From: Gemmatimonadota bacterium | GTDB lineage: Bacteria; Gemmatimonadota; Gemmatimonadetes; Gemmatimonadales; GWC2-71-9 | Assembly: GCA_016209985.1 (NCBI GenBank) | Contig: JACQVB010000156.1 | Span: 1-57,909, forward strand | Direction of reading: 5' to 3' | Length of the DNA stretch: 57,909 nt | Shown: positions 1 through 57,909 of the stretch, in pieces | Position numbering within the stretch: the first letter of the stretch is position 1 | Layout: every line of letters begins with the position of its first letter | The notes under the pieces: generated by a model | The model's database searches: none | What the model was told of the DNA's origin: nothing | Seen by the model: the letters and a program-made list of their open reading frames with translations, nothing else | Translations under genes and position numbers: made by a program

Positions 1-724
1 CCCGAAGTTGTACTCCAGATTCCGATCGATCTCGTTCATGGCCGCTGCGTTGACGACGAGGGTGGTGTCGCCCGCGATTTGGCCGGGATGGAAAACGGAT
101 TGGACAAACGAGACCGCCGCCATCGGACTCTTGAAGGGAAGTGCAGGCAGTCCAGTCAGCGAGACATCGAGTTCGTCGGGCTCTATGTCGTCGGCGTCCC
201 ACACAGGTAGCACAAGCTGGAAACGTTGCTCAATCGAGTATCGAGGTTCAGTGACGATGAGGCCAAATTTGGTCTCGAGGGCCGCCTCAATCTCGTTGGA
301 AAACTCGACGACGCGGCCACGCCAGCTTCCCGCAGCTTCTCCTGGAGTATCGGTCGTTCCGGTCCATAACCCCAACGCTTCCCGGAGCCGGTCGCGGATT
401 TGAGGCATCTCATCGATCACTTTCCCCACGATGGGGCCCAGATCATTCGCATCCTGTGCAATCAACCGGGAAGGATAAATGTAGGTTGCCGCCGTAAACC
501 CGGTTCTGTTGTATGTCGTTCGGTGTGGATTCAGCAGAAAATGTGTCGCCCCGAATTGGGCTTCGGTACCAGAGGTGCTGCAAAAAGCCAGGGCGCAGAC
601 GTCGTTCTCCACTCGGCCTTTGCTCAATAGAACCGCAGGGCGTCTCTTGGGATCGCCATCTGCGCTTCCCTCCGGCGGGAGCAGGTAGACCTCTCCGGGA
701 TACCTCGTTGGACCTCCTCGGCAC
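1..724 (-). CDS. PemK/MazF-like toxin domain fused to an extra C-terminal region (partial, no clear start)
   Basis: An open frame on the minus strand runs off the left edge of the window. Its first ~110 residues resemble the PemK/MazF endoribonuclease family: GEVYLLPPEG, then DPKRRPAVLLS, a hydrophobic strand leading to CSTSGTEAQFG, and a last helix VGKVIDEMPQIRDRLREALG. MazF proteins normally end there, but this frame continues for more than 130 residues into an unrecognised segment. No ATG, GTG or TTG lies in frame near the beginning. A GTG at 724 with an AGGAGG-like stretch is in another frame, so either one base is inserted or lost near 700-724 or the start is non-canonical. A hairpin terminator for the upstream gene lies just before it. 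It is a probable RNase toxin relative; activity is unknown. Confidence 0.55.
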
Positions 725-727
725 CTG

Positions 728-758
728 AAAAAGGGGCGGACCGTACTCGGCCCGCCCC
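728..758 (-). terminator. Rho-independent terminator
   Basis: On the minus strand, GGGGCGG (from 758) pairs with CCGCCCC (to 733) around a loop that can itself form CCG/CGG pairs. It is followed by TTTTT (732-728). It lies about 30 nt downstream of the stop at 788 and would end that transcript before the PemK-like gene. Confidence 0.7.
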
Positions 759-787
759 AATAGTGCGTTGCGTCTCCGTGCGCTCTG

Positions 788-1216
788 CTAGCTGGCCTTC
801 TTTCGGCGTGCCTTGATGAGCTTCCGCAGACTATTCAGGCCAGACTTCTGGGCAGAGAAATAATCCTCCGCGTCTTCCGGCGGCGTTGGATCCACGGGAC
901 GAGCACGGTGGCTTGGTTTCTTACTTGGTAAAGGAGTATCTCTTTTTCCGAAAGAATGGCGCATTGGCCGATCCCTTTTTTTAGCGATTCGTTGATCGCC
1001 TTCCCGCGACGATGGCCATGGCCAAAGCGGCGGATCGGGCCCTTGAGCGTGGAATACACTATCCCGCAAGGCACGTTCCGTCAAGAAGATGCGATCTGCA
1101 GGTACCTTTAGTGTGTGATGCATGCCACACGCAGTTGGTGGCGTGCTCCGAGCCGACCTGCCCTCGGCTGCGCGTTCGGCGGCTATACAACCATCAACTA
1201 TCTGAACCATCATCAA
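788..1216 (-). CDS. Unrecognised small basic protein, probably frameshifted
   Basis: The C-terminal ~35 residues look like real coding sequence: an acidic patch PEDAEDYFSAQ followed by the basic tail LIKARRKKAS. A good terminator follows within 60 nt, which supports a transcript in this direction. The N-terminal half is less convincing. A second frame (1074-835) carries a more protein-like stretch, so a frameshift near 900-1000 is likely. Its position directly upstream of the PemK-like gene would suit an antitoxin, but no antitoxin fold is recognisable. Confidence 0.3.
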   Translation of the reverse strand: MMMVQIVDGCIAAERAAEGRSARSTPPTACGMHHTLKVPADRIFLTERALRDSVFHAQGPDPPLWPWPSSREGDQRIAKKRDRPMRHSFGKRDTPLPSKKPSHRARPVDPTPPEDAEDYFSAQKSGLNSLRKLIKARRKKAS

Positions 1217-1558
1217 CTATCTGAACCATCCCGCGCAAAAGAGAAAACAACGCGGCGAAACGGTCCCCCTGCGCGGCTCTTCCACCGAGAATACCTGGGA
1301 CCTGATCCTCAAGCGGCCCGGGATCCAGGCCCCCGATCAGACTAAGAATCCGCTGGAGAAGGTCCTGTCCCGCGAACGGGGACTCCAGGTGAAGCCCTGA
1401 GCCTGCTCAAGCCCGAAGACCGGCGCTGCATCGAGCTATTCCATATCGAGGAGCGATCCTACGAGGAGATTGCCGCAGAAATGCGCGTTCCGGTGAGGAC
1501 GGTAGACACGAGGCTCACCCGCGCGCGCAAGCACTTCAGCGCGGCACTGAAAAAGTGA
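1203..1558 (+). pseudogene. ECF sigma factor remnant (linker and region 4)
   Basis: Two frames together spell the second half of an ECF sigma factor. Frame one (1221-1400) carries a basic linker and ends at a TGA. After a one-base shift near 1391 the next frame (to 1558) reads LSLLKPEDRRCIELFHIEE, then SYEEIAAEMRVPVRTVDTRL, which is a typical sigma region 4 helix-turn-helix, ending TRARKHFSAALKK. Upstream, a perfect 19-bp tandem duplication (1192-1210 and 1211-1229) breaks the frame again. Region 2 is missing here; a region 2 fragment of a similar factor lies at 11643. ECF factors of this kind often accompany Ser/Thr kinases in related phyla. Confidence 0.7.
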
Positions 1559-1642
1559 AGAACCGGTAACCCGCCCCGCTCCTCCGAGCCCCGGGCCATT
1601 ACTCTCCTTCATCGCTATCTCACTGAATCCGCCGCCGGACGG

Positions 1643-2200
1643 TTACTCGGCGCCAACCTCGTCAAAGAACGGTGGAAGCTCCAGTTCGAATGCCGGGTTG
1701 CCGCTCGCCGGCTGCCAATTCAACCGCTCGGTGAGGATTTCGGGCCGCTGGTCGTCCGGCCGCCAGCGCTCGATCAGACGAGCATCGAGATCCACGATCC
1801 AGTACTCGTCCGCCAGCTCGGCATACAACCGGCGCTTCTCTTGGCGGTCGGCGCGCGCCGTCGAGGGCGAGAGCACTTCCACCGCGAGCAGAAGGTGGGT
1901 GATCTCGGTCCATTTCCGAATAGGACGGTGGCCTTTCGGCAGCACGAACAGATCGGGCTGCACCAGGCGATCCTCCCGGGTGGAGATATCGGCGGGCGAG
2001 GCGAGCGTTTCTCCGATCCTGGTAGACAGTGTGTACGAGGTAAGGGGGAACTGGATCTTCGCTACCGCGCGCTGGTGTCGGGGAGCTGGCGCCGGGGTCA
2101 CGAACAGCTCCCCGTCGATGACCTCGTAGCGGTTGCCGTCGTCGGGCAAGGCCCGCACCATCTCGGCGGTCCAGCGGCTGGTAGCCTGCGGCATACCCAT
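1643..2200 (-). CDS. Uma2 family endonuclease-like protein (DUF820)
   Basis: About 185 residues of the Uma2/DUF820 family, a PD-(D/E)XK-type fold widespread in cyanobacteria and soil bacteria with no settled cellular role. Visible landmarks are RYEVIDGELFVTPAPAPRHQ near the N-terminus, the core VQPDLFVLP, LLLAVEVLSPSTARADRQEK (the E-V-LSPST segment), and YWIVDLDARLIERWRP. The start is taken at the ATG at 2200 (MGMPQATSRW). The frame is open further upstream, but that extension does not look like protein. Family membership is confident; function is not. Confidence 0.85.
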   Translation of the reverse strand: MGMPQATSRWTAEMVRALPDDGNRYEVIDGELFVTPAPAPRHQRAVAKIQFPLTSYTLSTRIGETLASPADISTREDRLVQPDLFVLPKGHRPIRKWTEITHLLLAVEVLSPSTARADRQEKRRLYAELADEYWIVDLDARLIERWRPDDQRPEILTERLNWQPASGNPAFELELPPFFDEVGAE

Positions 2201-2679
2201 AAGATGCTCGGCGTTTGGTAAGTGGGACAAGAGCGCACCGCCCACCGTAACGCGGCTTGGTATCACCGGCGTAACCAATTTCGCGCGGGCGTGGTACCGT
2301 TTCCTGCGGCTTACGGCGCCGCCCCCTTCTTCCTCAACCTCCTCTCCGCTGTCCCCCGGTGAAAGCGCATCCAAGCAGTTCTCTTCCAGTGACTTGGCTA
2401 GCATAGGTCGAATAGAGGTGTCGGTCAACACCGCCGCTTACCGGTCCGGTTACGACGCGGCCTATGTCGGCTACCAGGGTCTCTCGACACGCTACCTGGC
2501 AGAGCTCCGGAAGCCGCGAATTCGTTTCGGATCGGCGGTGGAGTTCCTCGCGGTCGCGGGATTCGGCGTCGTGCTCGGGCGGGCGATCCCCCGCTAGCAT
2601 GGCCCTGACCGCGTTTGGCGTAACACTCGGCAGGGTCTGGTCTTACACGGCTGGGACCGGTCGTTTTCTAATGGCGAAG
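2201..2679. other. Stretch with no confident gene
   Basis: About 480 bp between Uma2 and a tandem-repeat tract. The plus strand around 2430-2597 has one open frame with plausible composition, ending FLAVAGFGVVLGRAIPR, but it lacks a convincing start and matches nothing I recognise. It may be the tail of a decayed gene. Confidence 0.4.
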
Positions 2680-2847
2680 GGCGGTTTGCTCACGCCTTCA
2701 GCCTGTTTCCTCACGTCGTCAGGCTGTTTGCTCACGCCGTCAGCCTGTTTGCCCACGCTCTCAGCCTGTTTGCTCACGCCGTCAGGCTACTGTCTTACGA
2801 CGTCAGCCTACCGCCTTACGCTATCGGCAAGTCGCCTCACGACGTGG
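2680..2847. repeat. Eight tandem 21-bp repeats
   Basis: Eight consecutive 21-bp units close to GCCTGTTTGCTCACGCCGTCA. The first five are close copies; the last three drift (for example GGCTACTGTCTTACGACGTCA). The unit length is a multiple of three, so a plus-strand frame encodes a heptapeptide repeat like ACLLTPS. No gene family explains that product, so I annotate the tract as a repeat. Confidence 0.85.
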
Positions 2848-2991
2848 GAAAATGGTTCAGCGGCGCGGGCACGTCCGCCTCCCCTCCCGGCAAATGCTCC
2901 GACGATCAGCGCCGGTCTCCTGAAGCCGTGAGATCGGGTTCACAGGATCACTTTCACAGGAGCTTTGTATGCCCACGTTTCCCAAGACCTG

Positions 2992-3288
2992 ATGAGCGGC
3001 CGCGACCTGCCCGAAGATCTGGCCATGGGCGTCACCGCGGTCGGCATGTTTCTCCTGATCCCGGCCGGTATCACTTCCGGAGTCCTGCACGGCACCAGCG
3101 ACGAGACTGTGGCGGATTGGTGGCTGATGTTCTGGAGCAGCCGCCTGGACCACTGGACCGTGAAGCTCGCGAGTGTGGGACTGCCGAGCCAATGGAACCC
3201 GCGGAGAGCGCTCGTGCGTGAACCGATCATTCCCAGCGATGAGGAGGCGGGGCGGATCTGGAACTGGGCCGAGGCGGAAGGAGGCTGA
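2992..3288 (+). CDS. Hypothetical protein with one membrane-like segment
   Basis: Codon use is strongly coding-like. The product has a hydrophobic stretch (VGMFLLIPAGITSGVLHG), a Trp-rich middle (ADWWLMFWSSRLDHW) and an acidic C-terminus (PSDEEAGRIWNWAEAEGG). A good ribosome site (AGGAG, 2958-2962) precedes an ATG at 2969 that opens only MPTFPKT then TGA. That stop overlaps the ATG at 2992 as TGATG. The main frame is therefore either translated by coupling from a 7-codon leader, or the gene has a frameshift close to its start. No family recognised. Confidence 0.45.
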   Translation: MSGRDLPEDLAMGVTAVGMFLLIPAGITSGVLHGTSDETVADWWLMFWSSRLDHWTVKLASVGLPSQWNPRRALVREPIIPSDEEAGRIWNWAEAEGG

Positions 3289-3329
3289 CTACTGCGCAGT
3301 TCGCCCGGCGGCCTCGGCGCAGCCCGAGG

Positions 3330-3363
3330 TCCTGAGCAAAGCGAAGTCCTGAGCAAAGCGAAG
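3330..3363. repeat. Doubled CCTGAGCAAAGCGAAG element
   Basis: Two adjacent copies of TCCTGAGCAAAGCGAAG, related to the element at 12583 and, in reverse orientation, at 12862. A separate GC-rich palindrome (GCGGGCT TTCT AGCCCGC, about 3370-3387) follows at once. These look like interspersed REP-type sequences. Confidence 0.6.
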
Positions 3364-3407
3364 GAAGCGCGGGCTTTCTAGCCCGCGATTTCGCGGAGCG
3401 TGAGGCG

Positions 3408-3484
3408 TGAGACCGAAATCGCCGCGCAGGTCACCCACCCCAACATTCTGCTGCACGACTCCGGTGAGACCGAAGGGTGTGCGA
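3408..3484 (+). pseudogene. Ser/Thr kinase remnant (C-helix region)
   Basis: One frame reads ETEIAAQVTHPNILLHDSGE. This matches residues ~63-85 of the intact kinases in this window (EIEIAAQLSHPHILPLLDSG). The surrounding bases do not continue the kinase in either direction, so only about 25 codons survive. Confidence 0.6.
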
Positions 3485-3490
3485 TGACGC

Positions 3491-3721
3491 TCATTCTCCC
3501 GAGGACGTTTCGAGTTGCTTGGCAAGTCGCGCTCGCAGTCCCACCACCGTGAGTCCCAGAACCTCCGCCTTCTTTTCGTCGTAGCGCACGATAAGCCCGT
3601 CCCCGATATCGACGCCGATGGCCGGCCGAGGGTCGCCCAGGGATAGGTAGAGCACGTCCGCCTTGGCATCGTACTCCCAATCAATCGTCTTTGACTTCTC
3701 GAGCATTTTCAGCGCTTCCAT
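3491..3721 (-). CDS. DUF2283 domain protein
   Basis: A 76-residue protein with the DUF2283 signature: IDWEYDAKADVLYLSLGDP, then GVDIGDGLIVRYDEKKAEVLGLTV. The family occurs next to small DUF4258-type partners and is suspected to be one half of a toxin-antitoxin-like pair. Here its ATG overlaps the stop of a short upstream frame (ATGGAAGCGCTGA), so the two were co-translated. The partner appears truncated. Confidence 0.8.
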   Translation of the reverse strand: MEALKMLEKSKTIDWEYDAKADVLYLSLGDPRPAIGVDIGDGLIVRYDEKKAEVLGLTVVGLRARLAKQLETSSGE

Positions 3722-3828
3722 AAGATCATCCTCGCCGCAGACGGGCGGCTGGTCAGATAGGCCGTAACGGTGAACCCATCGATGCTGCTGACCTCCCGAT
3801 ATACCACGACCAGAGGCTTGGACGTCAT
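3709..3828 (-). pseudogene. Truncated partner gene of the DUF2283 protein
   Basis: A 39-codon frame from an ATG at 3828 reads PLVVVYREVSSIDGFTVTAY and ends RMILWKR, overlapping the start of the DUF2283 gene. The ending resembles the C-terminus of DUF4258-like partners, though similarity is short. The same frame has a stop 45 nt further upstream (about 3874), so the N-terminal half is gone. Confidence 0.5.
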
Positions 3829-3901
3829 TGAGATCGCGGAATAGAGCCGCACCGCGGGTGACTCCGGCGTCCTTCAGCCGCTTTGCGCCCGGTCCTGAGC
3901 G

Positions 3902-4267
3902 TCAGATCCCGGCGATCGGAATGCGTCGGGAACGCCGTAACTGACGGTCCCGCGTCACCAGCGGCACCCCATGCACGATGCTGGTTGCGGCGATCAGCTC
4001 GTCGGCCGGGTCGCCTCCCACGTCCAGCCGGCAACTTTCGCGACAGACCTCCCAGCTCAGGGGCCAGGTGTGAATCCGGGAGAGCACCCGGATGACGGCG
4101 CCATCGTCCAGATCCAGCTCGATTCGCCCCAGTTGCCGCAGCTTGCAGATCTCCCAGTGCACGATGGCGGAAACGCTCCAGACATCGCCGGCTAGCAGCG
4201 TACGCTCGCGCGCGGTGAGCCGGCCGCCCAGCGCGTGGAGCAGCACATGGGTGTCAAGATTGAGCAC
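3902..4267 (-). CDS. PIN-domain toxin (VapC-like)
   Basis: A 121-residue PIN-domain protein, predicted ribonuclease toxin. The first acidic residue sits in NLDTHVLLHAL, followed by SAIVHWEICKL (second acidic residue), then DPADELIAATSIVHGVPLVT and TRDRQLR (third and fourth). The start is taken as the GTG at 4267 (VLNLDTHV); upstream codons in frame are the antisense-like tail of the antitoxin. It overlaps the upstream antitoxin by 14 nt, a standard vapBC-type arrangement. Length and motif order match the family. Confidence 0.9.
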   Translation of the reverse strand: MLNLDTHVLLHALGGRLTARERTLLAGDVWSVSAIVHWEICKLRQLGRIELDLDDGAVIRVLSRIHTWPLSWEVCRESCRLDVGGDPADELIAATSIVHGVPLVTRDRQLRRSRRIPIAGI

Positions 4268-4478
4268 GCCAGGATGTTCCGGTGGACAGGAGGTTCCCCT
4301 TGATGCGCAGTTTGCCGGCCAGGGCGCCCACCAGTTCTCGCGACTCCTGCGCGACGGGGACCAGCCGGGCAACCGGCTTGCCGTGTTTGGTGATCACGAT
4401 GCCTTCCGGCCCCACGCTGTCGAGCAGGGCCAGGCATTCTTGCTTGAATTGGGCCGCGCCGATGGTCTTCTCGGCCAT
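4254..4478 (-). CDS. Phd/YefM-type antitoxin
   Basis: About 74 residues from the ATG at 4478 (MAEKTIGAAQFKQECLALLD). The N-terminal Phd/YefM DNA-binding fold is visible as GPEGIVITKHGKPVARLVPV, followed by a helix that would bind the toxin (ELVGALAGKLRIKGNLL). It overlaps the downstream PIN toxin and probably represses the pair's promoter. The pair sits directly against a kinase C-terminal fragment, as if inserted or left behind in a decayed kinase gene. Confidence 0.9.
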   Translation of the reverse strand: MAEKTIGAAQFKQECLALLDSVGPEGIVITKHGKPVARLVPVAQESRELVGALAGKLRIKGNLLSTGTSWRAQS

Positions 4479-4554
4479 AAAACGTCCAGAATTAGTGTCC
4501 AGACGCAATTTATCACCATTGTCGGCCATGGGCCACGCCCCGCGGTGTCCGTGA

Positions 4555-4980
4555 CGGTTCTCGCCGGACGGACGCTGGATCGCCTACCAGTCAAACGAGT
4601 CCGGTCGCCACGAGATCTACATCAAGGAGTTTCCCGGTGTGGGGTCTGGTGGCGGACGGCCGGTTTCGACTGCTGGCGGGGTCGAGCCGCGCTGGCCGCG
4701 ACGGGGGACCGAGCTGTTCTACATCGCGCCGAACAACATGCTCATGACTGTACCGATGAAGCTCGGCCTGAATGGAGAAGCGGGATTGCCCCAGCCGCTG
4801 TTCCCTGCGAGGCCGACGGGCGTGCTGCGGTATGACGCTTCGGCCGACGGCCAGCGATTCCTGGTGAGTACTCCCACGGACCAGACGACCTACGCGCCGG
4901 CAACGGTCGTCTTGAACTGGCGACAAGCGCTGGCACACCGCTCGGGAGTCACGCGGAAGTGGCAAATCGACCGGCGGACA
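4555..4980 (+). pseudogene. C-terminal PD40-propeller fragment of a Ser/Thr kinase
   Basis: The frame opens with RFSPDGRWIAYQSNESGR and continues HEIYIKEFPG, RPVSTAGGVEPRWPRRGTE, LFYIAPNNMLM and finally VVLNWRQALAHR. This is the last blade and tail seen in the propeller-type kinases at 22233 and 28338. Nothing upstream (4479-4550) continues the kinase, so the first three quarters are lost. The open frame runs on to 5220, but beyond about 4980 it lies antisense to the RelE/Phd-type pair. Confidence 0.75.
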
Positions 4981-5015
4981 CGAGCTTCGCAACGCCTGCT
5001 GCGCGATAACGGCTG

Positions 5016-5267
5016 TCAATCACGGTCGACATGTTCCAGTGGTACCCCGCGACCGAGTCGTAGGTCGGCTCTGGCCTCGGCGACTCGCCGAAGAAATTCG
5101 AGATCATTTTCCATGCGGTACTCGAACCAATCGTCGTCAGAATGGAACCCGATCAATACGCCCGCGGGCCGACCGTGGCGCGTGATCACGATCTCCTCGT
5201 CGGCGGCGAGGCGGAGATAACGCGAGAGGTCATCCTTTACTTCCGCCAGCGGTACCCTCTTCGCCAC
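5016..5267 (-). CDS. Phd/YefM-type antitoxin (second gene of a RelE-type pair)
   Basis: From a GTG at 5267 the frame reads VAKRVPLAEVKDDLSRYLRL, then EEIVITRHGRPAGVLIGF, the Phd/YefM fold, and an acidic helix (DWFEYRMENDLEFLRRVAEA). A GGGAG ribosome site lies about 10 nt before the GTG. The gene overlaps the end of the upstream toxin gene by 38 nt, giving toxin-first order, as in higBA-like or reversed relBE loci. Confidence 0.85.
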   Translation of the reverse strand: MAKRVPLAEVKDDLSRYLRLAADEEIVITRHGRPAGVLIGFHSDDDWFEYRMENDLEFLRRVAEARADLRLGRGVPLEHVDRD

Positions 5268-5553
5268 CGGCTTGATGCTCCCGGAGCCACGCCGCGGCCT
5301 CTTCTTTCGTGACGATCGCGAGGACCTCGACGGTTTCATCCGTGATGTCATAGAACACCCGCACATCAGAGACCCGGAGCCGGTACTGCGGTCGGTTGAT
5401 GCCTCGCAGCCGCTTGATGCGGCTTTTGCTCACCCTGGCCGGCTCGTGCCGCAGGTGACGCTCGATGCCATCCCGGATCTCAGCCCGGAGGTACGCGGGA
5501 AGCGCGCGCAAGGCCGCTGCCGCTCCGGGCGCCAGGATGATCTCGTAGCGCAT
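5230..5553 (-). CDS. RelE/ParE-family toxin
   Basis: A 107-residue RelE-superfamily protein: MRYEIILAPGAAAALRALP, a basic helix, then RGINRPQYRLRVSDVRVFYD and VEVLAIVTKEEAAAWL. Length and order of strands fit the mRNA-cleaving RelE group; catalysis would rely on the basic residues in the R-Y-R-L-R region. The ATG at 5553 is preferred; another ATG lies 9 nt upstream (5562). The GC-rich tail overlaps the antitoxin gene. Confidence 0.88.
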   Translation of the reverse strand: MRYEIILAPGAAAALRALPAYLRAEIRDGIERHLRHEPARVSKSRIKRLRGINRPQYRLRVSDVRVFYDITDETVEVLAIVTKEEAAAWLREHQAGGEEGTAGGSKG

Positions 5554-5637
5554 TATAGCCATAATATAGCCATCTTTGTGGCATCGGAATGATTCAGGGT
5601 CCGTTCCTACCCGCGCGATGTCGGGGCGAATCTGCTC

Positions 5638-5664
5638 GCCGAGTGGTCATGCAAATCGTATCTT
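5638..5664 (+). promoter_or_regulatory. Promoter-like GCCGAG-N15-TATCTT
   Basis: GCCGAG at 5638-5643, 15 nt, then TATCTT at 5659-5664. The GTG of the kinase N-terminal remnant follows after 7 nt. The same spacing and near-identical boxes precede the kinase starts at 6438, 19849 and 28338. Confidence 0.6.
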
Positions 5665-5671
5665 GGTTCAC

Positions 5672-5782
5672 GTGAGCGAGATTCTCGAACGTCTCAAAGC
5701 TGCCCTCGCCGATCGTTACACGATCGAGCGCGAGCTCGGTCGCGGGGGCGTGGCCACGGTCTACCTGGCGGTCAGTGAGTAA
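5672..5782 (+). pseudogene. N-terminal remnant of a Ser/Thr kinase
   Basis: The GTG at 5672 opens SEILERLKAALADRYTIERE and LGRGGVATVYLA, which is the first ~35 residues of the kinases in this locus including the glycine loop. The frame then breaks off into VSE and TGA. The next bases are unrelated. The start and its promoter-like box are preserved, so a short peptide could still be made. Confidence 0.8.
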
Positions 5783-5871
5783 CCGGCCCCTTAACGTGCT
5801 TCGCAAGAAAACGATCCTTTGACGCGCAGTTCGGGTTAGCGGTTCAAGTCGGTAACACCGATCTTTGCGCC

Positions 5872-6063
5872 ATGCTCGACAAGCGCAAGGCCAGGTACCT
5901 CACGGGTGAAACGATCCGGGAGATTGGCATCCTCACACTTGTTTTCGTTCCACTTGATATCTTGCTGGCCAGTCAGCCGATCAACCTCCTGGGTATCTCA
6001 CTCGGGCTGGCGGGCGGGTTAATTTCCATTGCGGTGGGCATCGTAGCAGAGTCACGGGTGTAG
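5872..6063 (+). CDS. Small membrane protein (63 residues)
   Basis: MLDKRKARYLTGETIREIG followed by two hydrophobic segments (ILTLVFVPLDILLA and GISLGLAGGLISIAVGIVA). A basic N-terminus and two helices make it an inner-membrane protein. No family recognised. It forms a pair with the 42-residue gene starting 11 nt downstream. A 5'-truncated relative (REVGVLLIAFAPLDVG) lies at 12302, again paired with a tiny membrane gene and again beside kinases. Confidence 0.65.
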   Translation: MLDKRKARYLTGETIREIGILTLVFVPLDILLASQPINLLGISLGLAGGLISIAVGIVAESRV

Positions 6064-6073
6064 GAGCGGATTG

Positions 6074-6202
6074 ATGAGTTATCTACTGGTGTGGCTGCCG
6101 ACATTTGTAGCCGTCGCTATTCTGATGGTCGCAGCGCTGCTCCTCGATCTCAGCATCAAGCGCGACGAGCGTCGCAAGGCAGGCGAAGGTCCCGAGCACT
6201 AA
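6074..6202 (+). CDS. Tiny single-helix membrane protein (42 residues)
   Basis: The ATG at 6074 follows a TAGGAG ribosome site that overlaps the upstream stop. The product is MSYLLVWLPTFVAVAILMVA, a second half of the helix (ALLLDLSI) and a charged tail KRDERRKAGEGPEH. One transmembrane helix with a cytosolic basic tail is predicted. Co-translation with the 63-residue protein suggests they act together. Function unknown. Confidence 0.6.
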   Translation: MSYLLVWLPTFVAVAILMVAALLLDLSIKRDERRKAGEGPEH

Positions 6203-6238
6203 CCCTGCACGGGCGGATTGCTGAGTCCGTGCGGTTGC

Positions 6239-6266
6239 TTGACGGTCCCTCCTGCGGCTGCATCTT
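6239..6266 (+). promoter_or_regulatory. Promoter-like TTGACG-N16-CATCTT
   Basis: A sigma-70-like -35 box TTGACG (6239-6244), a 16-nt spacer and CATCTT (6261-6266), with the GTG of the kinase remnant 8 nt further on. An equivalent site with identical boxes and spacing lies at 19192-19219. Confidence 0.55.
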
Positions 6267-6274
6267 AACTGCTC

Positions 6275-6393
6275 GTGGCCGATCTCCTCGAACGCCTCAA
6301 GTCCGCCCTCGCCGACCGCCACGCGAATCGAGCGCGAGCTCGGCTATCTAGCCCGCGATTCCGGGATCGCAGAGCGCTTCTGGCCGAGCGCTG
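6275..6393 (+). pseudogene. Frameshifted N-terminal remnant of a Ser/Thr kinase
   Basis: GTG at 6275 opens ADLLERLKSALADRHA, clearly the kinase N-terminus. A deletion then shifts the frame so that the DNA for IERELG (GCGAATCGAGCGCGAGCTCGG) is still legible out of frame before the copy is replaced by a CTAGCCCGCGATTCC repeat piece. It lies immediately upstream of the complete kinase gene K1. Confidence 0.75.
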
Positions 6394-6409
6394 ACCCGAA
6401 CCGTATCGT
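6383..6409 (+). promoter_or_regulatory. Promoter-like GCCGAG-N15-TATCGT upstream of K1
   Basis: GCCGAG (6383-6388), 15 nt, TATCGT (6404-6409). The 28 bases after it, up to the GTG at 6438, resemble those upstream of the kinase at 28338, so the two genes share a promoter region by duplication. Confidence 0.6.
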
Positions 6410-6437
6410 TGTAGCCAACCTCCCCGTGAGTTCGGGC

Positions 6438-9131
6438 GTGCCTGAGCTCTTCGACTGTCTAAAGACAGCATTGGCTGAGCGGTACGCGATCGAGCGCGAG
6501 CTCGGCCGCGGCGGCATGGCCACGGTCTATCTCGCCGAGGATCTGAAGCACAAGCGCAAGGTCGCGATCAAGGTTCTTCATCCCGAGCTGGCCGCCACAC
6601 TCGGCCCCGACCGTTTCCTCCGCGAAATCGAAATCGCCGCTCAGCTTTCCCATCCACACATCCTCCCTTTGCTCGACTCCGGGAATGCGGACGGTTTCCT
6701 CTACTATGTGATGCCCTATGTGGAGGGGCAGTCACTTCGTCGCAAGCTCTCGCGGGAAGGGGAACTGCCGATTGGCGAGGTTGTCAGGATCCTGCGGGAG
6801 GTGGTGGATGCGTTGACTGAAGCCCACGTCCGTGGACTCGTCCACCGGGACATCAAGCCCGACAACGTGCTGATACGTGGAAGCCACGTGGTCGTGACGG
6901 ACTTCGGGGTCGCGAAGGCGGTCAGCGAGGCCACCGGACGCCAGCAATTGACCACTGCCGGCATCGCCCTCGAGACGCCGGCCTACATGGCGCCGGAACA
7001 GGCTGCCGCCAATCCCAACATCGACCACCGGGCGGATATCTACGCCGTCGGTGTAATGGCCTACGAGATGCTGACGGGGCGGACTCCGTTCGATGATGCG
7101 GCGCCAGAGGCCGTGCTCGCCGCCCACGTAACCCAGGCGCCCGAGCCGGTGACGAATCGACGGGAAGTTCCGGCGCCTCTGGCCGAGCTCGTGATGCAAT
7201 GCCTGAAGAAGAAGCCGGCCGACCGATGGCAGTCAGCCAGCGAGCTGCTCGCGCATCTCGAGCTGCTGACGCCGACCGGCACAACACCCACCGCTACCCG
7301 CCCGGTTTCGGTCATTGCCACCTCACCAGCTCCGCGACGCCGCTGGCTCATGGCGGCGACAATGGCGGCCCTCGTCGTCGGAGGGATGGGCGCTTGGCTT
7401 ACAGCCTGGAAAGGGCGGACGACGGCAAGTGCCTCTTCACGCGGAAAGGTGCCGCGCCTCGCGGTTCTGCCCTTCGAAAACCAGGGCGCCGTCGAAGATG
7501 ACTACCTGGCCGACGGAATCACGGTGGCCATTCGCGATCGCTTGTCAGGGCTGTCAGGGCTCGACGTCATCGGCCCTAACAGCTCCTCGCAATACAAGAA
7601 GACCACCAAGGCCTTTCGAGAGATTGTCGAGGAGCTAAGCCCCGGGGAATTGACACTCAATTTCGTTCTCAGCGGTACCGTCCTGCGTGACAGGGCGACC
7701 GGCATGGTGCAGGTCCGCCCGCGGTTGGTTCGGGCTGAGGATGAGACTCAGATCTGGGCCGAACAGCACGTGGGCGCGGGCGCCGACTTTTTCAGGATGC
7801 AATCGGAGGTGGCGGAACAGGTTGCGCATCAGCTCGACGTCAAAGTGGTGAAACAGGAACGTGATCTGTTAACGGCGCTCCCGACGTCCAATCAGACGGC
7901 CATTGACCTCTATCTCCGTGGCAATGACGTCATATCCACCGCACTGACCACCGATGACTATCGCGAGGCCGTGGAGCTCTACCGGAACGCGAGCCAGCTG
8001 GATTCGACTTTTGCCCTGGCATATGCCGGGCTGTCCCGGGCACTAGGCGAGGTCTGGAGAATCGAGCGTCGTCCGGGAGAGCTGCTCGACCAGGCGCGAG
8101 CGAGCGCGGAGCAGGCGCTCAAGTATGTCGCAGATCTTCCCGACGCCCACATCTCGCTCGGTCGTTTGTACGCGCTAACCGCGGACCACAAGCGAGCCTT
8201 GAGCGAGTACCAAGTTGCGCGGAGGGAGAGACCGGGTGATGCCGAGCTTCTGGGGTTGATGTCTTCGTCCTACGCCCGGATCAATCGATATCGGGAGGCG
8301 CGGGACGTGGCCGTGCAGGGCGTGGCCCTGGACCCGCGAAATGTCTTTACCGTCAGTACTCTCGCGGAAGTATGCATCGAGCTCGGTGAGTACGCCGAGG
8401 CACACCGCTACTACGGTCGCGTGATCAGTCTGGCGCCCTCTGTCGTGTATCTCCACTTGATGAACGCACTAGTGTTTGCAGCTGAGGGAAATGATAGCGC
8501 GAACCGCAGAACTATCCGTGAGGTCATGGGTCGCTTCGATGTCCCCGCATTAATGAATGGCATCGTCAGCCCGTACGGATTCATCCATATCCTGCCGCGG
8601 TGGCTGGACGCCGAAGGCCGGAGTGCCATCAAGGAGGCGAAGCTGACGGCCGCGATCTCCAATCCGGATGTTTACTACTTCCTAAAGGCCGAGGTATACC
8701 GAATCGAGCAATCGAGGGGACTTGCGGAGGTGTACTACGATTCCGCTCGCGCATCACTTATCGGGACGCTCGGCCGGTCACGAAGTCCCGTGTATGAGGC
8801 TGGACGGAGGGCATTGCTCGGCAACTTGTACGCCCGACTCGGCAGACGTCAGGAGGCGTTAGCGGAGGCCAATCGAGCCATCCGGCTCGTGCCGGCGAAC
8901 GTCAGTGCTCCAACCGGTGCCGATTGGCTGATGATCGCGGTCGACACCTATATGGTGGCTGGTGATTACGACGGTGCGCTGACGCTTCTCAAAGACGGGT
9001 GGGGCGTGTCGGGTGTAGCAGAGCAATACATCTGGCGGCTACGCGATCCGGTGTTCGAGCCGCTCAGGACCAACCGGGAATTTCAGCAACTTGCGGGCTG
9101 GACCCCCCAAAGGCGTGGGGCGGACGGGTGA
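6438..9131 (+). CDS. Membrane Ser/Thr kinase K1: kinase - TM - TolB-like - TPR
   Basis: Residues 1-275 are a Hanks-type kinase: glycine loop GRGGMATVY (23-31), Lys45 in VAIK, Glu63, HRDIKPDN with catalytic Asp138, and DFG Asp155. A single membrane helix follows (about 303-323). Outside come a TolB N-terminal-like domain (LAVLPFENQG...GITVAI, about 335-465) and TPR-type helices to the end. It should phosphorylate cytosolic targets in response to a periplasmic or extracytoplasmic signal. One oddity: the P+1 loop reads ALETPAYMAPEQ where all paralogues have GTP. The GTG at 6438 matches the start of the 28338 paralogue; a GTG 12 nt upstream is also possible. Its stop overlaps the start of K2 (GTGA). 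Confidence 0.93.
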   Translation: MPELFDCLKTALAERYAIERELGRGGMATVYLAEDLKHKRKVAIKVLHPELAATLGPDRFLREIEIAAQLSHPHILPLLDSGNADGFLYYVMPYVEGQSLRRKLSREGELPIGEVVRILREVVDALTEAHVRGLVHRDIKPDNVLIRGSHVVVTDFGVAKAVSEATGRQQLTTAGIALETPAYMAPEQAAANPNIDHRADIYAVGVMAYEMLTGRTPFDDAAPEAVLAAHVTQAPEPVTNRREVPAPLAELVMQCLKKKPADRWQSASELLAHLELLTPTGTTPTATRPVSVIATSPAPRRRWLMAATMAALVVGGMGAWLTAWKGRTTASASSRGKVPRLAVLPFENQGAVEDDYLADGITVAIRDRLSGLSGLDVIGPNSSSQYKKTTKAFREIVEELSPGELTLNFVLSGTVLRDRATGMVQVRPRLVRAEDETQIWAEQHVGAGADFFRMQSEVAEQVAHQLDVKVVKQERDLLTALPTSNQTAIDLYLRGNDVISTALTTDDYREAVELYRNASQLDSTFALAYAGLSRALGEVWRIERRPGELLDQARASAEQALKYVADLPDAHISLGRLYALTADHKRALSEYQVARRERPGDAELLGLMSSSYARINRYREARDVAVQGVALDPRNVFTVSTLAEVCIELGEYAEAHRYYGRVISLAPSVVYLHLMNALVFAAEGNDSANRRTIREVMGRFDVPALMNGIVSPYGFIHILPRWLDAEGRSAIKEAKLTAAISNPDVYYFLKAEVYRIEQSRGLAEVYYDSARASLIGTLGRSRSPVYEAGRRALLGNLYARLGRRQEALAEANRAIRLVPANVSAPTGADWLMIAVDTYMVAGDYDGALTLLKDGWGVSGVAEQYIWRLRDPVFEPLRTNREFQQLAGWTPQRRGADG

Positions 9132-11518
9132 CTGACGTGGTCGATCGGCTCAAGATGGCGCTGGCAGACCGGTACGCGATCGAGCGCGAGCTCGGCCGCG
9201 GGGGCATGGCCACGGTCTATCTCGCCGAGGATCTCAAGCATCGCCGCAAAGTGGCTATCAAGGTCCTGCACCCTGAGCTTGCAGCGACGCTCGGGCCTGA
9301 CCGATTCTTGCGCGAAATCGAGATCGCTGCCGGTCTTCAACATCCGCACATCCTTCCGCTCTACGATTCGGGTCATGCCGACGGATTCCTCTATTACGTG
9401 ATGCCGTTCGTGGAGGGTCAATCACTACGGGCTCGCCTGAACCGGGAAGGGGCACTGCCGATCGCCGAGACCGCGCGGATTCTGCGTGACGTGGCAGACG
9501 CTCTGGCGCACGCGCACGACCGGAAGGTGGTCCACCGCGATATCAAGCCCGACAACGTGATGCTCTCGGGCCGGCACGCGATGGTGACCGACTTTGGCGT
9601 AGCCAAGGCGGTGAGCGAGGCCAGCGGCAGGCACAACCTGACGACGGCAGGCGTCGCGCTTGGCACACCCGCCTATATGGCGCCGGAACAGGCAGCCGCA
9701 GAGCCGAACCTGGATCATCGCGTGGATGTGTATGCGCTCGGGGCGATGGCCTACGAGCTGCTGACCGGGCACGTCCCCTTTGATAAAGGAAGTGCGGCCG
9801 CGACCCTGGCGGCGCATGTCACGGAAGCCCCGCGGCCCGTCTCCGAACATCGCGGGACCGTTCCGCCTGCCTTGTCCCAGATGGTGATGAAGTGCCTGGA
9901 GAAACGGCCCGCGGACCGGTGGCAGCGTGCCGACGAGCTGGTGCCGGTCCTGGAATCGCTGGCGACGCCGAGCGGAGGGATTACTCCCACGGACACGCGT
10001 CCGATCGAAGCTGTGTCGCTGCGCGGCCGAAATAAGTGGGTCGCGGTGGGTGCGCTCGCGGCAGCACTAGTCACCCTTATCTGGTTTGGAAGGGGCAGAT
10101 GGCCGACGCTTCGCGCCACCGGCGGTCAAGACGTCGTGCGACTGGCAGTAGTGCCGTTTGCGAACCTCGGCCGTGCACAAGACGAGTTTTTCGCCGAAGG
10201 AGTGACTGACGCGATCCGCCGCGAGACTGTCAGGATCCCCGGCCTGCTCGTTCTTGGTCGCCAGACATCATCCCAATACAAGCAGTCCGACAAGACCTCC
10301 ACTGAAATAGGGCATCTATTGAACGTGGACTACATCCTGACCGGGACGATCCAGTGGGATGGGAAGAACAACGAGACGAGCCGGGTGCTGGTCAATCCGG
10401 AACTGCTCCGAGTCTCCGATGAGACCAGCATGTGGCAGGATTCGTACGTGTTTCCTTATCAAGATATTTTCGATGTCCAGGCAAGCATCGCGCTGAAGGC
10501 TGCCGGCGCGATTTCCGGGGCATTGGACGCTCGCGCATCTTCCGCGACGCTGGATCGGTCACCGCGCACGAAAAACCTCGAAGCCCATACTCTATACATG
10601 AAGGGGGACGAGGAGTGGCGTCGCTTTTCGTCCGCGGGACGCGAGCGTGCGATTGGCTATCTCCAGCGTGCCATCCAGGCTGACTCCGCCTATGCCCCGG
10701 CTTGGTCGGTTCTCTCCCTTGCGCTGACCGGTCAGGGACGTCGGGGTGAGGGTCGCGCGGCCGCAGAGCGAGCGATAGCACTCGACTCCAAGTGGGCGGA
10801 CGGATACTCCGCGCTCGCCCAGCTGCAGTGGTATGAGTGGGATTTTGCAGGGGCGGCGACCAGCTTCCAGCGAGCGCTGGCCCTCGAGCCCAATGACGGT
10901 GTCACGCTTGGCCTGTACGCCATCTACCTCGCTGCGGTAGGACGTTACGAGGAGGGCGTCACAGCCGGGACGCGCGCGGCCTTCATAGATCCGCTCGCCG
11001 CCGGCGAAGCGGCGCTGTACAGTCTTATGGGACTCAAGCGCTACGGCGACGTTATTCGCATTGCCGAGCAAGGCCTCGCTGCCGATTCGATGGACCGGCC
11101 AGGTGGTTATTACGGCCTCATGGTTGGCGCGCTGATGGAATCTGGACGCTTCGAGGAAGGACTCAGGACGTTCGAGCGGGGCCAGCGAATCTGGGGATGG
11201 TCGCCTTCACGGATAGGCTGGGCGCTGGCGAGAGCCCACAGGACGGCGGAGGCACGATCGCTCCTCCAGCAGGCACTCGCGCGAACGGAGATGATGAGCA
11301 ACCAACAGGCACAAACTGTCCTGGGGAATGAAGCGTGGTGGATCGCCGCCATCTATGCCAATCTCGGGCAATCCGACAGCGCCTTTGCTTGGCTGAACCG
11401 GGTGGTTCCAACCCGAGGCCGGGCGCTGGCCGAAATCCGATGGAGGCCCGAATTCTCCGTGCTCCGTTCTGATGCTCGGTTCAGGGAACTGGTCAGGACG
11501 ATAGGCTTGGAGAAGTAA
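9128..11518 (+). CDS. Membrane Ser/Thr kinase K2: kinase - TM - TolB-like - TPR
   Basis: A 796-residue kinase of the same design as K1. The glycine loop is at 23-31, Lys45 in VAIK, HRDIKPDN near 136-143, DFG near 155, and an intact GTPAYMAPEQ. The helix KWVAVGALAAALVTLIWFG spans about 300-317. A TolB-like domain (LAVVPFANLGRAQDEFFAEG) follows, then TPR repeats with the typical AxAxxxxxRA spacing (SAYAPAWSVLSLAL, DGYSALAQLQWYEW). The GTG overlaps the K1 stop as GTGA, so the two are translationally coupled and may form a receptor pair. The first ~110 codons are nearly identical in DNA to K1 and K3. Confidence 0.94.
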   Translation: MTDVVDRLKMALADRYAIERELGRGGMATVYLAEDLKHRRKVAIKVLHPELAATLGPDRFLREIEIAAGLQHPHILPLYDSGHADGFLYYVMPFVEGQSLRARLNREGALPIAETARILRDVADALAHAHDRKVVHRDIKPDNVMLSGRHAMVTDFGVAKAVSEASGRHNLTTAGVALGTPAYMAPEQAAAEPNLDHRVDVYALGAMAYELLTGHVPFDKGSAAATLAAHVTEAPRPVSEHRGTVPPALSQMVMKCLEKRPADRWQRADELVPVLESLATPSGGITPTDTRPIEAVSLRGRNKWVAVGALAAALVTLIWFGRGRWPTLRATGGQDVVRLAVVPFANLGRAQDEFFAEGVTDAIRRETVRIPGLLVLGRQTSSQYKQSDKTSTEIGHLLNVDYILTGTIQWDGKNNETSRVLVNPELLRVSDETSMWQDSYVFPYQDIFDVQASIALKAAGAISGALDARASSATLDRSPRTKNLEAHTLYMKGDEEWRRFSSAGRERAIGYLQRAIQADSAYAPAWSVLSLALTGQGRRGEGRAAAERAIALDSKWADGYSALAQLQWYEWDFAGAATSFQRALALEPNDGVTLGLYAIYLAAVGRYEEGVTAGTRAAFIDPLAAGEAALYSLMGLKRYGDVIRIAEQGLAADSMDRPGGYYGLMVGALMESGRFEEGLRTFERGQRIWGWSPSRIGWALARAHRTAEARSLLQQALARTEMMSNQQAQTVLGNEAWWIAAIYANLGQSDSAFAWLNRVVPTRGRALAEIRWRPEFSVLRSDARFRELVRTIGLEK

Positions 11519-11642
11519 CCACTCGAAGTTGACCGCACCTTGAGACCTGCTTCGGCAAAGCCAAGGCCTCGAATCGCCCGTTCGAAGCCTCATCCTGACG
11601 TTCTGGCAAAACGGGAAAACTCGCCATAAGTCGGCTCCGCCA

Positions 11643-11822
11643 ATGACCTCCCGCAATCCAGTCCCGCGAAAAACGGATGCATCGCTCGCCAGGAAGGCCC
11701 GCGACGGCGATCAACAGGCCTTCGCCGAGCTGTTCCAACGCTATGGTGACAAGGTCTTCGACGAGGCGTTCGGGATGGTCCGCGAGTGGGACGTCGCCGA
11801 CGGTTCTGGCCGCGTCTCCTGA
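11643..11822 (+). pseudogene. ECF sigma factor N-terminal fragment (region 2)
   Basis: From ATG 11643 the frame reads PRKTDASLARKARDGDQQAF and AELFQRYGDKVF, the start of an ECF sigma factor (region 1.2/2.1). After about 42 codons it runs into sequence that belongs, on the other strand, to the tail of a protease gene. Regions 2.2 to 4 are missing. Together with the region 4 remnant at 1203-1558 it shows that at least one sigma gene has been broken up in this locus. Confidence 0.6.
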
Positions 11823-12211
11823 AAATCGACCCCGGCGGCTGCAGGTGCTGGCCCCGCATCCACGAGTCGCTTGAGGCGGGGCTCGACACGAAAGTTCAGC
11901 CCTTCGAGGGTGCGGCTCCCGAGCAGGGTCATGTCGCCCGGGTGCGCAAAGACCACTTCGTCCCCCACGCCTTTGCCGGCCACCTGGATCACGACGGTGC
12001 CGGTCCAGCGCGCGAGGATCGAGCCGTCGGCCTGGCGAAAGCGTTCCTCGTTCCGCCGCGCGATGCCGAGTGATTCGAGCACCACGCCCGGGATCCAGGA
12101 CAATTCGGCGCCGGTGTCCACCAGCACGTTCTCGAGCACCCGGCGCTGACCGGGAAGCGCCGGGTTTTCGATCTCAACGTCTACGCGGAAAGTGCCCATT
12201 TCGTCGGTCAT
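11741..12211 (-). CDS. Retropepsin-like (clan AA) aspartic protease
   Basis: From ATG 12211 (GGAG five bases upstream) the protein reads GTFRVDVEIENP, then LENVLVDTGAELSWIPGVVL with the catalytic DTG. The following strands (GTVVIQVAGKG, VFAHPGDMTLLGSRTLEGLN) end in a hydrophobic flap typical of bacterial single-lobe retropepsins, which act as dimers. Normal family length is ~120-130 residues. The last ~25 residues here (from about GVDFQETRP) are antisense to a sigma-factor fragment and look like read-out past a broken natural end. Confidence 0.75.
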   Translation of the reverse strand: MTDEMGTFRVDVEIENPALPGQRRVLENVLVDTGAELSWIPGVVLESLGIARRNEERFRQADGSILARWTGTVVIQVAGKGVGDEVVFAHPGDMTLLGSRTLEGLNFRVEPRLKRLVDAGPAPAAAGVDFQETRPEPSATSHSRTIPNASSKTLSP

Positions 12212-12301
12212 CGTAGCTCCGGAAGGCCCGCCGAGTAGTACCTCATTTACGCGGTGAGTGTCAATGCATCGCGGGGCGGCTCGTACCCTCGCCCTTGATG
12301 C

Positions 12302-12469
12302 GGCCGAGAGGTCGGCGTCTTGCTGATCGCCTTTGCTCCGCTGGATGTCGGTCTTCAGGGTGCCGCCGAGAACCTCCCCGTCCTGTTCTTCTTCCTAGGC
12401 TTGGGGCTACTATTATTTATTGGTTCACTGACTGTGGAATGGGGATTGACACGCGTTGACCATCAATGA
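12302..12469 (+). pseudogene. 5'-truncated small membrane protein, paralogue of the gene at 5872
   Basis: In frame after a TGA the sequence reads REVGVLLIAFAPLDVGLQG, then LPVLFFFLGLGLLLFIGSLT and a stop at 12467. It aligns with REIGILTLVFVPLDI of the 63-residue protein at 5872. The first ~20 codons and any ATG or GTG are missing; a TTG at 12320 is the only candidate start. The end overlaps the next tiny gene. Confidence 0.5.
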
Positions 12470-12566
12470 ACTGGTCGGATTCGGTGGAGTTTTTCTCCTT
12501 GGGCTGATTGGGTTTATCGTGTCCTGGGTGTTGATGCCCCGGAAGAACGAAAGGCTTAAGAAGTAG
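12456..12566 (+). CDS. Tiny single-helix membrane protein (36 residues)
   Basis: From a TTG at 12456 the product is MTINELVGFGGVFLLGLIGF then IVSWVLMPRKNERLKK: one hydrophobic helix and a basic cytosolic tail. Size, topology and overlap with an upstream two-helix gene repeat the arrangement at 5872-6202, although the two tiny proteins are not obviously similar in sequence. The start codon is uncertain. Confidence 0.4.
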   Translation: MTINELVGFGGVFLLGLIGFIVSWVLMPRKNERLKK

Positions 12567-12582
12567 CGGCCTGAGAGAGCCT

Positions 12583-12602
12583 GCCCTGAGCGAAGCGAAG
12601 GA
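12583..12602. repeat. CCCTGAGCGAAGCGAAGGA interspersed element
   Basis: A 20-bp element of the CCCTGAGCGAAGCGAAGG type, found in intergenic DNA of many unrelated bacteria. An inverted relative lies at 12862-12881. Confidence 0.6.
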
Positions 12603-12612
12603 AGTGCGGGAC

Positions 12613-12753
12613 CTAGGCCAGCTTTTCCACCGCCTCGCAGATCGCCCGCGCCGCCTCGAGTTCCGCCGTCAGGCCCTTGGGATCGGCCCGGTCGGGATCC
12701 AGACTGACTAGGTGAAGCAGCAGCTCTTCGAGTCTGGCGAGGCTTCTCTCCAT
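12613..12753 (-). CDS. Possible 46-residue helical protein
   Basis: From ATG 12753 the minus strand encodes MERSLARLEELLLHLVSLDP and then DRADPKGLTAELEAARAICE, ending AVEKLA. The pattern is amphipathic-helical and codon use is strongly GC3-biased like real genes here. It is too short for family assignment and no clear ribosome site is seen. Confidence 0.35.
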   Translation of the reverse strand: MERSLARLEELLLHLVSLDPDRADPKGLTAELEAARAICEAVEKLA

Positions 12754-13069
12754 GCGACCGGTTGTGCTTGCCAGGTGCCCGATGCCTTGGAAGCAGGTGG
12801 ACGTGATGACCGAACGAATGGTGAGGGGAGTGTCATCACCGGAATCGCGCGCTCAAGCACGCCCTTCGACTTCGCTCAGGGCGGGCTGTTCGGCGTGAAT
12901 GCCCTGAAAAGTTGAACCGGCTCGGCCACACTCCACTGCCGCCGAGTACCGCTTCGAAGTCGTGTCAGCACCCTTTAGGACCTTTGACTCGCCGGCGTCA
13001 CGCTTCGGCGGCGCTTGAGCTTGCCTGATCCCGGCTCCTCGGTCCTTCCAACTGTCAGAGCTTGCGCGG
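12754..13069. other. Stretch without a recognised gene
   Basis: About 315 bp holding the inverted CCCTTCGACTTCGCTCAGGG element (12862-12881) and no frame with convincing composition. It ends at the first copy of the dispersed 5' repeat. Confidence 0.5.
12862..12881. repeat. Inverted CCCTGAGCGAAG-type element
   Basis: CCCTTCGACTTCGCTCAGGG, the reverse orientation of the interspersed element seen at 12583-12602 and 3330-3363. Confidence 0.6.
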
Positions 13070-13182
13070 AACGACGGTGACGGCGGCGCGCCGGCTAACG
13101 GACGGTCTCGAAGACCTAGGCTGCACGGACTATCGCCCGCCACAATCTGCTCACATTTTACGGGAGAATCGATATACAAGGC
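13070..13182 (+). repeat. Dispersed 5' repeat, copy 1
   Basis: Copy of a ~115-bp sequence shared with 14944-15059 and 17771-17884. Landmarks in order: AACGACGG, CCGGCTAACGGACG, the small hairpin GGTCTCGAAGACC, CGGACTATCGCCCGCCACAA, TCTGCTCACATTTTACGGGA and GAATCGATATACAAGGC. It ends about 50 nt before the gene starting at 13231. Confidence 0.85.
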
Positions 13183-13230
13183 CGCAACGCTGTCCCAAGA
13201 GGAATCGGAGAGCACCACATCGTGAGGCTC

Positions 13231-13716
13231 ATGCGACCCACCTTGCTTGCAGCCTGCTTCTGCATGGGCGGCCCGCTAACGGCATCCGCCCAGGTGCTGG
13301 ATATCGGCGGCATTCAGCTCCGCCTCGGACAGGATGTCTCGGAGGCGTTAAAGTCACTCTCCCCCTACCAGGTGCAGTATGAGGATCAGAGCGAGGCCTG
13401 GTTAGTTACAGGGAAAGTGGGTAACAGATTTGAGTATCTCGGGAGCCTCACAGCTACTGATGGCAAGGTTGCTAGTATTTCCAAGAGTTATAGGATCTCC
13501 GAAGACCACGATGATAGGACCGCCTACAGTCACGCCTCCAAGGACGTGCGTCGCCTTGGTGGCTCCAACTGCACGATGCGAGAGGTCGAGTTTACGGACG
13601 ATCTGATCCATCAAATCGAGACCAGCTGTGGTCAGTATCGACTCGTCTACGTCTTCCCCTGGCTGTACAAAGGCGACAAAGTGAGCGCATCGTTATCGCT
13701 CAGCGTGGGTGGCTAA
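13231..13716 (+). CDS. Exported protein of unknown function
   Basis: About 161 residues with a signal peptide (MRPTLLAACFCMGG, LTASAQ cleavage region). The mature part begins VLDIGGIQLRLGQDVSEALK, which resembles the first lines of small secreted proteins where a short beta hairpin precedes a helix, and has two cysteines (SNCTM and TSCGQY) that could pair. A GTG 9 nt upstream is an alternative start. No family recognised. It is the first of three genes that follow copies of the dispersed 5' repeat. Confidence 0.7.
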   Translation: MRPTLLAACFCMGGPLTASAQVLDIGGIQLRLGQDVSEALKSLSPYQVQYEDQSEAWLVTGKVGNRFEYLGSLTATDGKVASISKSYRISEDHDDRTAYSHASKDVRRLGGSNCTMREVEFTDDLIHQIETSCGQYRLVYVFPWLYKGDKVSASLSLSVGG

Positions 13717-13802
13717 CTGATCTACCAGCGACCACCGCGGACCTTGCGCTTGGCCGTGAGTCGGTCGCTGCCCAGCGTAGTCCGCTAGGCCGCGGGCAGG
13801 CC

Positions 13803-14447
13803 ATGACAATCGCCCCTTGCACGTATTGTGGTCGCAAGGAGAAGCCGACCTCTGACCACGTCCCACCGAAGGCTGCATTCCCAAAGCCCAGGACGAGCGA
13901 CTTGATTACCGTCCCCAGCTGCGAGCCTTGTAATAAGTCCTTCGAGCTGGACGACGACTACTTCAAGCAACACTTAGCATTACGTCGGGACATCGAGGCG
14001 CATCCTCGCGCCGCCACTCTTCTGGCCGAGGTGCGCCGCTCCTGGGCTCGCCCCGAAGGCGGTGGTTTGAAGGCCTACACGGTTGGCACTTTGGTTCAGC
14101 GGCCGTCGCCTGCTGCCGCTCTAGAGCTTGGGCAATACATCGACAGCGAGAGGATTGGCACAGTACTCGGGCGTACCGTCCGGGGCCTCTATTTTCACCA
14201 CACCGGTCGCCGTATTCCGCCCAGCTATCGCGCTCGGGCAATTCTGTCTGAGGCCGCAACGCCGGACTTTCAGCTGGCGTTCGAGTGTGCGCTGTTTAGT
14301 TCTCCAGATTACGCCCTCGCTGAGGGGATGTTCGCGTACTCGTTTGCCGCAGCGAGCGATGATCCAATGAGTACCGTGTGGCTGCTGCAGTTCTACGGTA
14401 ACGCGCTCTTCTATGCGATGACCGGCGCACCCAAGGTTGCGGCCTAA
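13803..14447 (+). CDS. HNH-type zinc-ribbon protein
   Basis: A 214-residue protein whose first 45 residues hold an HNH/zinc-ribbon pattern: CTYCGRKEKPTSDHVPPKAA, then VPSCEPCNKSFELDDDYFK. The two CxxC pairs would bind zinc and the DHVPPKA/CNKS segments correspond to the HNH active-site strands. The remaining helical part (VLGRTVRGLYFHHTGRRIP) occurs in stand-alone HNH proteins of unknown substrate. It has no dispersed repeat in front and only a weak ribosome site, so it may be co-transcribed with the preceding gene. Confidence 0.75.
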   Translation: MTIAPCTYCGRKEKPTSDHVPPKAAFPKPRTSDLITVPSCEPCNKSFELDDDYFKQHLALRRDIEAHPRAATLLAEVRRSWARPEGGGLKAYTVGTLVQRPSPAAALELGQYIDSERIGTVLGRTVRGLYFHHTGRRIPPSYRARAILSEAATPDFQLAFECALFSSPDYALAEGMFAYSFAAASDDPMSTVWLLQFYGNALFYAMTGAPKVAA

Positions 14448-14804
14448 CACCACCATTAAGAAGTGCGTGGCCAAGGGGTCGTAATAATCCTCTTTAGGCG
14501 CGTGACCAAGCTCCCGCGGCGAGGAACGTTCGCCACGCTTTCCGATGTACCGAACGTCTTCGTTTCTTCCAACCTTCCAGCGGCGTCTGCCGGTCGGATC
14601 CCTGTGAACGTCACCCGCGGTGGCGTCCAGACACCATTAATGGGCTCAACGACTACAGCGGTTCCGCGCCAGCCGCCTTCTCTCACTGGACGATCCCAGA
14701 TCCTTCGTTGGCACAACGCCGGGCATCCCAATCAAGCGCGTGATCCCCGATGCGGCTTCGGTTGCTGGTCAAGCGAGTGCGATCAGCGCTCCCGCATCGC
14801 GCGC
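14448..14804. other. Stretch with a decayed, unidentified coding remnant
   Basis: About 350 bp. The plus strand reads TLSDVPNVFVSSNLPAASAG and VNVTRGGVQTP in one frame and, after a shift near 14635, NGLNDYSGSAPAAFSHWT in another. This looks like the remains of a secreted or structural protein, but I cannot name a family. Confidence 0.4.
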
Positions 14805-15059
14805 TAATTGAATCGCGGGGCTGAAGCCCGCGCTCGGCGTGCCCTGAAGGGCTGAACGTGTCGAGCAGCGCTTCAGCGCGGTGCCGACCCGGGGCCTCTC
14901 AGGTCGTGTCATGCGAGCCCTTCAAACTGCCCGAGTTGAGGATGAACGACGGTGATGGGCGACGCCCCGGCTAACGGACGGTCTCGAAGACCTCAGGCGG
15001 CACGGACTATCGCCCGCCACAATCTGCTCACATTTTACGGGAGAATCGACATACAAGGC
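14805..15059 (+). repeat. Dispersed 5' repeat, long copy 2
   Basis: About 255 bp shared with 17637-17884. It begins with AATTGAATCGCGGG and a GGCTGAAGCCCGCG hairpin, continues through GCCCTGAAGGGCTGAA and CGAGCAGCGCTTCAGCGCGG, and ends in the core TATCGCCCGCCACAATCTGC...ATACAAGGC. It stops ~57 nt before the beta-lactamase-like gene. Confidence 0.85.
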
Positions 15060-15116
15060 TGTGCCCCATGTAGCATCCTCCGCGTGCTACTCCGTTCCCT
15101 GCAAAGAGGTGACCCC

Positions 15117-16127
15117 ATGTCCTGTCGAACCGCTTTGCTCATTGCAATGCTTCTCCCAACAGGACCGCTTCTAGCCCAACGACCACCCAATGGCGGAACA
15201 AGCGCGGACCTCGTCCGATTGGAGCGAGCAATCGAGAACATTGCCGGCTCTGCCGCAGGGCGGGTCGGCGTTTCCGTCGTTCATCTCGAGTCCGGTCGCA
15301 GCGCATTCCTGAATGCTACCGAAGCCTTTCCGATGGCAAGTTCCTACAAGGTTGCTATCGCCATTGCGCTCTTGACTCGCGTCGATCGTCGCGAGCTTCG
15401 CCTTGACTCGTTGGTGGTCATTGACTCGACCGACCTGCACCCTGGAAGCGGGACCGTCTCGGACTTGCTTGCTCAGCCCGGCGTCGCCCTGTCGCTGCGG
15501 AATCTCCTTGAGCTCATGATGCTCATCAGCGATAATAGCGCTACCGATGTAGTCCTGCGTGTGGTCGGCGGACCTGATGCCGTCAACGCGCGCCTTCGTG
15601 AGCTCGGAATTCAGGGCATGAACATTTCCCGACCCACCATCCGTTTGGTGTCCGACTACTGGGGGGTAAGAGAAACGATTACGCCCGCAAGTCGATTTCT
15701 GACAGTGAGAAATGCTCTCTCCCGACGCTCACAGGATTCGGCACACGCTGCATTCCAAATCGATCCCCGGGATACCACAACGCCTCAGGCCATGGCATCT
15801 CTCATCTCCAAGATTTGGCGCCGCGAAGCCATCAGTCCGCCCAGTACCGATCTGCTAATTGACATCATGCGACGTTGCAGGACGGGCACGAACCGTCTCA
15901 GAGGCTTCTTGCCGCCGGGCGTCGATGTCGCCGACAAGACCGGAACAATGGGCGGCGACCGCCCGACAAATGTCAACGACGTTGGTGTATTCACCCTGCC
16001 GGACAATGGCGGACACGTGGTGGTTGCGGCCTACATCAAGGCTGCAACACCGTTGGCAGCAGAAAGCGAAAGGGTGATTGCGAATATTGGTCGAGCCGTC
16101 TATGACTACTTCTTGTTCAACCCCTGA
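15117..16127 (+). CDS. Class A beta-lactamase-like serine hydrolase, exported
   Basis: A 336-residue protein with a signal peptide (ALLIAMLLPTGPLLAQ). Class A active-site motifs are present: S75-S-Y-K78 (nucleophile and Lys), S138-D-N140 and K274-T-G276. The segment that should hold the omega-loop glutamate reads ISRPTIRLVSDYWG and has no clear EPELN equivalent, so deacylation may be impaired or use another residue. An insertion around 185-225 makes it longer than typical (~290). ATG 15117 has AGAGGTGA just upstream. The substrate could be beta-lactams or a peptidoglycan-related ester; lactamase activity is inferred, not shown. Confidence 0.85.
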   Translation: MSCRTALLIAMLLPTGPLLAQRPPNGGTSADLVRLERAIENIAGSAAGRVGVSVVHLESGRSAFLNATEAFPMASSYKVAIAIALLTRVDRRELRLDSLVVIDSTDLHPGSGTVSDLLAQPGVALSLRNLLELMMLISDNSATDVVLRVVGGPDAVNARLRELGIQGMNISRPTIRLVSDYWGVRETITPASRFLTVRNALSRRSQDSAHAAFQIDPRDTTTPQAMASLISKIWRREAISPPSTDLLIDIMRRCRTGTNRLRGFLPPGVDVADKTGTMGGDRPTNVNDVGVFTLPDNGGHVVVAAYIKAATPLAAESERVIANIGRAVYDYFLFNP

Positions 16128-16231
16128 GGAACTTCACCACGGTGAACACTTCAGATGATAGGTGACACTTTGTTATCAGCTGACTGGTAACACCGCTTCA
16201 ATGGTCGCCAGCTCGCCTGCCTTGTGGAGCC
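16128..16231. mobile_element. Short IS481-end-like remnant
   Basis: The bases GATAGGTGACACTTTGTTAT and CTGGTAACACC resemble the GGTAACAC-rich ends of IS481-family elements, as seen more clearly at 17321-17358. No transposase is attached. Confidence 0.35.
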
Positions 16232-16287
16232 TGGACTGTCGCCCGCCCCAATCTGATTGCAGCTTAGAGGAGAAGCGATATGCAAGG
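16232..16287 (+). repeat. Dispersed 5' repeat, diverged copy 3
   Basis: TGGACTGTCGCCCGCCCCAA, TCTGATTGCAGC, AGAGGAGAAGCGATATGCAA, GGC. Only the 3' half of the repeat is present and it differs at several bases, but the order of blocks is the same. It lies ~80 nt before the alpha/beta hydrolase gene. Confidence 0.7.
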
Positions 16288-16369
16288 CGGCAACGCGCCT
16301 GGGCATTTGCCATCATTCGGCCAGACCCCGAATGATCGTTGGACCACCATCCTTGGGGAGACTCTCACG

Positions 16370-17284
16370 ATGCGCCGCGCTCGCTGCCTTCCCCTCCTCG
16401 CCCTCGTCACCATTACTGTGTCATCCAGCGCGGTAGCCCAGTCCACCCTCTTCGATCCCGTGACCGCGGATCCACCCAGGGACTCCGTATACCCACCCGC
16501 GATGCGTAGTCTCGCCATTTCGAGTGATGGCGCTCGGCTGAACGGCATCATGTATGTTGCCAACGGACCGGGACCACACCCAACCGTGCTTCTCTTGCAC
16601 GGCGACCCCGGAAACGAGCGCGATCTGGACATCGCGCAAGCCGTGCGGCGGGCCGGTATCAATGTGTTGTTCTTCAACTACCGCGGGAGCTGGGGTAGCG
16701 GCGGGCTGTTCACTTTCAGCCATGTCTTGGGGGACGTCGCCGCCGCCCTAGGCTTCGTCCGTGGTCCGGAGGCCCAGCGCAGTTATCGCAGTGATCCCCG
16801 ACGGGTCGCGCTGGTGGGCCACAGCATGGGTGGCTGGGCGGCTCTCATGGCTGCGGCGAGCGATCCCGAAGTTGCGTGCGTTGGCGCGCTGGACTTTGTG
16901 AATGCGGGCGCAGTCGGGCAGCGCCTAAAAGGTGGACCTAACGCTGATTCGCTCTACTCGGTCGAACTTGCCGAGTACCAAGGGAAGACGCAGCCTGGAG
17001 CTCCCTATCGGGCAGAAAGTCCGCGGGCCATCGTGGACGAGTACCGGAACAACCCCGAGCGATTTGACGTAAACCGCTTCGCGCTCTCGTTGAGTACGCG
17101 TCCCCTACTGTTAATCAGTGCAGCCTTCCCTCAATACCAGCGCAGCCTGGCGGACGAATTCGGTAAGCTGCCCGACGTTCGGCTCACCTCCTTCGCATGG
17201 CGGACGGATCATTCCTTTTCCGATCGTCGGATTGAGCTGGCGCGCACTGTTATCTCATGGCTCAAGACCGACTGCAGATTCTAA
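16370..17284 (+). CDS. Exported alpha/beta hydrolase
   Basis: About 304 residues: signal peptide (LALVTITVSSSAVAQ), oxyanion region VLLLHGDPGNERDLD, FFNYRGSWGSGG, and the nucleophile elbow VGHSMGG with Ser152. The catalytic Asp and His probably lie near PLLLISAAFPQ and RTDHSFSD; the latter carries a well placed His. The fold matches dienelactone-hydrolase/prolyl-oligopeptidase-like esterases. ATG 16370 follows GGGGAGA by 6-7 nt. An upstream in-frame start at 16280 would place the signal peptide internally and is rejected. Confidence 0.88.
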   Translation: MRRARCLPLLALVTITVSSSAVAQSTLFDPVTADPPRDSVYPPAMRSLAISSDGARLNGIMYVANGPGPHPTVLLLHGDPGNERDLDIAQAVRRAGINVLFFNYRGSWGSGGLFTFSHVLGDVAAALGFVRGPEAQRSYRSDPRRVALVGHSMGGWAALMAAASDPEVACVGALDFVNAGAVGQRLKGGPNADSLYSVELAEYQGKTQPGAPYRAESPRAIVDEYRNNPERFDVNRFALSLSTRPLLLISAAFPQYQRSLADEFGKLPDVRLTSFAWRTDHSFSDRRIELARTVISWLKTDCRF

Positions 17285-17312
17285 CGTTTCCCGGTGAGCT
17301 CTGCAGGTGAGC

Positions 17313-17500
17313 AGCCGGGGACATAGGTAACACAAGTGTCCAGCAACATAGGTAACACTTTCGGTTACCCACGGATGATGTACTCGCGTTCGTCGAGAGT
17401 CGCAATGAGCACAGTGTTGAAGTAGATGGACCAGATGCCGTCGTCGGTCTCCTCGAGGCCGATGTGCTGGTCGACGAGTGCGTTGGCGATGTGGAGCAAT
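17313..17500 (-). mobile_element. IS481-family transposase 3' end and terminal sequence
   Basis: Two direct ACATAGGTAACAC blocks (17321-17333 and 17346-17358) resemble the ends of IS481 elements. Just inside, the minus strand (to 17365) reads QHIGLEETDDGIWSIYF and LIATLDEREYIIRG, which is the characteristic C-terminus of IS481 transposases. The frame remains open to 17655 but that part joins unrelated sequence. Only the last ~60 codons of the transposase survive. Confidence 0.6.
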
Positions 17501-17636
17501 CGCATCGGTAGGACCGTCACCGGGTGAAGGCCAAGCACCACTGCGGGCTTGGCTCCCTTCGCAAGGCGAGTGCGATCACCGGGATCGCGGCCCAGATACT
17601 GTCTCGGCATGCCGCCGGACTTCCCAATCAAGCGCG

Positions 17637-17884
17637 AATTGAATCGCGGGCTCAAGCCCGCGCTCGGCGTGCCCTGAAGGGCTGAATGGGTCGAGCAGCG
17701 CTTCAGCGCGGTGCCGACCGGGCCACTCAGGCCGCGCCATGCGAGCCCTTCAAACTGCCCGAGTTGGAGATGAACGACGGGGATGGGCGACGCCCCGGCT
17801 AACGGACGTCCCGAAGACCCTGGCTGCGCGGACTATCGCCCGCCACAATCTGCTCACATGTTACGGGAGAATCGATATACAACG
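17637..17884 (+). repeat. Dispersed 5' repeat, long copy 4
   Basis: Closely matches 14805-15059 over its whole length, with small differences (for example GGACGTCCCGAAGACC in place of the perfect GGTCTCGAAGACC hairpin). It is followed by a 16-codon frame (MRLTDEQKAHLLNCDG) and then the ADOP permease remnant. Confidence 0.85.
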
Positions 17885-18014
17885 CCGCTGGCCGTACTCG
17901 GTTTACGAGGATTGTCATGCGTCTCACAGACGAGCAAAAAGCTCACCTACTGAACTGTGACGGCTGAGCATCGTCCGAGCAGGTTGACGGCGGACTGGCG
18001 AACGGGGGCAGAGA

Positions 18015-18420
18015 ATGCTTGAATCATTCCGTCGCGATGTTCTGCACGCTCTTCGTTCCCTCCGTCGTACCCGGTGTTCACTATCACGGCTGTTCTCATC
18101 CTCGCCCTCGGCATTGGGATGTCAAGCGCGATGTTCACAGTGTTCGATGCAGTTCTGGTGAAGAAGCTGCCGGTGCAGGATCAGGATCGAATCGTGGAGC
18201 TTGCCGGCCTTAGCAAGGGTGCTGCGCGAGAGGTGCCCATCACTATCGAGCAGCTCGGCCGGTTTCGCACACAGACCCGCACGTTGCGCGATGTGGCTGG
18301 CTTTGCTCATTGGCGTATCGCCGAGGGGGGGGGTAGCGACGGGGACCGGGTCGCTATGCGACCGGTGGTGGGTGAAAGCGGCACCTCCGGCACAGCTTGG
18401 TCGTATACCCGCTACGGCAA
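18015..18420 (+). pseudogene. ADOP-type ABC permease, N-terminal remnant with frameshift
   Basis: Frame one, from ATG 18015, reads MLESFRRDVLHALRSLRRT. After a shift near 18070 a second frame continues VFTITAVLILALGIGMSSAM, FTVFDAVLVKKLP and ITIEQLGRFRTQTRTLRDVA. This is the N-terminus and first membrane helix of the FtsX/MacB-like ADOP permeases, as in the intact gene at 50060. Homology ends near 18320-18420. Confidence 0.75.
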
Positions 18421-18619
18421 CGTGAAACGACGGCTGTGTCTTCAGCCGACCGCTTTCTTCATCAGTGCGTTTCCTGCGCGGCGGCCCATGATCGCGCCAG
18501 CCGCCGTCGGCTGGAAACGCTTGTTACAGCGCCGCCGGCAATTTGTCGCCGGAGTTGAGCCGAACAAAATTTACGATGGCGTTATCGGTTAGTTATTCTC
18601 GGATGCGAGCGCCCCCGCG

Positions 18620-19182
18620 GTGCCGTTGGTCGAGCGCCAACCGAGGATCTTTGAGCTCACGGTAGGCTCGGCGAACAGATACTTCGCCTTTCGGCGCGGC
18701 TCCCCCCTTGGGGACATCTGGCTCGGCTCCTTTGCTCAGCCCGATAGAGCCCGACCATTCGTAACTACCGACGTGAGGCGGCCCGAAGCTTTCCCCCGAC
18801 GGCTCTTTGCTCGCCTACGTCAGCGACGAGACTGGACGCCTCGAAACGTACGTGCGCCCGGTGCCGGGTCCAGGTAGCCGCGTTCAGATCTGCGGGGAAG
18901 GAAGTGTCGAGCCGGTCTGGAGTCCGGATGGCCACGCCCTGTTTTATCGCGGTCCTCAGCGCATGATGCGTGCGACCCTCGTTCGTTCTCCCAGGCTCGC
19001 GGTGGTCCGCCGTGGTTCACTCTTCGAGGAACCGCTACAAGCGCGAAGGGACCGCGCATCAGTGCGACATATTTCCGAACGGGCGCGAGTTTCTGATGGT
19101 AAAGCCAAACCCGACCGCGGAACGGGCTGTCGTGGTGTTGCACTGGACCGCTCTATTGGATCAGAGTTCCAGAGCCAAGTAG
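18620..19182 (+). pseudogene. PD40-propeller C-terminal remnant of a Ser/Thr kinase, frameshifted
   Basis: Three frames in succession give the end of a propeller-type kinase: GDIWLGSFAQPDRARPFVTT (to about 18780), LLAYVSDETGRLETYVRPVP with VEPVWSPDGHALFYRG (18807-19035), and DIFPNGREFLMVKP with VVVLHWTALLDQ (to 19182). Two indels therefore separate the blocks. The kinase and membrane parts are absent. Confidence 0.7.
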
Positions 19183-19191
19183 CTGTTCTGC

Positions 19192-19219
19192 TTGACGCTC
19201 ACTCCAGCGACTGCATCTT
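19192..19219 (+). promoter_or_regulatory. Promoter-like TTGACG-N16-CATCTT
   Basis: TTGACG (19192-19197), 16 nt, CATCTT (19214-19219), then 8 nt to the ATG of a kinase remnant. Same boxes and spacing as 6239-6266. Confidence 0.55.
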
Positions 19220-19227
19220 AGCTCTCC

Positions 19228-19318
19228 ATGCGCGACCTGCTGGACCGCCTCAAAACCGCATTAGCTGATCGGTACGCGATCGAGAGCTCGGCCGCGGGGG
19301 CATGGCCCAGGGCGTTTA
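19228..19318 (+). pseudogene. N-terminal remnant of a Ser/Thr kinase
   Basis: ATG 19228 opens MRDLLDRLKTALADRYAIE. Four bases (CGCG) are missing from the glycine-loop DNA GAGCGCGAGCTCGGCCGC, which shifts the frame. The kinase sequence stops after GGGGGCATGGCC and meets the coiled-coil gene on the other strand. Confidence 0.75.
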
Positions 19319-19696
19319 GAGTTTCTGCAGTCCCAGCACGATTCCGATGGTTCCCAGCCAAAACAGGAAGATCCACTTCAGTAGCTCGGCCTTGAGCTCG
19401 GCGAGCCGCTGATCCACCCTGGTGTCGAGCCGATCGACCCGAGCGTCCAGCGCTTCGATCCGGGTTCCGAGCTCCGCCGTCCGCCGATCGATCAGCGCCT
19501 CCAGCGTGGTGGCGCGCTGCTCCAGACGGGCTTCGAAGCGCGCCCAGTTGGTGTCGTTGAGGCGCTCGAGCTCGGAACGGTAAGTCCGGTCTACCGTGTT
19601 CAGGTAATCCACCAGCTCACCGGTGGCCTGGTGCCCGAACTTTTCGTAAAAAGCCTCCGAAAACTTGGCAGCGATGGGCATATACTTCCCGGGCAA
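19316..19696 (-). CDS. Coiled-coil protein with C-terminal membrane helix
   Basis: About 126 residues. The middle is a long heptad-rich helix (ALIDRRTAELGTRIEALDAR, VDRLDTRVDQRLAELKAELL) and the end is a hydrophobic helix (WIFLFWLGTIGIVLGLQKL) that would anchor it in the membrane. It resembles small DUF1640/CCDC90-like coiled-coil membrane proteins, though this is a loose match. The TTG at 19696 is favoured because AGGAGGG lies seven bases upstream. It sits between a kinase remnant and K3. Confidence 0.75.
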   Translation of the reverse strand: MPGKYMPIAAKFSEAFYEKFGHQATGELVDYLNTVDRTYRSELERLNDTNWARFEARLEQRATTLEALIDRRTAELGTRIEALDARVDRLDTRVDQRLAELKAELLKWIFLFWLGTIGIVLGLQKL

Positions 19697-19813
19697 GAGA
19701 ATGCCCTCCTAGTAACGGTATGTCCGGCTCAACCCATAGGCAAATACACGCGAGCCGTACCGTTCTCTCGCGGCACGCTTGTCTGATGAAGGCAGACTAG
19801 ACGCTGGTCGCTC

Positions 19814-19840
19814 GCCGAGCGCCCTGGTAAACCCTATCTT
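19814..19840 (+). promoter_or_regulatory. Promoter-like GCCGAG-N15-TATCTT upstream of K3
   Basis: GCCGAG (19814-19819), 15 nt, TATCTT (19835-19840), then 8 nt to the GTG at 19849. The short distance suggests transcription starts at or next to the start codon. Confidence 0.6.
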
Positions 19841-19848
19841 AGTGCCCC

Positions 19849-22236
19849 GTGACCGATGTCTTGGAACGACTGAAGCAGGCCCTGGCCGATCGCTACGCCC
19901 TCGAGCGCGAGCTCGGCCGCGGGGGCATGGCCACGGTGTATCTCGCCGAGGACCTCAAGCACAAGAGAAAAGTCGCGATCAAGGTCTTGCATCCCGAGCT
20001 GGCCGCCACGCTCGGTCCCGACCGTTTTCTTCGTGAGATTGAAATCGCCGCTGGACTCCAGCATCCCCACATTCTGCCACTCTATGACTCGGGCCATGCG
20101 GAAGGCTTTCTGTACTACGTGATGCCCTTCATCGAGGGTCAATCGCTCCGTGCCCGTCTTAATAAGGAAGGGGCGCTGCCAATCGCCGAAGCTGCGCGGA
20201 TACTGCGGGATGTGGCCGACGCGCTGGCCCATGCGCACGAGCGGAAGCTCGTGCACCGGGACATCAAGCCGGACAATGTCATGATGTCCGGGCGTCATGC
20301 GATGGTGACGGACTTTGGGGTGGCCAAGGCGGTGAGCGAGGCGAGCGGTCGGCACAATCTGACGACGGCGGGGGTGGCGCTTGGGACCCCAGCGTACATG
20401 GCACCGGAACAGGCCGCCGCCGAGCCCAATCTCGATCATCGCGTGGACATCTACGCCCTTGGCGCGATGGCCTATGAGCTGCTGACCGGGCATCCGCCGT
20501 TCGAGAAGGGGAGTGCCGCGGCAACCTTGGCGGCACAGGTGACCGAGGTGCCTCGTCCAGTGACGGAACAGCGCGGGACGGTTCCCGCGCCTCTGGCGCA
20601 ACTGGTCATGAAGTGCCTCGAGAAGCGCCCGGCTGATCGGTGGCAAAAGGCCGACGAGTTAGTCAGTCAGCTGGAAATGTTCACGACGCCCAGCACCGGG
20701 ATCACCCCAACGGATACCCGTCCAATGAGCGGTGCCAGTTTGGGGCGTTGGCGATGGAAGGTTGGGATCCCCGTCAGCGCGCTTCTGGCGGCACTGCTCT
20801 GGATGGGTCGCAACAAGCTGCCCGTTTTACGGGCGGCCCCGGACGAGAAAGTGCCGGTCTGGATTGCCCTCTTGCCCTTTGAAAACCTCGGCAAACCTCA
20901 GGACGAATTCTTTGCCGATGGCATCGCCGATGCGATTCACGGCGACATCTCGAAGGTTCCCGGCTTTCTGGTCAAAGGACTCGGCACGTCAATGCGGTAC
21001 AAGGGGACTTCGCTGTCCCTGGGCGACATCGGCTCCGAACTGGCGGTCGACTATCTCCTGACGGCCCGGGTCCAGTGGGATGGCCAGGCCCGGGAATCCA
21101 GCAAGGTGCGGGTCAGCGCAGAGCTGGTGAGGGTCCAGGATCAGTCGACTGTCTGGCAGCAATCGTACGAAAAGCTGTATCAGGACATCTTTGCGGTGCA
21201 GCGAGAAATCGCCGAACGCACCACCGCGGCCATCTGGGCAGTCATCGGCTCGCCCGCCCGCCCGGCTCCGGTGCAGCCGCCCGCGCCGTCGACCTCCCCC
21301 AAGGCGCATATACCGTACCTCATGGGAAGAGATGAGCTGGTCCGGGGGCGGCCGAATTTCGCTCCCGCCGCTGTGCGGTACGCTCGGCAGGCCCTGGCCA
21401 TGGATTCGACCTACGCACCCGCGTGGGCGTTGCTGGCCGAAGGGATGATGACTGCCGGTGCCTCACTCGACTCGGTGCTTGCCGTGTCGCGCCGCGCCGT
21501 TCGGGTGGACTCGAACTCTGCCGAAGCACACACGGCACTGGGACGCGCTCTCTTCAATGAGTGGCAATTCGATGAGGGCCTCACGGAGCTGCGAAAGGCC
21601 GTGAGTCTGGACCGAAGCTATGGCTGGGCCTTGGGCTTTCTCGGCTTTTACCTCCCGCTCGTGGGAGCGGCGGAAGAGGGCCTTCCGCTCGCGAAGCGGG
21701 CCGAGCAGATCGATCCGGCTTTCTGGCTGGACGCCTCCATGCACGCGTTGCTGGCACTCAAACGATATGGCGACATGATTCGGCTGGCGGATACCAATTG
21801 GCGAACCGATTCCCTCAACACCGCCGATGCCTCTGAGCGGTTCCGGGGATTCGCGCTGCTCGAAATGGGTCGTGGCGATGACGCCCTCGCCGCGTTCCAG
21901 CGTTCTGAGGGCCGCGGCGCGGCTCGCGGCCGTAGCCGGCCCTCGGGACTTCACGACTATGGGTGGGTGTACGCCCGGCTCAATCGCGTCGCGGAGGCCC
22001 GCGCTCTCCTCGAAAAGCATCTCGCCGCGGTGAAGCAGGACCCCGGTGAACAGTTGGACATTGCCCAGCTGTACGCCAACCTCGGACGTCCCGACAGCGC
22101 GATGCTGTGGCTCAATCGCATGTATGAACGACATGCGGGCGGACTGCTGAGCTTGAGCATTTACCCGCAGTGGAATCCGTTGCGCTCGAGACCCGACTTC
22201 GTCGAGCTGCTTCGCAGAATCGGGCTTCAGACGTGA
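19849..22236 (+). CDS. Membrane Ser/Thr kinase K3: kinase - TM - TolB-like - TPR
   Basis: 795 residues. The kinase domain is complete: glycine loop 23-31, VAIK Lys45, HRDIKPDN near 136-143, DFG near 155 and GTPAYMAPEQ. The membrane helix (VGIPVSALLAALLWMG) is near 300-316. The outer part has a TolB-like domain (IALLPFENLGKPQDEFFADG) and TPR repeats (DSTYAPAWALLAEG, EAHTALGRALFNEWQ). K2 is its closest relative through the kinase and into the TolB-like region, but the TPR ends differ. It is the first gene of the K3-K4-K5 run; its TGA overlaps the K4 GTG. Confidence 0.94.
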   Translation: MTDVLERLKQALADRYALERELGRGGMATVYLAEDLKHKRKVAIKVLHPELAATLGPDRFLREIEIAAGLQHPHILPLYDSGHAEGFLYYVMPFIEGQSLRARLNKEGALPIAEAARILRDVADALAHAHERKLVHRDIKPDNVMMSGRHAMVTDFGVAKAVSEASGRHNLTTAGVALGTPAYMAPEQAAAEPNLDHRVDIYALGAMAYELLTGHPPFEKGSAAATLAAQVTEVPRPVTEQRGTVPAPLAQLVMKCLEKRPADRWQKADELVSQLEMFTTPSTGITPTDTRPMSGASLGRWRWKVGIPVSALLAALLWMGRNKLPVLRAAPDEKVPVWIALLPFENLGKPQDEFFADGIADAIHGDISKVPGFLVKGLGTSMRYKGTSLSLGDIGSELAVDYLLTARVQWDGQARESSKVRVSAELVRVQDQSTVWQQSYEKLYQDIFAVQREIAERTTAAIWAVIGSPARPAPVQPPAPSTSPKAHIPYLMGRDELVRGRPNFAPAAVRYARQALAMDSTYAPAWALLAEGMMTAGASLDSVLAVSRRAVRVDSNSAEAHTALGRALFNEWQFDEGLTELRKAVSLDRSYGWALGFLGFYLPLVGAAEEGLPLAKRAEQIDPAFWLDASMHALLALKRYGDMIRLADTNWRTDSLNTADASERFRGFALLEMGRGDDALAAFQRSEGRGAARGRSRPSGLHDYGWVYARLNRVAEARALLEKHLAAVKQDPGEQLDIAQLYANLGRPDSAMLWLNRMYERHAGGLLSLSIYPQWNPLRSRPDFVELLRRIGLQT

Positions 22237-24941
22237 CGGGTTTTCTCGACCGCCTCCGAGCGGCATTAGCTGACCGTTACGCCCTCGAGCGCGAGCTCGG
22301 CCGGGGGGGGATGGCCACGGTCTATCTCGCCGAGGATCTCAAGCACGAGCGCAAGGTCGCGATCAAGGTTCTCCATCCCGAGCTCGCCGCCATTCTAGGT
22401 GCCGAAAGGTTCCTGCAGGAAATCAAGGTCACCGCTAACCTGCAGCACCCCAACATCCTTCCGCTGTACGATTCGGGCGACGCTCCGGGCCTGGTCTATT
22501 ACGTCATGCCCTATGTCGCGGGCGAGTCGTTACGCCAGAAGCTCAACCGCGAACACCAGCTCAGTGTCGAGGAGACGGTTACCATCGCGACGGCGGTGGC
22601 CGGTGCACTGCAGTACGCGCACGAACACGGAATCATTCACCGAGATATCAAGCCGGAGAACATTCTCCTGACGCGGGGGCAACCGATGATCGCCGACTTC
22701 GGGATCGCGCTCGCGGTCTCGCAGGCCGGGGGCGGCCGGCTCACGGAAACCGGCCTTAGTCTGGGAACTCCCCTGTATATGAGTCCCGAGCAGGCTGTTG
22801 GTGAACGCCAGCTCGATGCAAGATCTGACGTTTATTCGCTCGCGGCGACCGTGTTCGAGATGCTAGTGGGCGAGCCGCCGTATGTGGGCCAGTCCGCGCA
22901 GGTCATCATCGCCCGCATCCTCTCCGACCCTCCCGCACGTCCTACGCGGTTCCGGCCCCTTATTCCCCCCAACGTGGACGCATCTGTCCGCCGGGCGCTG
23001 GCCAAGAATCCGGCCGATCGATTCTCCAGCGCCAGTAAGTTCGCCGAGGCGCTGGCCAATCCAGCATTTCGCATTCCGGAGCCGGCAGCCGAGGCGCCAC
23101 CTGGGAAGGTGGCGCAATCCCGTTTGGTGCTCCGCACGGTTGCCGTGCTGCTCGCCGTTACGGGCGCCCTCTCTGTAGGCTGGACTCTCTATCATAGTCC
23201 TCAGCCTGGCCCTCCCTCACCTCTGCAGTTGACGGTGCCGCTCCCGGCAGGCGTTTCGCTGCCGATGGAGACTGGTCATCCGGTGCTGGCGCTGTCACCG
23301 GATGGCAACCAGCTCGTATTCGTGGGCGAAGAAAAGGGCGTGCGACGGTTATTTCGGCGGGCGCTGGCTCAACGGAATGCCGAGGTTATTCCCGAAACTG
23401 AAGGTGCCGCCGCGCCCTTTTTCTCTCCTGATGGAGCGTGGATCGCCTTTCTTGACGGCAACACGCTCAAGAAAGTGGCGCTGGGCGGCGGCGTTCCAGT
23501 ACCAGTCGCGGCGGTCGTCGGCGCTGAAGTGAATCAGGGCGCGACCTGGATGACGGCTGACACCATCGTCGTTGCCACCAGTCCCAATAGCGGACTGGCC
23601 GCTGCCGCGATTTCCAATGACCACGTTGGTCTCCTGACCGATTGGAAGCGCATCACAACTGATTCCACTGCCCCCTACGCGAGGCCGCATGCGGTATCCG
23701 GCACGCCGTACGTTCTCTTCACGGAGAATAGGAGCGATTCACCGGACAAGGCCAGCGTGAGCCTCCTCGATCGTGACCAGCAAAGTGTGCGCACGATTGT
23801 GGCCGGCGGTGCCAATCCACTCTACGCTCCGCCCAACCACCTGCTCTTTCTTCGCGGGAGGACGCTGTACGCGAGCGAAGTCGATCTCCGGCGGACTGGG
23901 GCCGTCCCGGAGCATCGGGTTCTTGACAGTGTGATCACAGAACCCACAGGAGCCGGTCACGTCGTGGTGTCCCGAAACGGTTCGCTAGCCTATGTGCTCG
24001 GCCCGCCGGTGCCCAGCGAGCATGAGCTGGTCTGGGTTCGTCGGGACGGCAGCGTCGTACCCCTGTTCTCCAATGGTCGGCCATTCAGCTTCCCCCGGCT
24101 CTCTCCCGACGGATCCCGGCTGACTCTGACGTCACCTCTGGGTGCCAACTTCGATGTGTACGTGCTTGCGCTGAACCGGCTGGCCCTTGACCGTATTACC
24201 ACCGATCCTGGCGAGGACTTCGGGGGGATCTGGAATCCTGACGGGAGCGGCTTGGCGTTTTCCAGCGAGCAGTTCTATCCCTCCGAGGGACCTCACGCTG
24301 CCTGGCAAAGGGGTCCTGAGGACCGTTTGGAGATCCTGATGCGCACGCCGCCGGATGTTGATCAGCGGCGCGCCAGCTGGGATTTCCCGACATCCTGGTC
24401 GCCCGATGGGAAGTGGATCGCTTATACCCGCGAGCGAAATGGCATGGCGGACGTCGAGGTCATTCCGTCTGCCGCACCCGGTACTTCGCGCCCGTTCGCG
24501 AGCAACCCGAGTGTGCGCGAATTCGGGGCTGCCTTCTCACCCGATTCCCGCGTCCTTGCCTATGTATCCGACGAGTCAGGGAATGACGAAGTGTATGTGC
24601 AGTCGTTTCCCGGACCCGAGCGTCGGGTCCGCATCTCGAGCGATGGCGGCGCTGAGCCACTCTGGAACCGGACCGGCCGCGAACTCTTCTACCGTCATGG
24701 CGATGAACTGCTCTCGGTGCGCTTCGATAACGACTCGCCGCTCCAGCCTCGCAAGCCGACGCTGCTGTTCACGGGCCACTTTAACCGGGTGCCCTACGGA
24801 GGAGAGCAGGCGAACTATGACGTGTCCCCTGACGGGAGCAGGTTCGTGTTCGTGCGACGTAAGAACCTTCCTCATCCCACGGTTATTCACGTGGTGATCA
24901 ACTGGCCGGAAGCGTTCAGGAGTCAGACCGCTTCGCGGTAG
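22233..24941 (+). CDS. Membrane Ser/Thr kinase K4: kinase - TM - PD40 propeller
   Basis: 902 residues from the GTG overlapping the K3 stop (GTGA). The first 60 codons match the other kinases; after that the kinase diverges (ERFLQEIKVTANLQHPNILP, HRDIKPENILL, ADFGIALAVSQAGGGRLTET, GTPLYMSPEQ). A helix (VLRTVAVLLAVTGALSVGW) near 305-325 precedes a beta-propeller of PD40/TolB repeats with repeated FSPDG, WNPDGSGLAFSS and WSPDGKWIAYTRE blades. It ends VVINWPEAF, the same tail as in the propeller remnants. A longer upstream frame inside K3 is not needed. Confidence 0.94.
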   Translation: MTGFLDRLRAALADRYALERELGRGGMATVYLAEDLKHERKVAIKVLHPELAAILGAERFLQEIKVTANLQHPNILPLYDSGDAPGLVYYVMPYVAGESLRQKLNREHQLSVEETVTIATAVAGALQYAHEHGIIHRDIKPENILLTRGQPMIADFGIALAVSQAGGGRLTETGLSLGTPLYMSPEQAVGERQLDARSDVYSLAATVFEMLVGEPPYVGQSAQVIIARILSDPPARPTRFRPLIPPNVDASVRRALAKNPADRFSSASKFAEALANPAFRIPEPAAEAPPGKVAQSRLVLRTVAVLLAVTGALSVGWTLYHSPQPGPPSPLQLTVPLPAGVSLPMETGHPVLALSPDGNQLVFVGEEKGVRRLFRRALAQRNAEVIPETEGAAAPFFSPDGAWIAFLDGNTLKKVALGGGVPVPVAAVVGAEVNQGATWMTADTIVVATSPNSGLAAAAISNDHVGLLTDWKRITTDSTAPYARPHAVSGTPYVLFTENRSDSPDKASVSLLDRDQQSVRTIVAGGANPLYAPPNHLLFLRGRTLYASEVDLRRTGAVPEHRVLDSVITEPTGAGHVVVSRNGSLAYVLGPPVPSEHELVWVRRDGSVVPLFSNGRPFSFPRLSPDGSRLTLTSPLGANFDVYVLALNRLALDRITTDPGEDFGGIWNPDGSGLAFSSEQFYPSEGPHAAWQRGPEDRLEILMRTPPDVDQRRASWDFPTSWSPDGKWIAYTRERNGMADVEVIPSAAPGTSRPFASNPSVREFGAAFSPDSRVLAYVSDESGNDEVYVQSFPGPERRVRISSDGGAEPLWNRTGRELFYRHGDELLSVRFDNDSPLQPRKPTLLFTGHFNRVPYGGEQANYDVSPDGSRFVFVRRKNLPHPTVIHVVINWPEAFRSQTASR

Positions 24942-25151
24942 GTCGCGATCAAGGTCCTGCACCCGGAGCTGGCAGCGACGCTCGGTCCTGAACGGTTCCT
25001 GCGCGAGATCCAGATCGTCGCTCGCCTGTCTCACCCTCACATTCTGACCCTGATTGATTCTGGCGAGGCTGCTGGCTTCCTCTATTATGCGACGCCTGTC
25101 GTCCAGGGCACTTCGCTCCGAGCGAAGCTCCAGCAGGACAAGCGGCTGGCA

Positions 25152-27137
25152 GTGGAAGATGCTGTGCAGATCACGCGTGGGGTCGCGGGGGCACTGGACT
25201 ATGCGCATCGATGTGGCGTGGTGCATCGGGATATCAAGCCCGAGAACATCCTGCTCCAGGGCAACGTGGCCATCGTTGCCGACTTTGGCATCGCCAGGGC
25301 CCTCACCGACGGAGATTCAGACCGACTGACCATGACGGGAATGGCTGTTGGCACACCAGCGTATTTCAGTCCGGAACAAGCCGTGGGCAGCGGAAGCCTC
25401 GATGGCCGAAGCGACATCTACTCCCTCGCCTGCGTGCTGTACGAGATGCTGACTGGCGATCCCCCGTTCGCCGGCGCAACCATAGAGCAAACCCTCGCAC
25501 GGCGTCTCACGGAGTCGCCCCCGTGGGTGACCCAGACGCGCAACGACGTTCCCTCCGGCGTGGATCAGGCGATCCGGCGGGCCCTGGCGCGTGATCCCGC
25601 CGACCGTTTCGCCGCTGCTGCCGACTTTGCCCACTCCCTCTCGGGGACCGCCACACGGTCAGAGCAGAGCGGTCTCTTCGAGCGGACCGATCGCTCCATC
25701 GCCGTGCTGCCGTTTGCGAATCTCAGCGCCGATGCCGACAATGAGTATTTCTCCGACGGCATCACGGAAGAGATCATCAACGTGCTGTCGGGGATAGCCA
25801 GCATCCGGGTGACCGCTCGAACCTCGGCGTTCGCCTTCAAGGGCGTTACGCGTGATATCCGGGAGATCGGCGCCAAACTCAAGGTCGGAGCCGTACTGGA
25901 GGGAAGCGTACGGAAGGTGGGCAACCGGGTGCGCATCACGGCCCAGCTGGTGGACGCGATAAGCGGCAATCCCGTCTGGTCGGAACGCTATGATCGCGAA
26001 CTGGAGGACGTCTTCGCCATCCAGGACGAGATTGCCGCGATCATCGTGCGGAGACTCCGGGCGGAAATGTTCGAAGGCGCACCCCGGAGGCGGGAACGGC
26101 CGACCGCCAGCCTGGAAGCATACGACGCCTATTTGCGGGGGCGATTCTACTTCCAGAAGGGAACGGCGGACCATTACCGCAAAAGCATCGATTTCTACCG
26201 GCGCGCCCTCTCCCTCGATCCCGATTATGCCCAGGCGCATGTCGCTCTGGCCGAGACGCTCGTCTTCTCTTCGATCCTGGGTGCTCCGGCAAAGGATGCG
26301 TTTGAGGAGGCAAGGAATTTGGTGCATCGCGCCATCCGGCTCGACGACCGGCTCGCGGATGCGCACGCCATGCGGGGATACGTCGCCTTCTGGGTGGAAT
26401 GGAGCTGGAGCGAAGTGGAAAGCAGTTTCCAGCGCGCCCTAGTGCTCAACCCCAACTCTGCCACCGCCCACGACTACTACTCCGTCTTCCTCTCGACGTT
26501 AGGTGGACGCGGGCCGGACGCCATCGCGCTCAGCAAGCGGAGCGTAGAATTAGACCCCCTGAGTGTGGTAGCGCATCAGGAGCTGCAATGGGCGTTCTTC
26601 CAGGACGGCAAGTACCCCGAGTCGTTGGAGGCCGGCGCGCGAGCGCTCGAGCTGGTTCCCGACTATGTATTGGCGCACAACGCGACCGGGTGGGCGATGC
26701 TGGAGCTGAAGCGCTACCGGGAAGCCCTCCAGGCATTCGAGCGAGCCATCAAGGCGTCCTCGAATGATCCCTTGGGACGCAGTGGCGTCATCGTTACGCT
26801 GGCACGCATGGGTAGCACGGCCGACGCGGAATCACAGCTCAATGGCATCCTGCCAAAAGCAGAGGTCGGAACATTTCCGTCATCCTGCACCGCCTGGGCG
26901 TTCGCGGCGCTGGAACGTTTGGATGAGGCTTTTTACTGGGTGGAACGGGCCATTGATATCCACGACCCGTTCGTTACCTGCCTCTCGAGTTTTCCAATGT
27001 GGGACCCGTTAAGACCCGACCCGCGATTCGGAATGGTCCTTGGCAAGATGAGATTTCCTCCTTGGGCCCTCGCGCGGGCGGAATTCCGTCGCGAACTCGT
27101 CGCTGCCGCTTCCGGATCGGCTGTGGGGACCAGATGA
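25152..27137 (+). CDS. 5'-truncated Ser/Thr kinase K5: part kinase - TolB-like - TPR
   Basis: Homology to the kinases begins right after the K4 stop (24945: VAIKVLHPELAATLGPERFL) but there is no start codon, glycine loop or N-terminus. The first usable start is the GTG at 25152, giving 661 residues that retain HRDIKPENILL, ADFGIARAL, GTPAYFSPEQ, a TolB-like domain (SIAVLPFANLSADADNEYFS) and TPRs. There is no obvious membrane helix between kinase and TolB-like parts. Without the glycine loop and Lys45 it cannot be a normal active kinase; it may be a scaffold, a pseudogene, or a fusion product if K4's TAG is read through. The stop overlaps a further kinase-start remnant (ATGA). Confidence 0.8.
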   Translation: MEDAVQITRGVAGALDYAHRCGVVHRDIKPENILLQGNVAIVADFGIARALTDGDSDRLTMTGMAVGTPAYFSPEQAVGSGSLDGRSDIYSLACVLYEMLTGDPPFAGATIEQTLARRLTESPPWVTQTRNDVPSGVDQAIRRALARDPADRFAAAADFAHSLSGTATRSEQSGLFERTDRSIAVLPFANLSADADNEYFSDGITEEIINVLSGIASIRVTARTSAFAFKGVTRDIREIGAKLKVGAVLEGSVRKVGNRVRITAQLVDAISGNPVWSERYDRELEDVFAIQDEIAAIIVRRLRAEMFEGAPRRRERPTASLEAYDAYLRGRFYFQKGTADHYRKSIDFYRRALSLDPDYAQAHVALAETLVFSSILGAPAKDAFEEARNLVHRAIRLDDRLADAHAMRGYVAFWVEWSWSEVESSFQRALVLNPNSATAHDYYSVFLSTLGGRGPDAIALSKRSVELDPLSVVAHQELQWAFFQDGKYPESLEAGARALELVPDYVLAHNATGWAMLELKRYREALQAFERAIKASSNDPLGRSGVIVTLARMGSTADAESQLNGILPKAEVGTFPSSCTAWAFAALERLDEAFYWVERAIDIHDPFVTCLSSFPMWDPLRPDPRFGMVLGKMRFPPWALARAEFRRELVAAASGSAVGTR

Positions 27138-27179
27138 TCGAGCGGCTCCGGTCTGTGTTGTCCGACCCTTACGCCACCC
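27134..27179 (+). pseudogene. N-terminal remnant of a Ser/Thr kinase
   Basis: ATG 27134 overlaps the K5 stop and opens MIERLRSVLSDPYATR, matching the DRLRAALADRYALER start of the kinases. It breaks off after ~14 codons at a D-aminoacylase fragment. It shows that a further coupled kinase gene once followed K5. Confidence 0.6.
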
Positions 27180-27185
27180 GTGCGC

Positions 27186-27443
27186 CAGCTTCCCCTTTTG
27201 CCGGCCCAGAATCTGTCCCTCCAGCGGCGTGGCCAATTGAAGCCGGGGTACTACGCGGACGTCGTGGTATTCGATCTGGCGACGATCCAGGATCACGCCA
27301 CCTTCGACAAACCGCACCAGTACGCCACCGGCGTGCGTGACGTCTTCATCAACGGTGTGCCGGTGCTGCGGGGTGGCGAGCACACCGGCGCTACGCCCGG
27401 CCGAGTGGTGCGTGGTTCTGGCTGGAAACGAAAAGCATCGTAG
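27186..27443 (+). pseudogene. C-terminal fragment of an N-acyl-D-amino-acid deacylase
   Basis: The frame reads PAQNLSLQRRGQLKPGYYAD, VVVFDLATIQDHATFDKPHQ, YATGVRDVFINGVPVLRGGE and TPGRVVRG: the end of a D-aminoacylase-type amidohydrolase where the metal-free beta-sandwich is completed. Full enzymes are ~530 residues; only the last ~80 remain. It lies between two pieces of kinase 5' sequence. Confidence 0.75.
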
Positions 27444-27446
27444 CGC

Positions 27447-27490
27447 CGCTGGCCGTTACATGATCGAGCGTGAGCGTGGACTCGCCGGAC
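27447..27490 (+). pseudogene. Very short kinase 5' remnant
   Basis: The DNA GCTGGCCGTTACATGATCGA then GCGTGAGCGTGGACTCGCCG closely resembles the kinase stretch encoding LADRYAIERELGR, with small deletions. No reading frame is preserved. Confidence 0.45.
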
Positions 27491-27573
27491 GGCGGCGGAT
27501 CGTACTCTGACTGGTTCTGTATTACACATCGTATTACATTGCAAAACACCCGAAATGCAAACGGGAGGACTGG

Positions 27574-27831
27574 ATGGCCGAGCCGGTAACGTTGCGATTG
27601 AGCCAGGAGGCCAGGGCCCGCATCGCCCGGATCGCGCGCCGCCGCGGCGTCTCGGCTTCGGAGATCATTCGCGAAGCGATCGAAGGCCTGGTGGAGCGGG
27701 AGGAGGCATTTACCCGTCCCTATGATGCGGTCGCCGATCTGATCGGAACCGTACACGGCGGGCGGCGCTCCCGGTCCACCGCCACCGGGCGGCAATTCAC
27801 GGAGCAACTCCGCCGCCGTGCCCGGTCGTGA
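27574..27831 (+). CDS. Ribbon-helix-helix antitoxin (VapB-like)
   Basis: 85 residues. The N-terminus MAEPVTLRLSQEARARIARI and RRRGVSASEIIREAIEGLVE forms a CopG/Arc-type ribbon-helix-helix DNA-binding domain; the rest is a basic tail that would wrap the toxin. ATG 27574 follows a GGGAGGA site. It overlaps the PIN toxin start by 4 nt and should autoregulate the pair. Confidence 0.88.
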   Translation: MAEPVTLRLSQEARARIARIARRRGVSASEIIREAIEGLVEREEAFTRPYDAVADLIGTVHGGRRSRSTATGRQFTEQLRRRARS

Positions 27832-28232
27832 TCCTGCTCGATGCGGGACCGTTCGTCGCTCTGGTGGATGCCGACGATCAATACCATGACAAGTGCGTGG
27901 CGGCACTCCAGGAGATTCGCGAACCCCTGGGAACGGTGTGGCCGGCCTTCACCGAGGCGATGTACCTGGTGAATGACCTGCCGGCGGCTCAGGAGGCGCT
28001 GTGGGAAATGCTGCTGCGCGGGGCGGTGCGGCTGCTGCCCCTCGATCTCGCCGACTTCCCGCGGATGCGGCAGCTTATGCGCAAGTACGTCGACCGTCCC
28101 ATGGATCTGGCGGACGCCGCGCTACTGAGGGTCGCCGAGCGCGAGGGCATCCGGACCTTCTTCACCATCGATCGAAAAGACTTTTCGGTGTATCGGTTGC
28201 ACGGGAGGATTCGGCCGACCGTCATTCCGTGA
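27828..28232 (+). CDS. PIN-domain toxin (VapC-like)
   Basis: 134 residues from the GTG overlapping the antitoxin stop (GTGA). PIN acidic residues are in ILLDAGPFVALVDADDQYHD, FTEAMYLVND, RPMDLADAALLRVAER and FFTIDRKDF. The family cleaves tRNA or rRNA; the target here is unknown. The module stands between kinase remnants and the intact kinase K6. Confidence 0.9.
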   Translation: MILLDAGPFVALVDADDQYHDKCVAALQEIREPLGTVWPAFTEAMYLVNDLPAAQEALWEMLLRGAVRLLPLDLADFPRMRQLMRKYVDRPMDLADAALLRVAEREGIRTFFTIDRKDFSVYRLHGRIRPTVIP

Positions 28233-28281
28233 GCCGGTGAAGACCGTGGAGGGGTCACTGCTCATCCGGTAAATGCTTCTG

Positions 28282-28308
28282 GCCGAGTGCTAGCCGGAGC
28301 CGTATCGT
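28282..28308 (+). promoter_or_regulatory. Promoter-like GCCGAG-N15-TATCGT upstream of K6
   Basis: GCCGAG (28282-28287), 15 nt, TATCGT (28303-28308), 29 nt before the GTG at 28338. The flanking CTTCTGGCCGAG and CGTATCGTTGTAGCC blocks are shared with the K1 upstream region. Confidence 0.6.
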
Positions 28309-28337
28309 TGTAGCCGTCCTTCCCGCGAGTTCAGTCA

Positions 28338-30998
28338 GTGTCTGAGCTCTTCGACCGTCTGAAAACAGCGTTGGCCGACCGTTACGCGATCGAGCGCGAG
28401 CTCGGCCGCGGGGGCATGGCCACCGTCTATCTCGCCGAGGATCTCAAGTACCAGCGCAAGGTGGCCATCAAGGTCCTGCATCCAGAGCTAGCAGCGACAC
28501 TCGGACCCGAGCGTTTTCTTCGCGAGATCAAGATCGCCGCACAGCTCAGCCACCCCCACATCCTGCCGTTGCTGGATTCGGGCGAAGCCGGCGGCTTCCT
28601 CTACTACGTCATGCCTGCGCTCGCAGGGCTGTCCCTGCGAGAGCGCCTCGGTCGCGAAACCCAGCTGCCAATCGACGAGGCAATCGAAATCACCCGGGCG
28701 ACGGCGAGCGCCCTCGATTATGCACATCGACACGACGTGATCCATCGCGACATCAAACCAGAGAACATTCTTCTTCACGACGGCCAGCCAGTCGTCGCCG
28801 ATTTCGGGATCGCGCTCGCCGTCAGCGCCGCCGGTGGGAGCCGGTTGACCGAAACCGGCTTATCCATCGGAACGCCAGAATACATGAGCCCGGAACAAGC
28901 GATGGGGGACCGCACCATCGATGGCCGGAGCGACATCTATTCGCTGGGATGCGTGCTGTTCGAGATGCTCACCGGTGAGCCCCCCCACACCGGGCCGACC
29001 GCCCAGGCGATCGTCGGCAAGATCCTGACGCAGAACATCTCGCGCGTGACGCTGCGCCGCCCTTCTGTTCCGGGCCACGTCGAGCGCGCGCTTCAGAAGG
29101 CCTTGGCGCCGCTGGCGGCGGATCGCTTCGGGCACGCGGCTCAATTCGCGGCGGCGTTGCTTCCATCCTCCACAACCGAGCAAGGCCGGAAGAGTCCCAG
29201 CACTGTACCGCGGGTGTCCGACCTCCTACGGGCGGCACGGAAATACTGGGTTCCCGGGGGCCTCGCTGCCGCAACCATGATCCTTGCGGCCTTTCTCGTC
29301 CTCGGACGAACGCCACGGGACTCGCTCCCGATCTCCTACGCAGTCACCATGCCACCGGGCGTGGAGATCGCTGTCCAAATCGAGGGTAGTGCGCCGCTGG
29401 CGATTTCTCCCGACGGCCGCACACTCGCGTTCGTCGGTTTCGATGGTCACGCTTCGAGGATCTATCTGAGAAGGGCGGAGCAACTCGAACCGATAATGGT
29501 GCCGGGCACTGAGGGCGGTTCGGGACCATTCTTTTCGAGCGATGGGAAATGGCTCGGCTTTTTCTCCGGCACTGGTGTGAGTACCAAGGTCTACAAGGTA
29601 TCAATGAATGGTGGGACTCCTGTCCCAATCGTCGAATACCGCGGCCTGAATCCTCGCGGCGCATCCTGGGATGCAAATGGTGCGATCGTTCTGGCTTCCC
29701 GGAACAACCGGGGGCTCGATCGTCTCTCCGTCGAGAGCGGACGGATCGATCCCCGCACCATCCCCGATACGAGTCGCGGTGAGGTCTCCCATCGATATCC
29801 CTTCGTCCTGCCGGGGACCAAGGGCGTCCTGTTCACGGCGATAAGTCCCGCGTCGGGTTCCGATCGCACGTCGATCGTGAGCATCGGGCCTTCAGGTGGA
29901 AGGACGCAGGTCTTGGTGGCCGACGGCACCACACCGCAATTCGCCGATCCCGGCTTCCTGGTCTACGCACGCTTTGACGGGTCGCTTCTCGCCGCTCCCT
30001 TGGATCCCGATCGTCGTAACCTCCGTGGCTCGCCAATTCCCGTTCTGACCGACGTTTCGATGAGCCGGGGCAGCGGCTACGCCTCGTACGCGCTCTCGAA
30101 CAACGGAACACTCGCGTATGTCCGGGGAACGGGACAGCGCCGACTAGTCATCGCGGATGCGGCCGGCGTAACCACGCAGCCTCCGATTGAACCCGCGCCC
30201 TTCGGCGTCGTGACGATCGCCCCGGACGGCCGGCGTGTCGCGGCAATAGTGGCCAAGCCGATGTACGACGATATCTGGGTTTACGATCTCACGACTTCAA
30301 CGTCCATACGCCTGACTTCGCAGTTCGGCGCCTCGCGGGCGACCTGGTCTCCCGACGGCAAGCGTCTGGTATACAGTCATTATCGGGTCCTGGCGGACAA
30401 GGTCGAAAACGATCTCTATTTGACCGCCGCGGATGGAACGGGCCGACCGACCCTTCTGGTGCGCGACGTCGTTGCAAACACGCCGGGCTGGTCCGCGGAC
30501 GGACGCGAGGTCTTCTTTGAGCAGCCCGACTCGACAGGACATCTCGATATCTGGGCGATTGATACTCGTGGCAGCAGGTCTCCCCGGCCGGTTTTGCAAG
30601 CGGCCTTCGATCAGCGACAGCCAGCAGCATCTCCTGATGGACGTTGGCTGGCCTACACCTCGAACGAGTCGGGAATAGATGAGGTGTATGTAAGAGGTAC
30701 TGGTGGTGGGCCGCGTTATCCGGTCTCCAGGGGTGGCGGTATCGAGCCACGCTGGAGCGCGACCGGGAGATTGTTTTACCGAGCGGAGAATGCGGTCATG
30801 GTCGCAACACTGGGCCGCCAGTCCGATTGGACGGCCGCAACCCGAGTCAGCTTCTACGAGGGTAATTTCCGGCGATACGAGCCTTTTCCGAATGGGGACC
30901 GCGTGCTCCTGAACATCCCCGCGGATAGCTCGCCGCAGGTCGTCGTGATCGTGAACTGGATTGCCGAGGTCGCGCGAAAACTCGCGGCGGAACAGTGA
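28338..30998 (+). CDS. Membrane Ser/Thr kinase K6: kinase - TM - PD40 propeller
   Basis: 886 residues. Glycine loop GRGGMATVY (23-31), Lys45 in VAIK, HRDIKPENILL, ADFGIALAVSAAGGSRLTET, GTPEYMSPEQ. A helix (GGLAAATMILAAFLVLG) lies near 298-316, then a PD40-type propeller with blades such as AISPDGRTLAFVGFDG, WSPDGKRLVYSHYR and SPDGRWLAYTSNESGIDEVY. It ends QVVVIVNWIAEV. K4 is the nearest relative overall, but the 5' end and promoter match K1. It is a solo gene, followed by a convergent transporter gene. Confidence 0.94.
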   Translation: MSELFDRLKTALADRYAIERELGRGGMATVYLAEDLKYQRKVAIKVLHPELAATLGPERFLREIKIAAQLSHPHILPLLDSGEAGGFLYYVMPALAGLSLRERLGRETQLPIDEAIEITRATASALDYAHRHDVIHRDIKPENILLHDGQPVVADFGIALAVSAAGGSRLTETGLSIGTPEYMSPEQAMGDRTIDGRSDIYSLGCVLFEMLTGEPPHTGPTAQAIVGKILTQNISRVTLRRPSVPGHVERALQKALAPLAADRFGHAAQFAAALLPSSTTEQGRKSPSTVPRVSDLLRAARKYWVPGGLAAATMILAAFLVLGRTPRDSLPISYAVTMPPGVEIAVQIEGSAPLAISPDGRTLAFVGFDGHASRIYLRRAEQLEPIMVPGTEGGSGPFFSSDGKWLGFFSGTGVSTKVYKVSMNGGTPVPIVEYRGLNPRGASWDANGAIVLASRNNRGLDRLSVESGRIDPRTIPDTSRGEVSHRYPFVLPGTKGVLFTAISPASGSDRTSIVSIGPSGGRTQVLVADGTTPQFADPGFLVYARFDGSLLAAPLDPDRRNLRGSPIPVLTDVSMSRGSGYASYALSNNGTLAYVRGTGQRRLVIADAAGVTTQPPIEPAPFGVVTIAPDGRRVAAIVAKPMYDDIWVYDLTTSTSIRLTSQFGASRATWSPDGKRLVYSHYRVLADKVENDLYLTAADGTGRPTLLVRDVVANTPGWSADGREVFFEQPDSTGHLDIWAIDTRGSRSPRPVLQAAFDQRQPAASPDGRWLAYTSNESGIDEVYVRGTGGGPRYPVSRGGGIEPRWSATGRLFYRAENAVMVATLGRQSDWTAATRVSFYEGNFRRYEPFPNGDRVLLNIPADSSPQVVVIVNWIAEVARKLAAEQ

Positions 30999-31082
30999 TG
31001 GCTTACTAAGCATTCGAGGAGCACAGCCAACCGGCAAGTCTCTTCTTCACCACCTCCGACAGCCGGTCGGTGAACCCGCCGC

Positions 31083-32327
31083 TCAGGTCGCCAGCAGTAC
31101 CAGGAGTCCCCACTCGACCGTGAGGATCGTCACCGGAATTCCCACCTTGGCGTATTCGCCGAAGGATAGCTGTATCCCCCGATCCTCGGCCCGCTCCGCG
31201 ACGATGAGGTTAGCGATCGAGCCGATGAGCAGAAGGTTGCCGGCGAAGGTGGAGCTCATGGCGATGACCCGCCACACCAGCTCCTGATTCCCGAGGTGCG
31301 GCACGACATCGCGAAACAGGATGACCGCGGGAACGTTGGAAATGAGATTGGAGAGCGCAACCATCACCCCGCTCACGGCGACCCCGGTGGCGACCGGCGA
31401 GTCCGGTCGCGCCAGCGCCAGCGCATGGTCCTCCATCCAGGCAACCACCCCGCTGGCCTCGAGCCCGCGCATGACCACGAAGAGAGATGAGAAAAGCAGG
31501 AGCAGGTCCCAGTCCACCCGCTCGATGGCGTAGGCGGGGTCCCGCCTGGCTATCGCAACCATCAGTGCACCGCAGGTGATCGCCACCAGGGGCAGCGGCC
31601 CGCCCGCCAGCCAGGCGATCACCGCGACCCCGAACACGGCAAGCCCTTTTGCCACCAACGGCCGATCCGGCTCCGCCGGTGCCAGTTCCGGCCGCTGCGG
31701 GAAGGGGATCGCCAGCGAATCCCGGAAGGCCCAGTGCAGATAGCCGACGGTCAGGGCCAGCCCCCCCGCGCCCACCGGAAACAGGTGCAGCAGGAACGAA
31801 GCGAACGAGGTCCGGCTCCAGATGCCGACCAGCATGTTCTGGGGATTGCCGGTCACCGAAATCACCGACCCGACGTTGGCCCCCATGGCCAGGCCAATGA
31901 GGTAGGGTTGCGGTCGCACCCGAAGCCTGGCGAGCGCGGCCAGCAGCACCGGTGTCACCACCAGACATACGGTATCGTTGACGAAGAAGGCGGAGAGCAG
32001 GCCCGCACCGACCGTCACGGACGTCAGGAGCCGGCTGGGCGTCCGCGCCCGTTCCACCACCCAACCGGCGGCCCATTCGAAGAACCGGCCGACTTCCAGG
32101 TAGCCCACGATCAACATGAGCCCCAGCAGGAAGACCAGGACGTCGAAATCAATCGCGGCATACGCTTCCTGCAGCGTGAGCACCCCGAAAACGACCATTG
32201 CCACGGCGCCGAGCAGGCTCGCGGCCGGCCGGTTGAGGTGCAGGAAGGGAAGGCGCTGGACTGCGATCAGGAAATATGTGGCCGCGAAAATAGCCACGCC
32301 GACAGCTGGACTCACCGGAGTTGCCAA
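31083..32327 (-). CDS. ArsB/NhaD/CitMHS-type anion or ion permease
   Basis: 414 residues with 10-12 hydrophobic helices. Family landmarks: AFFVNDTVCLVVTPVLLAAL and GANVGSVISVTGNPQNMLVG in the first half, and SNLISNVPAVILFRDVV with STFAGNLLLIGSIANLIV in the second. These pairs are the two inverted hairpin motifs of the ion-transporter superfamily (SLC13/ArsB/NhaD). The substrate may be a dicarboxylate, arsenite or sodium/proton exchange and cannot be chosen from the sequence. No arsenic genes are nearby. Confidence 0.85.
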   Translation of the reverse strand: MATPVSPAVGVAIFAATYFLIAVQRLPFLHLNRPAASLLGAVAMVVFGVLTLQEAYAAIDFDVLVFLLGLMLIVGYLEVGRFFEWAAGWVVERARTPSRLLTSVTVGAGLLSAFFVNDTVCLVVTPVLLAALARLRVRPQPYLIGLAMGANVGSVISVTGNPQNMLVGIWSRTSFASFLLHLFPVGAGGLALTVGYLHWAFRDSLAIPFPQRPELAPAEPDRPLVAKGLAVFGVAVIAWLAGGPLPLVAITCGALMVAIARRDPAYAIERVDWDLLLLFSSLFVVMRGLEASGVVAWMEDHALALARPDSPVATGVAVSGVMVALSNLISNVPAVILFRDVVPHLGNQELVWRVIAMSSTFAGNLLLIGSIANLIVAERAEDRGIQLSFGEYAKVGIPVTILTVEWGLLVLLAT

Positions 32328-32593
32328 TCGGTCTCCATCGGCGGGCTGGGGCCCGCGGGTCGGTGACGTGGCATTTCCAAAACCGCGCGAGCGGCTGCCA
32401 CCCGACTTGGCGCCAGCTATATGTACCCAGACGAAGGGCGAGAAACTACTTCGGCCGCGCTTCCTTCCGGAGCGAGCGACCCGAGACCCCCCTTGCTCTA
32501 AACCTCATACCCGTCTAGCGGCGTCTTACCTGCGTTCAGGCCGGTCTCGAACGAGCACCGGCGCGTTCCATGACCGCGACAACGGAGGAAGCG

Positions 32594-33247
32594 ATGCGTG
32601 CGAGGTCTCTGGGAGTCCTGGCGCTGGCCGGGTTGGCATTGCCTCTGATGGCGGCAGCATACGGCGGGTGGGCGGTGATCACGATGGACGACCTGCCCGA
32701 ATACGTCGTGGCAGGTCGGCCGGTGACGCTCACCTTCACCGTCCGCCAGCACGGAAGAACGTTGCTGAGCGGTCTCCAGGCCGAAGTGGAGGCCCGTGCA
32801 GGCGGGAACCGTTTGCGAGTCGCGGCGGAGCCCCTGACGGAATCCGGACGATACCGCGCCACCCTCACGCTTCCGCAGGCTGGGGAGTGGACCTTCACCG
32901 TACACAGCGGATTCATGAACAGCCGGGCGACGCTCCTGCCCATCAGTGCCGTCGAGGCTGGAAGCAGACCTGTGGCACTGACGGATACGGAACGTGGCCG
33001 CCGGCTCTTTCTCGCCAAAGGGTGCTTCACCTGCCACCTGCACCGCGAATTCAATCAGCCCAGCGTGGAAGTGGGACCGGAGCTGACCGGCACGAGGCTG
33101 GCCGCCAACTACATCCAGAACGTCCTCGCGCATCCCGAGACCGCGCCGCGGTCGGGCAACACCATGATGCCAAACCTCCACCTGTCCGAGCGCGAGGTCG
33201 TCGCACTCTCCGCGTTTCTCACCGCACCCAGTCAGGCGATGCGGTAG
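32594..33247 (+). CDS. Exported cytochrome c with an N-terminal Ig-like domain
   Basis: 217 residues. Signal peptide (SLGVLALAGLALPLMAAAYG), then a beta-sandwich domain like FixH/YtkA (DLPEYVVAGRPVTLTFTVRQ ... GRYRATLTLPQAGEWTFTVH), then a single-heme domain with GCFTCH at about residue 137-142 and a likely axial Met in NTMMPNLHLSEREV. ATG 32594 follows GGAGG by 7 nt. It would carry electrons in the periplasm; the Ig-like part may bind copper or a partner oxidase. A perfect hairpin terminator follows. Confidence 0.85.
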   Translation: MRARSLGVLALAGLALPLMAAAYGGWAVITMDDLPEYVVAGRPVTLTFTVRQHGRTLLSGLQAEVEARAGGNRLRVAAEPLTESGRYRATLTLPQAGEWTFTVHSGFMNSRATLLPISAVEAGSRPVALTDTERGRRLFLAKGCFTCHLHREFNQPSVEVGPELTGTRLAANYIQNVLAHPETAPRSGNTMMPNLHLSEREVVALSAFLTAPSQAMR

Positions 33248-33274
33248 GCGCCGAAACTCGTTGTTGCCTAACTT

Positions 33275-33306
33275 GAAAAGCGACGCGCATTGGCGCGTCG
33301 CTTTTC
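33275..33306 (+). terminator. Perfect inverted-repeat terminator
   Basis: GAAAAGCGACGCGC, loop ATTG, GCGCGTCGCTTTTC: a 14-bp perfect stem ending in TTTTC. It ends the cytochrome gene, and the A/T ends make it usable from both strands. Confidence 0.85.
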
Positions 33307-33329
33307 ATATCTCCTCGAGCGAGGCGAGT

Positions 33330-33629
33330 ATGCGCGGCGAATTCTTCCAGTTCCTGAAGACCTACGGCATCATCGGTTTGGCCATCGCGGTCATCATTGG
33401 GGGCAAGCTCAACGCGCTGGTCACCGCCAGCGTGGACGGGCTGCTCATGCCCATCGTGTCCTATTTCATCCCCGGCGGCGGGTGGCGGACTGCCACGCTG
33501 GATGTCGGCCCGTTCCATTTTCTCCTGGGACCGTTTTTCGCGGCGGCGGTGGATTTTCTGATCGTCGCGCTCCTCGTGTTCTGGATGTACAAGAAGGTGT
33601 TGCGCGAGGAGACGGTCACCAAGAAGTAG
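33330..33629 (+). CDS. MscL-like mechanosensitive channel protein
   Basis: 99 residues. FFQFLKTYGIIGLAIAVIIG is the MscL-like amphipathic segment plus first helix; GGKLNALVTASVDGLLMPIV continues the pore helix, and VDFLIVALLVFWMYKKVL is the second helix with a charged tail. It is shorter than E. coli MscL (136) mainly in the periplasmic loop and C-terminal bundle. It is likely to act as a pentameric osmotic release valve, but small MscL relatives have not all been shown to gate. Confidence 0.8.
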   Translation: MRGEFFQFLKTYGIIGLAIAVIIGGKLNALVTASVDGLLMPIVSYFIPGGGWRTATLDVGPFHFLLGPFFAAAVDFLIVALLVFWMYKKVLREETVTKK

Positions 33630-33911
33630 CGGCGGCGCCGCCAGGTTTTCTTCGCTGTCGCGGGTGATCGCCGTCCCGACGGTTCGCCCGTGCCGGGGCA
33701 ACTCCTTCTGCCTCCGGCATTAACGATCCATTGCGCCGTCCCACCATTGCTCGCCCGCCACAAAGTTACGTACGCATAATCCAGCATGACTCTTGCCGTA
33801 GAGTCCTCCGGCGTAAGACCAGCCGCGTGACCCATCCGTGCGGTGCCGGTCCACGTGTCGCGAGGTCGCGACATCGCGAAGCCAAGAACTGAACGGAGGA
33901 GGAACTCACGT
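33630..33911. other. Intergenic region upstream of the outer-membrane protein gene
   Basis: About 280 bp with no convincing gene. It should hold the promoter of the downstream gene; I could not pick a clear -35/-10 pair. Confidence 0.4.
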
Positions 33912-34778
33912 ATGAATCGCTGGCTCGTTTCGACAGCCATGATGGCCGTGCTCGCGGTACCCATCACCGCTGGAGCGCAGGTGACCCGGGACACCATGTA
34001 CAGCCAGGCCCGGGACACAGCGTGTACCTGCCAGAACAATCCGGCCTATTCGACTGGCCGCGATACGGTGTCGGCAACCTTTTCGGCAGAACAGAACCGG
34101 GACACGACTTACATCACCCGGCAACGGCGTGACACCATGTATATGGAGCAACGGGACACCATGTACGTTGCCCAGCCGAGGCGGGACACCACGTACATCG
34201 CCCAGACGACGACGTACAGGGAAAAACAGGAAACCGATCACGAGTACCAGGAACAGGCCGGGTTCATGGTGAAGGGCGGCTTGTCCTTTGGTAACGTCTC
34301 CAATCGTGGCGTGCTCCCCGGAACCCTGAAGAGCCGCAACGGATGGGCTGCGGGCATGGGATTCCACGGGGCGTCCCCGGTGGGATTCGGGATCGAAGCC
34401 TTGTGGGTCCAGCGGGGCGTGAACAACGCCGGCCTTCCCAGCGGAGACCTGAACGCGAGGGAGCTCGACTACATCGACGTGCCGGCCTATCTGCGGCTGT
34501 CGGTCCCCTTCAACTTCCAGCCCTTCGTCTATGCGGGGCCGCAGGCATCGTTTGAAGTCCGCTGCCGTGCGGGCTCGGCTGGATGCCCGGATACCGGGCG
34601 GCCCACCACGAGCTGGAACGCCATCATCGGCGCCGGCCTGCGGTTCGCCGAGGGCGTCGCGCTCTCTCTGGAAGCCCGCTACGTGTACGGACTCACCGAC
34701 CTCAAACTGAACACGGTCACCACCAGCAGCAGCTATCGTACCCGGTCGTTCATGCTCCTTGCGGGAATCGGGATCTAA
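33912..34778 (+). CDS. Outer-membrane beta-barrel protein with RDTxY repeats
   Basis: 288 residues. Signal peptide (STAMMAVLAVPITAGAQ), then ~75 residues with at least six copies of an RDT(M/T)Y-like unit (TRDTMYSQ, NRDTTYITRQ, RRDTMYMEQ, QRDTMYVAQ, RRDTTYIAQ), then a PorT-like eight-strand barrel (GFMVKGGLSFGNVSN ... SFMLLAGIGI). GGAGGAGGA lies 7-12 nt before the ATG. The repeat region is periplasmic or exposed and rich in Tyr, Met and Arg; two cysteines (CTCQ) sit inside it. Barrel assignment is sound; the role of the repeats is unknown. Confidence 0.8.
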   Translation: MNRWLVSTAMMAVLAVPITAGAQVTRDTMYSQARDTACTCQNNPAYSTGRDTVSATFSAEQNRDTTYITRQRRDTMYMEQRDTMYVAQPRRDTTYIAQTTTYREKQETDHEYQEQAGFMVKGGLSFGNVSNRGVLPGTLKSRNGWAAGMGFHGASPVGFGIEALWVQRGVNNAGLPSGDLNARELDYIDVPAYLRLSVPFNFQPFVYAGPQASFEVRCRAGSAGCPDTGRPTTSWNAIIGAGLRFAEGVALSLEARYVYGLTDLKLNTVTTSSSYRTRSFMLLAGIGI

Positions 34779-34804
34779 ACGCCCCGATCTTCCAAGAGAA
34801 GCCT

Positions 34805-34837
34805 ACGGCGCGCGTGGCCCTCCTCGCGCGCCGTTTG
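34805..34837 (+). terminator. Strong hairpin after the outer-membrane protein gene
   Basis: ACGGCGCGCG (34805-34814) pairs perfectly with CGCGCGCCGT (34825-34834); the T-run that follows is weak (TTTG). Confidence 0.6.
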
Positions 34838-34894
34838 CATTGCCACCGATGACGCTAACTCGCCGCGGATGGACGCGATCGCCTGGGGCGATCG

Positions 34895-35422
34895 GTGTTC
34901 ATCCGTGTTAAGTCTGTGTCATCTGTGGGCTCTGTTTCCGTTCGCCCCGCTACGTCCGCGACCGACATCGCCGCGGCGCGCGCGCTCGTCGCCGAATACG
35001 GCGAGTCGCTCGGAATCGACCTCGAGTTTCAGGATTTCGGAGCCGAGCTCGCCACCTTTCCCGGATCCTATGTACCGCCCGGGGGAGCGTTGCTGCTGGG
35101 AGAATTGAACGGGCGGGTTTGCGGGTGCGTCGGCTTGCGCCCGCTGGAGCTACCGGAGGTGGCAGAGCTCAAGCGGCTGTACGTGCGACCAGAGGCGCGC
35201 GGTGCCGGACTCGGCAAGCTACTCACCATCCGGGCACTCGAGGTTGCCCGCGCCGCAGGCTATCGCCGGGTGCGGCTCGACACGTTGCCCGGCATGACCT
35301 CGGCACAGCGTCTCTATCGCGCCCTCGGATTCAGGGAGATCCCGGGCTACCGCCACAATCCCGTGCCGGGGACGGTTTTCCTGGAATATGAGATTCTGAA
35401 AGGGCCGGTTCGACGCGAATGA
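34895..35422 (+). CDS. GNAT family N-acetyltransferase
   Basis: About 165-175 residues. Acetyl-CoA binding motif VRPEARGAGLGKLLTIRALE (R/Q-x-x-G-x-G/A), then GYRRVRLDTLPGMTSAQRLY and RALGFREIPGYRHNPVPGT, a pattern common in the MarR-linked/PanZ-like GNATs. The start is unclear: GTG codons at 34895, 34916 and 34925 are all in frame, and the first part lies inside a GTGTTCATCCGTGTTAAGTC repeat-like sequence, so the true start may be 34925. Substrate unknown. Confidence 0.85.
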   Translation: MFIRVKSVSSVGSVSVRPATSATDIAAARALVAEYGESLGIDLEFQDFGAELATFPGSYVPPGGALLLGELNGRVCGCVGLRPLELPEVAELKRLYVRPEARGAGLGKLLTIRALEVARAAGYRRVRLDTLPGMTSAQRLYRALGFREIPGYRHNPVPGTVFLEYEILKGPVRRE

Positions 35423-35448
35423 AGGTCCCGCCGAGAAGAGCGACGGGT

Positions 35449-35601
35449 TCAGCTCACTCGCCCGTCGCGCTCGCGCGCACTGCCCAATACCACCAGCGAG
35501 CCCAGGACGACCGCGGTCGCTCCCACCCACTCGTTGGCATACGCCATCAGGATCAGGCCGGCGCAGAGCAGGATGACGCCCGTACGTTTGACGATTGACA
35601 T
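35449..35601 (-). CDS. Small two-helix membrane protein
   Basis: 50 residues from ATG 35601: MSIVKRTGVILLCAGLILMA, then NEWVGATAVVLGSLVVLGSA and a charged end RERDGRVS. Two helices joined by a short turn. An upstream in-frame start at 35634 is possible. Convergent with the GNAT gene; no family recognised. Confidence 0.6.
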   Translation of the reverse strand: MSIVKRTGVILLCAGLILMAYANEWVGATAVVLGSLVVLGSARERDGRVS

Positions 35602-35738
35602 GCCGCGAAATTTGCGGCAAACATCGGGCCGCACGGCGGAACGCTACGCAGTTCTGCTCACGGCTTACTGCTCTCCGGTCGCGCGCCTAAGTTTGTCAGA
35701 AGAGTGGAATTGCTCAAATCGAAAGGACCCCGCTGCCG

Positions 35739-36413
35739 GTGGTGCGTTCGTTCATTATTGCAACCTGGCTCTCCGCAATGACGGCTGGTGCCGCTGTCGC
35801 CCAACAGCCGGCCGGGGCATCGCCTCCGTCCGGAGCGCCGGGAATGCGCCCGCCGGTGCGCCCGCAGCCACCGGAGCGAGTCCATCTGGTCGTCGCCCCG
35901 CAGGGCAACGAGGCCCGATATCGGGTCCGGGAGCAGCTCGCGAATTTCGATTTCCCGAGCGATGCGGTGGGCGCTACCCAGTCGCTTACCGGCGGCATCC
36001 TGGTCAACGACAAGGGAATGATCGTCCCGGACAGCTCACGGTTCGTCGTGGACCTGAAAACGCTCACCAGCAACGAAGCCCGGCGGGACCGCTTCCTGCA
36101 GCGCAACACGCTCAAGACGGATTCGTTTCCGGACCTGGTCTTCGTCCCCACCGGCATCAAGGACTTGCCACGCGCCCCGACCTCGGTGCCGGCGTCCTTC
36201 CAATTGACCGGAGACATGACGTTGCGCGGCGTGACCAGGCCGGCCGTCTGGGATGTGACAGTCAAACAGGCGGGGCAGGATCTGGTCGGCTCGGCCTCCA
36301 CCAAGTTCGCGTTTGCCGATTTCGGGCTGGAGGTGCCCAAGCTCGCTCTCCTGCTGAGCGTCAAGGACACCATTCGCCTGGAGTACGATTTTCATCTGGT
36401 CCGGGCGCCGTGA
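35739..36413 (+). CDS. YceI family exported protein
   Basis: 224 residues from GTG 35739. Signal peptide (FIIATWLSAMTAGAAVAQ), a Pro-rich linker (PSGAPGMRPPVRPQPPERV), then the YceI lipocalin-like fold: ARYRVREQLANFDFPSDAVG, SRFVVDLKTLTSNEARRDRF, TDSFPDLVFVPTGIK, ASFQLTGDMTLRGVTRPAVW and FADFGLEVPKLALLLSVKDT. The family binds polyprenoid-type lipids in the periplasm. The extra Pro-rich segment is unusual. Confidence 0.88.
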   Translation: MVRSFIIATWLSAMTAGAAVAQQPAGASPPSGAPGMRPPVRPQPPERVHLVVAPQGNEARYRVREQLANFDFPSDAVGATQSLTGGILVNDKGMIVPDSSRFVVDLKTLTSNEARRDRFLQRNTLKTDSFPDLVFVPTGIKDLPRAPTSVPASFQLTGDMTLRGVTRPAVWDVTVKQAGQDLVGSASTKFAFADFGLEVPKLALLLSVKDTIRLEYDFHLVRAP

Positions 36414-36507
36414 ACCGTGCATCGCGGTACCCATGGGTACGCCCCCCGCTGGCTCGCTTCGACCAGCGGTCTGCTCATTACGAGGTCATCCACCCACGCG
36501 CGACCCC

Positions 36508-37053
36508 ATGAAACACGCGCTCTTCTTGCTGCTCTTGATCGGTAGCGCCGCGTGCAGCACCGAATCGGCACGGGTGCGCGACGCGCGGGATGCATTCTAC
36601 GCTGCTATTTCCGATCTCGATGACGCGGCGGTGCGAGGGGCGGTCACGGCAGACTACATCGCGGTGGATGGCGGGCGGATACTCACCATCGATTCCCTCA
36701 TGACCGATCTCACCATGCTGCAGGAAGAAAGCCTCAGCGTGCGCTACGCCTTTGCGGACTCCGCGGTTCAGGTGGATCCCCCGATGGCCTGGGTGGTCTA
36801 TCGGAGCCGCCGGATTCTCCAGCGTTCGTCCTCCGCCGATACGACGTTCGCGGTGGAGAGCGCGGTCTTTCGGCGGGAGGGGGGCGGCTGGAAACTGGCG
36901 TTGCTGCACAGGAGCCCGGTGAGTGATGGGGCATCGTTCTTCGAGACCGGTACCGCCGTCGCAGAAAAAACCGACGCGGACCGGGGCGCCTCCACTCCCG
37001 CCAAGGGCTCCCCGCCGCGTCCACCCGCGGAGCAATCCACACCCAGCCCATGA
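36508..37053 (+). CDS. Lipoprotein with an NTF2/SnoaL-like domain
   Basis: 181 residues. Lipoprotein signal with lipobox at LIGSAACSTE (Cys16). The NTF2-like cone follows: ARDAFYAAISDLDDAAVRGA, DYIAVDGGRILTIDSLMTDL and GGGWKLALLHRSPVS, of the DUF4440 type. The C-terminal 30 residues are a low-complexity, Pro/Thr-rich tail. Its stop overlaps the start of the sulfurtransferase gene (ATGA). Ligand unknown. Confidence 0.75.
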   Translation: MKHALFLLLLIGSAACSTESARVRDARDAFYAAISDLDDAAVRGAVTADYIAVDGGRILTIDSLMTDLTMLQEESLSVRYAFADSAVQVDPPMAWVVYRSRRILQRSSSADTTFAVESAVFRREGGGWKLALLHRSPVSDGASFFETGTAVAEKTDADRGASTPAKGSPPRPPAEQSTPSP

Positions 37054-37913
37054 AATCCTATACCACACTGATTGCGCCAGAGGATCTGCGGGCCCATCTG
37101 GACGATCCCGATTGGGCGACGGTCGATTGCCGGTTCTCTCTTGCCGATCCCCCGGCAGGTCACCGCGCCTACCGGGAGGGACACATTCCGGGGGCGCTAT
37201 ACGCGAACCTCGACGACGACCTCTCGGGTCCGGTGTCCCGGGGCAAGACCGGCCGGCACCCACTCCCCGCGGTTGACGTTCTCGCGGCGAAGCTCTCGGC
37301 GTGGGGCATCGATGAAGCGGTGCAAGTGGTGGCCTATGATGACTCGGGTGGCTCCATGGCGGCCCGGTTCTGGTGGTTGCTCAAGTGGCTGGGGCACGAG
37401 CGGGTGGCGGTGCTCGACGGCGCATGGGCAGCCTGGCTCGCGGCCGGCGGACCGGTCAGCACCGCCGTCGGGCACGGAAAAGCGCGCGTCTTCCGGCCGC
37501 GGGTCCGTCCTGAGCTCTCGCTAACCGCCGACGATGTAGATCGGGCCCGGAACGATCCGGGATGGCGGGTGTGCGATGCGCGGGCCGCCGAGCGGTACCG
37601 GGGCGAGAACGAGACCATCGATCCGGTCGCGGGCCATATCCCGGGCGCGTGCTCCCTTCCCTACGCGGAGAATCTGGGCCCCGACGGACGCTTTCGAAGC
37701 GTGAAGGAATTGCGGTCCCGGTATTCCGAGGCTCTCGGTGACGTTCCCGTCGAGCGCGCGGTCTGTTATTGCGGATCCGGCGTCACCGCGGCCCATGACC
37801 TGTTGGCCATCGCCCATGCGGGACTCGGCGAGGCTCGGCTGTACCCGGGATCGTGGAGCGAATGGATCACCGACCCGAAGCGCCCGGTGGAAACGGGAGA
37901 CCGTGGGCGGTGA
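37050..37913 (+). CDS. Two-domain sulfurtransferase (rhodanese family)
   Basis: 287 residues with two rhodanese modules. The inactive N-terminal one has DCRFSLADPPAGHRAYREGH, IPGALYANLDDDLS and YDDSGGSMAARFWWLL. The catalytic one has VCDARAAERYRGENETIDPV, GHIPGACSLPYAENLGPDGR and the active-site loop CYCGSGVTA with the persulfide Cys near residue 247. The loop CGSGVTA favours a thiosulfate or 3-mercaptopyruvate sulfurtransferase. Start overlaps the preceding stop, so it is co-translated with the lipoprotein. Confidence 0.92.
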   Translation: MKSYTTLIAPEDLRAHLDDPDWATVDCRFSLADPPAGHRAYREGHIPGALYANLDDDLSGPVSRGKTGRHPLPAVDVLAAKLSAWGIDEAVQVVAYDDSGGSMAARFWWLLKWLGHERVAVLDGAWAAWLAAGGPVSTAVGHGKARVFRPRVRPELSLTADDVDRARNDPGWRVCDARAAERYRGENETIDPVAGHIPGACSLPYAENLGPDGRFRSVKELRSRYSEALGDVPVERAVCYCGSGVTAAHDLLAIAHAGLGEARLYPGSWSEWITDPKRPVETGDRGR

Positions 37914-38182
37914 CGTCGGGGCGGTCGTGCGCGCGGCCTTCACGCACGGACACCCGCGGCGTTGCGCGCGCGCGACAACAACGGATCGCCACGAATCGGC
38001 CGTGAAGATCGCTTCAAATCTGCCGCGAACAAACGTCCGCCTTTTCGCGTTTATAGCATGTAGGTCAATGCCCGACGGCGGGGGTCGCGCCGGGAGCACT
38101 GCCTGAGTAGCGGACGAAGGGCTATCTTAGAGCCGGGAGCGAAGTCCGTTCCTGCCTGCAGAACCCCTGAGGAGGTGGCATT
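37914..38182. other. Intergenic region before the desaturase gene
   Basis: About 270 bp without a convincing gene. It includes GGGCTATCTTAGAGCCGGGA near 38120-38139, whose TATCTTAG resembles the -10-like box of the kinase genes, ~50 nt before the desaturase ribosome site. Confidence 0.4.
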
Positions 38183-39235
38183 ATTTCGAGCCCAAGCACG
38201 CCGAACACGGCGGCCAACCGAGTTTCGTGGACGGCCCTTCTGGCCCCCTACCGGGGCCCGGTCCTCGCCAAGAGTCTCTGGCAGCTGATCAGCACAGCAG
38301 TCCTGTTCGTAGCATCGTGGGCGCTCATGTACTTGAGCCTCGACATTTCCTACTGGCTGACGCTGTTCCTGGCCATTCCGACCGCGTTTCTGATGGTGCG
38401 GCTGTTCATCATTCAGCATGATTGCGGCCACGGCTCGTTCTTCAAGTCGTCGCGGCTGGCGGATACGGTGGGCACCATTCTCGGGGTCATCACCCTGACG
38501 CCGTACCATTATTGGAAGAAGACGCACGCGATTCATCATGCCACCTCGGGGAACCTCGAGCATCGTGGCTTCGGTGATATCGATACGCTCACCATCGACG
38601 AATACCTCGCACTCTCGCGATGGGGACGCTTCAAGTACCGCCTCTACCGGAACCCGCTGGTGCTGTTCGGCGTCGGCGCGATCCTCCACTTCTTCGTGCG
38701 GCACCGGCTCCCCACGATCATCCCGGCGGACTGGAAACGCGAGCGACGCAGCATCCTGTATACCGATCTCCTGCTTGCCATCTTCGTCGTGGTGATGGGC
38801 TCGCTCCTCGGCTTCAAGGAGTTCATGCTGGTGTACCTGCCGTTCACCTTGCTGGCCTGTTCCATCGGCGTCTGGCTGTTCTACGTCCAGCACCAGTTCG
38901 AGCCTACCTACTGGGAGCACGATCCGAGCTGGAAGTACGAAGACGCGGCGCTCGAGGGAAGCTCGTTCTTGAGGCTGCCCAAGCCGTTGCAGTGGCTCAC
39001 CGGCAACATCGGGCTGCACCATGTGCATCATCTGAACGCCCGGATTCCCAACTACCGGCTGCAGGAAGTCTTCGAGAAGCATCCGGAGCTTCAGAAGGTC
39101 ACGACGATCACGCTGTGGCAGAGCTTCCGTTGCGTACGGCTGGCGCTCTGGGACGAGCAACAGCGGAAGCTGGTCCGGTTTGGAGAGGCGATGAAGAAAA
39201 GGCGGGAAAAGGGAAGAGGGAAGAGGGAAGAGTAG
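38183..39235 (+). CDS. Membrane fatty-acid desaturase, probable AUU start
   Basis: About 350 residues. Histidine boxes are HDCGHGSFF, HAIHHATSGNLEHRG and GLHHVHHLNARIPNY, as in DesA/delta-12-type acyl-lipid desaturases with a di-iron centre. Hydrophobic helices flank them. The first ATG (38327) falls inside a helix (STAVLFVASWALMYLSL), and coding-like sequence extends 48 codons upstream (VSWTALLAPYRGPVLAKSLW). In that extension there is no ATG, GTG or TTG, and a TGA at 38168 closes the frame. GGAGG (38171-38175) lies seven bases before an ATT at 38183, so an AUU start is likely. Confidence 0.85.
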   Translation: MSSPSTPNTAANRVSWTALLAPYRGPVLAKSLWQLISTAVLFVASWALMYLSLDISYWLTLFLAIPTAFLMVRLFIIQHDCGHGSFFKSSRLADTVGTILGVITLTPYHYWKKTHAIHHATSGNLEHRGFGDIDTLTIDEYLALSRWGRFKYRLYRNPLVLFGVGAILHFFVRHRLPTIIPADWKRERRSILYTDLLLAIFVVVMGSLLGFKEFMLVYLPFTLLACSIGVWLFYVQHQFEPTYWEHDPSWKYEDAALEGSSFLRLPKPLQWLTGNIGLHHVHHLNARIPNYRLQEVFEKHPELQKVTTITLWQSFRCVRLALWDEQQRKLVRFGEAMKKRREKGRGKREE

Positions 39236-39256
39236 CACCACTCCCAGCCCGAGTTC

Positions 39257-39291
39257 AGCGCGCCGAGAGCATCTTGGCGCGCTTGTCTTTT
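39257..39291 (+). terminator. Rho-independent terminator after the desaturase
   Basis: AGCGCGCC (39257-39264), 11-nt loop, GGCGCGCT (39276-39283), then TGTCTTTT. Perfect 8-bp stem. Confidence 0.8.
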
Positions 39292-39339
39292 CTGCCTGGG
39301 TAATCTTTTGCTCCGGGACGTCCTAGAGATGGAGGGATC

Positions 39340-39606
39340 ATGAACGCATCACACCGATTGCTCGCAATCCTGACCCTGAGTGCCGGGCTGGCAGGACCCG
39401 TACGGGGTCAATCCAATCCACCGCCGGCGCGTCCGGAGATTGCCACGTCTGCCGAAGGCGAGGTGACGCTCACCCCGAATCGCGCGAAGCTGCGACTGGA
39501 GATCGAGGCCAGGGCGGCAAGGCCTAGAACTCCGCCCGCATCCCCACCGAAATGGTTCGTCCGGGCAACACGGTCACATTGTCCGGCTCGCCCGACTGGC
39601 GATTGA
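39340..39606 (+). pseudogene. SIMPL-domain exported protein, truncated
   Basis: ATG 39340 with GGAGGGATC upstream opens a signal peptide (LLAILTLSAGLAGPVRGQ) and PEIATSAEGEVTLTPNRAKL, then RLEIEARA, the first strand and helix of a SIMPL/DUF541 domain. After ~60 codons (near 39520) the sequence changes into the antisense of the TonB-receptor C-terminus and stops at 39606. Full SIMPL proteins are ~230 residues, so a deletion has removed most of the gene. Confidence 0.75.
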
Positions 39607-41917
39607 GCAGGTTGTCGCCGGATATGGTAAGTGTCAGCCCATGCCGCAGGGATCGGCCCAGGCTGGCGCGCAGGTGAGTGACCCCGGGATACTGCATCCA
39701 GTAGCTCCGCAGCATCGGCCCCACGAAATCGCGCCATGGGCGATTCGTCATGGCCAGCGACTGTACCAGCGCGAGCCGGTCGTAGGAAATCCAGTCTTCC
39801 GCGCGGTACCCGGTCACGGAGGCCGACCAGCCCGAGCCCGACCAGAAGCCGGTCAGGCTGATGGTGCGCGCCGGGACGTCGAGCATGCGGTCTCCCACGG
39901 CAAGGTCACCGGTGTAACCGGTGGCCACGCGGCGCACGCGGCTGTCGGCGAGCGAAAGCGTCCCGGTCAACCTGAACGCTCCCCGCCGCAGCGCGCCCTG
40001 GAACTCCCATCCCCGGTTGGTGATTTCGCCGACGTTCTGGATCTGATACTCCAGGTGCCGGCCTCCCGGGCCGCTCGCAGAAGCGGTATCGGCTGATGTC
40101 ATGACCCGCTGGATCAGGCCCGACGCCACCTGATCGAACCGGGTGATCTGCAGCGACAGCGTGCGGCCGACGATCAGGTCGAGACCTCCTTCCACGCCCG
40201 ACTGCTCCTCCGGCGCAAGGTTCCCGCCGTCGATCTGGTCCCGGGTTCGGACCCAGAGGGTCTCGCGCACCGTGGTCTCGGGCCAACGGATGCCTTTGCC
40301 GTACGCTCCGCGCAGCTTGAGGCTGAACGGTCCGCTCTGCAGCACCCAGGCACCACCGAGCATCGGCAGGGATGCGACCCGCCGGCTGCCGCTGAAGCGT
40401 TCCACGCGCACTCCGGCGGTGAGGAAGAAACGGTCCGCCAGCGCCGTGTTCATTTGAACGCTCATGCCGCCGTTGTTCCGCCATTGTCCCACCCGGCCGG
40501 TGGAATAGGTGGTCGTCATGTGCGATGGCATCACGCTGAGGGGATCGGCATCGGTCCACTGATACAGAAAGGACTGCTCGCCGACGAACGTCACGTCGGC
40601 CGACGATTCGTTGCTTTGAGCAATATGCGCCACGCTGCTCAGCCGAATCGTGGCCCGGTCCCCACCCCCCCGGGCCGCGAGCAGCGCGGCATCCGCGGCG
40701 GACGGAACCGGGCCGCGGTCGTCGTGCACGCCGTCCAGCGAATAACCGTCGATGCCGACGACGAGTGAATTGGTGAGCCGATCGCCTTCGGTGAACTTGA
40801 GCGTGGTTCCCGCGGTGTATTCGACCAGCGATTGGGGAGTCGTCCTGGTGCCGGTGACCCGCGGCTGGAAGCCCATGATCGAGGCCGGGAGCAAGGGGCT
40901 CACCGGCGAGCCGGCTCGCTCGGCGAAAAACCGCAACGTTCCGGTGAGGAGGCTGTGCGCGCCCACGCTGCGCGCTGCGGCGCTGGCGCCGAAATGACGC
41001 TGGTACGCGCCGGGAATGTAGGCGCCGGTGCTCCCCGCCTCGAAGTTGAGGCCCAGGGATCGGGTATTGGATCCGCCGCGGAGCGTAAGGACATGGTCCT
41101 GCGCGAGCGAGGGATTGGCCGAGTAGTCGCTGTTGGCAAGGCCCACCCCGGTGCGCAAACGGCCGCGGGGCGCGCCGGCGTCGGCGCCCTCTTGCCGCAT
41201 GACGATGTTCGCGACGCCGCTGATGGCGTCGGCCCCATAGAGAGCCGCCCCCTGGGGGCCCCGGATCACCTCGATGTGATCGATGGCCTCGGGCGTGAGC
41301 CGGGTGATCAGCAGCGGGTTCGCGACCTGAATGCCGTCGATGTAGACCTTGGGATAGCTCAGCCCGAACGAGCTGGCGCCGCGGATGCTGCCGTACTGCG
41401 CGAGAAGCCTCGACGGTGACTGCTCCCAAAGCCAGACGCCGGGCACCGAGGCGTTGAACGCCTGGGTGACGGTGCTGGCTGAGCGGTCGGCCAGCTCCTG
41501 CCCTTCCAGGATATCGATAGCCACGGGCAGCGGCTTGCGGGCAGCTCCGGCGGCGCTTCCCGTCACCACGATCCGCTCGAGCACGACCGGCGCCCGCTCC
41601 GCCGTTTGGACAATGGCCGTCCGCATGGGGGCCAGCACGATGTGATCGGGACCGGCCGCGACCGGCTCGACCCGTGAGCCCTGCAGCAGGCGGCTGAGCA
41701 CCAGACCCACTGCCGCCGAATCCAGCGACACGCATACGACCCGGTCGAGATCCAGCGATTCGGAGCTGTAGGAAAGCCGCACGCGGGCGGCGGCGGCGAG
41801 CCGGTCCAGTGCTTCCCGCAACGACAGGTCGCCGGAGTGGAACGACACGAGGCGGCCCAGCGGGCCCGACCAGGACACGGCCGGTGCAGCCGCCATCGCG
41901 TCTCGCGTAGTGCACAC
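39524..41917 (-). CDS. TonB-dependent receptor with STN domain
   Basis: About 797 residues. An STN (secretin/TonB short N-terminal) domain comes first (SLREALDRLAAAARVRLSYS), then the plug (LLITRLTPEAIDHIEVIRGP, GAALYGADAISGVANIV), then the 22-strand barrel ending in VLPGRTISVGMRAEF. With the divergent sigma gene and FecR it forms an iron-type cell-surface signalling set. GTG 41917 is the only canonical start, but a signal-peptide-like stretch (VVFLLAVLTLSSALPPVAPV) lies upstream in frame, directly after the FecR stop and an AGGAGGT site, with no ATG, GTG or TTG. The true start is unresolved. The substrate could be a siderophore or glycan. Confidence 0.9.
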   Translation of the reverse strand: MCTTRDAMAAAPAVSWSGPLGRLVSFHSGDLSLREALDRLAAAARVRLSYSSESLDLDRVVCVSLDSAAVGLVLSRLLQGSRVEPVAAGPDHIVLAPMRTAIVQTAERAPVVLERIVVTGSAAGAARKPLPVAIDILEGQELADRSASTVTQAFNASVPGVWLWEQSPSRLLAQYGSIRGASSFGLSYPKVYIDGIQVANPLLITRLTPEAIDHIEVIRGPQGAALYGADAISGVANIVMRQEGADAGAPRGRLRTGVGLANSDYSANPSLAQDHVLTLRGGSNTRSLGLNFEAGSTGAYIPGAYQRHFGASAAARSVGAHSLLTGTLRFFAERAGSPVSPLLPASIMGFQPRVTGTRTTPQSLVEYTAGTTLKFTEGDRLTNSLVVGIDGYSLDGVHDDRGPVPSAADAALLAARGGGDRATIRLSSVAHIAQSNESSADVTFVGEQSFLYQWTDADPLSVMPSHMTTTYSTGRVGQWRNNGGMSVQMNTALADRFFLTAGVRVERFSGSRRVASLPMLGGAWVLQSGPFSLKLRGAYGKGIRWPETTVRETLWVRTRDQIDGGNLAPEEQSGVEGGLDLIVGRTLSLQITRFDQVASGLIQRVMTSADTASASGPGGRHLEYQIQNVGEITNRGWEFQGALRRGAFRLTGTLSLADSRVRRVATGYTGDLAVGDRMLDVPARTISLTGFWSGSGWSASVTGYRAEDWISYDRLALVQSLAMTNRPWRDFVGPMLRSYWMQYPGVTHLRASLGRSLRHGLTLTISGDNLLNRQSGEPDNVTVLPGRTISVGMRAEF

Positions 41918-41983
41918 CGGCGCTACCGGCGGTAGCGCAGACGAAAGCGTCAGGACCGCGAGGAGAAAGACGACGGTGACCTC

Positions 41984-43069
41984 CTACCGCGCTCGAACCA
42001 CCGCGATGTTGCCTTGCCGCTCGATTCTCGCCCCCAGCGCGAGGCCGATGACATCGAGCACTTGTTCGATGGGCTCCCCGGCGAACGACGCCGTGATGTG
42101 CCGGCCGGCGAGCGACGAATCGGCAACCTGGAGATCGACTCCGTACCAACGGCGCAAGTCGGCACGAACCCGCGCCAGCGACGCATTGTCGAAGAGCAGC
42201 CGCCCGCGGGTCCAGGCCAGATCATCGGAGGTGGCCGCACGCGGCTCCGCCACGGCACGACCGTCGCGTCCCACCGTGCCGCGATCTCCCGGCTTGAGCA
42301 CCACGCCGCCCCGGGCAGGCCGGGCGGGCTTCGTCGCCCCCTGGCGGCCCTTTTCTGTGCCCTGCAGCAGAACGGATCCGGCGGTCACGACGACGTGCAC
42401 CTCGCCCTCTTCTTCATTGTGGTGGACCGCGAACGTCGTGCCCAAGTCCTGGATCACGGCGTCACCGGCGCGAACGGAGAAGGGATGGGCCTCGTCGTGA
42501 ATGACCTCGAAGAGGGCCACCCCTCGGAGCGAGACCGCCCGGTCCGGTTGTCCGTATCCCGCCGCCACCACCAGCTCGCTCCCGGGACCCAGGATGGCCC
42601 GGCTGCCGTCGGCCAGAGGTATCGAGTCCGTCCGCCCCACGGGGCTGTGGTAGGTTCTCGCCGGGATGGCGGCTTCGCGCACGCCGGGGCCTGTCGCCGA
42701 GCGCCATACGAGGGTTCCGCCAACCACCAGTGCGAGAACCGCGGCCGCCCGTAGCCCCATGCTACGCCACCGCCGGAGCGGGTGTTCCGCCAGCCGCGGC
42801 GGGAGGGGCACGACGTCGGGCTGGTGCAGCCGCTCCGTCACTCGCCGCAACGCCGCCTCGACATCCAGACCGGGGTGAGGAGTGAAGGCCAATGAGCCGA
42901 TGGAGCGTTCCAGTGCCGCCACCAACTCGCCGCGCTCGGGATCCGCGGCCAGCCAACGGCGCACCGCCTCGGCTTCCGGCACGGGGCTCTCGCCGGCGAC
43001 ATAGCGCGCAAGGACGTCCCAGACCTCCTCGCCAAACGGCGAATCCGGTCGAGTCGGCTGGTAGGTCAT
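41984..43069 (-). CDS. FecR-family transmembrane anti-sigma regulator
   Basis: 361 residues. Cytosolic N-terminus (WDVLARYVAGESPVPEAEAV) that would hold the sigma factor, a single helix (AAAVLALVVGGTLVW, about 108-125), then the FecR domain (LADGSRAILGPGSELVVAAG, SLRGVALFEVIHDEAHPFSV) and a C-terminal STN-like DUF4974 domain (RRWYGVDLQVADSSLAGRHI). ATG 43069 is preferred to the TTG six bases upstream. It is co-oriented with the TonB receptor and divergent from its sigma factor. Confidence 0.92.
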   Translation of the reverse strand: MTYQPTRPDSPFGEEVWDVLARYVAGESPVPEAEAVRRWLAADPERGELVAALERSIGSLAFTPHPGLDVEAALRRVTERLHQPDVVPLPPRLAEHPLRRWRSMGLRAAAVLALVVGGTLVWRSATGPGVREAAIPARTYHSPVGRTDSIPLADGSRAILGPGSELVVAAGYGQPDRAVSLRGVALFEVIHDEAHPFSVRAGDAVIQDLGTTFAVHHNEEEGEVHVVVTAGSVLLQGTEKGRQGATKPARPARGGVVLKPGDRGTVGRDGRAVAEPRAATSDDLAWTRGRLLFDNASLARVRADLRRWYGVDLQVADSSLAGRHITASFAGEPIEQVLDVIGLALGARIERQGNIAVVRAR

Positions 43070-43150
43070 ACTCAAGGGACACGCAAGGCCCGGATTACCC
43101 CTATGTCAAGAGTCGTTGCTCCCCCTTCTCCCCGGGGCTAGCGTCGCGCC

Positions 43151-43732
43151 GTGGAAGACCGTGTGCTGCTCGAGCGCTTTCGCGCGGGGGCGGGGGCGGG
43201 GGCGCATGACGCATGCGACTCCCTCTTCCGATCTTATTATGCCCGACTGGTAGCCGTCGCCGAATCCATGCTGCGCGAGCGCGCCGCCGCCGAGGACGTG
43301 GCGCAGGATGTGATGGTCGAGCTCTGGCGCCGCCGCGAGAGCATCGTCCTCGAAACTTCCCTTCGCGCGTATCTCTTCCGCGCGGTGCGCAACCGCGCGC
43401 TCAACCACATTCGCCACCAGCGGGTCGCGCCCAGGGCCGATCTCGAGGCCGCAGCGGACCTGGCCGGTGCCGCCGCCGACCGGGACGTCATGGAAGGAGA
43501 GCTGAACGCGGCGCTGCGAGCCGCGGTCGGCGACCTCCCCGATCGATGCCGGGAAGTTTTTGAATTAAGCAGGGTTCAGGGACTCAAATATGCGGAAATC
43601 GCCGAGACGCTCGGCATTTCAATAAAGACCGTCGAGGCGCAGATGGGAAAAGCCATTCGGGTCCTGCGGGTGCGGCTGGCCGCGTGGCTGCCTGAGGCGC
43701 GCGGCTTCGAGCCGCCGGAAGGACCAGAATAA
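43151..43732 (+). CDS. ECF RNA polymerase sigma factor (FecI-like)
   Basis: 193 residues from GTG 43151. Region 2: CDSLFRSYYARLVAVAESML, AEDVAQDVMVELWRRRESI, LRAYLFRAVRNRALNHIRHQ. Region 4: LPDRCREVFELSRVQGLKYA, EIAETLGISIKTVEAQMGKA. It belongs to the Bacteroidetes-type/FecI group (Pfam-style sigma-70 ECF with REVF-LSR-x-EGL). The N-terminus contains a GAGAGAH stretch encoded by a GGGGGC-repeat tract. Divergent FecR and receptor indicate control by an extracellular ligand. Confidence 0.93.
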   Translation: MEDRVLLERFRAGAGAGAHDACDSLFRSYYARLVAVAESMLRERAAAEDVAQDVMVELWRRRESIVLETSLRAYLFRAVRNRALNHIRHQRVAPRADLEAAADLAGAAADRDVMEGELNAALRAAVGDLPDRCREVFELSRVQGLKYAEIAETLGISIKTVEAQMGKAIRVLRVRLAAWLPEARGFEPPEGPE

Positions 43733-43816
43733 GGGTATTCGCCACCTGGTGTGTCTCCTGAGTAACACGGCGAGCGGCCGAACCTTTCGGACGGCACCCT
43801 ACACGGGAGATCTAAA

Positions 43817-44770
43817 ATGAAGCGCATGATTCCTTTCCTCGCTGCCGTCGTCCTCGCAGTCGCGTGCGGCGAATCCACCGACCCCACTCTGCTCGGCTCG
43901 CTCGGAGCGGCGTTCCAGTCCGTTCCGCTCGGCTTCGACAATGCCCAGCACTCCTTCGCCGGTGCCGCCGACGGCTTCAATCCCGAATGGGGACCGCACG
44001 GTGACGGGATGATGGGTGGCATGATGGGCAGCAGAGGTCCGGGCGGTGACCATCGTGGCGGCCCGGGCAGAGACGGCGGGCCCGGCTTCGGCGGCTTCAT
44101 GGGCGGCGGGCTCGGCGACCTCTTCATCGGTGGCGGTTTCGGCCTCGGCTTCGGCCACGGGCGCGGCGACCCGTCGCTTATCGGCGTCTGCTCCTACAGC
44201 GCCTCGACCGGCCGCATCACCTGCGACCCGGTGACTGCCCGCGGGCTCACCATTACCCGTTCCGCCGCTTACAGCGACATCAATGACGCATTCCAGTCGG
44301 CCTTCGACAGCGCCACGACCAACACGATCAACGTCCAGGTCACGGTTACCGGAACCAGAATTCACCGTGACGGTGATACCAGCGTAGTGAATGCCGCCAG
44401 CGACCGTACCGTCACCGGGCTTCTCGCCAGCGAGCGCACCATCAACGGCACCTCCCGCGCGAACGAGAACATTTCGGGGACCGATTCAACCGGTCATTTC
44501 ACCGCCGTGCGCGTTGCGGGTGACACCACCAATGGCGTGAAGATCCCGGCGCCGAGCGCCACGAACGCACATCCCTATCCGACCGCAGGCACGGTCACGC
44601 GGTCCATGCAGGTTACCGTCACCCGTGATGGACAGTCGCCGGTCAACAAGAACCGCCGTGAGGTCGTCACCTACGACGGCTCCGACACGGCGAAGGTCGT
44701 GATCACTCAGGACGGCGTCACCAAGAACTGCACGCTGCCGCTGCCGCGCGGTCGCATCACCTGCCAGTGA
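43817..44770 (+). CDS. Gly-rich exported lipoprotein of unknown function
   Basis: 317 residues. Lipobox at VVLAVACGES (Cys17). A Met/Gly/His-rich stretch (GDGMMGGMMGSRGPGGDHRG and GGFMGGGLGDLFIGGGFGLG) lies at about 63-120, then CSYSASTGRITCDP and a beta-rich C-terminus with repeated TVTG-type strands, ending CTLPLPRGRITCQ. The two CS/C...ITC motifs look like an internal repeat that may form disulfides. It lies 84 nt after the sigma gene and may be a target of it. Family not recognised. Confidence 0.7.
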   Translation: MKRMIPFLAAVVLAVACGESTDPTLLGSLGAAFQSVPLGFDNAQHSFAGAADGFNPEWGPHGDGMMGGMMGSRGPGGDHRGGPGRDGGPGFGGFMGGGLGDLFIGGGFGLGFGHGRGDPSLIGVCSYSASTGRITCDPVTARGLTITRSAAYSDINDAFQSAFDSATTNTINVQVTVTGTRIHRDGDTSVVNAASDRTVTGLLASERTINGTSRANENISGTDSTGHFTAVRVAGDTTNGVKIPAPSATNAHPYPTAGTVTRSMQVTVTRDGQSPVNKNRREVVTYDGSDTAKVVITQDGVTKNCTLPLPRGRITCQ

Positions 44771-44813
44771 CGCGGGCTCCGGAGGCGACCGCGCCAGCGC
44801 TCCAGTAGCCGGA

Positions 44814-45026
44814 TCACTCCCCTTCGTACTTGAACGAGACCTTGAGCTTGGCGCGGTAGGCTTCGACCTTGCCGTCTTTGAGCTGCATGTCCAGCAGGGA
44901 GATTTCCGCTACTCGCAGGTCTCTGAGCGTTGTCGAGGCGCGCTTCACGGCCGCGGCGGCCGCCATCTCCCAGGACTCGGTGCTCGTGCCTACGAGCTCG
45001 ATGACTTTATAGACACTTTCGGCCAT
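44814..45026 (-). CDS. Dodecin
   Basis: 70 residues from ATG 45026: VYKVIELVGTSTESWEMAAA, AAVKRASTTLRDLRVAEISL, then KDGKVEAYRAKLKVSFKYEG. This is the dodecin signature with the flavin-stacking Trp (ESWE). Dodecins form 12-mers that store FMN or riboflavin. The longer upstream frame lacks family similarity. Confidence 0.93.
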   Translation of the reverse strand: MAESVYKVIELVGTSTESWEMAAAAAVKRASTTLRDLRVAEISLLDMQLKDGKVEAYRAKLKVSFKYEGE

Positions 45027-45156
45027 GGCGGTTTCCTCGCTTTCGCGGCGACGGGTAGGTGCGGAGCCAACGCCCCGGCACCCGCCGGAGCGCAATCAAC
45101 GTGACACCAAGTCCCGCCCCTCGCAAATCCCGGCGTGGGCCGAGCGAGCCAACGGC

Positions 45157-45540
45157 TTAGGGGGTGCGGGCCCGGGCAGCCCGGCGGTGGCGGATGAGGA
45201 GCGACAGATAGATCGAGAGATTTCCCAGCAGGACCACCGTGCCGAGAAGAATCTGGACGCCGCGGGTAAGCCCCTCGGGATACAGGGTGGAGGTCACATA
45301 ATGCTCGATGAATCCGCCCGAGTATCCCGCCCCGCCGCCCCGCTGCCGGAACAGGATTTCCAGCGGAGTGAGCGGGCAGACCCAGCCGGCGTATTCGATG
45401 AGCACGCCCCACACCGCTGCCGGCAAATGAACCCAGGCGAGTCGCGGGCGGCGCAGCACCAGAACGCCTCCCAGCACGACAAAGGCCACGAATGCGAGGT
45501 GCAGCAAGAGAACGAAATCGGCCAGCCATCGAAAGAGCAC
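45157..45540 (-). CDS. DUF2784 integral membrane protein
   Basis: 127 residues with four helices: LADFVLLLHLAFVAFVVLGG, LAWVHLPAAVWGVLIEYAGW, CPLTPLEILFRQRGGGAGYS, ILLGTVVLLGNLSIYLSLLI. The VCPLTPLE...YSGGFIEHY order is characteristic of DUF2784. Function unknown. ATG 45540. Confidence 0.88.
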   Translation of the reverse strand: MLFRWLADFVLLLHLAFVAFVVLGGVLVLRRPRLAWVHLPAAVWGVLIEYAGWVCPLTPLEILFRQRGGGAGYSGGFIEHYVTSTLYPEGLTRGVQILLGTVVLLGNLSIYLSLLIRHRRAARARTP

Positions 45541-45603
45541 ACCCGCTCCTGTCTACCGTTCGCACTCTGATTTAAGATGGTACCCCATGAATAGCCGCGT
45601 ATC

Positions 45604-45984
45604 GTGGAGCTTTCGGTCTTGAGGATTCTCGTGGTCGATGATCACCGCGACGCGGCCGACACCATGGCCGATGTCTTGGAGCTCATGGGGCACGAGGCGA
45701 AAGCCACCTATGATGGAACGCGCGCCATCGAGGTAGCCGCGAGTTTCCGACCTCACGCGGTGCTGCTCGACATCGGGATGCCACGGCTCGACGGGTACGC
45801 CGTCGCCGCGCGACTCCGGGCGCAGCCGGAAACGCACTCCACGGTCCTCATCGCGCTGACCGGCTGGGGACGCGGCGCCGACCGGCGGCGCGCGACCGAA
45901 GCCGGCTTCGACCACCATCTCACCAAGCCGGTCGATCCCGCCGCGCTGCAGAAGCTGCTGACCGCAATCGAACCCTCAAAGTAA
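45604..45984 (+). CDS. Stand-alone response-regulator receiver protein
   Basis: 126 residues from GTG 45604. ILVVDDHRDAADTMADVLEL (acidic pair), VLLDIGMPRLDGYAVAARLR with the phospho-acceptor Asp, LIALTGWGRGADRRRATEAG (Thr switch) and DHHLTKPVDPAALQKLL (Lys-Pro). There is no output domain; it resembles receivers attached to hybrid kinases (CheY-like). No cognate histidine kinase in the window. Confidence 0.92.
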   Translation: MELSVLRILVVDDHRDAADTMADVLELMGHEAKATYDGTRAIEVAASFRPHAVLLDIGMPRLDGYAVAARLRAQPETHSTVLIALTGWGRGADRRRATEAGFDHHLTKPVDPAALQKLLTAIEPSK

Positions 45985-46074
45985 CCGCGGTCCGCGCAAC
46001 GGGCCGTAGCGCAGTCACGGCAATCCCGCGCTACCTCGATCTCTCGGTCCGGTCCGTCATATTATTCCCGCACC

Positions 46075-46335
46075 ATGCGGCGAACCTGCTGGCAGGTCTA
46101 CGTTCTCCGGTGTGGGGACGGGACGCTCTATACCGGCGTCACCTGCGACATCGAGCGGCGGCTCCGCGCCCATGACGCGGGCCGGGGTTCACGCTACACC
46201 CGCTCCCGCCTGCCGGTGGCGCTGGTCTACTCGGAGCGCGCGACCAATCGTTCTGCCGCGCAGCGGCGGGAATCGGCCATCAAGGCTCTGTCACGGTTGG
46301 CAAAACTGAAGCTCATCGGCGCGACCTGGCGCTGA
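46075..46335 (+). CDS. GIY-YIG nuclease-family protein (UPF0213-like)
   Basis: 86 residues. The GIY/YIG strands read WQVYVLRCGDGTLYTGVTCD, followed by IERRLRAHDAGRGSRYTRSR with the catalytic Arg, and SAAQRRESAIKALSRLAKLK with the catalytic Glu. Length fits the small stand-alone group of unknown substrate. Confidence 0.92.
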   Translation: MRRTCWQVYVLRCGDGTLYTGVTCDIERRLRAHDAGRGSRYTRSRLPVALVYSERATNRSAAQRRESAIKALSRLAKLKLIGATWR

Positions 46336-46341
46336 CCCCCC

Positions 46342-46863
46342 TCACGAGACATAACGCGCGGCCGCCATGGCGGCGGTCGCGAGGACCACGAGCAGTGCCA
46401 CCGTCATGGTGGTCGCCCCGATGCGCGCCTGCAGCCGCTGGAGCTGAGCCGTCTCATCGCCGGTCGGTGCCCCGCCCCGCGCCTGGAGCGCCGCCGTGAT
46501 GGCACCGAGGCGCTTCGAGGCCGGCAGGTTGATCGACATGCCCAGTATCACTGCAAGAATCGCGAGCCCTCCCCCCATGCTGAAGACCGATCCCGGACCG
46601 CTGCGCATCCATGCCGGCTGAAATCCTGCGGATACCTGCCACATCAGTGCCAGGCCCGAAAGAATGTTCACGATCGCCGCCCCCATCATGGCGAGTGGCA
46701 TCCGCCGTACCCGGACGAGTTGGTCCATGACCGGCGTTCCCTGGGGCCCCACGGCACGCAGCGTGGGCATGAGAAACCTTGCCACAAAAAGGATGGCGCC
46801 CACCCAGAATGCTCCGGCGAGAATGTGAACGATCCTGAGCGTGATAAGCACGGCGTTGCCCAT
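46342..46863 (-). CDS. DUF2269/CopD-like integral membrane protein
   Basis: 173 residues, four helices: LRIVHILAGAFWVGAILFVA, PLAMMGAAIVNILSGLALMW, SMGGGLAILAVILGMSINLP, TMTVALLVVLATAAMAAARY. The HILAGAFWVGA motif with His is typical of CopD/DUF2269-like proteins that may bind heme or copper. ATG 46863 follows GGGAGA. Confidence 0.8.
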   Translation of the reverse strand: MGNAVLITLRIVHILAGAFWVGAILFVARFLMPTLRAVGPQGTPVMDQLVRVRRMPLAMMGAAIVNILSGLALMWQVSAGFQPAWMRSGPGSVFSMGGGLAILAVILGMSINLPASKRLGAITAALQARGGAPTGDETAQLQRLQARIGATTMTVALLVVLATAAMAAARYVS

Positions 46864-46923
46864 GAGAGTCTCCCGGCGTTGGGGGCGGCACACAAGATGG
46901 CGAGACGTGTCGGACGGTGGAAG

Positions 46924-47313
46924 TCATCCACTCTGCCTCAGACGCGCGGTAACCTCGATTTCGATTTTCATCCGCGGATCCGCCAGGCCGGCCGATATCA
47001 TCATGGCGGCGGGGCGAATAGCACCGAAGTATTTTCGCAAAACCGGCCAGCATTGGGGAAAGTCCGATGCCTGGGGAAGCACGTAGACCACGCGGACCAC
47101 ATCGGCGAGCGTGGCACCCGCCTGCTCCAGCGCGGCGCCAATGTTCCGAAGCGATTGTTCGGTCTGGTCGGTGACACTTTCCGGTATCGTCATCGCCTCA
47201 TAATCGAAGCCGGTCGTTCCGGACACGAAAATCCACTCCCCATCGACGACCGCGCGGGAATAGCCGATCTCCCGCTCGAACGACGAGCCGGAGCTGATGA
47301 GCCGACGGGTCAT
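46924..47313 (-). CDS. RidA/YjgF family protein
   Basis: 129 residues. FEREIGYSRAVVDGEWIFVS, GTTGFDYEAMTIPESVTDQT, EQSLRNIGAALEQAGATLAD, VVRVVYVLP and a final MISAGLADPRMKIEIEVTAR. The Arg that holds the imine in true RidA is expected in the IEIEVTA region but here reads DPRMKIE, so it may belong to a YjgF subgroup with another activity. Trimeric enamine/imine deaminase fold. Confidence 0.88.
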   Translation of the reverse strand: MTRRLISSGSSFEREIGYSRAVVDGEWIFVSGTTGFDYEAMTIPESVTDQTEQSLRNIGAALEQAGATLADVVRVVYVLPQASDFPQCWPVLRKYFGAIRPAAMMISAGLADPRMKIEIEVTARLRQSG

Positions 47314-47404
47314 GTTTGCCTCACTGGCGGGGGAAAGGGCTCCGTCGTTATTTCCGCGGAGCCCGCAGTAACACCGTTCGGGCCGATTCCCTAACGGAGC
47401 GTGA

Positions 47405-47746
47405 ATGAGCGTCCGGAAGCTGACGCTGCTGTGCCTGGGCCTCGCAGGGTGCAGCAGCTCGAACCAGTTCCATTTTCACTTGGAAGGCACCGTCCGCACG
47501 CTGGAGCAAGGTGCGCCCATCGTGGGCGCGACCGCGACGCTCTCGTACCAGTCGGGCCCCTTCGAGATGTCTTCCCTGACCACCCAGACCGATGCGGGAG
47601 GCAACTACACGTTCGACACGCCCGAGCTCCCCTGCAGCAACGTCGTACTCAGCGTCAGCTCATCGGGATACAAGACCGCGACCGCCACGGTAGACTGCAC
47701 CGACGAGGCCCAGCGGCTGGATTTCGCGCTGGTGCCGGCGGGCTAG
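47405..47746 (+). CDS. Lipoprotein with a carboxypeptidase-regulatory-like domain
   Basis: 113 residues. Lipobox LGLAGCSSSN (Cys16), then a single CarboxypepD_reg-like beta sandwich: FHLEGTVRTLEQGAPIVGAT, TQTDAGGNYTFDTPELPCSN, VVLSVSSSGYKTATATVDC. Two cysteines in the domain may pair. A small surface-adhesion or assembly role is possible. Confidence 0.8.
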   Translation: MSVRKLTLLCLGLAGCSSSNQFHFHLEGTVRTLEQGAPIVGATATLSYQSGPFEMSSLTTQTDAGGNYTFDTPELPCSNVVLSVSSSGYKTATATVDCTDEAQRLDFALVPAG

Positions 47747-47765
47747 CCGCCCGCCGAACCAGCGT

Positions 47766-48257
47766 TCAGGGCGCGCCGCGCTTCTCCCCCGGCTGATCCG
47801 TGTAGGCCAGGGCCACGATTCGCCATTCCCCGCCGTGTTTCATCCAGGTAAACGCATCGTAACCGCGCCAGGCGGCGACCGAGGCGGAGTCCCCGAATCG
47901 GGCTTCGTAGCTGGCCCAAACGTGAGCGAGATTGCCGGCGAGTCGAATGTCGTGGGAGAGGAGCCGCTCCTCGAAGGTCGGCTTGCTGTCCGGACCCGCC
48001 GCCGTGTTCGCGAGGAACTCATCGATGGAGGTGATCACGACGCGGGGCGTGCCCTCGCCCGGCGGTTGCCACACGGTGGTGAGCGTGGCCCGCGGCCAGA
48101 AATGGTCACGATAAGACGTCCAGCGTCGAGCACTCATGTCCCGGTAGTACTGCGCGACCCGATTGCCCAGCTCCTGCCGGTCAGCGCCATCCCCCGGTGG
48201 CCCTGGACGGCAGGCAGCCACGCACACGGAGCAGACGGCCACCAGCAGCCGAGTCAA
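47766..48257 (-). CDS. Lipoprotein with an NTF2-like domain (DUF4440 type)
   Basis: 163 residues from a TTG that overlaps the GlnRS stop (TTGA). Lipoprotein signal LLVAVCSVCVAACRPG, then RVAQYYRDMSARRWTSYRDH, FWPRATLTTVWQPPGEGTPR, VITSIDEFLANTAAGPDSKP and GGEWRIVALAYTDQPG. The fold is that of SnoaL/NTF2. It is co-translated with GlnRS without an obvious functional link. Confidence 0.8.
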   Translation of the reverse strand: MTRLLVAVCSVCVAACRPGPPGDGADRQELGNRVAQYYRDMSARRWTSYRDHFWPRATLTTVWQPPGEGTPRVVITSIDEFLANTAAGPDSKPTFEERLLSHDIRLAGNLAHVWASYEARFGDSASVAAWRGYDAFTWMKHGGEWRIVALAYTDQPGEKRGAP

Positions 48258-49942
48258 GCGCCTTTGGCCTTTTGCTTCTGCCACGAATCCTTGAGGGTCA
48301 CTGTCCGATTGAAGACCAGTGTGCCCGGCCGGGAGTCCACCACATCCGAGATGAAGTAGCCGGTCCGTTCGAACTGGTATCGGCTGCCGACCGGATCGCG
48401 CGCCACGCTCGGCTCGATCCTCGCGTCGTGCACCACCACCAGTGACTCCGGGTTGAGGGCGGCGATGAAATCCCGGCCCTCCGACACGGCGTCGGGGTCG
48501 GGAACGTTGAACAGGCGATGGTAGAGCCGCAGCTCGCATGCAACGGCATGGGCAGCGGAAACCCAGTGGATGGTGCCCTGGACCTTGCGGCCATCGGGGG
48601 CGTCACCGCCCTTGGTCGCGGGGTCGTAGGTGCAACGCAGCTCGGCGATCTCGCCGGCCGGGTTCTTGATGACCTCGGTACAGGTGATGAAATAACCGTA
48701 GCGCAGCCGCACTTCCCGCCCCGGCGCCAGACGGAAGAACTTCCGGGGCGGGTTCTCCATGAAGTCGTCCCGATCGATGTAGAGCTCACGCGAAAACGGG
48801 ATCATCCGCGATCCGGTCAGCGGCACGTCGTGCGGGTAGTACGGAGCCTCGAGCTCTTCCGACTTCCCTTCCGGATAGTTCGTGAGCACCACCTTGAGCG
48901 GCTTCACCACGCACAACACCCGCGGCACCCGCAGGTTGAGATCATCCCGCACCGCGTGCTCGAACGTGGCCAGCTCCACCCGGCTCTCGGCCCGGGCAAC
49001 CCCGATGGTATCGCAGAAGGTGCGAATCGCCTCCGGGGTCACGCCCCGGCGCCGCATGCCGGCGAGCGTCGGCATCCGGGGATCGTCCCAGCCGCGCACC
49101 TGGCCCTCGGTCACCAGCCGCAACAGTTTCCGCTTGCTCATCACCATGTAGTCGATGTTCAGCCGGGCGAACTCGGTCTGCTCCGGAGGATTCTCGAACC
49201 CGACCTCCCGGACCAGCCAGTCGTAGATCTCGCGGTTGTCCTTGAACTCGAGGGTGCACAGCGAATGGGTGATGCCTTCGATGGCGTCCGAGAGCCCATG
49301 CGCGAAGTCGTAGAGCGGATAGATGCACCAGGCATCGCCCCGGCGATAATGGTGCGCGTGCCGGATCCGGAGCAACAGCGGATCGCGCATGATCATGTTG
49401 GGGTGCGCCAGGTCGATCCTGGCACGCAGCACGTGGGCGCCATCGGGAAACTCACCGGCACGCATCCGTTCCAGCAGATCCAGATTCTCCTCTACCGGGC
49501 GGTCACGATACTTGCTCGGCGTTCCCGGCCTGGTCACCGTCCCGCGATGCTGGCGGATCTCTTCTTCGGTCTCGCTGTCGACGTAGGCCTTCCCCTTCCT
49601 GACCAGCACCACCGCGAACTCATACAATTGTTCGAAATAGTCGCTGGCGTAGAGCTCGCTATCCCACTGGAACCCCAGCCAGCGAATGTCTTCCTTGATG
49701 GCCTCGACGTACTTCACGTCTTCGGTGGACGGGTTGGTGTCGTCAAAGCGGAGGTTGACCTTGCCGTTGAACTCGCGGGCGATGCCGAAGTTCAGGCAGA
49801 TCGACTTGGCGTGCCCGATGTGGGGATAGCCGTTGGGCTCCGGCGGAAAGCGGGTGCCGACCGGCCGGCCGAACTTGCCGCTGGCCACGTCCCGCGCGAC
49901 CATCTCCCGAATGAAATCCCGACGAGCCGTTTCCTGAGTCAC
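48254..49942 (-). CDS. glnS: Glutaminyl-tRNA synthetase
   Basis: 562 residues, usual GlnRS length. Class I motifs: PPEPNGYPHIGHAKS (HIGH) and VMSKRKLLRLV (KMSKS-like). GlnRS features include DDTNPSTEDVKYVEAIKEDI, the acceptor-binding region PGTPSKYRDRPVEENLDLLE, and the anticodon-binding beta barrels (FFRLAPGREVRLRYGYFITC, GTIHWVSAAHAVACELRLYH). GTG 49942 with GGAG upstream is chosen; the longer frame to 50038 is not family-like. Its presence implies direct Gln-tRNA charging rather than the amidotransferase route. Confidence 0.95.
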   Translation of the reverse strand: MTQETARRDFIREMVARDVASGKFGRPVGTRFPPEPNGYPHIGHAKSICLNFGIAREFNGKVNLRFDDTNPSTEDVKYVEAIKEDIRWLGFQWDSELYASDYFEQLYEFAVVLVRKGKAYVDSETEEEIRQHRGTVTRPGTPSKYRDRPVEENLDLLERMRAGEFPDGAHVLRARIDLAHPNMIMRDPLLLRIRHAHHYRRGDAWCIYPLYDFAHGLSDAIEGITHSLCTLEFKDNREIYDWLVREVGFENPPEQTEFARLNIDYMVMSKRKLLRLVTEGQVRGWDDPRMPTLAGMRRRGVTPEAIRTFCDTIGVARAESRVELATFEHAVRDDLNLRVPRVLCVVKPLKVVLTNYPEGKSEELEAPYYPHDVPLTGSRMIPFSRELYIDRDDFMENPPRKFFRLAPGREVRLRYGYFITCTEVIKNPAGEIAELRCTYDPATKGGDAPDGRKVQGTIHWVSAAHAVACELRLYHRLFNVPDPDAVSEGRDFIAALNPESLVVVHDARIEPSVARDPVGSRYQFERTGYFISDVVDSRPGTLVFNRTVTLKDSWQKQKAKGA

Positions 49943-50059
49943 GACCGCTCCGACAGCAAGAGTTTGACGGATGGACTTGTAAAGTACATCGGTTGCACAA
50001 TTGTCATGCACGTGCGGGTGGCATAAACGCCCACCCACCGGGAAGCGTCACATGGAAGA

Positions 50060-52537
50060 ATGAAGATGAGCGGATTCCTGCGTGATTGCCGTATTGCCGC
50101 CCGGAGCCTGGCCAAGGCGCGCGGGTTTAGCGCGACCGTCATTCTCACGCTGGCGCTGGGCGTGGGCGCGTCGAGCGCCATGTTCAGCATGCTGCGCGCC
50201 ACCCTCCTCCGGCCGCCTCCCTTCCCCGAGCCGGAGCGCCTCGCGATCATCTCCCTCACCGAACGCAACGTGGGACAGCCGGCACGCGAGACCATGCTGC
50301 CGAACGAGGCGTTTGATCTCATCCGGAAGAACGCGACCTCGTTCCAGACGGTGGCGGCGTACACCAATCCCAACTTCAACGTTCGAGGCTACGACCAGGC
50401 AGAGCGCATCGTGGGCGAGGTGGTCTCGGCGAATTATTTCCGCACGCTGCGCGTCGTGCCCGTCTCGGGCCGGGACTTCCGCGAGGAGGAGGATTCCATC
50501 CCCGGTTCATCGCCCGTCGCCGTCGTCAGCTACGACCTGTGGCGGCGGCGGTTCGGCGGCGACCCCGCCCTGGTGGGGAAGCAACTATCGCTGAACCGGA
50601 TCTCCCTCCTGGTGATCGGGATCATGCCCCCGGGCTTCCGCGGCCTGAGTGGCAAGGCCGATGTGTGGATCCCGCGGGCCATGGCGCCCACCGTCAGCTT
50701 CCCGTACCGCTCCTATGTGGTTGTTGCGCGCTTGCGGCCGGACCGCACCGCGGCACAAGCCCGGTCGGAGCTCGATCTCCTCGCCCGGCGGCTCACCGCC
50801 GCCTTCCCTGAGATGGTTCCGGGTGCGGCCGGGCGCGCGGTGACGACTACGACCCTCAGCCAGGCGCGCATCGACCGCTCCAGCCGCACTTCGGTGCTCA
50901 TTCTCTTCGGTGCCGTCGGGATGTTGCTCGCCATCGCGTGCGCCAACATCTCCAACCTGCTCCTGGTCCGCGCCCAGAGTCGCGAGCGCGAGATCGCCGT
51001 CCGCCTGGCCGTAGGGTCGAACCGCTGGCACCTGGTTCGGCTTCTGCTCGCCGAGAGCATCCTCCTCGCGGCGATCGGAGGTGCAGCAGGATTGTTGCTT
51101 GGCTACGCAGGCATCACCGCGCTGGCGCCTCTGGTGCCGGCCCGCCCACCCGGCGGCGGGGCGTTTCAGTCGGTGGGAGAGTTCTCGACGCCCCGGTTCG
51201 ACTCCGTCGTGTTGCTTTTCAGCCTCGTCGTCATGGCCGCGACGGCGATTCTTTTCGGATTGGCCCCCGCGGCGCGGGCGTCCCGGGCAGACCCGGTCGA
51301 GACGCTGAAAGGCGGCCGGCATGCTCCGGCGACAGCCGGGTGGCGATTTCCCGGCCTCGGCGCCTACACGCTGCTCACGGTGGGCGAAATTGCCCTGGCC
51401 GTGGTCCTCCTCACCGGCTCAGGCCTTCTGCTGCGCAGCCTGTGGCGACTGGAAACACTCCCCCTCGGCTTCGAGACGGCGGACCGGCTGACCTTCCAGA
51501 TTCAAGCACCACAACAATGGTACTCGCCCGTCCGGGCGCCGGTGTTGGTGGAGCGCGTGGTCGACGCGATCTCGAAAGTCCCCGGGGTGAGCGTTGCCGC
51601 CGCGAGCTTTTACGATCCATTCGATCCGGGCGCGCGTCATCCGGTCCGGCTCGTCGGCAGTCGTGGACCCACCGATGGCGAGCTGATGGCAGGACGCCAG
51701 CGCGTTACTCCCGAATATTTCCCGGCGCTCGGAATCCCGCTGCGTCGGGGACGTTGGTTCACGGCGGACGACCGCCTGGGTCGCCCGCCGGTCGCCGTCG
51801 TGAGCGAGGCGGCCGCACAGCGCTTCTGGCCCGGGCAGGACGTCATCGGAAAGCGGTTCTTCCTCGGCTCGCCGCTCGATGCGCCGCTCGACTCGGCGGT
51901 CGAGGTGATCGGGATCGTGGGTGACGTCCACTACCGGCCTTCCTCCTACCGGGTCGAGCCCGATGTCTACACCCCATACTACCAGTTCGCCTCGTTCGTC
52001 TGGGCGGTCGTCATCGTTCGGTCGGCGACGCCACCCATGGCACTCGTTCCGCAACTGCGCCAGGCGGTGATGGCGGTCGACCCCGATCTTCCGATTGCGG
52101 AGGTACAGACCATGGAGGAACGGGGAGGCAATCGGCTGGCCCGGCGCAGGCTGAATGCCGTTCTCTTGACCATCTTCGCCGGCCTCGCGCTGGCCATCGC
52201 GACCGTCGGGGTGTATGGGGTGATCGCCCACCAGACGGCGCAACGGACCCGCGAGCTCGGGATCCGGATCGCGGTTGGCGCGACGGGCAGGGATGTTTTT
52301 CGGGTGATTATGGGTCGTGCGGTCGGGCTGATCGGGGCCGGCATCGGCCTGGGCGTCCTGGTCGCGCTGGCGCTCACGCGCGTCCTGTCATCTCAGCTCT
52401 ACGGCGTCAGCGCGGCGGATCCGGTGACCTTCCTGATCATCGGCGGCGTGCTGGCGGGCGCCGCGCTTAGCGCCAGCTACCTGCCGGCGCGCCGCGCCGC
52501 AAAGGCGGACCCGCTGGCCGGGTTGCGTGCCGAATGA
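50060..52537 (+). CDS. ADOP-family ABC transporter permease (FtsX/MacB-like)
   Basis: 825 residues. N-terminal helix (VILTLALGVGASSAMFSMLR), MacB periplasmic domain (PLRNP-type: NPNFNVRGYDQAERIVGEVV), FtsX helices (LLAIACANISNLLLVRAQSR, LLLAESILLAAIGGAAGLLL), a second periplasmic domain and the repeat FtsX module (IATVGVYGVIAHQTAQRTRE). This duplicated form is the ADOP group, abundant in Acidobacteriota and Gemmatimonadota. No ATPase gene is adjacent, as is usual for the orphan group. A remnant of a second copy is at 18015. Confidence 0.93.
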   Translation: MKMSGFLRDCRIAARSLAKARGFSATVILTLALGVGASSAMFSMLRATLLRPPPFPEPERLAIISLTERNVGQPARETMLPNEAFDLIRKNATSFQTVAAYTNPNFNVRGYDQAERIVGEVVSANYFRTLRVVPVSGRDFREEEDSIPGSSPVAVVSYDLWRRRFGGDPALVGKQLSLNRISLLVIGIMPPGFRGLSGKADVWIPRAMAPTVSFPYRSYVVVARLRPDRTAAQARSELDLLARRLTAAFPEMVPGAAGRAVTTTTLSQARIDRSSRTSVLILFGAVGMLLAIACANISNLLLVRAQSREREIAVRLAVGSNRWHLVRLLLAESILLAAIGGAAGLLLGYAGITALAPLVPARPPGGGAFQSVGEFSTPRFDSVVLLFSLVVMAATAILFGLAPAARASRADPVETLKGGRHAPATAGWRFPGLGAYTLLTVGEIALAVVLLTGSGLLLRSLWRLETLPLGFETADRLTFQIQAPQQWYSPVRAPVLVERVVDAISKVPGVSVAAASFYDPFDPGARHPVRLVGSRGPTDGELMAGRQRVTPEYFPALGIPLRRGRWFTADDRLGRPPVAVVSEAAAQRFWPGQDVIGKRFFLGSPLDAPLDSAVEVIGIVGDVHYRPSSYRVEPDVYTPYYQFASFVWAVVIVRSATPPMALVPQLRQAVMAVDPDLPIAEVQTMEERGGNRLARRRLNAVLLTIFAGLALAIATVGVYGVIAHQTAQRTRELGIRIAVGATGRDVFRVIMGRAVGLIGAGIGLGVLVALALTRVLSSQLYGVSAADPVTFLIIGGVLAGAALSASYLPARRAAKADPLAGLRAE

Positions 52538-52547
52538 GCCGGTATCG

Positions 52548-52877
52548 CTAAGCGTTCCTCGGCTCGCCGGCCGCGGTACCACGCTCAGCCTGATGTGCCT
52601 TTCGCGCGGGCGCGCCGAAACGCTTGCGCGCACGCTCCCGCGCCTTGCGGGCTTCCTCTTCCCGGTTGCGGGGTGGCGCGTTGGTGGTTAGGGAATGGAC
52701 CAGGCGGTGCGCGACGGCGGTGACCTCCGTAACCGCGCGGTCGAACGCGGCTTGGTTGGCCTTTGACGGCCGGGTCGTGCCGCTCAGCTTGCGGACGAAC
52801 TGCAAGGCCGAAGCCTCGATCTCCTCAGGGGTCGCCGGAGGGTCGAAGTTGGCGAGGGTCTTGATGTTTCGGCACAT
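52548..52877 (-). CDS. DUF2277 domain protein
   Basis: 109 residues. MCRNIKTLANFDPPATPEEI, EASALQFVRKLSGTTRPSKA and FDRAVTEVTAVAHRLVHSL are the DUF2277 signature. The family is usually ~85-90 residues; the remaining tail here is basic and charged (ARKARERARKRFGAPARKAH). Function unknown. The MCRNI start matches the family exactly. Confidence 0.93.
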   Translation of the reverse strand: MCRNIKTLANFDPPATPEEIEASALQFVRKLSGTTRPSKANQAAFDRAVTEVTAVAHRLVHSLTTNAPPRNREEEARKARERARKRFGAPARKAHQAERGTAAGEPRNA

Positions 52878-53023
52878 GGAACTGCTCCTTGAGGTCTTCG
52901 GTCTCCCGATGACTCGTAAGCTGCGGGATAGAGCCGAATGGACACAAGGGCCATGGGGCCGGCTGGCCGCCGTGCCCTTCCCGCCCTATGTTCGATCCGC
53001 CTCTTCGATGGAGTCGTGACCCG

Positions 53024-54427
53024 ATGAGCTTCACACGATCTAGTGCCGCCGCGTTGGTGCTGCTCTACCCAGCGCTGGCGCAGGCCCAGTCCCCGCTGAA
53101 TCGGCAGGTCGAGCGCTTCGTGAGCGTGAACGCGCCCGTCGTCGCCATCACCCACGTGCGCCTGGTGGATGGGACCGGGACGCCGGCCAGAGAAGACCAG
53201 ACCATCGTGATCACCGGCGCGAAAATCAGCGCGGTCGGGAAGACCGGGCAGGTCGCCATTCCTCAGGGCGCCCAGGTGCTGGATCGCCCGGGCCACACCG
53301 TGATCCCCGGAATTATCGGCTTGCATGACCATATGTATTACCAGCAGGTGATGACGTACAGCTATCCCAAGCTCTTCCTGGCGGCGGGCGTCACCACCAT
53401 TCGCACGACCGGAAGCCGCGACTCCTACCAGGAGCTCAACCTCCAGCGCCAGATAAACAACGGTGAGGTGGCGGGACCCGAAGTTTTCACCACGGGCCCC
53501 TACCTGCAAGGCGCGGGACAGGGCGTGGGCTGGATGCACCCACTCAACAACCCCGATGAAGCCCGCCGCATGGTGCGATACTGGTCGGAAGAAGGCGTCA
53601 ACTGGTTCAAGGCCTACAACCTGATCACCCGCGACGAGCTCGGCGCGGCCATCGATGAGGCGCACCAGCACGGGATCAAGGTCACGGGACATCTCTGCTC
53701 CGTCACCTTCCGTGAGGCGGTGGCGCTGGGGATCGACAACCTCGAGCATGGCCTCACCACCGATGCGGAGTTTCGGCCGGGGAAGGAACCCGACAAGTGC
53801 CCGCCCGGCTCGGGCGATACGGTGTACGCTTCGCTGGACATCAAGAGTCCCGCGGTCCAGCAGACCATCAAGGACATGGTCTCCCACGGCACCGCGATGA
53901 CCTCCACCCTGGCGGTGGAAGAACTCTCCCGGCCCACGCGGGTGCCCCACGATCAACGGGTGCTCGAGGCCCTCGCTCCGCCCTACGCCGACCAGGTCAA
54001 GCGCTTCTACGATAGCGCGCAATACCGGAACGATTCCGTTCCCCGCGCCTCGCTCAAGAAGGCAATGGAGTTCGAGCGCGAGTTCGTGAAGGCCGGCGGC
54101 CTGCTCGGCGCCGGGTCGGACCCGTGTTGTCTGAGCCAGATCGCCGGCTACGGCGACCAGCGCAACTACGAGCTGCTGGTGGAAGCGGGCTTCACCCCGG
54201 AGCAGGCAGTCCAGATCATGACGGCAAACGGTGCCCAAATCCTTGGCATCGCCGACCGCACCGGCACGGTCACCGCGGGAAAACAAGCGGACCTGGTCGT
54301 TCTGAATGGAAATCCGGTATCGGTGCCGGGCGACATCAAGAACGTCACGCTGGTCTTTCGCCGGGGTCTGGGATACGACCCGGCAAAACTCACGGAGGCA
54401 ATAAAGGGGCAGGTGGGGCTGAGATGA
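53024..54427 (+). CDS. Exported amidohydrolase (imidazolonepropionase-like)
   Basis: 467 residues with a signal peptide (SSAAALVLLYPALAQAQ). Metal ligands: GIIGLHDHMYY (HxH), a carboxylated-Lys candidate in WFKAYNLIT, His in VTGHLCSVTF and EHGLTTD, Asp in LLGAGSDPCCLS. The C-terminal sandwich is TGTVTAGKQADLVVLNGNPV. Similar exported enzymes act on dipeptides or N-acyl amino acids; the substrate is unknown. The stop overlaps the ATL start (ATGA). Confidence 0.9.
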   Translation: MSFTRSSAAALVLLYPALAQAQSPLNRQVERFVSVNAPVVAITHVRLVDGTGTPAREDQTIVITGAKISAVGKTGQVAIPQGAQVLDRPGHTVIPGIIGLHDHMYYQQVMTYSYPKLFLAAGVTTIRTTGSRDSYQELNLQRQINNGEVAGPEVFTTGPYLQGAGQGVGWMHPLNNPDEARRMVRYWSEEGVNWFKAYNLITRDELGAAIDEAHQHGIKVTGHLCSVTFREAVALGIDNLEHGLTTDAEFRPGKEPDKCPPGSGDTVYASLDIKSPAVQQTIKDMVSHGTAMTSTLAVEELSRPTRVPHDQRVLEALAPPYADQVKRFYDSAQYRNDSVPRASLKKAMEFEREFVKAGGLLGAGSDPCCLSQIAGYGDQRNYELLVEAGFTPEQAVQIMTANGAQILGIADRTGTVTAGKQADLVVLNGNPVSVPGDIKNVTLVFRRGLGYDPAKLTEAIKGQVGLR

Positions 54428-54819
54428 GCGGTGCGCGGTGCGCGGTGCGCGGTTCGCGCAGATCGAAAACACCCGCGCACCTCGCACAGCGCACCTCGCA
54501 CCGGTGGGAACGGATCTACGCCATCGTACGGCGAGTTCCCCGCGGCCGCGTCGCCACCTACGGTCAAATCGCCACGCTCGCCGGATTGAAAGGTCACGCT
54601 CGCCAGGTCGGCTACGCCCTGCACGCTCTGCCGGATGGTGCATCACTCCCCTGGCACCGCGTGATCAACGCGCAGGGGAAAGTCAGCCCCCGCGCCGATC
54701 CGTCGTACGTCACCATTCAGCAGAAACTCCTCGAAGCCGAAGGAATCGAAATCGGCCGCGGTGAGCGCATATCGCTCGAACGATTCGGCTGGAAGCCCCG
54801 CGCCCGTTCCTTCCATTGA
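54424..54819 (+). CDS. Alkyltransferase-like protein (ATL, MGMT family)
   Basis: 131 residues. RVPRGRVATYGQIATLAGLK and ARQVGYALHALPDGASLPWH, then RVINAQGKVS, are the MGMT C-domain. The active-site PCHR is replaced by PWHR, the ATL signature: it binds O6-alkylguanine and flips it for nucleotide-excision repair but cannot transfer the alkyl group. The first ~28 codons are made of a GGTGCGCGGTGCGC repeat and lack MGMT similarity, so the real start may have been displaced by the repeat. It overlaps the amidohydrolase gene. Confidence 0.88.
   Translation: MSGARCAVRGSRRSKTPAHLAQRTSHRWERIYAIVRRVPRGRVATYGQIATLAGLKGHARQVGYALHALPDGASLPWHRVINAQGKVSPRADPSYVTIQQKLLEAEGIEIGRGERISLERFGWKPRARSFH
54428..54502. 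repeat. GGTGCGC mini-repeat with inverted half
   Basis: Three tandem GGTGCGC-like units, a short spacer, then inverse CGCACCTCGCAC units twice. The whole can fold back. A related but different element lies at 55904. Confidence 0.6.
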
Positions 54820-54886
54820 TCTGACCTGACGACTATCTATGGGTACGAAACTCGACGTCATCTTCGTCATTGGGTGAGGTAAGGCT

Positions 54887-54994
54887 ATGGGCAAGGGCGA
54901 CAAGAAAACTCGTAAGGGCAAGATCTGGCGGAAATCATTCGGTAACCGCCGCCTTCGCAAGAAGAAGAAAAAAGCCGCTCGCGCGGCTTCGTGA
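54887..54994 (+). CDS. 30S ribosomal protein THX (bTHX)
   Basis: 35 residues: MGKGDKKTRKGKIWRKSFGN then RRLRKKKKKAARAAS. It starts with the KGDKKTRKGKIWRKSFGN stretch typical of bacterial THX proteins, and sits on the 30S head in species that have it. A GAGGT site is 8-12 nt before the ATG. Its last ten codons contain a hairpin whose opposite strand is a terminator for PadR transcripts. Confidence 0.93.
   Translation: MGKGDKKTRKGKIWRKSFGNRRLRKKKKKAARAAS
54968..54989 (-). terminator. Minus-strand terminator inside the THX gene
   Basis: On the minus strand AAGCCGC-GCGA-GCGGCTT is followed by TTTTC. It would stop transcripts coming from the PadR gene, while the same hairpin on the plus strand has no T-run. 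Confidence 0.55.
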
Positions 54995-55257
54995 TATCGA
55001 GAAACTGGCTCGTTCTTACCGATCGTATCGGGCCGCCTGGCCTGCATCGGCGACGCACGAGGGGCTCGCGTCGCAGTCGATCCTGAAGCGGGTCGAATCC
55101 ACTCCCAGAAACGGTTCCACTGGCCGCAGGCCGCAAAGGCCAAGGCGACCGTGGCCGCCTGCAACAGCGGGTTGATGATGCGCGAGCGCATCGCTCCCCC
55201 GGTCCCGAGGTACGCCAATAGTCGGCAAGTCGGGTGCCAGGGGAGCGAGGGATCGCC

Positions 55258-55794
55258 TTAGAGTGCTTCGATTTCCTTCGCGGCGCGCTCGAGGATTTCC
55301 GAGATCTTCCGCTTCCGTTCGTCGTCTGCGCCCAGACGCCACGCCGTCCGATAGGACTGGCTCACCACCCGCCCAACCGCCCGATTCACTTCGGGCATGG
55401 GCTCGCGCACGAATTGATCGATGGTGCTGGTGACGCGCTCGAAGATGTCTTCGACCGTGCTCTTGTGGGTCTCGAGAAACGCGCGGCCGGACTCGGTAAT
55501 CGAGTAGACCTTCTTGCCGTCCACCGTTTCCGCGTTGACCAGGCCCTCGTCCTCCAACCATTGCAGCGTGGGGTAGACCGTTCCCGGCGAGGGCTTGTAG
55601 CAGCCGTGCGTTTCCTCTTCTAACGCTTTCATTACCTCGTAGCCGTGCATGGGCCGTTTGGCGAGCAGCTTCAGGATCACGTACTTCATGTCCCCTGACT
55701 CGAACCATTGGCCGCGACGCTGCCTCCGGCCGCCACCGGGCCACCCAAACGCCCACTCTGCCGGATCAAAACCGAAACCCCATCCACGTCTCAT
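55258..55794 (-). CDS. PadR family transcriptional regulator
   Basis: 178 residues from ATG 55794 (CGGAGGT upstream). A Gly/Arg/Trp-rich leader (RRGWGFGFDPAEWAFGWPGG) is followed by the PadR winged helix: MKYVILKLLAKRPMHGYEVM, KALEEETHGCYKPSPGTVYP, TLQWLEDEGLVNAETVDGKK and VYSITESGRAFLE. The C-terminal helices (ERVTSTIDQFVREPMPEVNR) dimerise. The promoter region contains a perfect TATCGTAACGATA palindrome, a likely autoregulatory operator. Confidence 0.92.
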   Translation of the reverse strand: MRRGWGFGFDPAEWAFGWPGGGRRQRRGQWFESGDMKYVILKLLAKRPMHGYEVMKALEEETHGCYKPSPGTVYPTLQWLEDEGLVNAETVDGKKVYSITESGRAFLETHKSTVEDIFERVTSTIDQFVREPMPEVNRAVGRVVSQSYRTAWRLGADDERKRKISEILERAAKEIEAL

Positions 55795-55845
55795 TGGAAA
55801 CCTCCGATACATCTCACGATATTACGGCGATACAGCGTGACGTAG

Positions 55846-55858
55846 TATCGTAACGATA
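55846..55858. promoter_or_regulatory. TATCGTAACGATA palindrome, candidate PadR operator
   Basis: A perfect 6-1-6 inverted repeat about 50 nt before the PadR ATG. A degenerate second copy (TATTACGGCGATA) lies at 55820-55832. Two spaced sites would suit a dimeric repressor. Confidence 0.55.
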
Positions 55859-55903
55859 TATCGGAATTCGGTCAAGTGAGATCGCCAAAGGGACCATACT
55901 GAT

Positions 55904-55965
55904 GCGTGGTGAGTGGTGCGTGGTGCTTTCCAGGCACGAACCACATACCCCATACCACTCACCCT
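55904..55965. repeat. GTGGTGAGTGG-type mini-repeat with inverted half
   Basis: GCGTGGTGAGTGGTGCGTGG followed, after CTTTCCAGGCACGAA, by CCACATACCCCATACCACTC. The halves pair partly. It lies at the end of the DoxX-like gene and may act as its terminator or as a REP element. Confidence 0.55.
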
Positions 55966-55966
55966 T

Positions 55967-56383
55967 CTAGTGTCCGAGACTCATCGGCCACTCGGGGCCG
56001 CTGTAGACGGCGAAGAACAATGCCGCCCCGATGAAACCGATGTTCTTCCAGAACTGGATGCGATCCATCATGCGCATGTTGGGATCGGTCGCGTTCCAGT
56101 AGTCGTGGATCCGGAACGAAACCGGCAACAGAAACAGAATGACGAGGCCCGCTCCAATGAACCGATGCCACCCCAGAGCGATGAGGATCGCTCCCGCCCA
56201 GATCAGGATGCCGCTGACCACCACGGCGACCTTGGGCGTCGGCACTTTCTTGGCGCTGGCGTAGCCCACCAGCGCTTCAGTCGAAGTGAAATGCCCGACG
56301 CTCAGCACCATGAGCGCGACTGCGAAAACGACTCGCCCGCCGACGTGCATCCACGGCCACAAAGCATCCAATAGGCCCGCCAC
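55967..56383 (-). CDS. DoxX-like integral membrane protein
   Basis: 138 residues with four helices: VVFAVALMVLSVGHFTSTEA, VAVVVSGILIWAGAILIALG, FIGAGLVILFLLPVSFRIHD and FWKNIGFIGAALFFAVYSGP. DoxX/SURF4-like order with the IHDYW...FWKNIGF segment. Exact role unknown. Confidence 0.88.
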   Translation of the reverse strand: MAGLLDALWPWMHVGGRVVFAVALMVLSVGHFTSTEALVGYASAKKVPTPKVAVVVSGILIWAGAILIALGWHRFIGAGLVILFLLPVSFRIHDYWNATDPNMRMMDRIQFWKNIGFIGAALFFAVYSGPEWPMSLGH

Positions 56384-56448
56384 GGCTGCCCCCGAGAGAG
56401 TTGATCCGGCCGAAGGTTGGCTAATTCGCGGTGGAAGTCAAACGAAAG

Positions 56449-56483
56449 AGGGCGGTGACTGCGCCAGGAGCAGCCACCGCCCT
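56449..56483 (-). terminator. Terminator after the two-PDZ gene
   Basis: On the minus strand AGGGCGGTGGCTGC pairs with GCAGTCACCGCCCT (one mismatch), followed by CTTTCGTTT. It lies ~25 nt after the stop at 56509. Confidence 0.75.
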
Positions 56484-56508
56484 GAGGAGACCCACCCCTA
56501 CGGCGGGC

Positions 56509-57447
56509 TTAGTTCTCGTGCGTGTCGTGGGTGTCGTACTGGTAGAAGTATCCGTTCCGTTCGCTTTCGGGCACCCTGGCCGTCAGCGTGATCTTCTTCT
56601 TCTGCCGCAGCACCTGGATCTGGAACGACTCGCCCCGTTCGTAGGACCGGAGGATCCGGAGCGCCTGGGGTGGCGTGTTCGGCTTGCGGCCATCGATCGA
56701 AAGAATCACGTCTCCGGCCTTCAGGGCCAGCGCGCTGTCCCGTGGTGCGCGCACCACCAGCACGCCTTCGGTGGTACCGAAGTACTCCCCCAGATCCTTG
56801 TTCAGCGCCACCAGCTCCATGTCCATCCACCGACCCGGGAGCATGCCGAACTCGAACTGGCGGGGAAGGACGCTCACATCCGGCATCTTGAACCGCATGG
56901 AGGAATCGCCACCGAAGCCGAAGGCGAAGGCATTCGGGCCGAGGTCTTCCGCGATCATCTTCGCGGAATGTTTTTCCGAGCCACGGCGGAACTCGACGGC
57001 AACCGTATCGCCGATATCCAGGCCTTCCGCCTGCCGGCGCAAGGTGACATCGGCATCATCGATCCCGGTCAGGCGCACGCCGTTGAACGAGGTGATGACG
57101 TCCCCAGCCTTGAGGCCGGCCTTTTCAGCCGGCGTCCCGGGCGTCACCGCCCGGACCACCACGCCCGAGTCGTCCACCGCTTGAAACGTGAAGCCGAATT
57201 TCGGCCGGCCGTAGGTAACCGTGAACGCCCGAGCCCCCGGCATCCTGCCTTCCGGCCCGTAGACCCTGGTACGTTCCCGCGCGCCGTCGCCGAGCTGCCG
57301 CCGGAGATCCCGCATCTCTTGCTCCAGCTGGCTCATCCGCTTTTCGATCTCGCGTCGTTGCTCCGGTGTAACCTGCTGGACTCCGGCCCGTGCGCTAGCC
57401 GCCAGCCCCGTGCTCAACGCCAGAATCGCAAACATCGCTTTTCTCAT
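56509..57447 (-). CDS. Exported protein with two PDZ domains
   Basis: 312 residues. Signal peptide (FAILALSTGLAASARAG), a coiled-coil (RREIEKRMSQLEQEMRDLRR), PDZ1 (FGFTFQAVDDSGVVVRAVTP, AEKAGLKAGDVITSFNGVRL), a linker with GRWMDMELVALNKDLGEYFG, then PDZ2 (EGVLVVRAPRDSALALKAGD, VILSIDGRKPN). It lacks a protease domain; it may be an adaptor or a regulator of a DegP-like protease. AGAGGAG is 5 nt before the ATG. Confidence 0.88.
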   Translation of the reverse strand: MRKAMFAILALSTGLAASARAGVQQVTPEQRREIEKRMSQLEQEMRDLRRQLGDGARERTRVYGPEGRMPGARAFTVTYGRPKFGFTFQAVDDSGVVVRAVTPGTPAEKAGLKAGDVITSFNGVRLTGIDDADVTLRRQAEGLDIGDTVAVEFRRGSEKHSAKMIAEDLGPNAFAFGFGGDSSMRFKMPDVSVLPRQFEFGMLPGRWMDMELVALNKDLGEYFGTTEGVLVVRAPRDSALALKAGDVILSIDGRKPNTPPQALRILRSYERGESFQIQVLRQKKKITLTARVPESERNGYFYQYDTHDTHEN

Positions 57448-57472
57448 TTATGCTCCTCTGGACGCTCGCGCG

Positions 57473-57909
57473 TCACATTCCCGAGTACGTCGCCGTAGCG
57501 ACATGAGCGTTGACCAGCCCTTCCATGAGTTGCACCCGCTGCCGCCACAAGCCGACCACATCGTCGCGGGCTCGGGACGCCTGCTGATCCAGCTCGGCAT
57601 CCACCGCCGCGATCCGGTCCTCCAGGTCGGCCACCGCTCCTGCCCGCGCCGCGCTCATGACCCGACTGGCGGGATCGTATTCCCGGAGCGTTTCCTCCAG
57701 CTCATGCGATCGGTTGACCAGCGAGGCCAGGTCCTGAGTCTCGGCCACCTGCGCGGGCCGGTGTTGAACGCTTCTCACGGCGATCACGCCGGCCAGCGAG
57801 GCTGCCAGCGCGAGCGAGGCCCAGCCCGTTCTCACCATCCGCGTCTGTCGCCGCATTGTCATGACCTGGGCGCGGACCACCGGCCAGCGATCGCGCGGCG
57901 GGTTCAAGG
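57473..57909 (-). CDS. Membrane-anchored helical protein, partial at window edge
   Basis: The C-terminal 144 residues of a frame that runs off the right edge. A hydrophobic helix (GWASLALAASLAGVIAVRSV) precedes a long heptad-rich region (LVNRSHELEETLREYDPASR, VADLEDRIAAVDAELDQQAS, VGLWRQRVQLMEGLVNAHVA). The order (short cytosolic part, TM, coiled coil) is like that of an anti-sigma factor, and it is co-oriented with the PDZ gene 25 nt downstream. Function not assigned. Confidence 0.6.
   Translation of the reverse strand, partial: LNPPRDRWPVVRAQVMTMRRQTRMVRTGWASLALAASLAGVIAVRSVQHRPAQVAETQDLASLVNRSHELEETLREYDPASRVMSAARAGAVADLEDRIAAVDAELDQQASRARDDVVGLWRQRVQLMEGLVNAHVATATYSGM

What the first reader, a model, noticed from the sequence alone, without database searches (positions are those of the whole stretch)
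13070..17884. Four copies of a dispersed 5' element, three before genes for exported proteins
Three close copies (13070, 14805, 17637) and one diverged copy (16232) share the order CGGACTATCGCCCGCCACAA, TCTGCTCACATTTTACGGGA, GAATCGATATACAAGGC. Each ends 50-130 nt before a start codon or remnant start. Three of the genes behind them encode unrelated products with signal peptides. The element may be a mobile promoter/leader, a regulatory RNA region, or a cassette junction.
Basis: partly seen in the sequence, partly recalled or inferred. Interest (0 to 1): 0.66.

Follow-up and report, generated by a model that had tools for sequence, protein, structure and literature searches.

The report
Bridge-RNA ends aimed at integron sites
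The repeated stretch in front of these genes is the leftover end of a jumping DNA element (an IS110-type insertion sequence) whose own guide RNA matches the joining sites of integron gene cassettes, which would explain why copies sit just before unrelated genes and always face the same way.

Summary
The four copies are real (no chance matches in 100 shuffles), but they are probably not promoters or leaders. They are left ends (LE) of an IS110-type insertion sequence; the opposite strand encodes its bridge RNA. In related Gemmatimonadota the same end lies upstream of a DEDD transposase (PF01548 + PF02371). The target-binding loop shows strong covariation. Its two guides spell GCnGC-CT-AACGGAC, the R' core of an integron attC site (GTTAGGC, other strand). 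One full-length relative sits exactly in a textbook attC: GTTAG|IS|AGGC. Across natural relatives, guides match their own flanks far better than shuffled pairs (242/275 against 103±8; 261/335 against 111±9; 0 of 50,000). The window copies and six more in this genome lack transposase and right end. On contig C186, three follow attC half-sites in a cassette-like array. attC-targeting ISs that I found described are IS1111-type, with the RNA region downstream of the gene; here it is upstream: a new variant of a known kind. 'Before exported genes' is not general: C186 genes include DUF5131 and an antitoxin/toxin pair. Whether transposase-less copies are remnants or move in trans is open.

The parts
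13021..13182 (-). Copy 1: IS110-type left end with bridge-RNA gene (RNA on the minus strand), no transposase, no right end
   Evidence: homologous to the left ends of full-length ISs in L062, L065, L068
13079..13086 (-). Copy 1: 3' strand of the target-loop closing stem (pairs with 13133-13141)
   Evidence: alignment A3, pair counts
13095..13102 (-). Copy 1: right target guide; plus strand CT-AACGGA
   Evidence: position by motif
13104..13116 (-). Copy 1: apical hairpin of the target loop, GGTCTtcgAGACC
13118..13126 (-). Copy 1: left target guide; plus strand AG-GCTGCAC
13133..13141 (-). Copy 1: 5' strand of the target-loop closing stem
13174..13178 (-). Copy 1: last bases of the left end (ATACA on plus strand, TGTAT on minus)
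   Evidence: boundary set by the full-length ISs
13179..13185 (+). Copy 1: core AG (CT on the minus strand) and flank GCCGC, matching the end of an attC R' site, (GTT)AGGCnGC
   Evidence: compare L068
14919..15059 (-). Copy 2: left end with bridge-RNA gene; core AG at 15056-15057
16233..16288 (-). Copy 3: 56-nt stub of the left end only, target loop lost
17747..17885 (-). Copy 4: left end with bridge-RNA gene; small deletions in the loop, core AG changed to AC (17882-17883)
13222..13716 (+). Gene behind copy 1: 164 aa, signal-peptide-like start, no Pfam match
15117..16127 (+). Gene behind copy 2: serine hydrolase, Beta-lactamase2 (PF13354)
16371..17284 (+). Gene behind copy 3: alpha/beta hydrolase, signal-peptide-like start
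17917..17967 (+). ORF remnant of 16 codons behind copy 4

Best explanation
Each copy is the left end of an IS110-type insertion sequence and carries all or part of a bridge-RNA gene on the strand opposite to the downstream gene. In intact relatives the RNA forms a target-binding loop whose two guides read GCnGC-CT and CT-AACGnn, the R' core of integron attC sites, and a donor guide that matches the element's own right end. The DEDD transposase uses this RNA to insert the IS at GTT-AG-GCnGC, so the left end always faces the start of the next gene cassette (mechanism inferred from IS621 and ISEc21). In this genome the copies have no transposase or right end; truncation of varying extent left left-end stubs in front of cassette-like genes. 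Shown: homology to full-length IS ends, RNA-fold covariation, guide-target and guide-donor matches across relatives, attC insertion in relatives. Inferred: that the RNA is made and used, and that the window genes are decayed cassettes.
For: Same end linked to PF01548+PF02371 transposases in related genomes. Closing stem: 8 of 9 pairs change on both sides; 93.1% of all cells paired against 82.0 shuffled; slid versions 36-54%. Guide-target match 242/275 and 261/335, 0 of 50,000 shuffles. Donor guide against right end 251/342, mean 232.0, 0 of 50,000. L068 inserted inside a complete attC. attC half-sites ahead of three C186 copies; 14 attC-signature hits in the genome against 1 for the reversed control. 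Flank GGCnGC next to nearly all own-genome copies.
Against: No convincing attC is left in the window itself: only a lone GCCTAAC at 14442. No transposase of this family was found in the genome, which is a draft assembly, 95% complete. Five of 14 distinct GTTAG insertions show no clear attC arms. Shuffles ignore relatedness of the elements, so the guide statistics are inflated.
Confidence: 0.87

Rival explanations
1. The transposase-less copies are not dead remnants but live units: left end plus bridge RNA, moved in trans by an IS110 transposase or kept as solo guides.
For: Ten copies yet no transposase fragment of this family in the genome; copies 1, 2 and 4 keep the target loop and guides, with small deletions in 1 and 4; the donor guide inside the RNA gene repeats the right-end sequence CAACTG and could stand in for a right end.
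Against: No right end GTTAGnnACTGTnTTG within one mismatch anywhere in the genome; left limits differ between copies, from about 30 to 180 nt; the core of copy 4 is mutated.
Confidence: 0.2
2. A mobile promoter, 5' leader or regulatory RNA that controls the downstream (exported) genes.
For: Copies always lie close before start codons, in one orientation.
Against: Structure and guides are explained on the opposite strand; no sigma-70-like match in the copies; C186 genes behind copies are not a class of exported proteins; target choice explains position and orientation.
Confidence: 0.05
3. The element is itself an unusual attC recombination site of this integron.
For: Cassette-array setting and attC half-sites nearby.
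Against: The conserved fold is a closing stem with an internal loop and hairpin, not an attC hairpin; full-length copies sit beside a separate attC.
Confidence: 0.03

Closest known systems
IS110-type insertion sequences with bridge RNA / seekRNA (IS621, ISEc21; PMC11208160, PMC11187229)
   Same: DEDD transposase, long noncoding end upstream of tnp, loop with left guide 5' of right guide, core CT, short subterminal repeat (ATACA/TGTAT here; ATA/TAT reported), donor guide matching the ends
   Different: Target is the attC R' core; copies in this genome lack transposase and right end; RNA not shown to be made
IS1111-attC group (ISKpn4, ISPst6, ISPa25; Tetu and Holmes 2008, Post and Hall 2009, as cited in PMC11187229)
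   Same: Guide RNA directs insertion into one end of attC sites of integron cassettes
   Different: IS1111 type has the RNA region downstream of tnp and longer subterminal inverted repeats; here it is upstream with short repeats
Integron cassette arrays without integrase (CALIN)
   Same: C186 has same-strand small genes (antitoxin/toxin, VOC, RibD_C, DUF5131) with attC half-sites between some
   Different: Several junctions carry IS left-end stubs; the window itself shows no clear attC

Membership tests
IS110-type insertion sequence | DEDD transposase with PF01548 and PF02371 | tested here: met
   Met in relatives with the same end; absent beside the window copies and not found in this genome
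IS110-type insertion sequence | Long noncoding region upstream of tnp | tested here: met
IS110-type insertion sequence | Bridge-RNA target loop with covarying stem, left guide 5' of right guide | tested here: met
IS110-type insertion sequence | Guides match own target flanks and own right end | tested here: met
IS110-type insertion sequence | RNA made, bound by the transposase and required for movement; circular intermediate | not testable with these tools
   Needs experiment
IS1111-attC group | Insertion at one end of attC | tested here: met
   L068; further relatives
IS1111-attC group | RNA region downstream of tnp | tested here: not met
   It is upstream
Integron cassette array | attC sites between genes | tested here: inconclusive
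   Half-sites ahead of three copies on C186; none clear in the window
MITE | Both element ends present without transposase, uniform boundaries | tested here: not met
   No right end; left limits vary
attC site | Hairpin of paired R''/R' and L''/L' arms | tested here: not met
   The element's conserved fold is a different one

The most novel reading that the evidence does not exclude
An IS110-type lineage in Gemmatimonadota has evolved, separately from the IS1111-attC group, a bridge RNA aimed at integron attC cores, and its transposase-less left ends with intact guides are still moved in trans and go on reshaping cassette arrays.
Probability: 0.2. Interest if true: 0.7.

Novelty: new variant of a known kind. 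Interest (0 to 1): 0.5.

Why it matters
It would add an IS110-type (upstream-RNA) lineage to the elements that hunt integron attC sites, so that two branches of the family with different RNA layout have reached the same target. It gives dozens of natural guide-target pairs with many different targets, a ready set for learning the pairing rules of bridge RNAs. It also warns that conserved '5-prime elements' before cassette genes can be IS stubs rather than regulators.

Tried and rejected
Rfam at gathering score: nothing. Plasmid collection: nothing. An exact long pattern over GTDB contigs: nothing, too strict. The first fold of a mixed alignment gave only a weak hint that the bottom strand folds better. 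Guide-calling took four rounds: the first two patterns misplaced many guides (already significant on most measures but not used); the third was anchored on loop motifs, and its left-guide length was then widened so that the attC-type loops were read too. The patterns themselves never look at the target, but I had seen some flanks by eye while writing them. A first alignment with C186 copies on the wrong strand was redone. Looked for a MITE with two ends: no right end found. Looked for outward promoters: 2 in the region against 1.4 expected, none in the copies. Considered the element as an attC variant and rejected it because a full-length copy sits beside a separate attC. I did not build an attC covariance model.

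Full report
OBSERVATION. The window holds three close copies and one diverged copy of one element, all on the plus strand. A 26-nt core has three matches against none in 100 shuffles. The copies end about 35-86 nt before start codons. The same element occurs five times on contig C186 and once on C51 of this genome, and in 13 of 394 other genomes sampled from the phylum, often near contig ends.

WHAT IT IS. In several relatives the sequence to the left of the element is, on the other strand, the start of an IS110-family transposase (PF01548 and PF02371 above cut-off). In these full-length elements the order in tnp direction is: left end, structured noncoding region, tnp, short right end. The conserved element of the window is the left end plus noncoding region, read backwards. 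This upstream layout marks the IS110 type as against IS1111 (PMC11187229). Named records show the relatives to be Gemmatimonadota.

THE RNA. Read on the minus strand, the region has a closing stem, an internal loop and an apical hairpin. On 25 sequences (three window copies, two C186 copies, twenty relatives) 93.1% of cells pair against 82.0±1.1 shuffled, 8 of 14 pairs change on both sides, and sliding the partners destroys it. The two sides of the loop read GCnGC-CT and, reverse-complemented, CT-AACGGAC. [quoted passage not shown] PMC11208160) the predicted target is GCnGC-CT-AACGG, which is the attC R' site GTTAGGCnGC on its other strand.

TEST OF THE GUIDES. For 55 relatives with a right end and 67 with a left flank I placed guides by loop motifs and compared them with the flanks. 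Five bases right of the core: 242 of 275 agree, shuffled mean 103±8. Five bases left of the core: 261 of 335, mean 111±9. None of 50,000 shuffles reached either. The left donor guide likewise follows the right end, including the variants CAGCTG, CAGTTG, CGACTG and CGATTG. Relatedness between elements inflates these figures, and some guides are still misread by the patterns, but many different targets are each matched by their own guide: for example GCGTT (L085), GACAC (L087) and CCAAT (L103), and by eye CTGTG (L096).

TARGET. The relatives closest to the window copies insert at GTTAG. L068 is inside a textbook attC. Nine of 14 distinct GTTAG insertions have attC-type paired arms by my reading; five of these nine reach p <= 0.01 in its shuffle test. 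Among the nine elements with both flanks known, joining the flanks restores GTTRRRY in eight (my count). In a tree of 94 transposases the AAC-targeting rows fall in a few clusters, five changes against 11.3 shuffled; one of these rows (L165) is probably not attC.

THIS GENOME. The attC signature TAACAAGCGCTTGAAGCTG has 14 hits with up to three mismatches against one for the reversed control, three of them on C186 upstream of copies. Genes on C186 are of cassette type: antitoxin/ParE, VOC, RibD_C, DUF5131, ABM, DUF2442. A truncated integron-integrase-like N-terminus lies at the edge of C68. No transposase of this family and no right end were found in the genome. The copies are cut back to about 30-180 nt and always keep the end that faces the gene. 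Decay with the gene-side edge preserved explains this simply; movement in trans is not excluded.

WHY BEFORE GENES. The guide fixes site and orientation: the left end faces the first bases of the next cassette, whose gene starts within tens of bases. No function for the gene is needed, and the C186 genes show that export is not a rule.

NOVELTY. Guide-RNA insertion into attC is known for IS1111-type elements (PMC11187229). Searches of the held literature for IS110 with attC or integron turned up no IS110-type attC targeter, but subscription papers are missing and I did not read every listed paper. I therefore call it a new variant of a known kind.

Noticed in passing
L191 (G000:C23, first ~1.9 kb): A second, unrelated IS110-superfamily transposase (start MDNIGLDLHKRE) at a contig edge next to attC-like sequence (CGCTCCGTTAGAC) and a HicB/HicA-like gene pair; possibly an IS1111-type attC element in the same genome.
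   Followed up: partly
L063 (G249:C113), about 2271-2864 in element orientation: A left-end copy interrupts an integron-integrase-like reading frame.
   Followed up: no
L025:2-421 and L026:2544-2972: Two truncated integron-integrase-like N-termini in this genome; no complete intI was seen.
   Followed up: partly
window 16145-16195 and L007 about 5085-5140: Another shared ~52-nt repeat (86.5%), AGGTGACACTTTGTTATC..., upstream of copy 3 and of a C186 copy; perhaps an end of a different IS.
   Followed up: no
window 17318-17365: ACATAGGTAACAC twice in close succession, like the end of another mobile element.
   Followed up: no
window 15117-16127: Exported Beta-lactamase2-family protein with SSYK, SDN and KTG motifs, a class A beta-lactamase-like enzyme; activity unknown.
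   Followed up: partly
window 14560-15059, 17430-17885 and L027 up to 1760: The repeats reach well upstream of the element: C51 and copy 2 share ~480 nt at 81%, with GCGGGCTGAAGCCCGCG-type palindromes, so a larger intergenic unit has been duplicated.
   Followed up: partly
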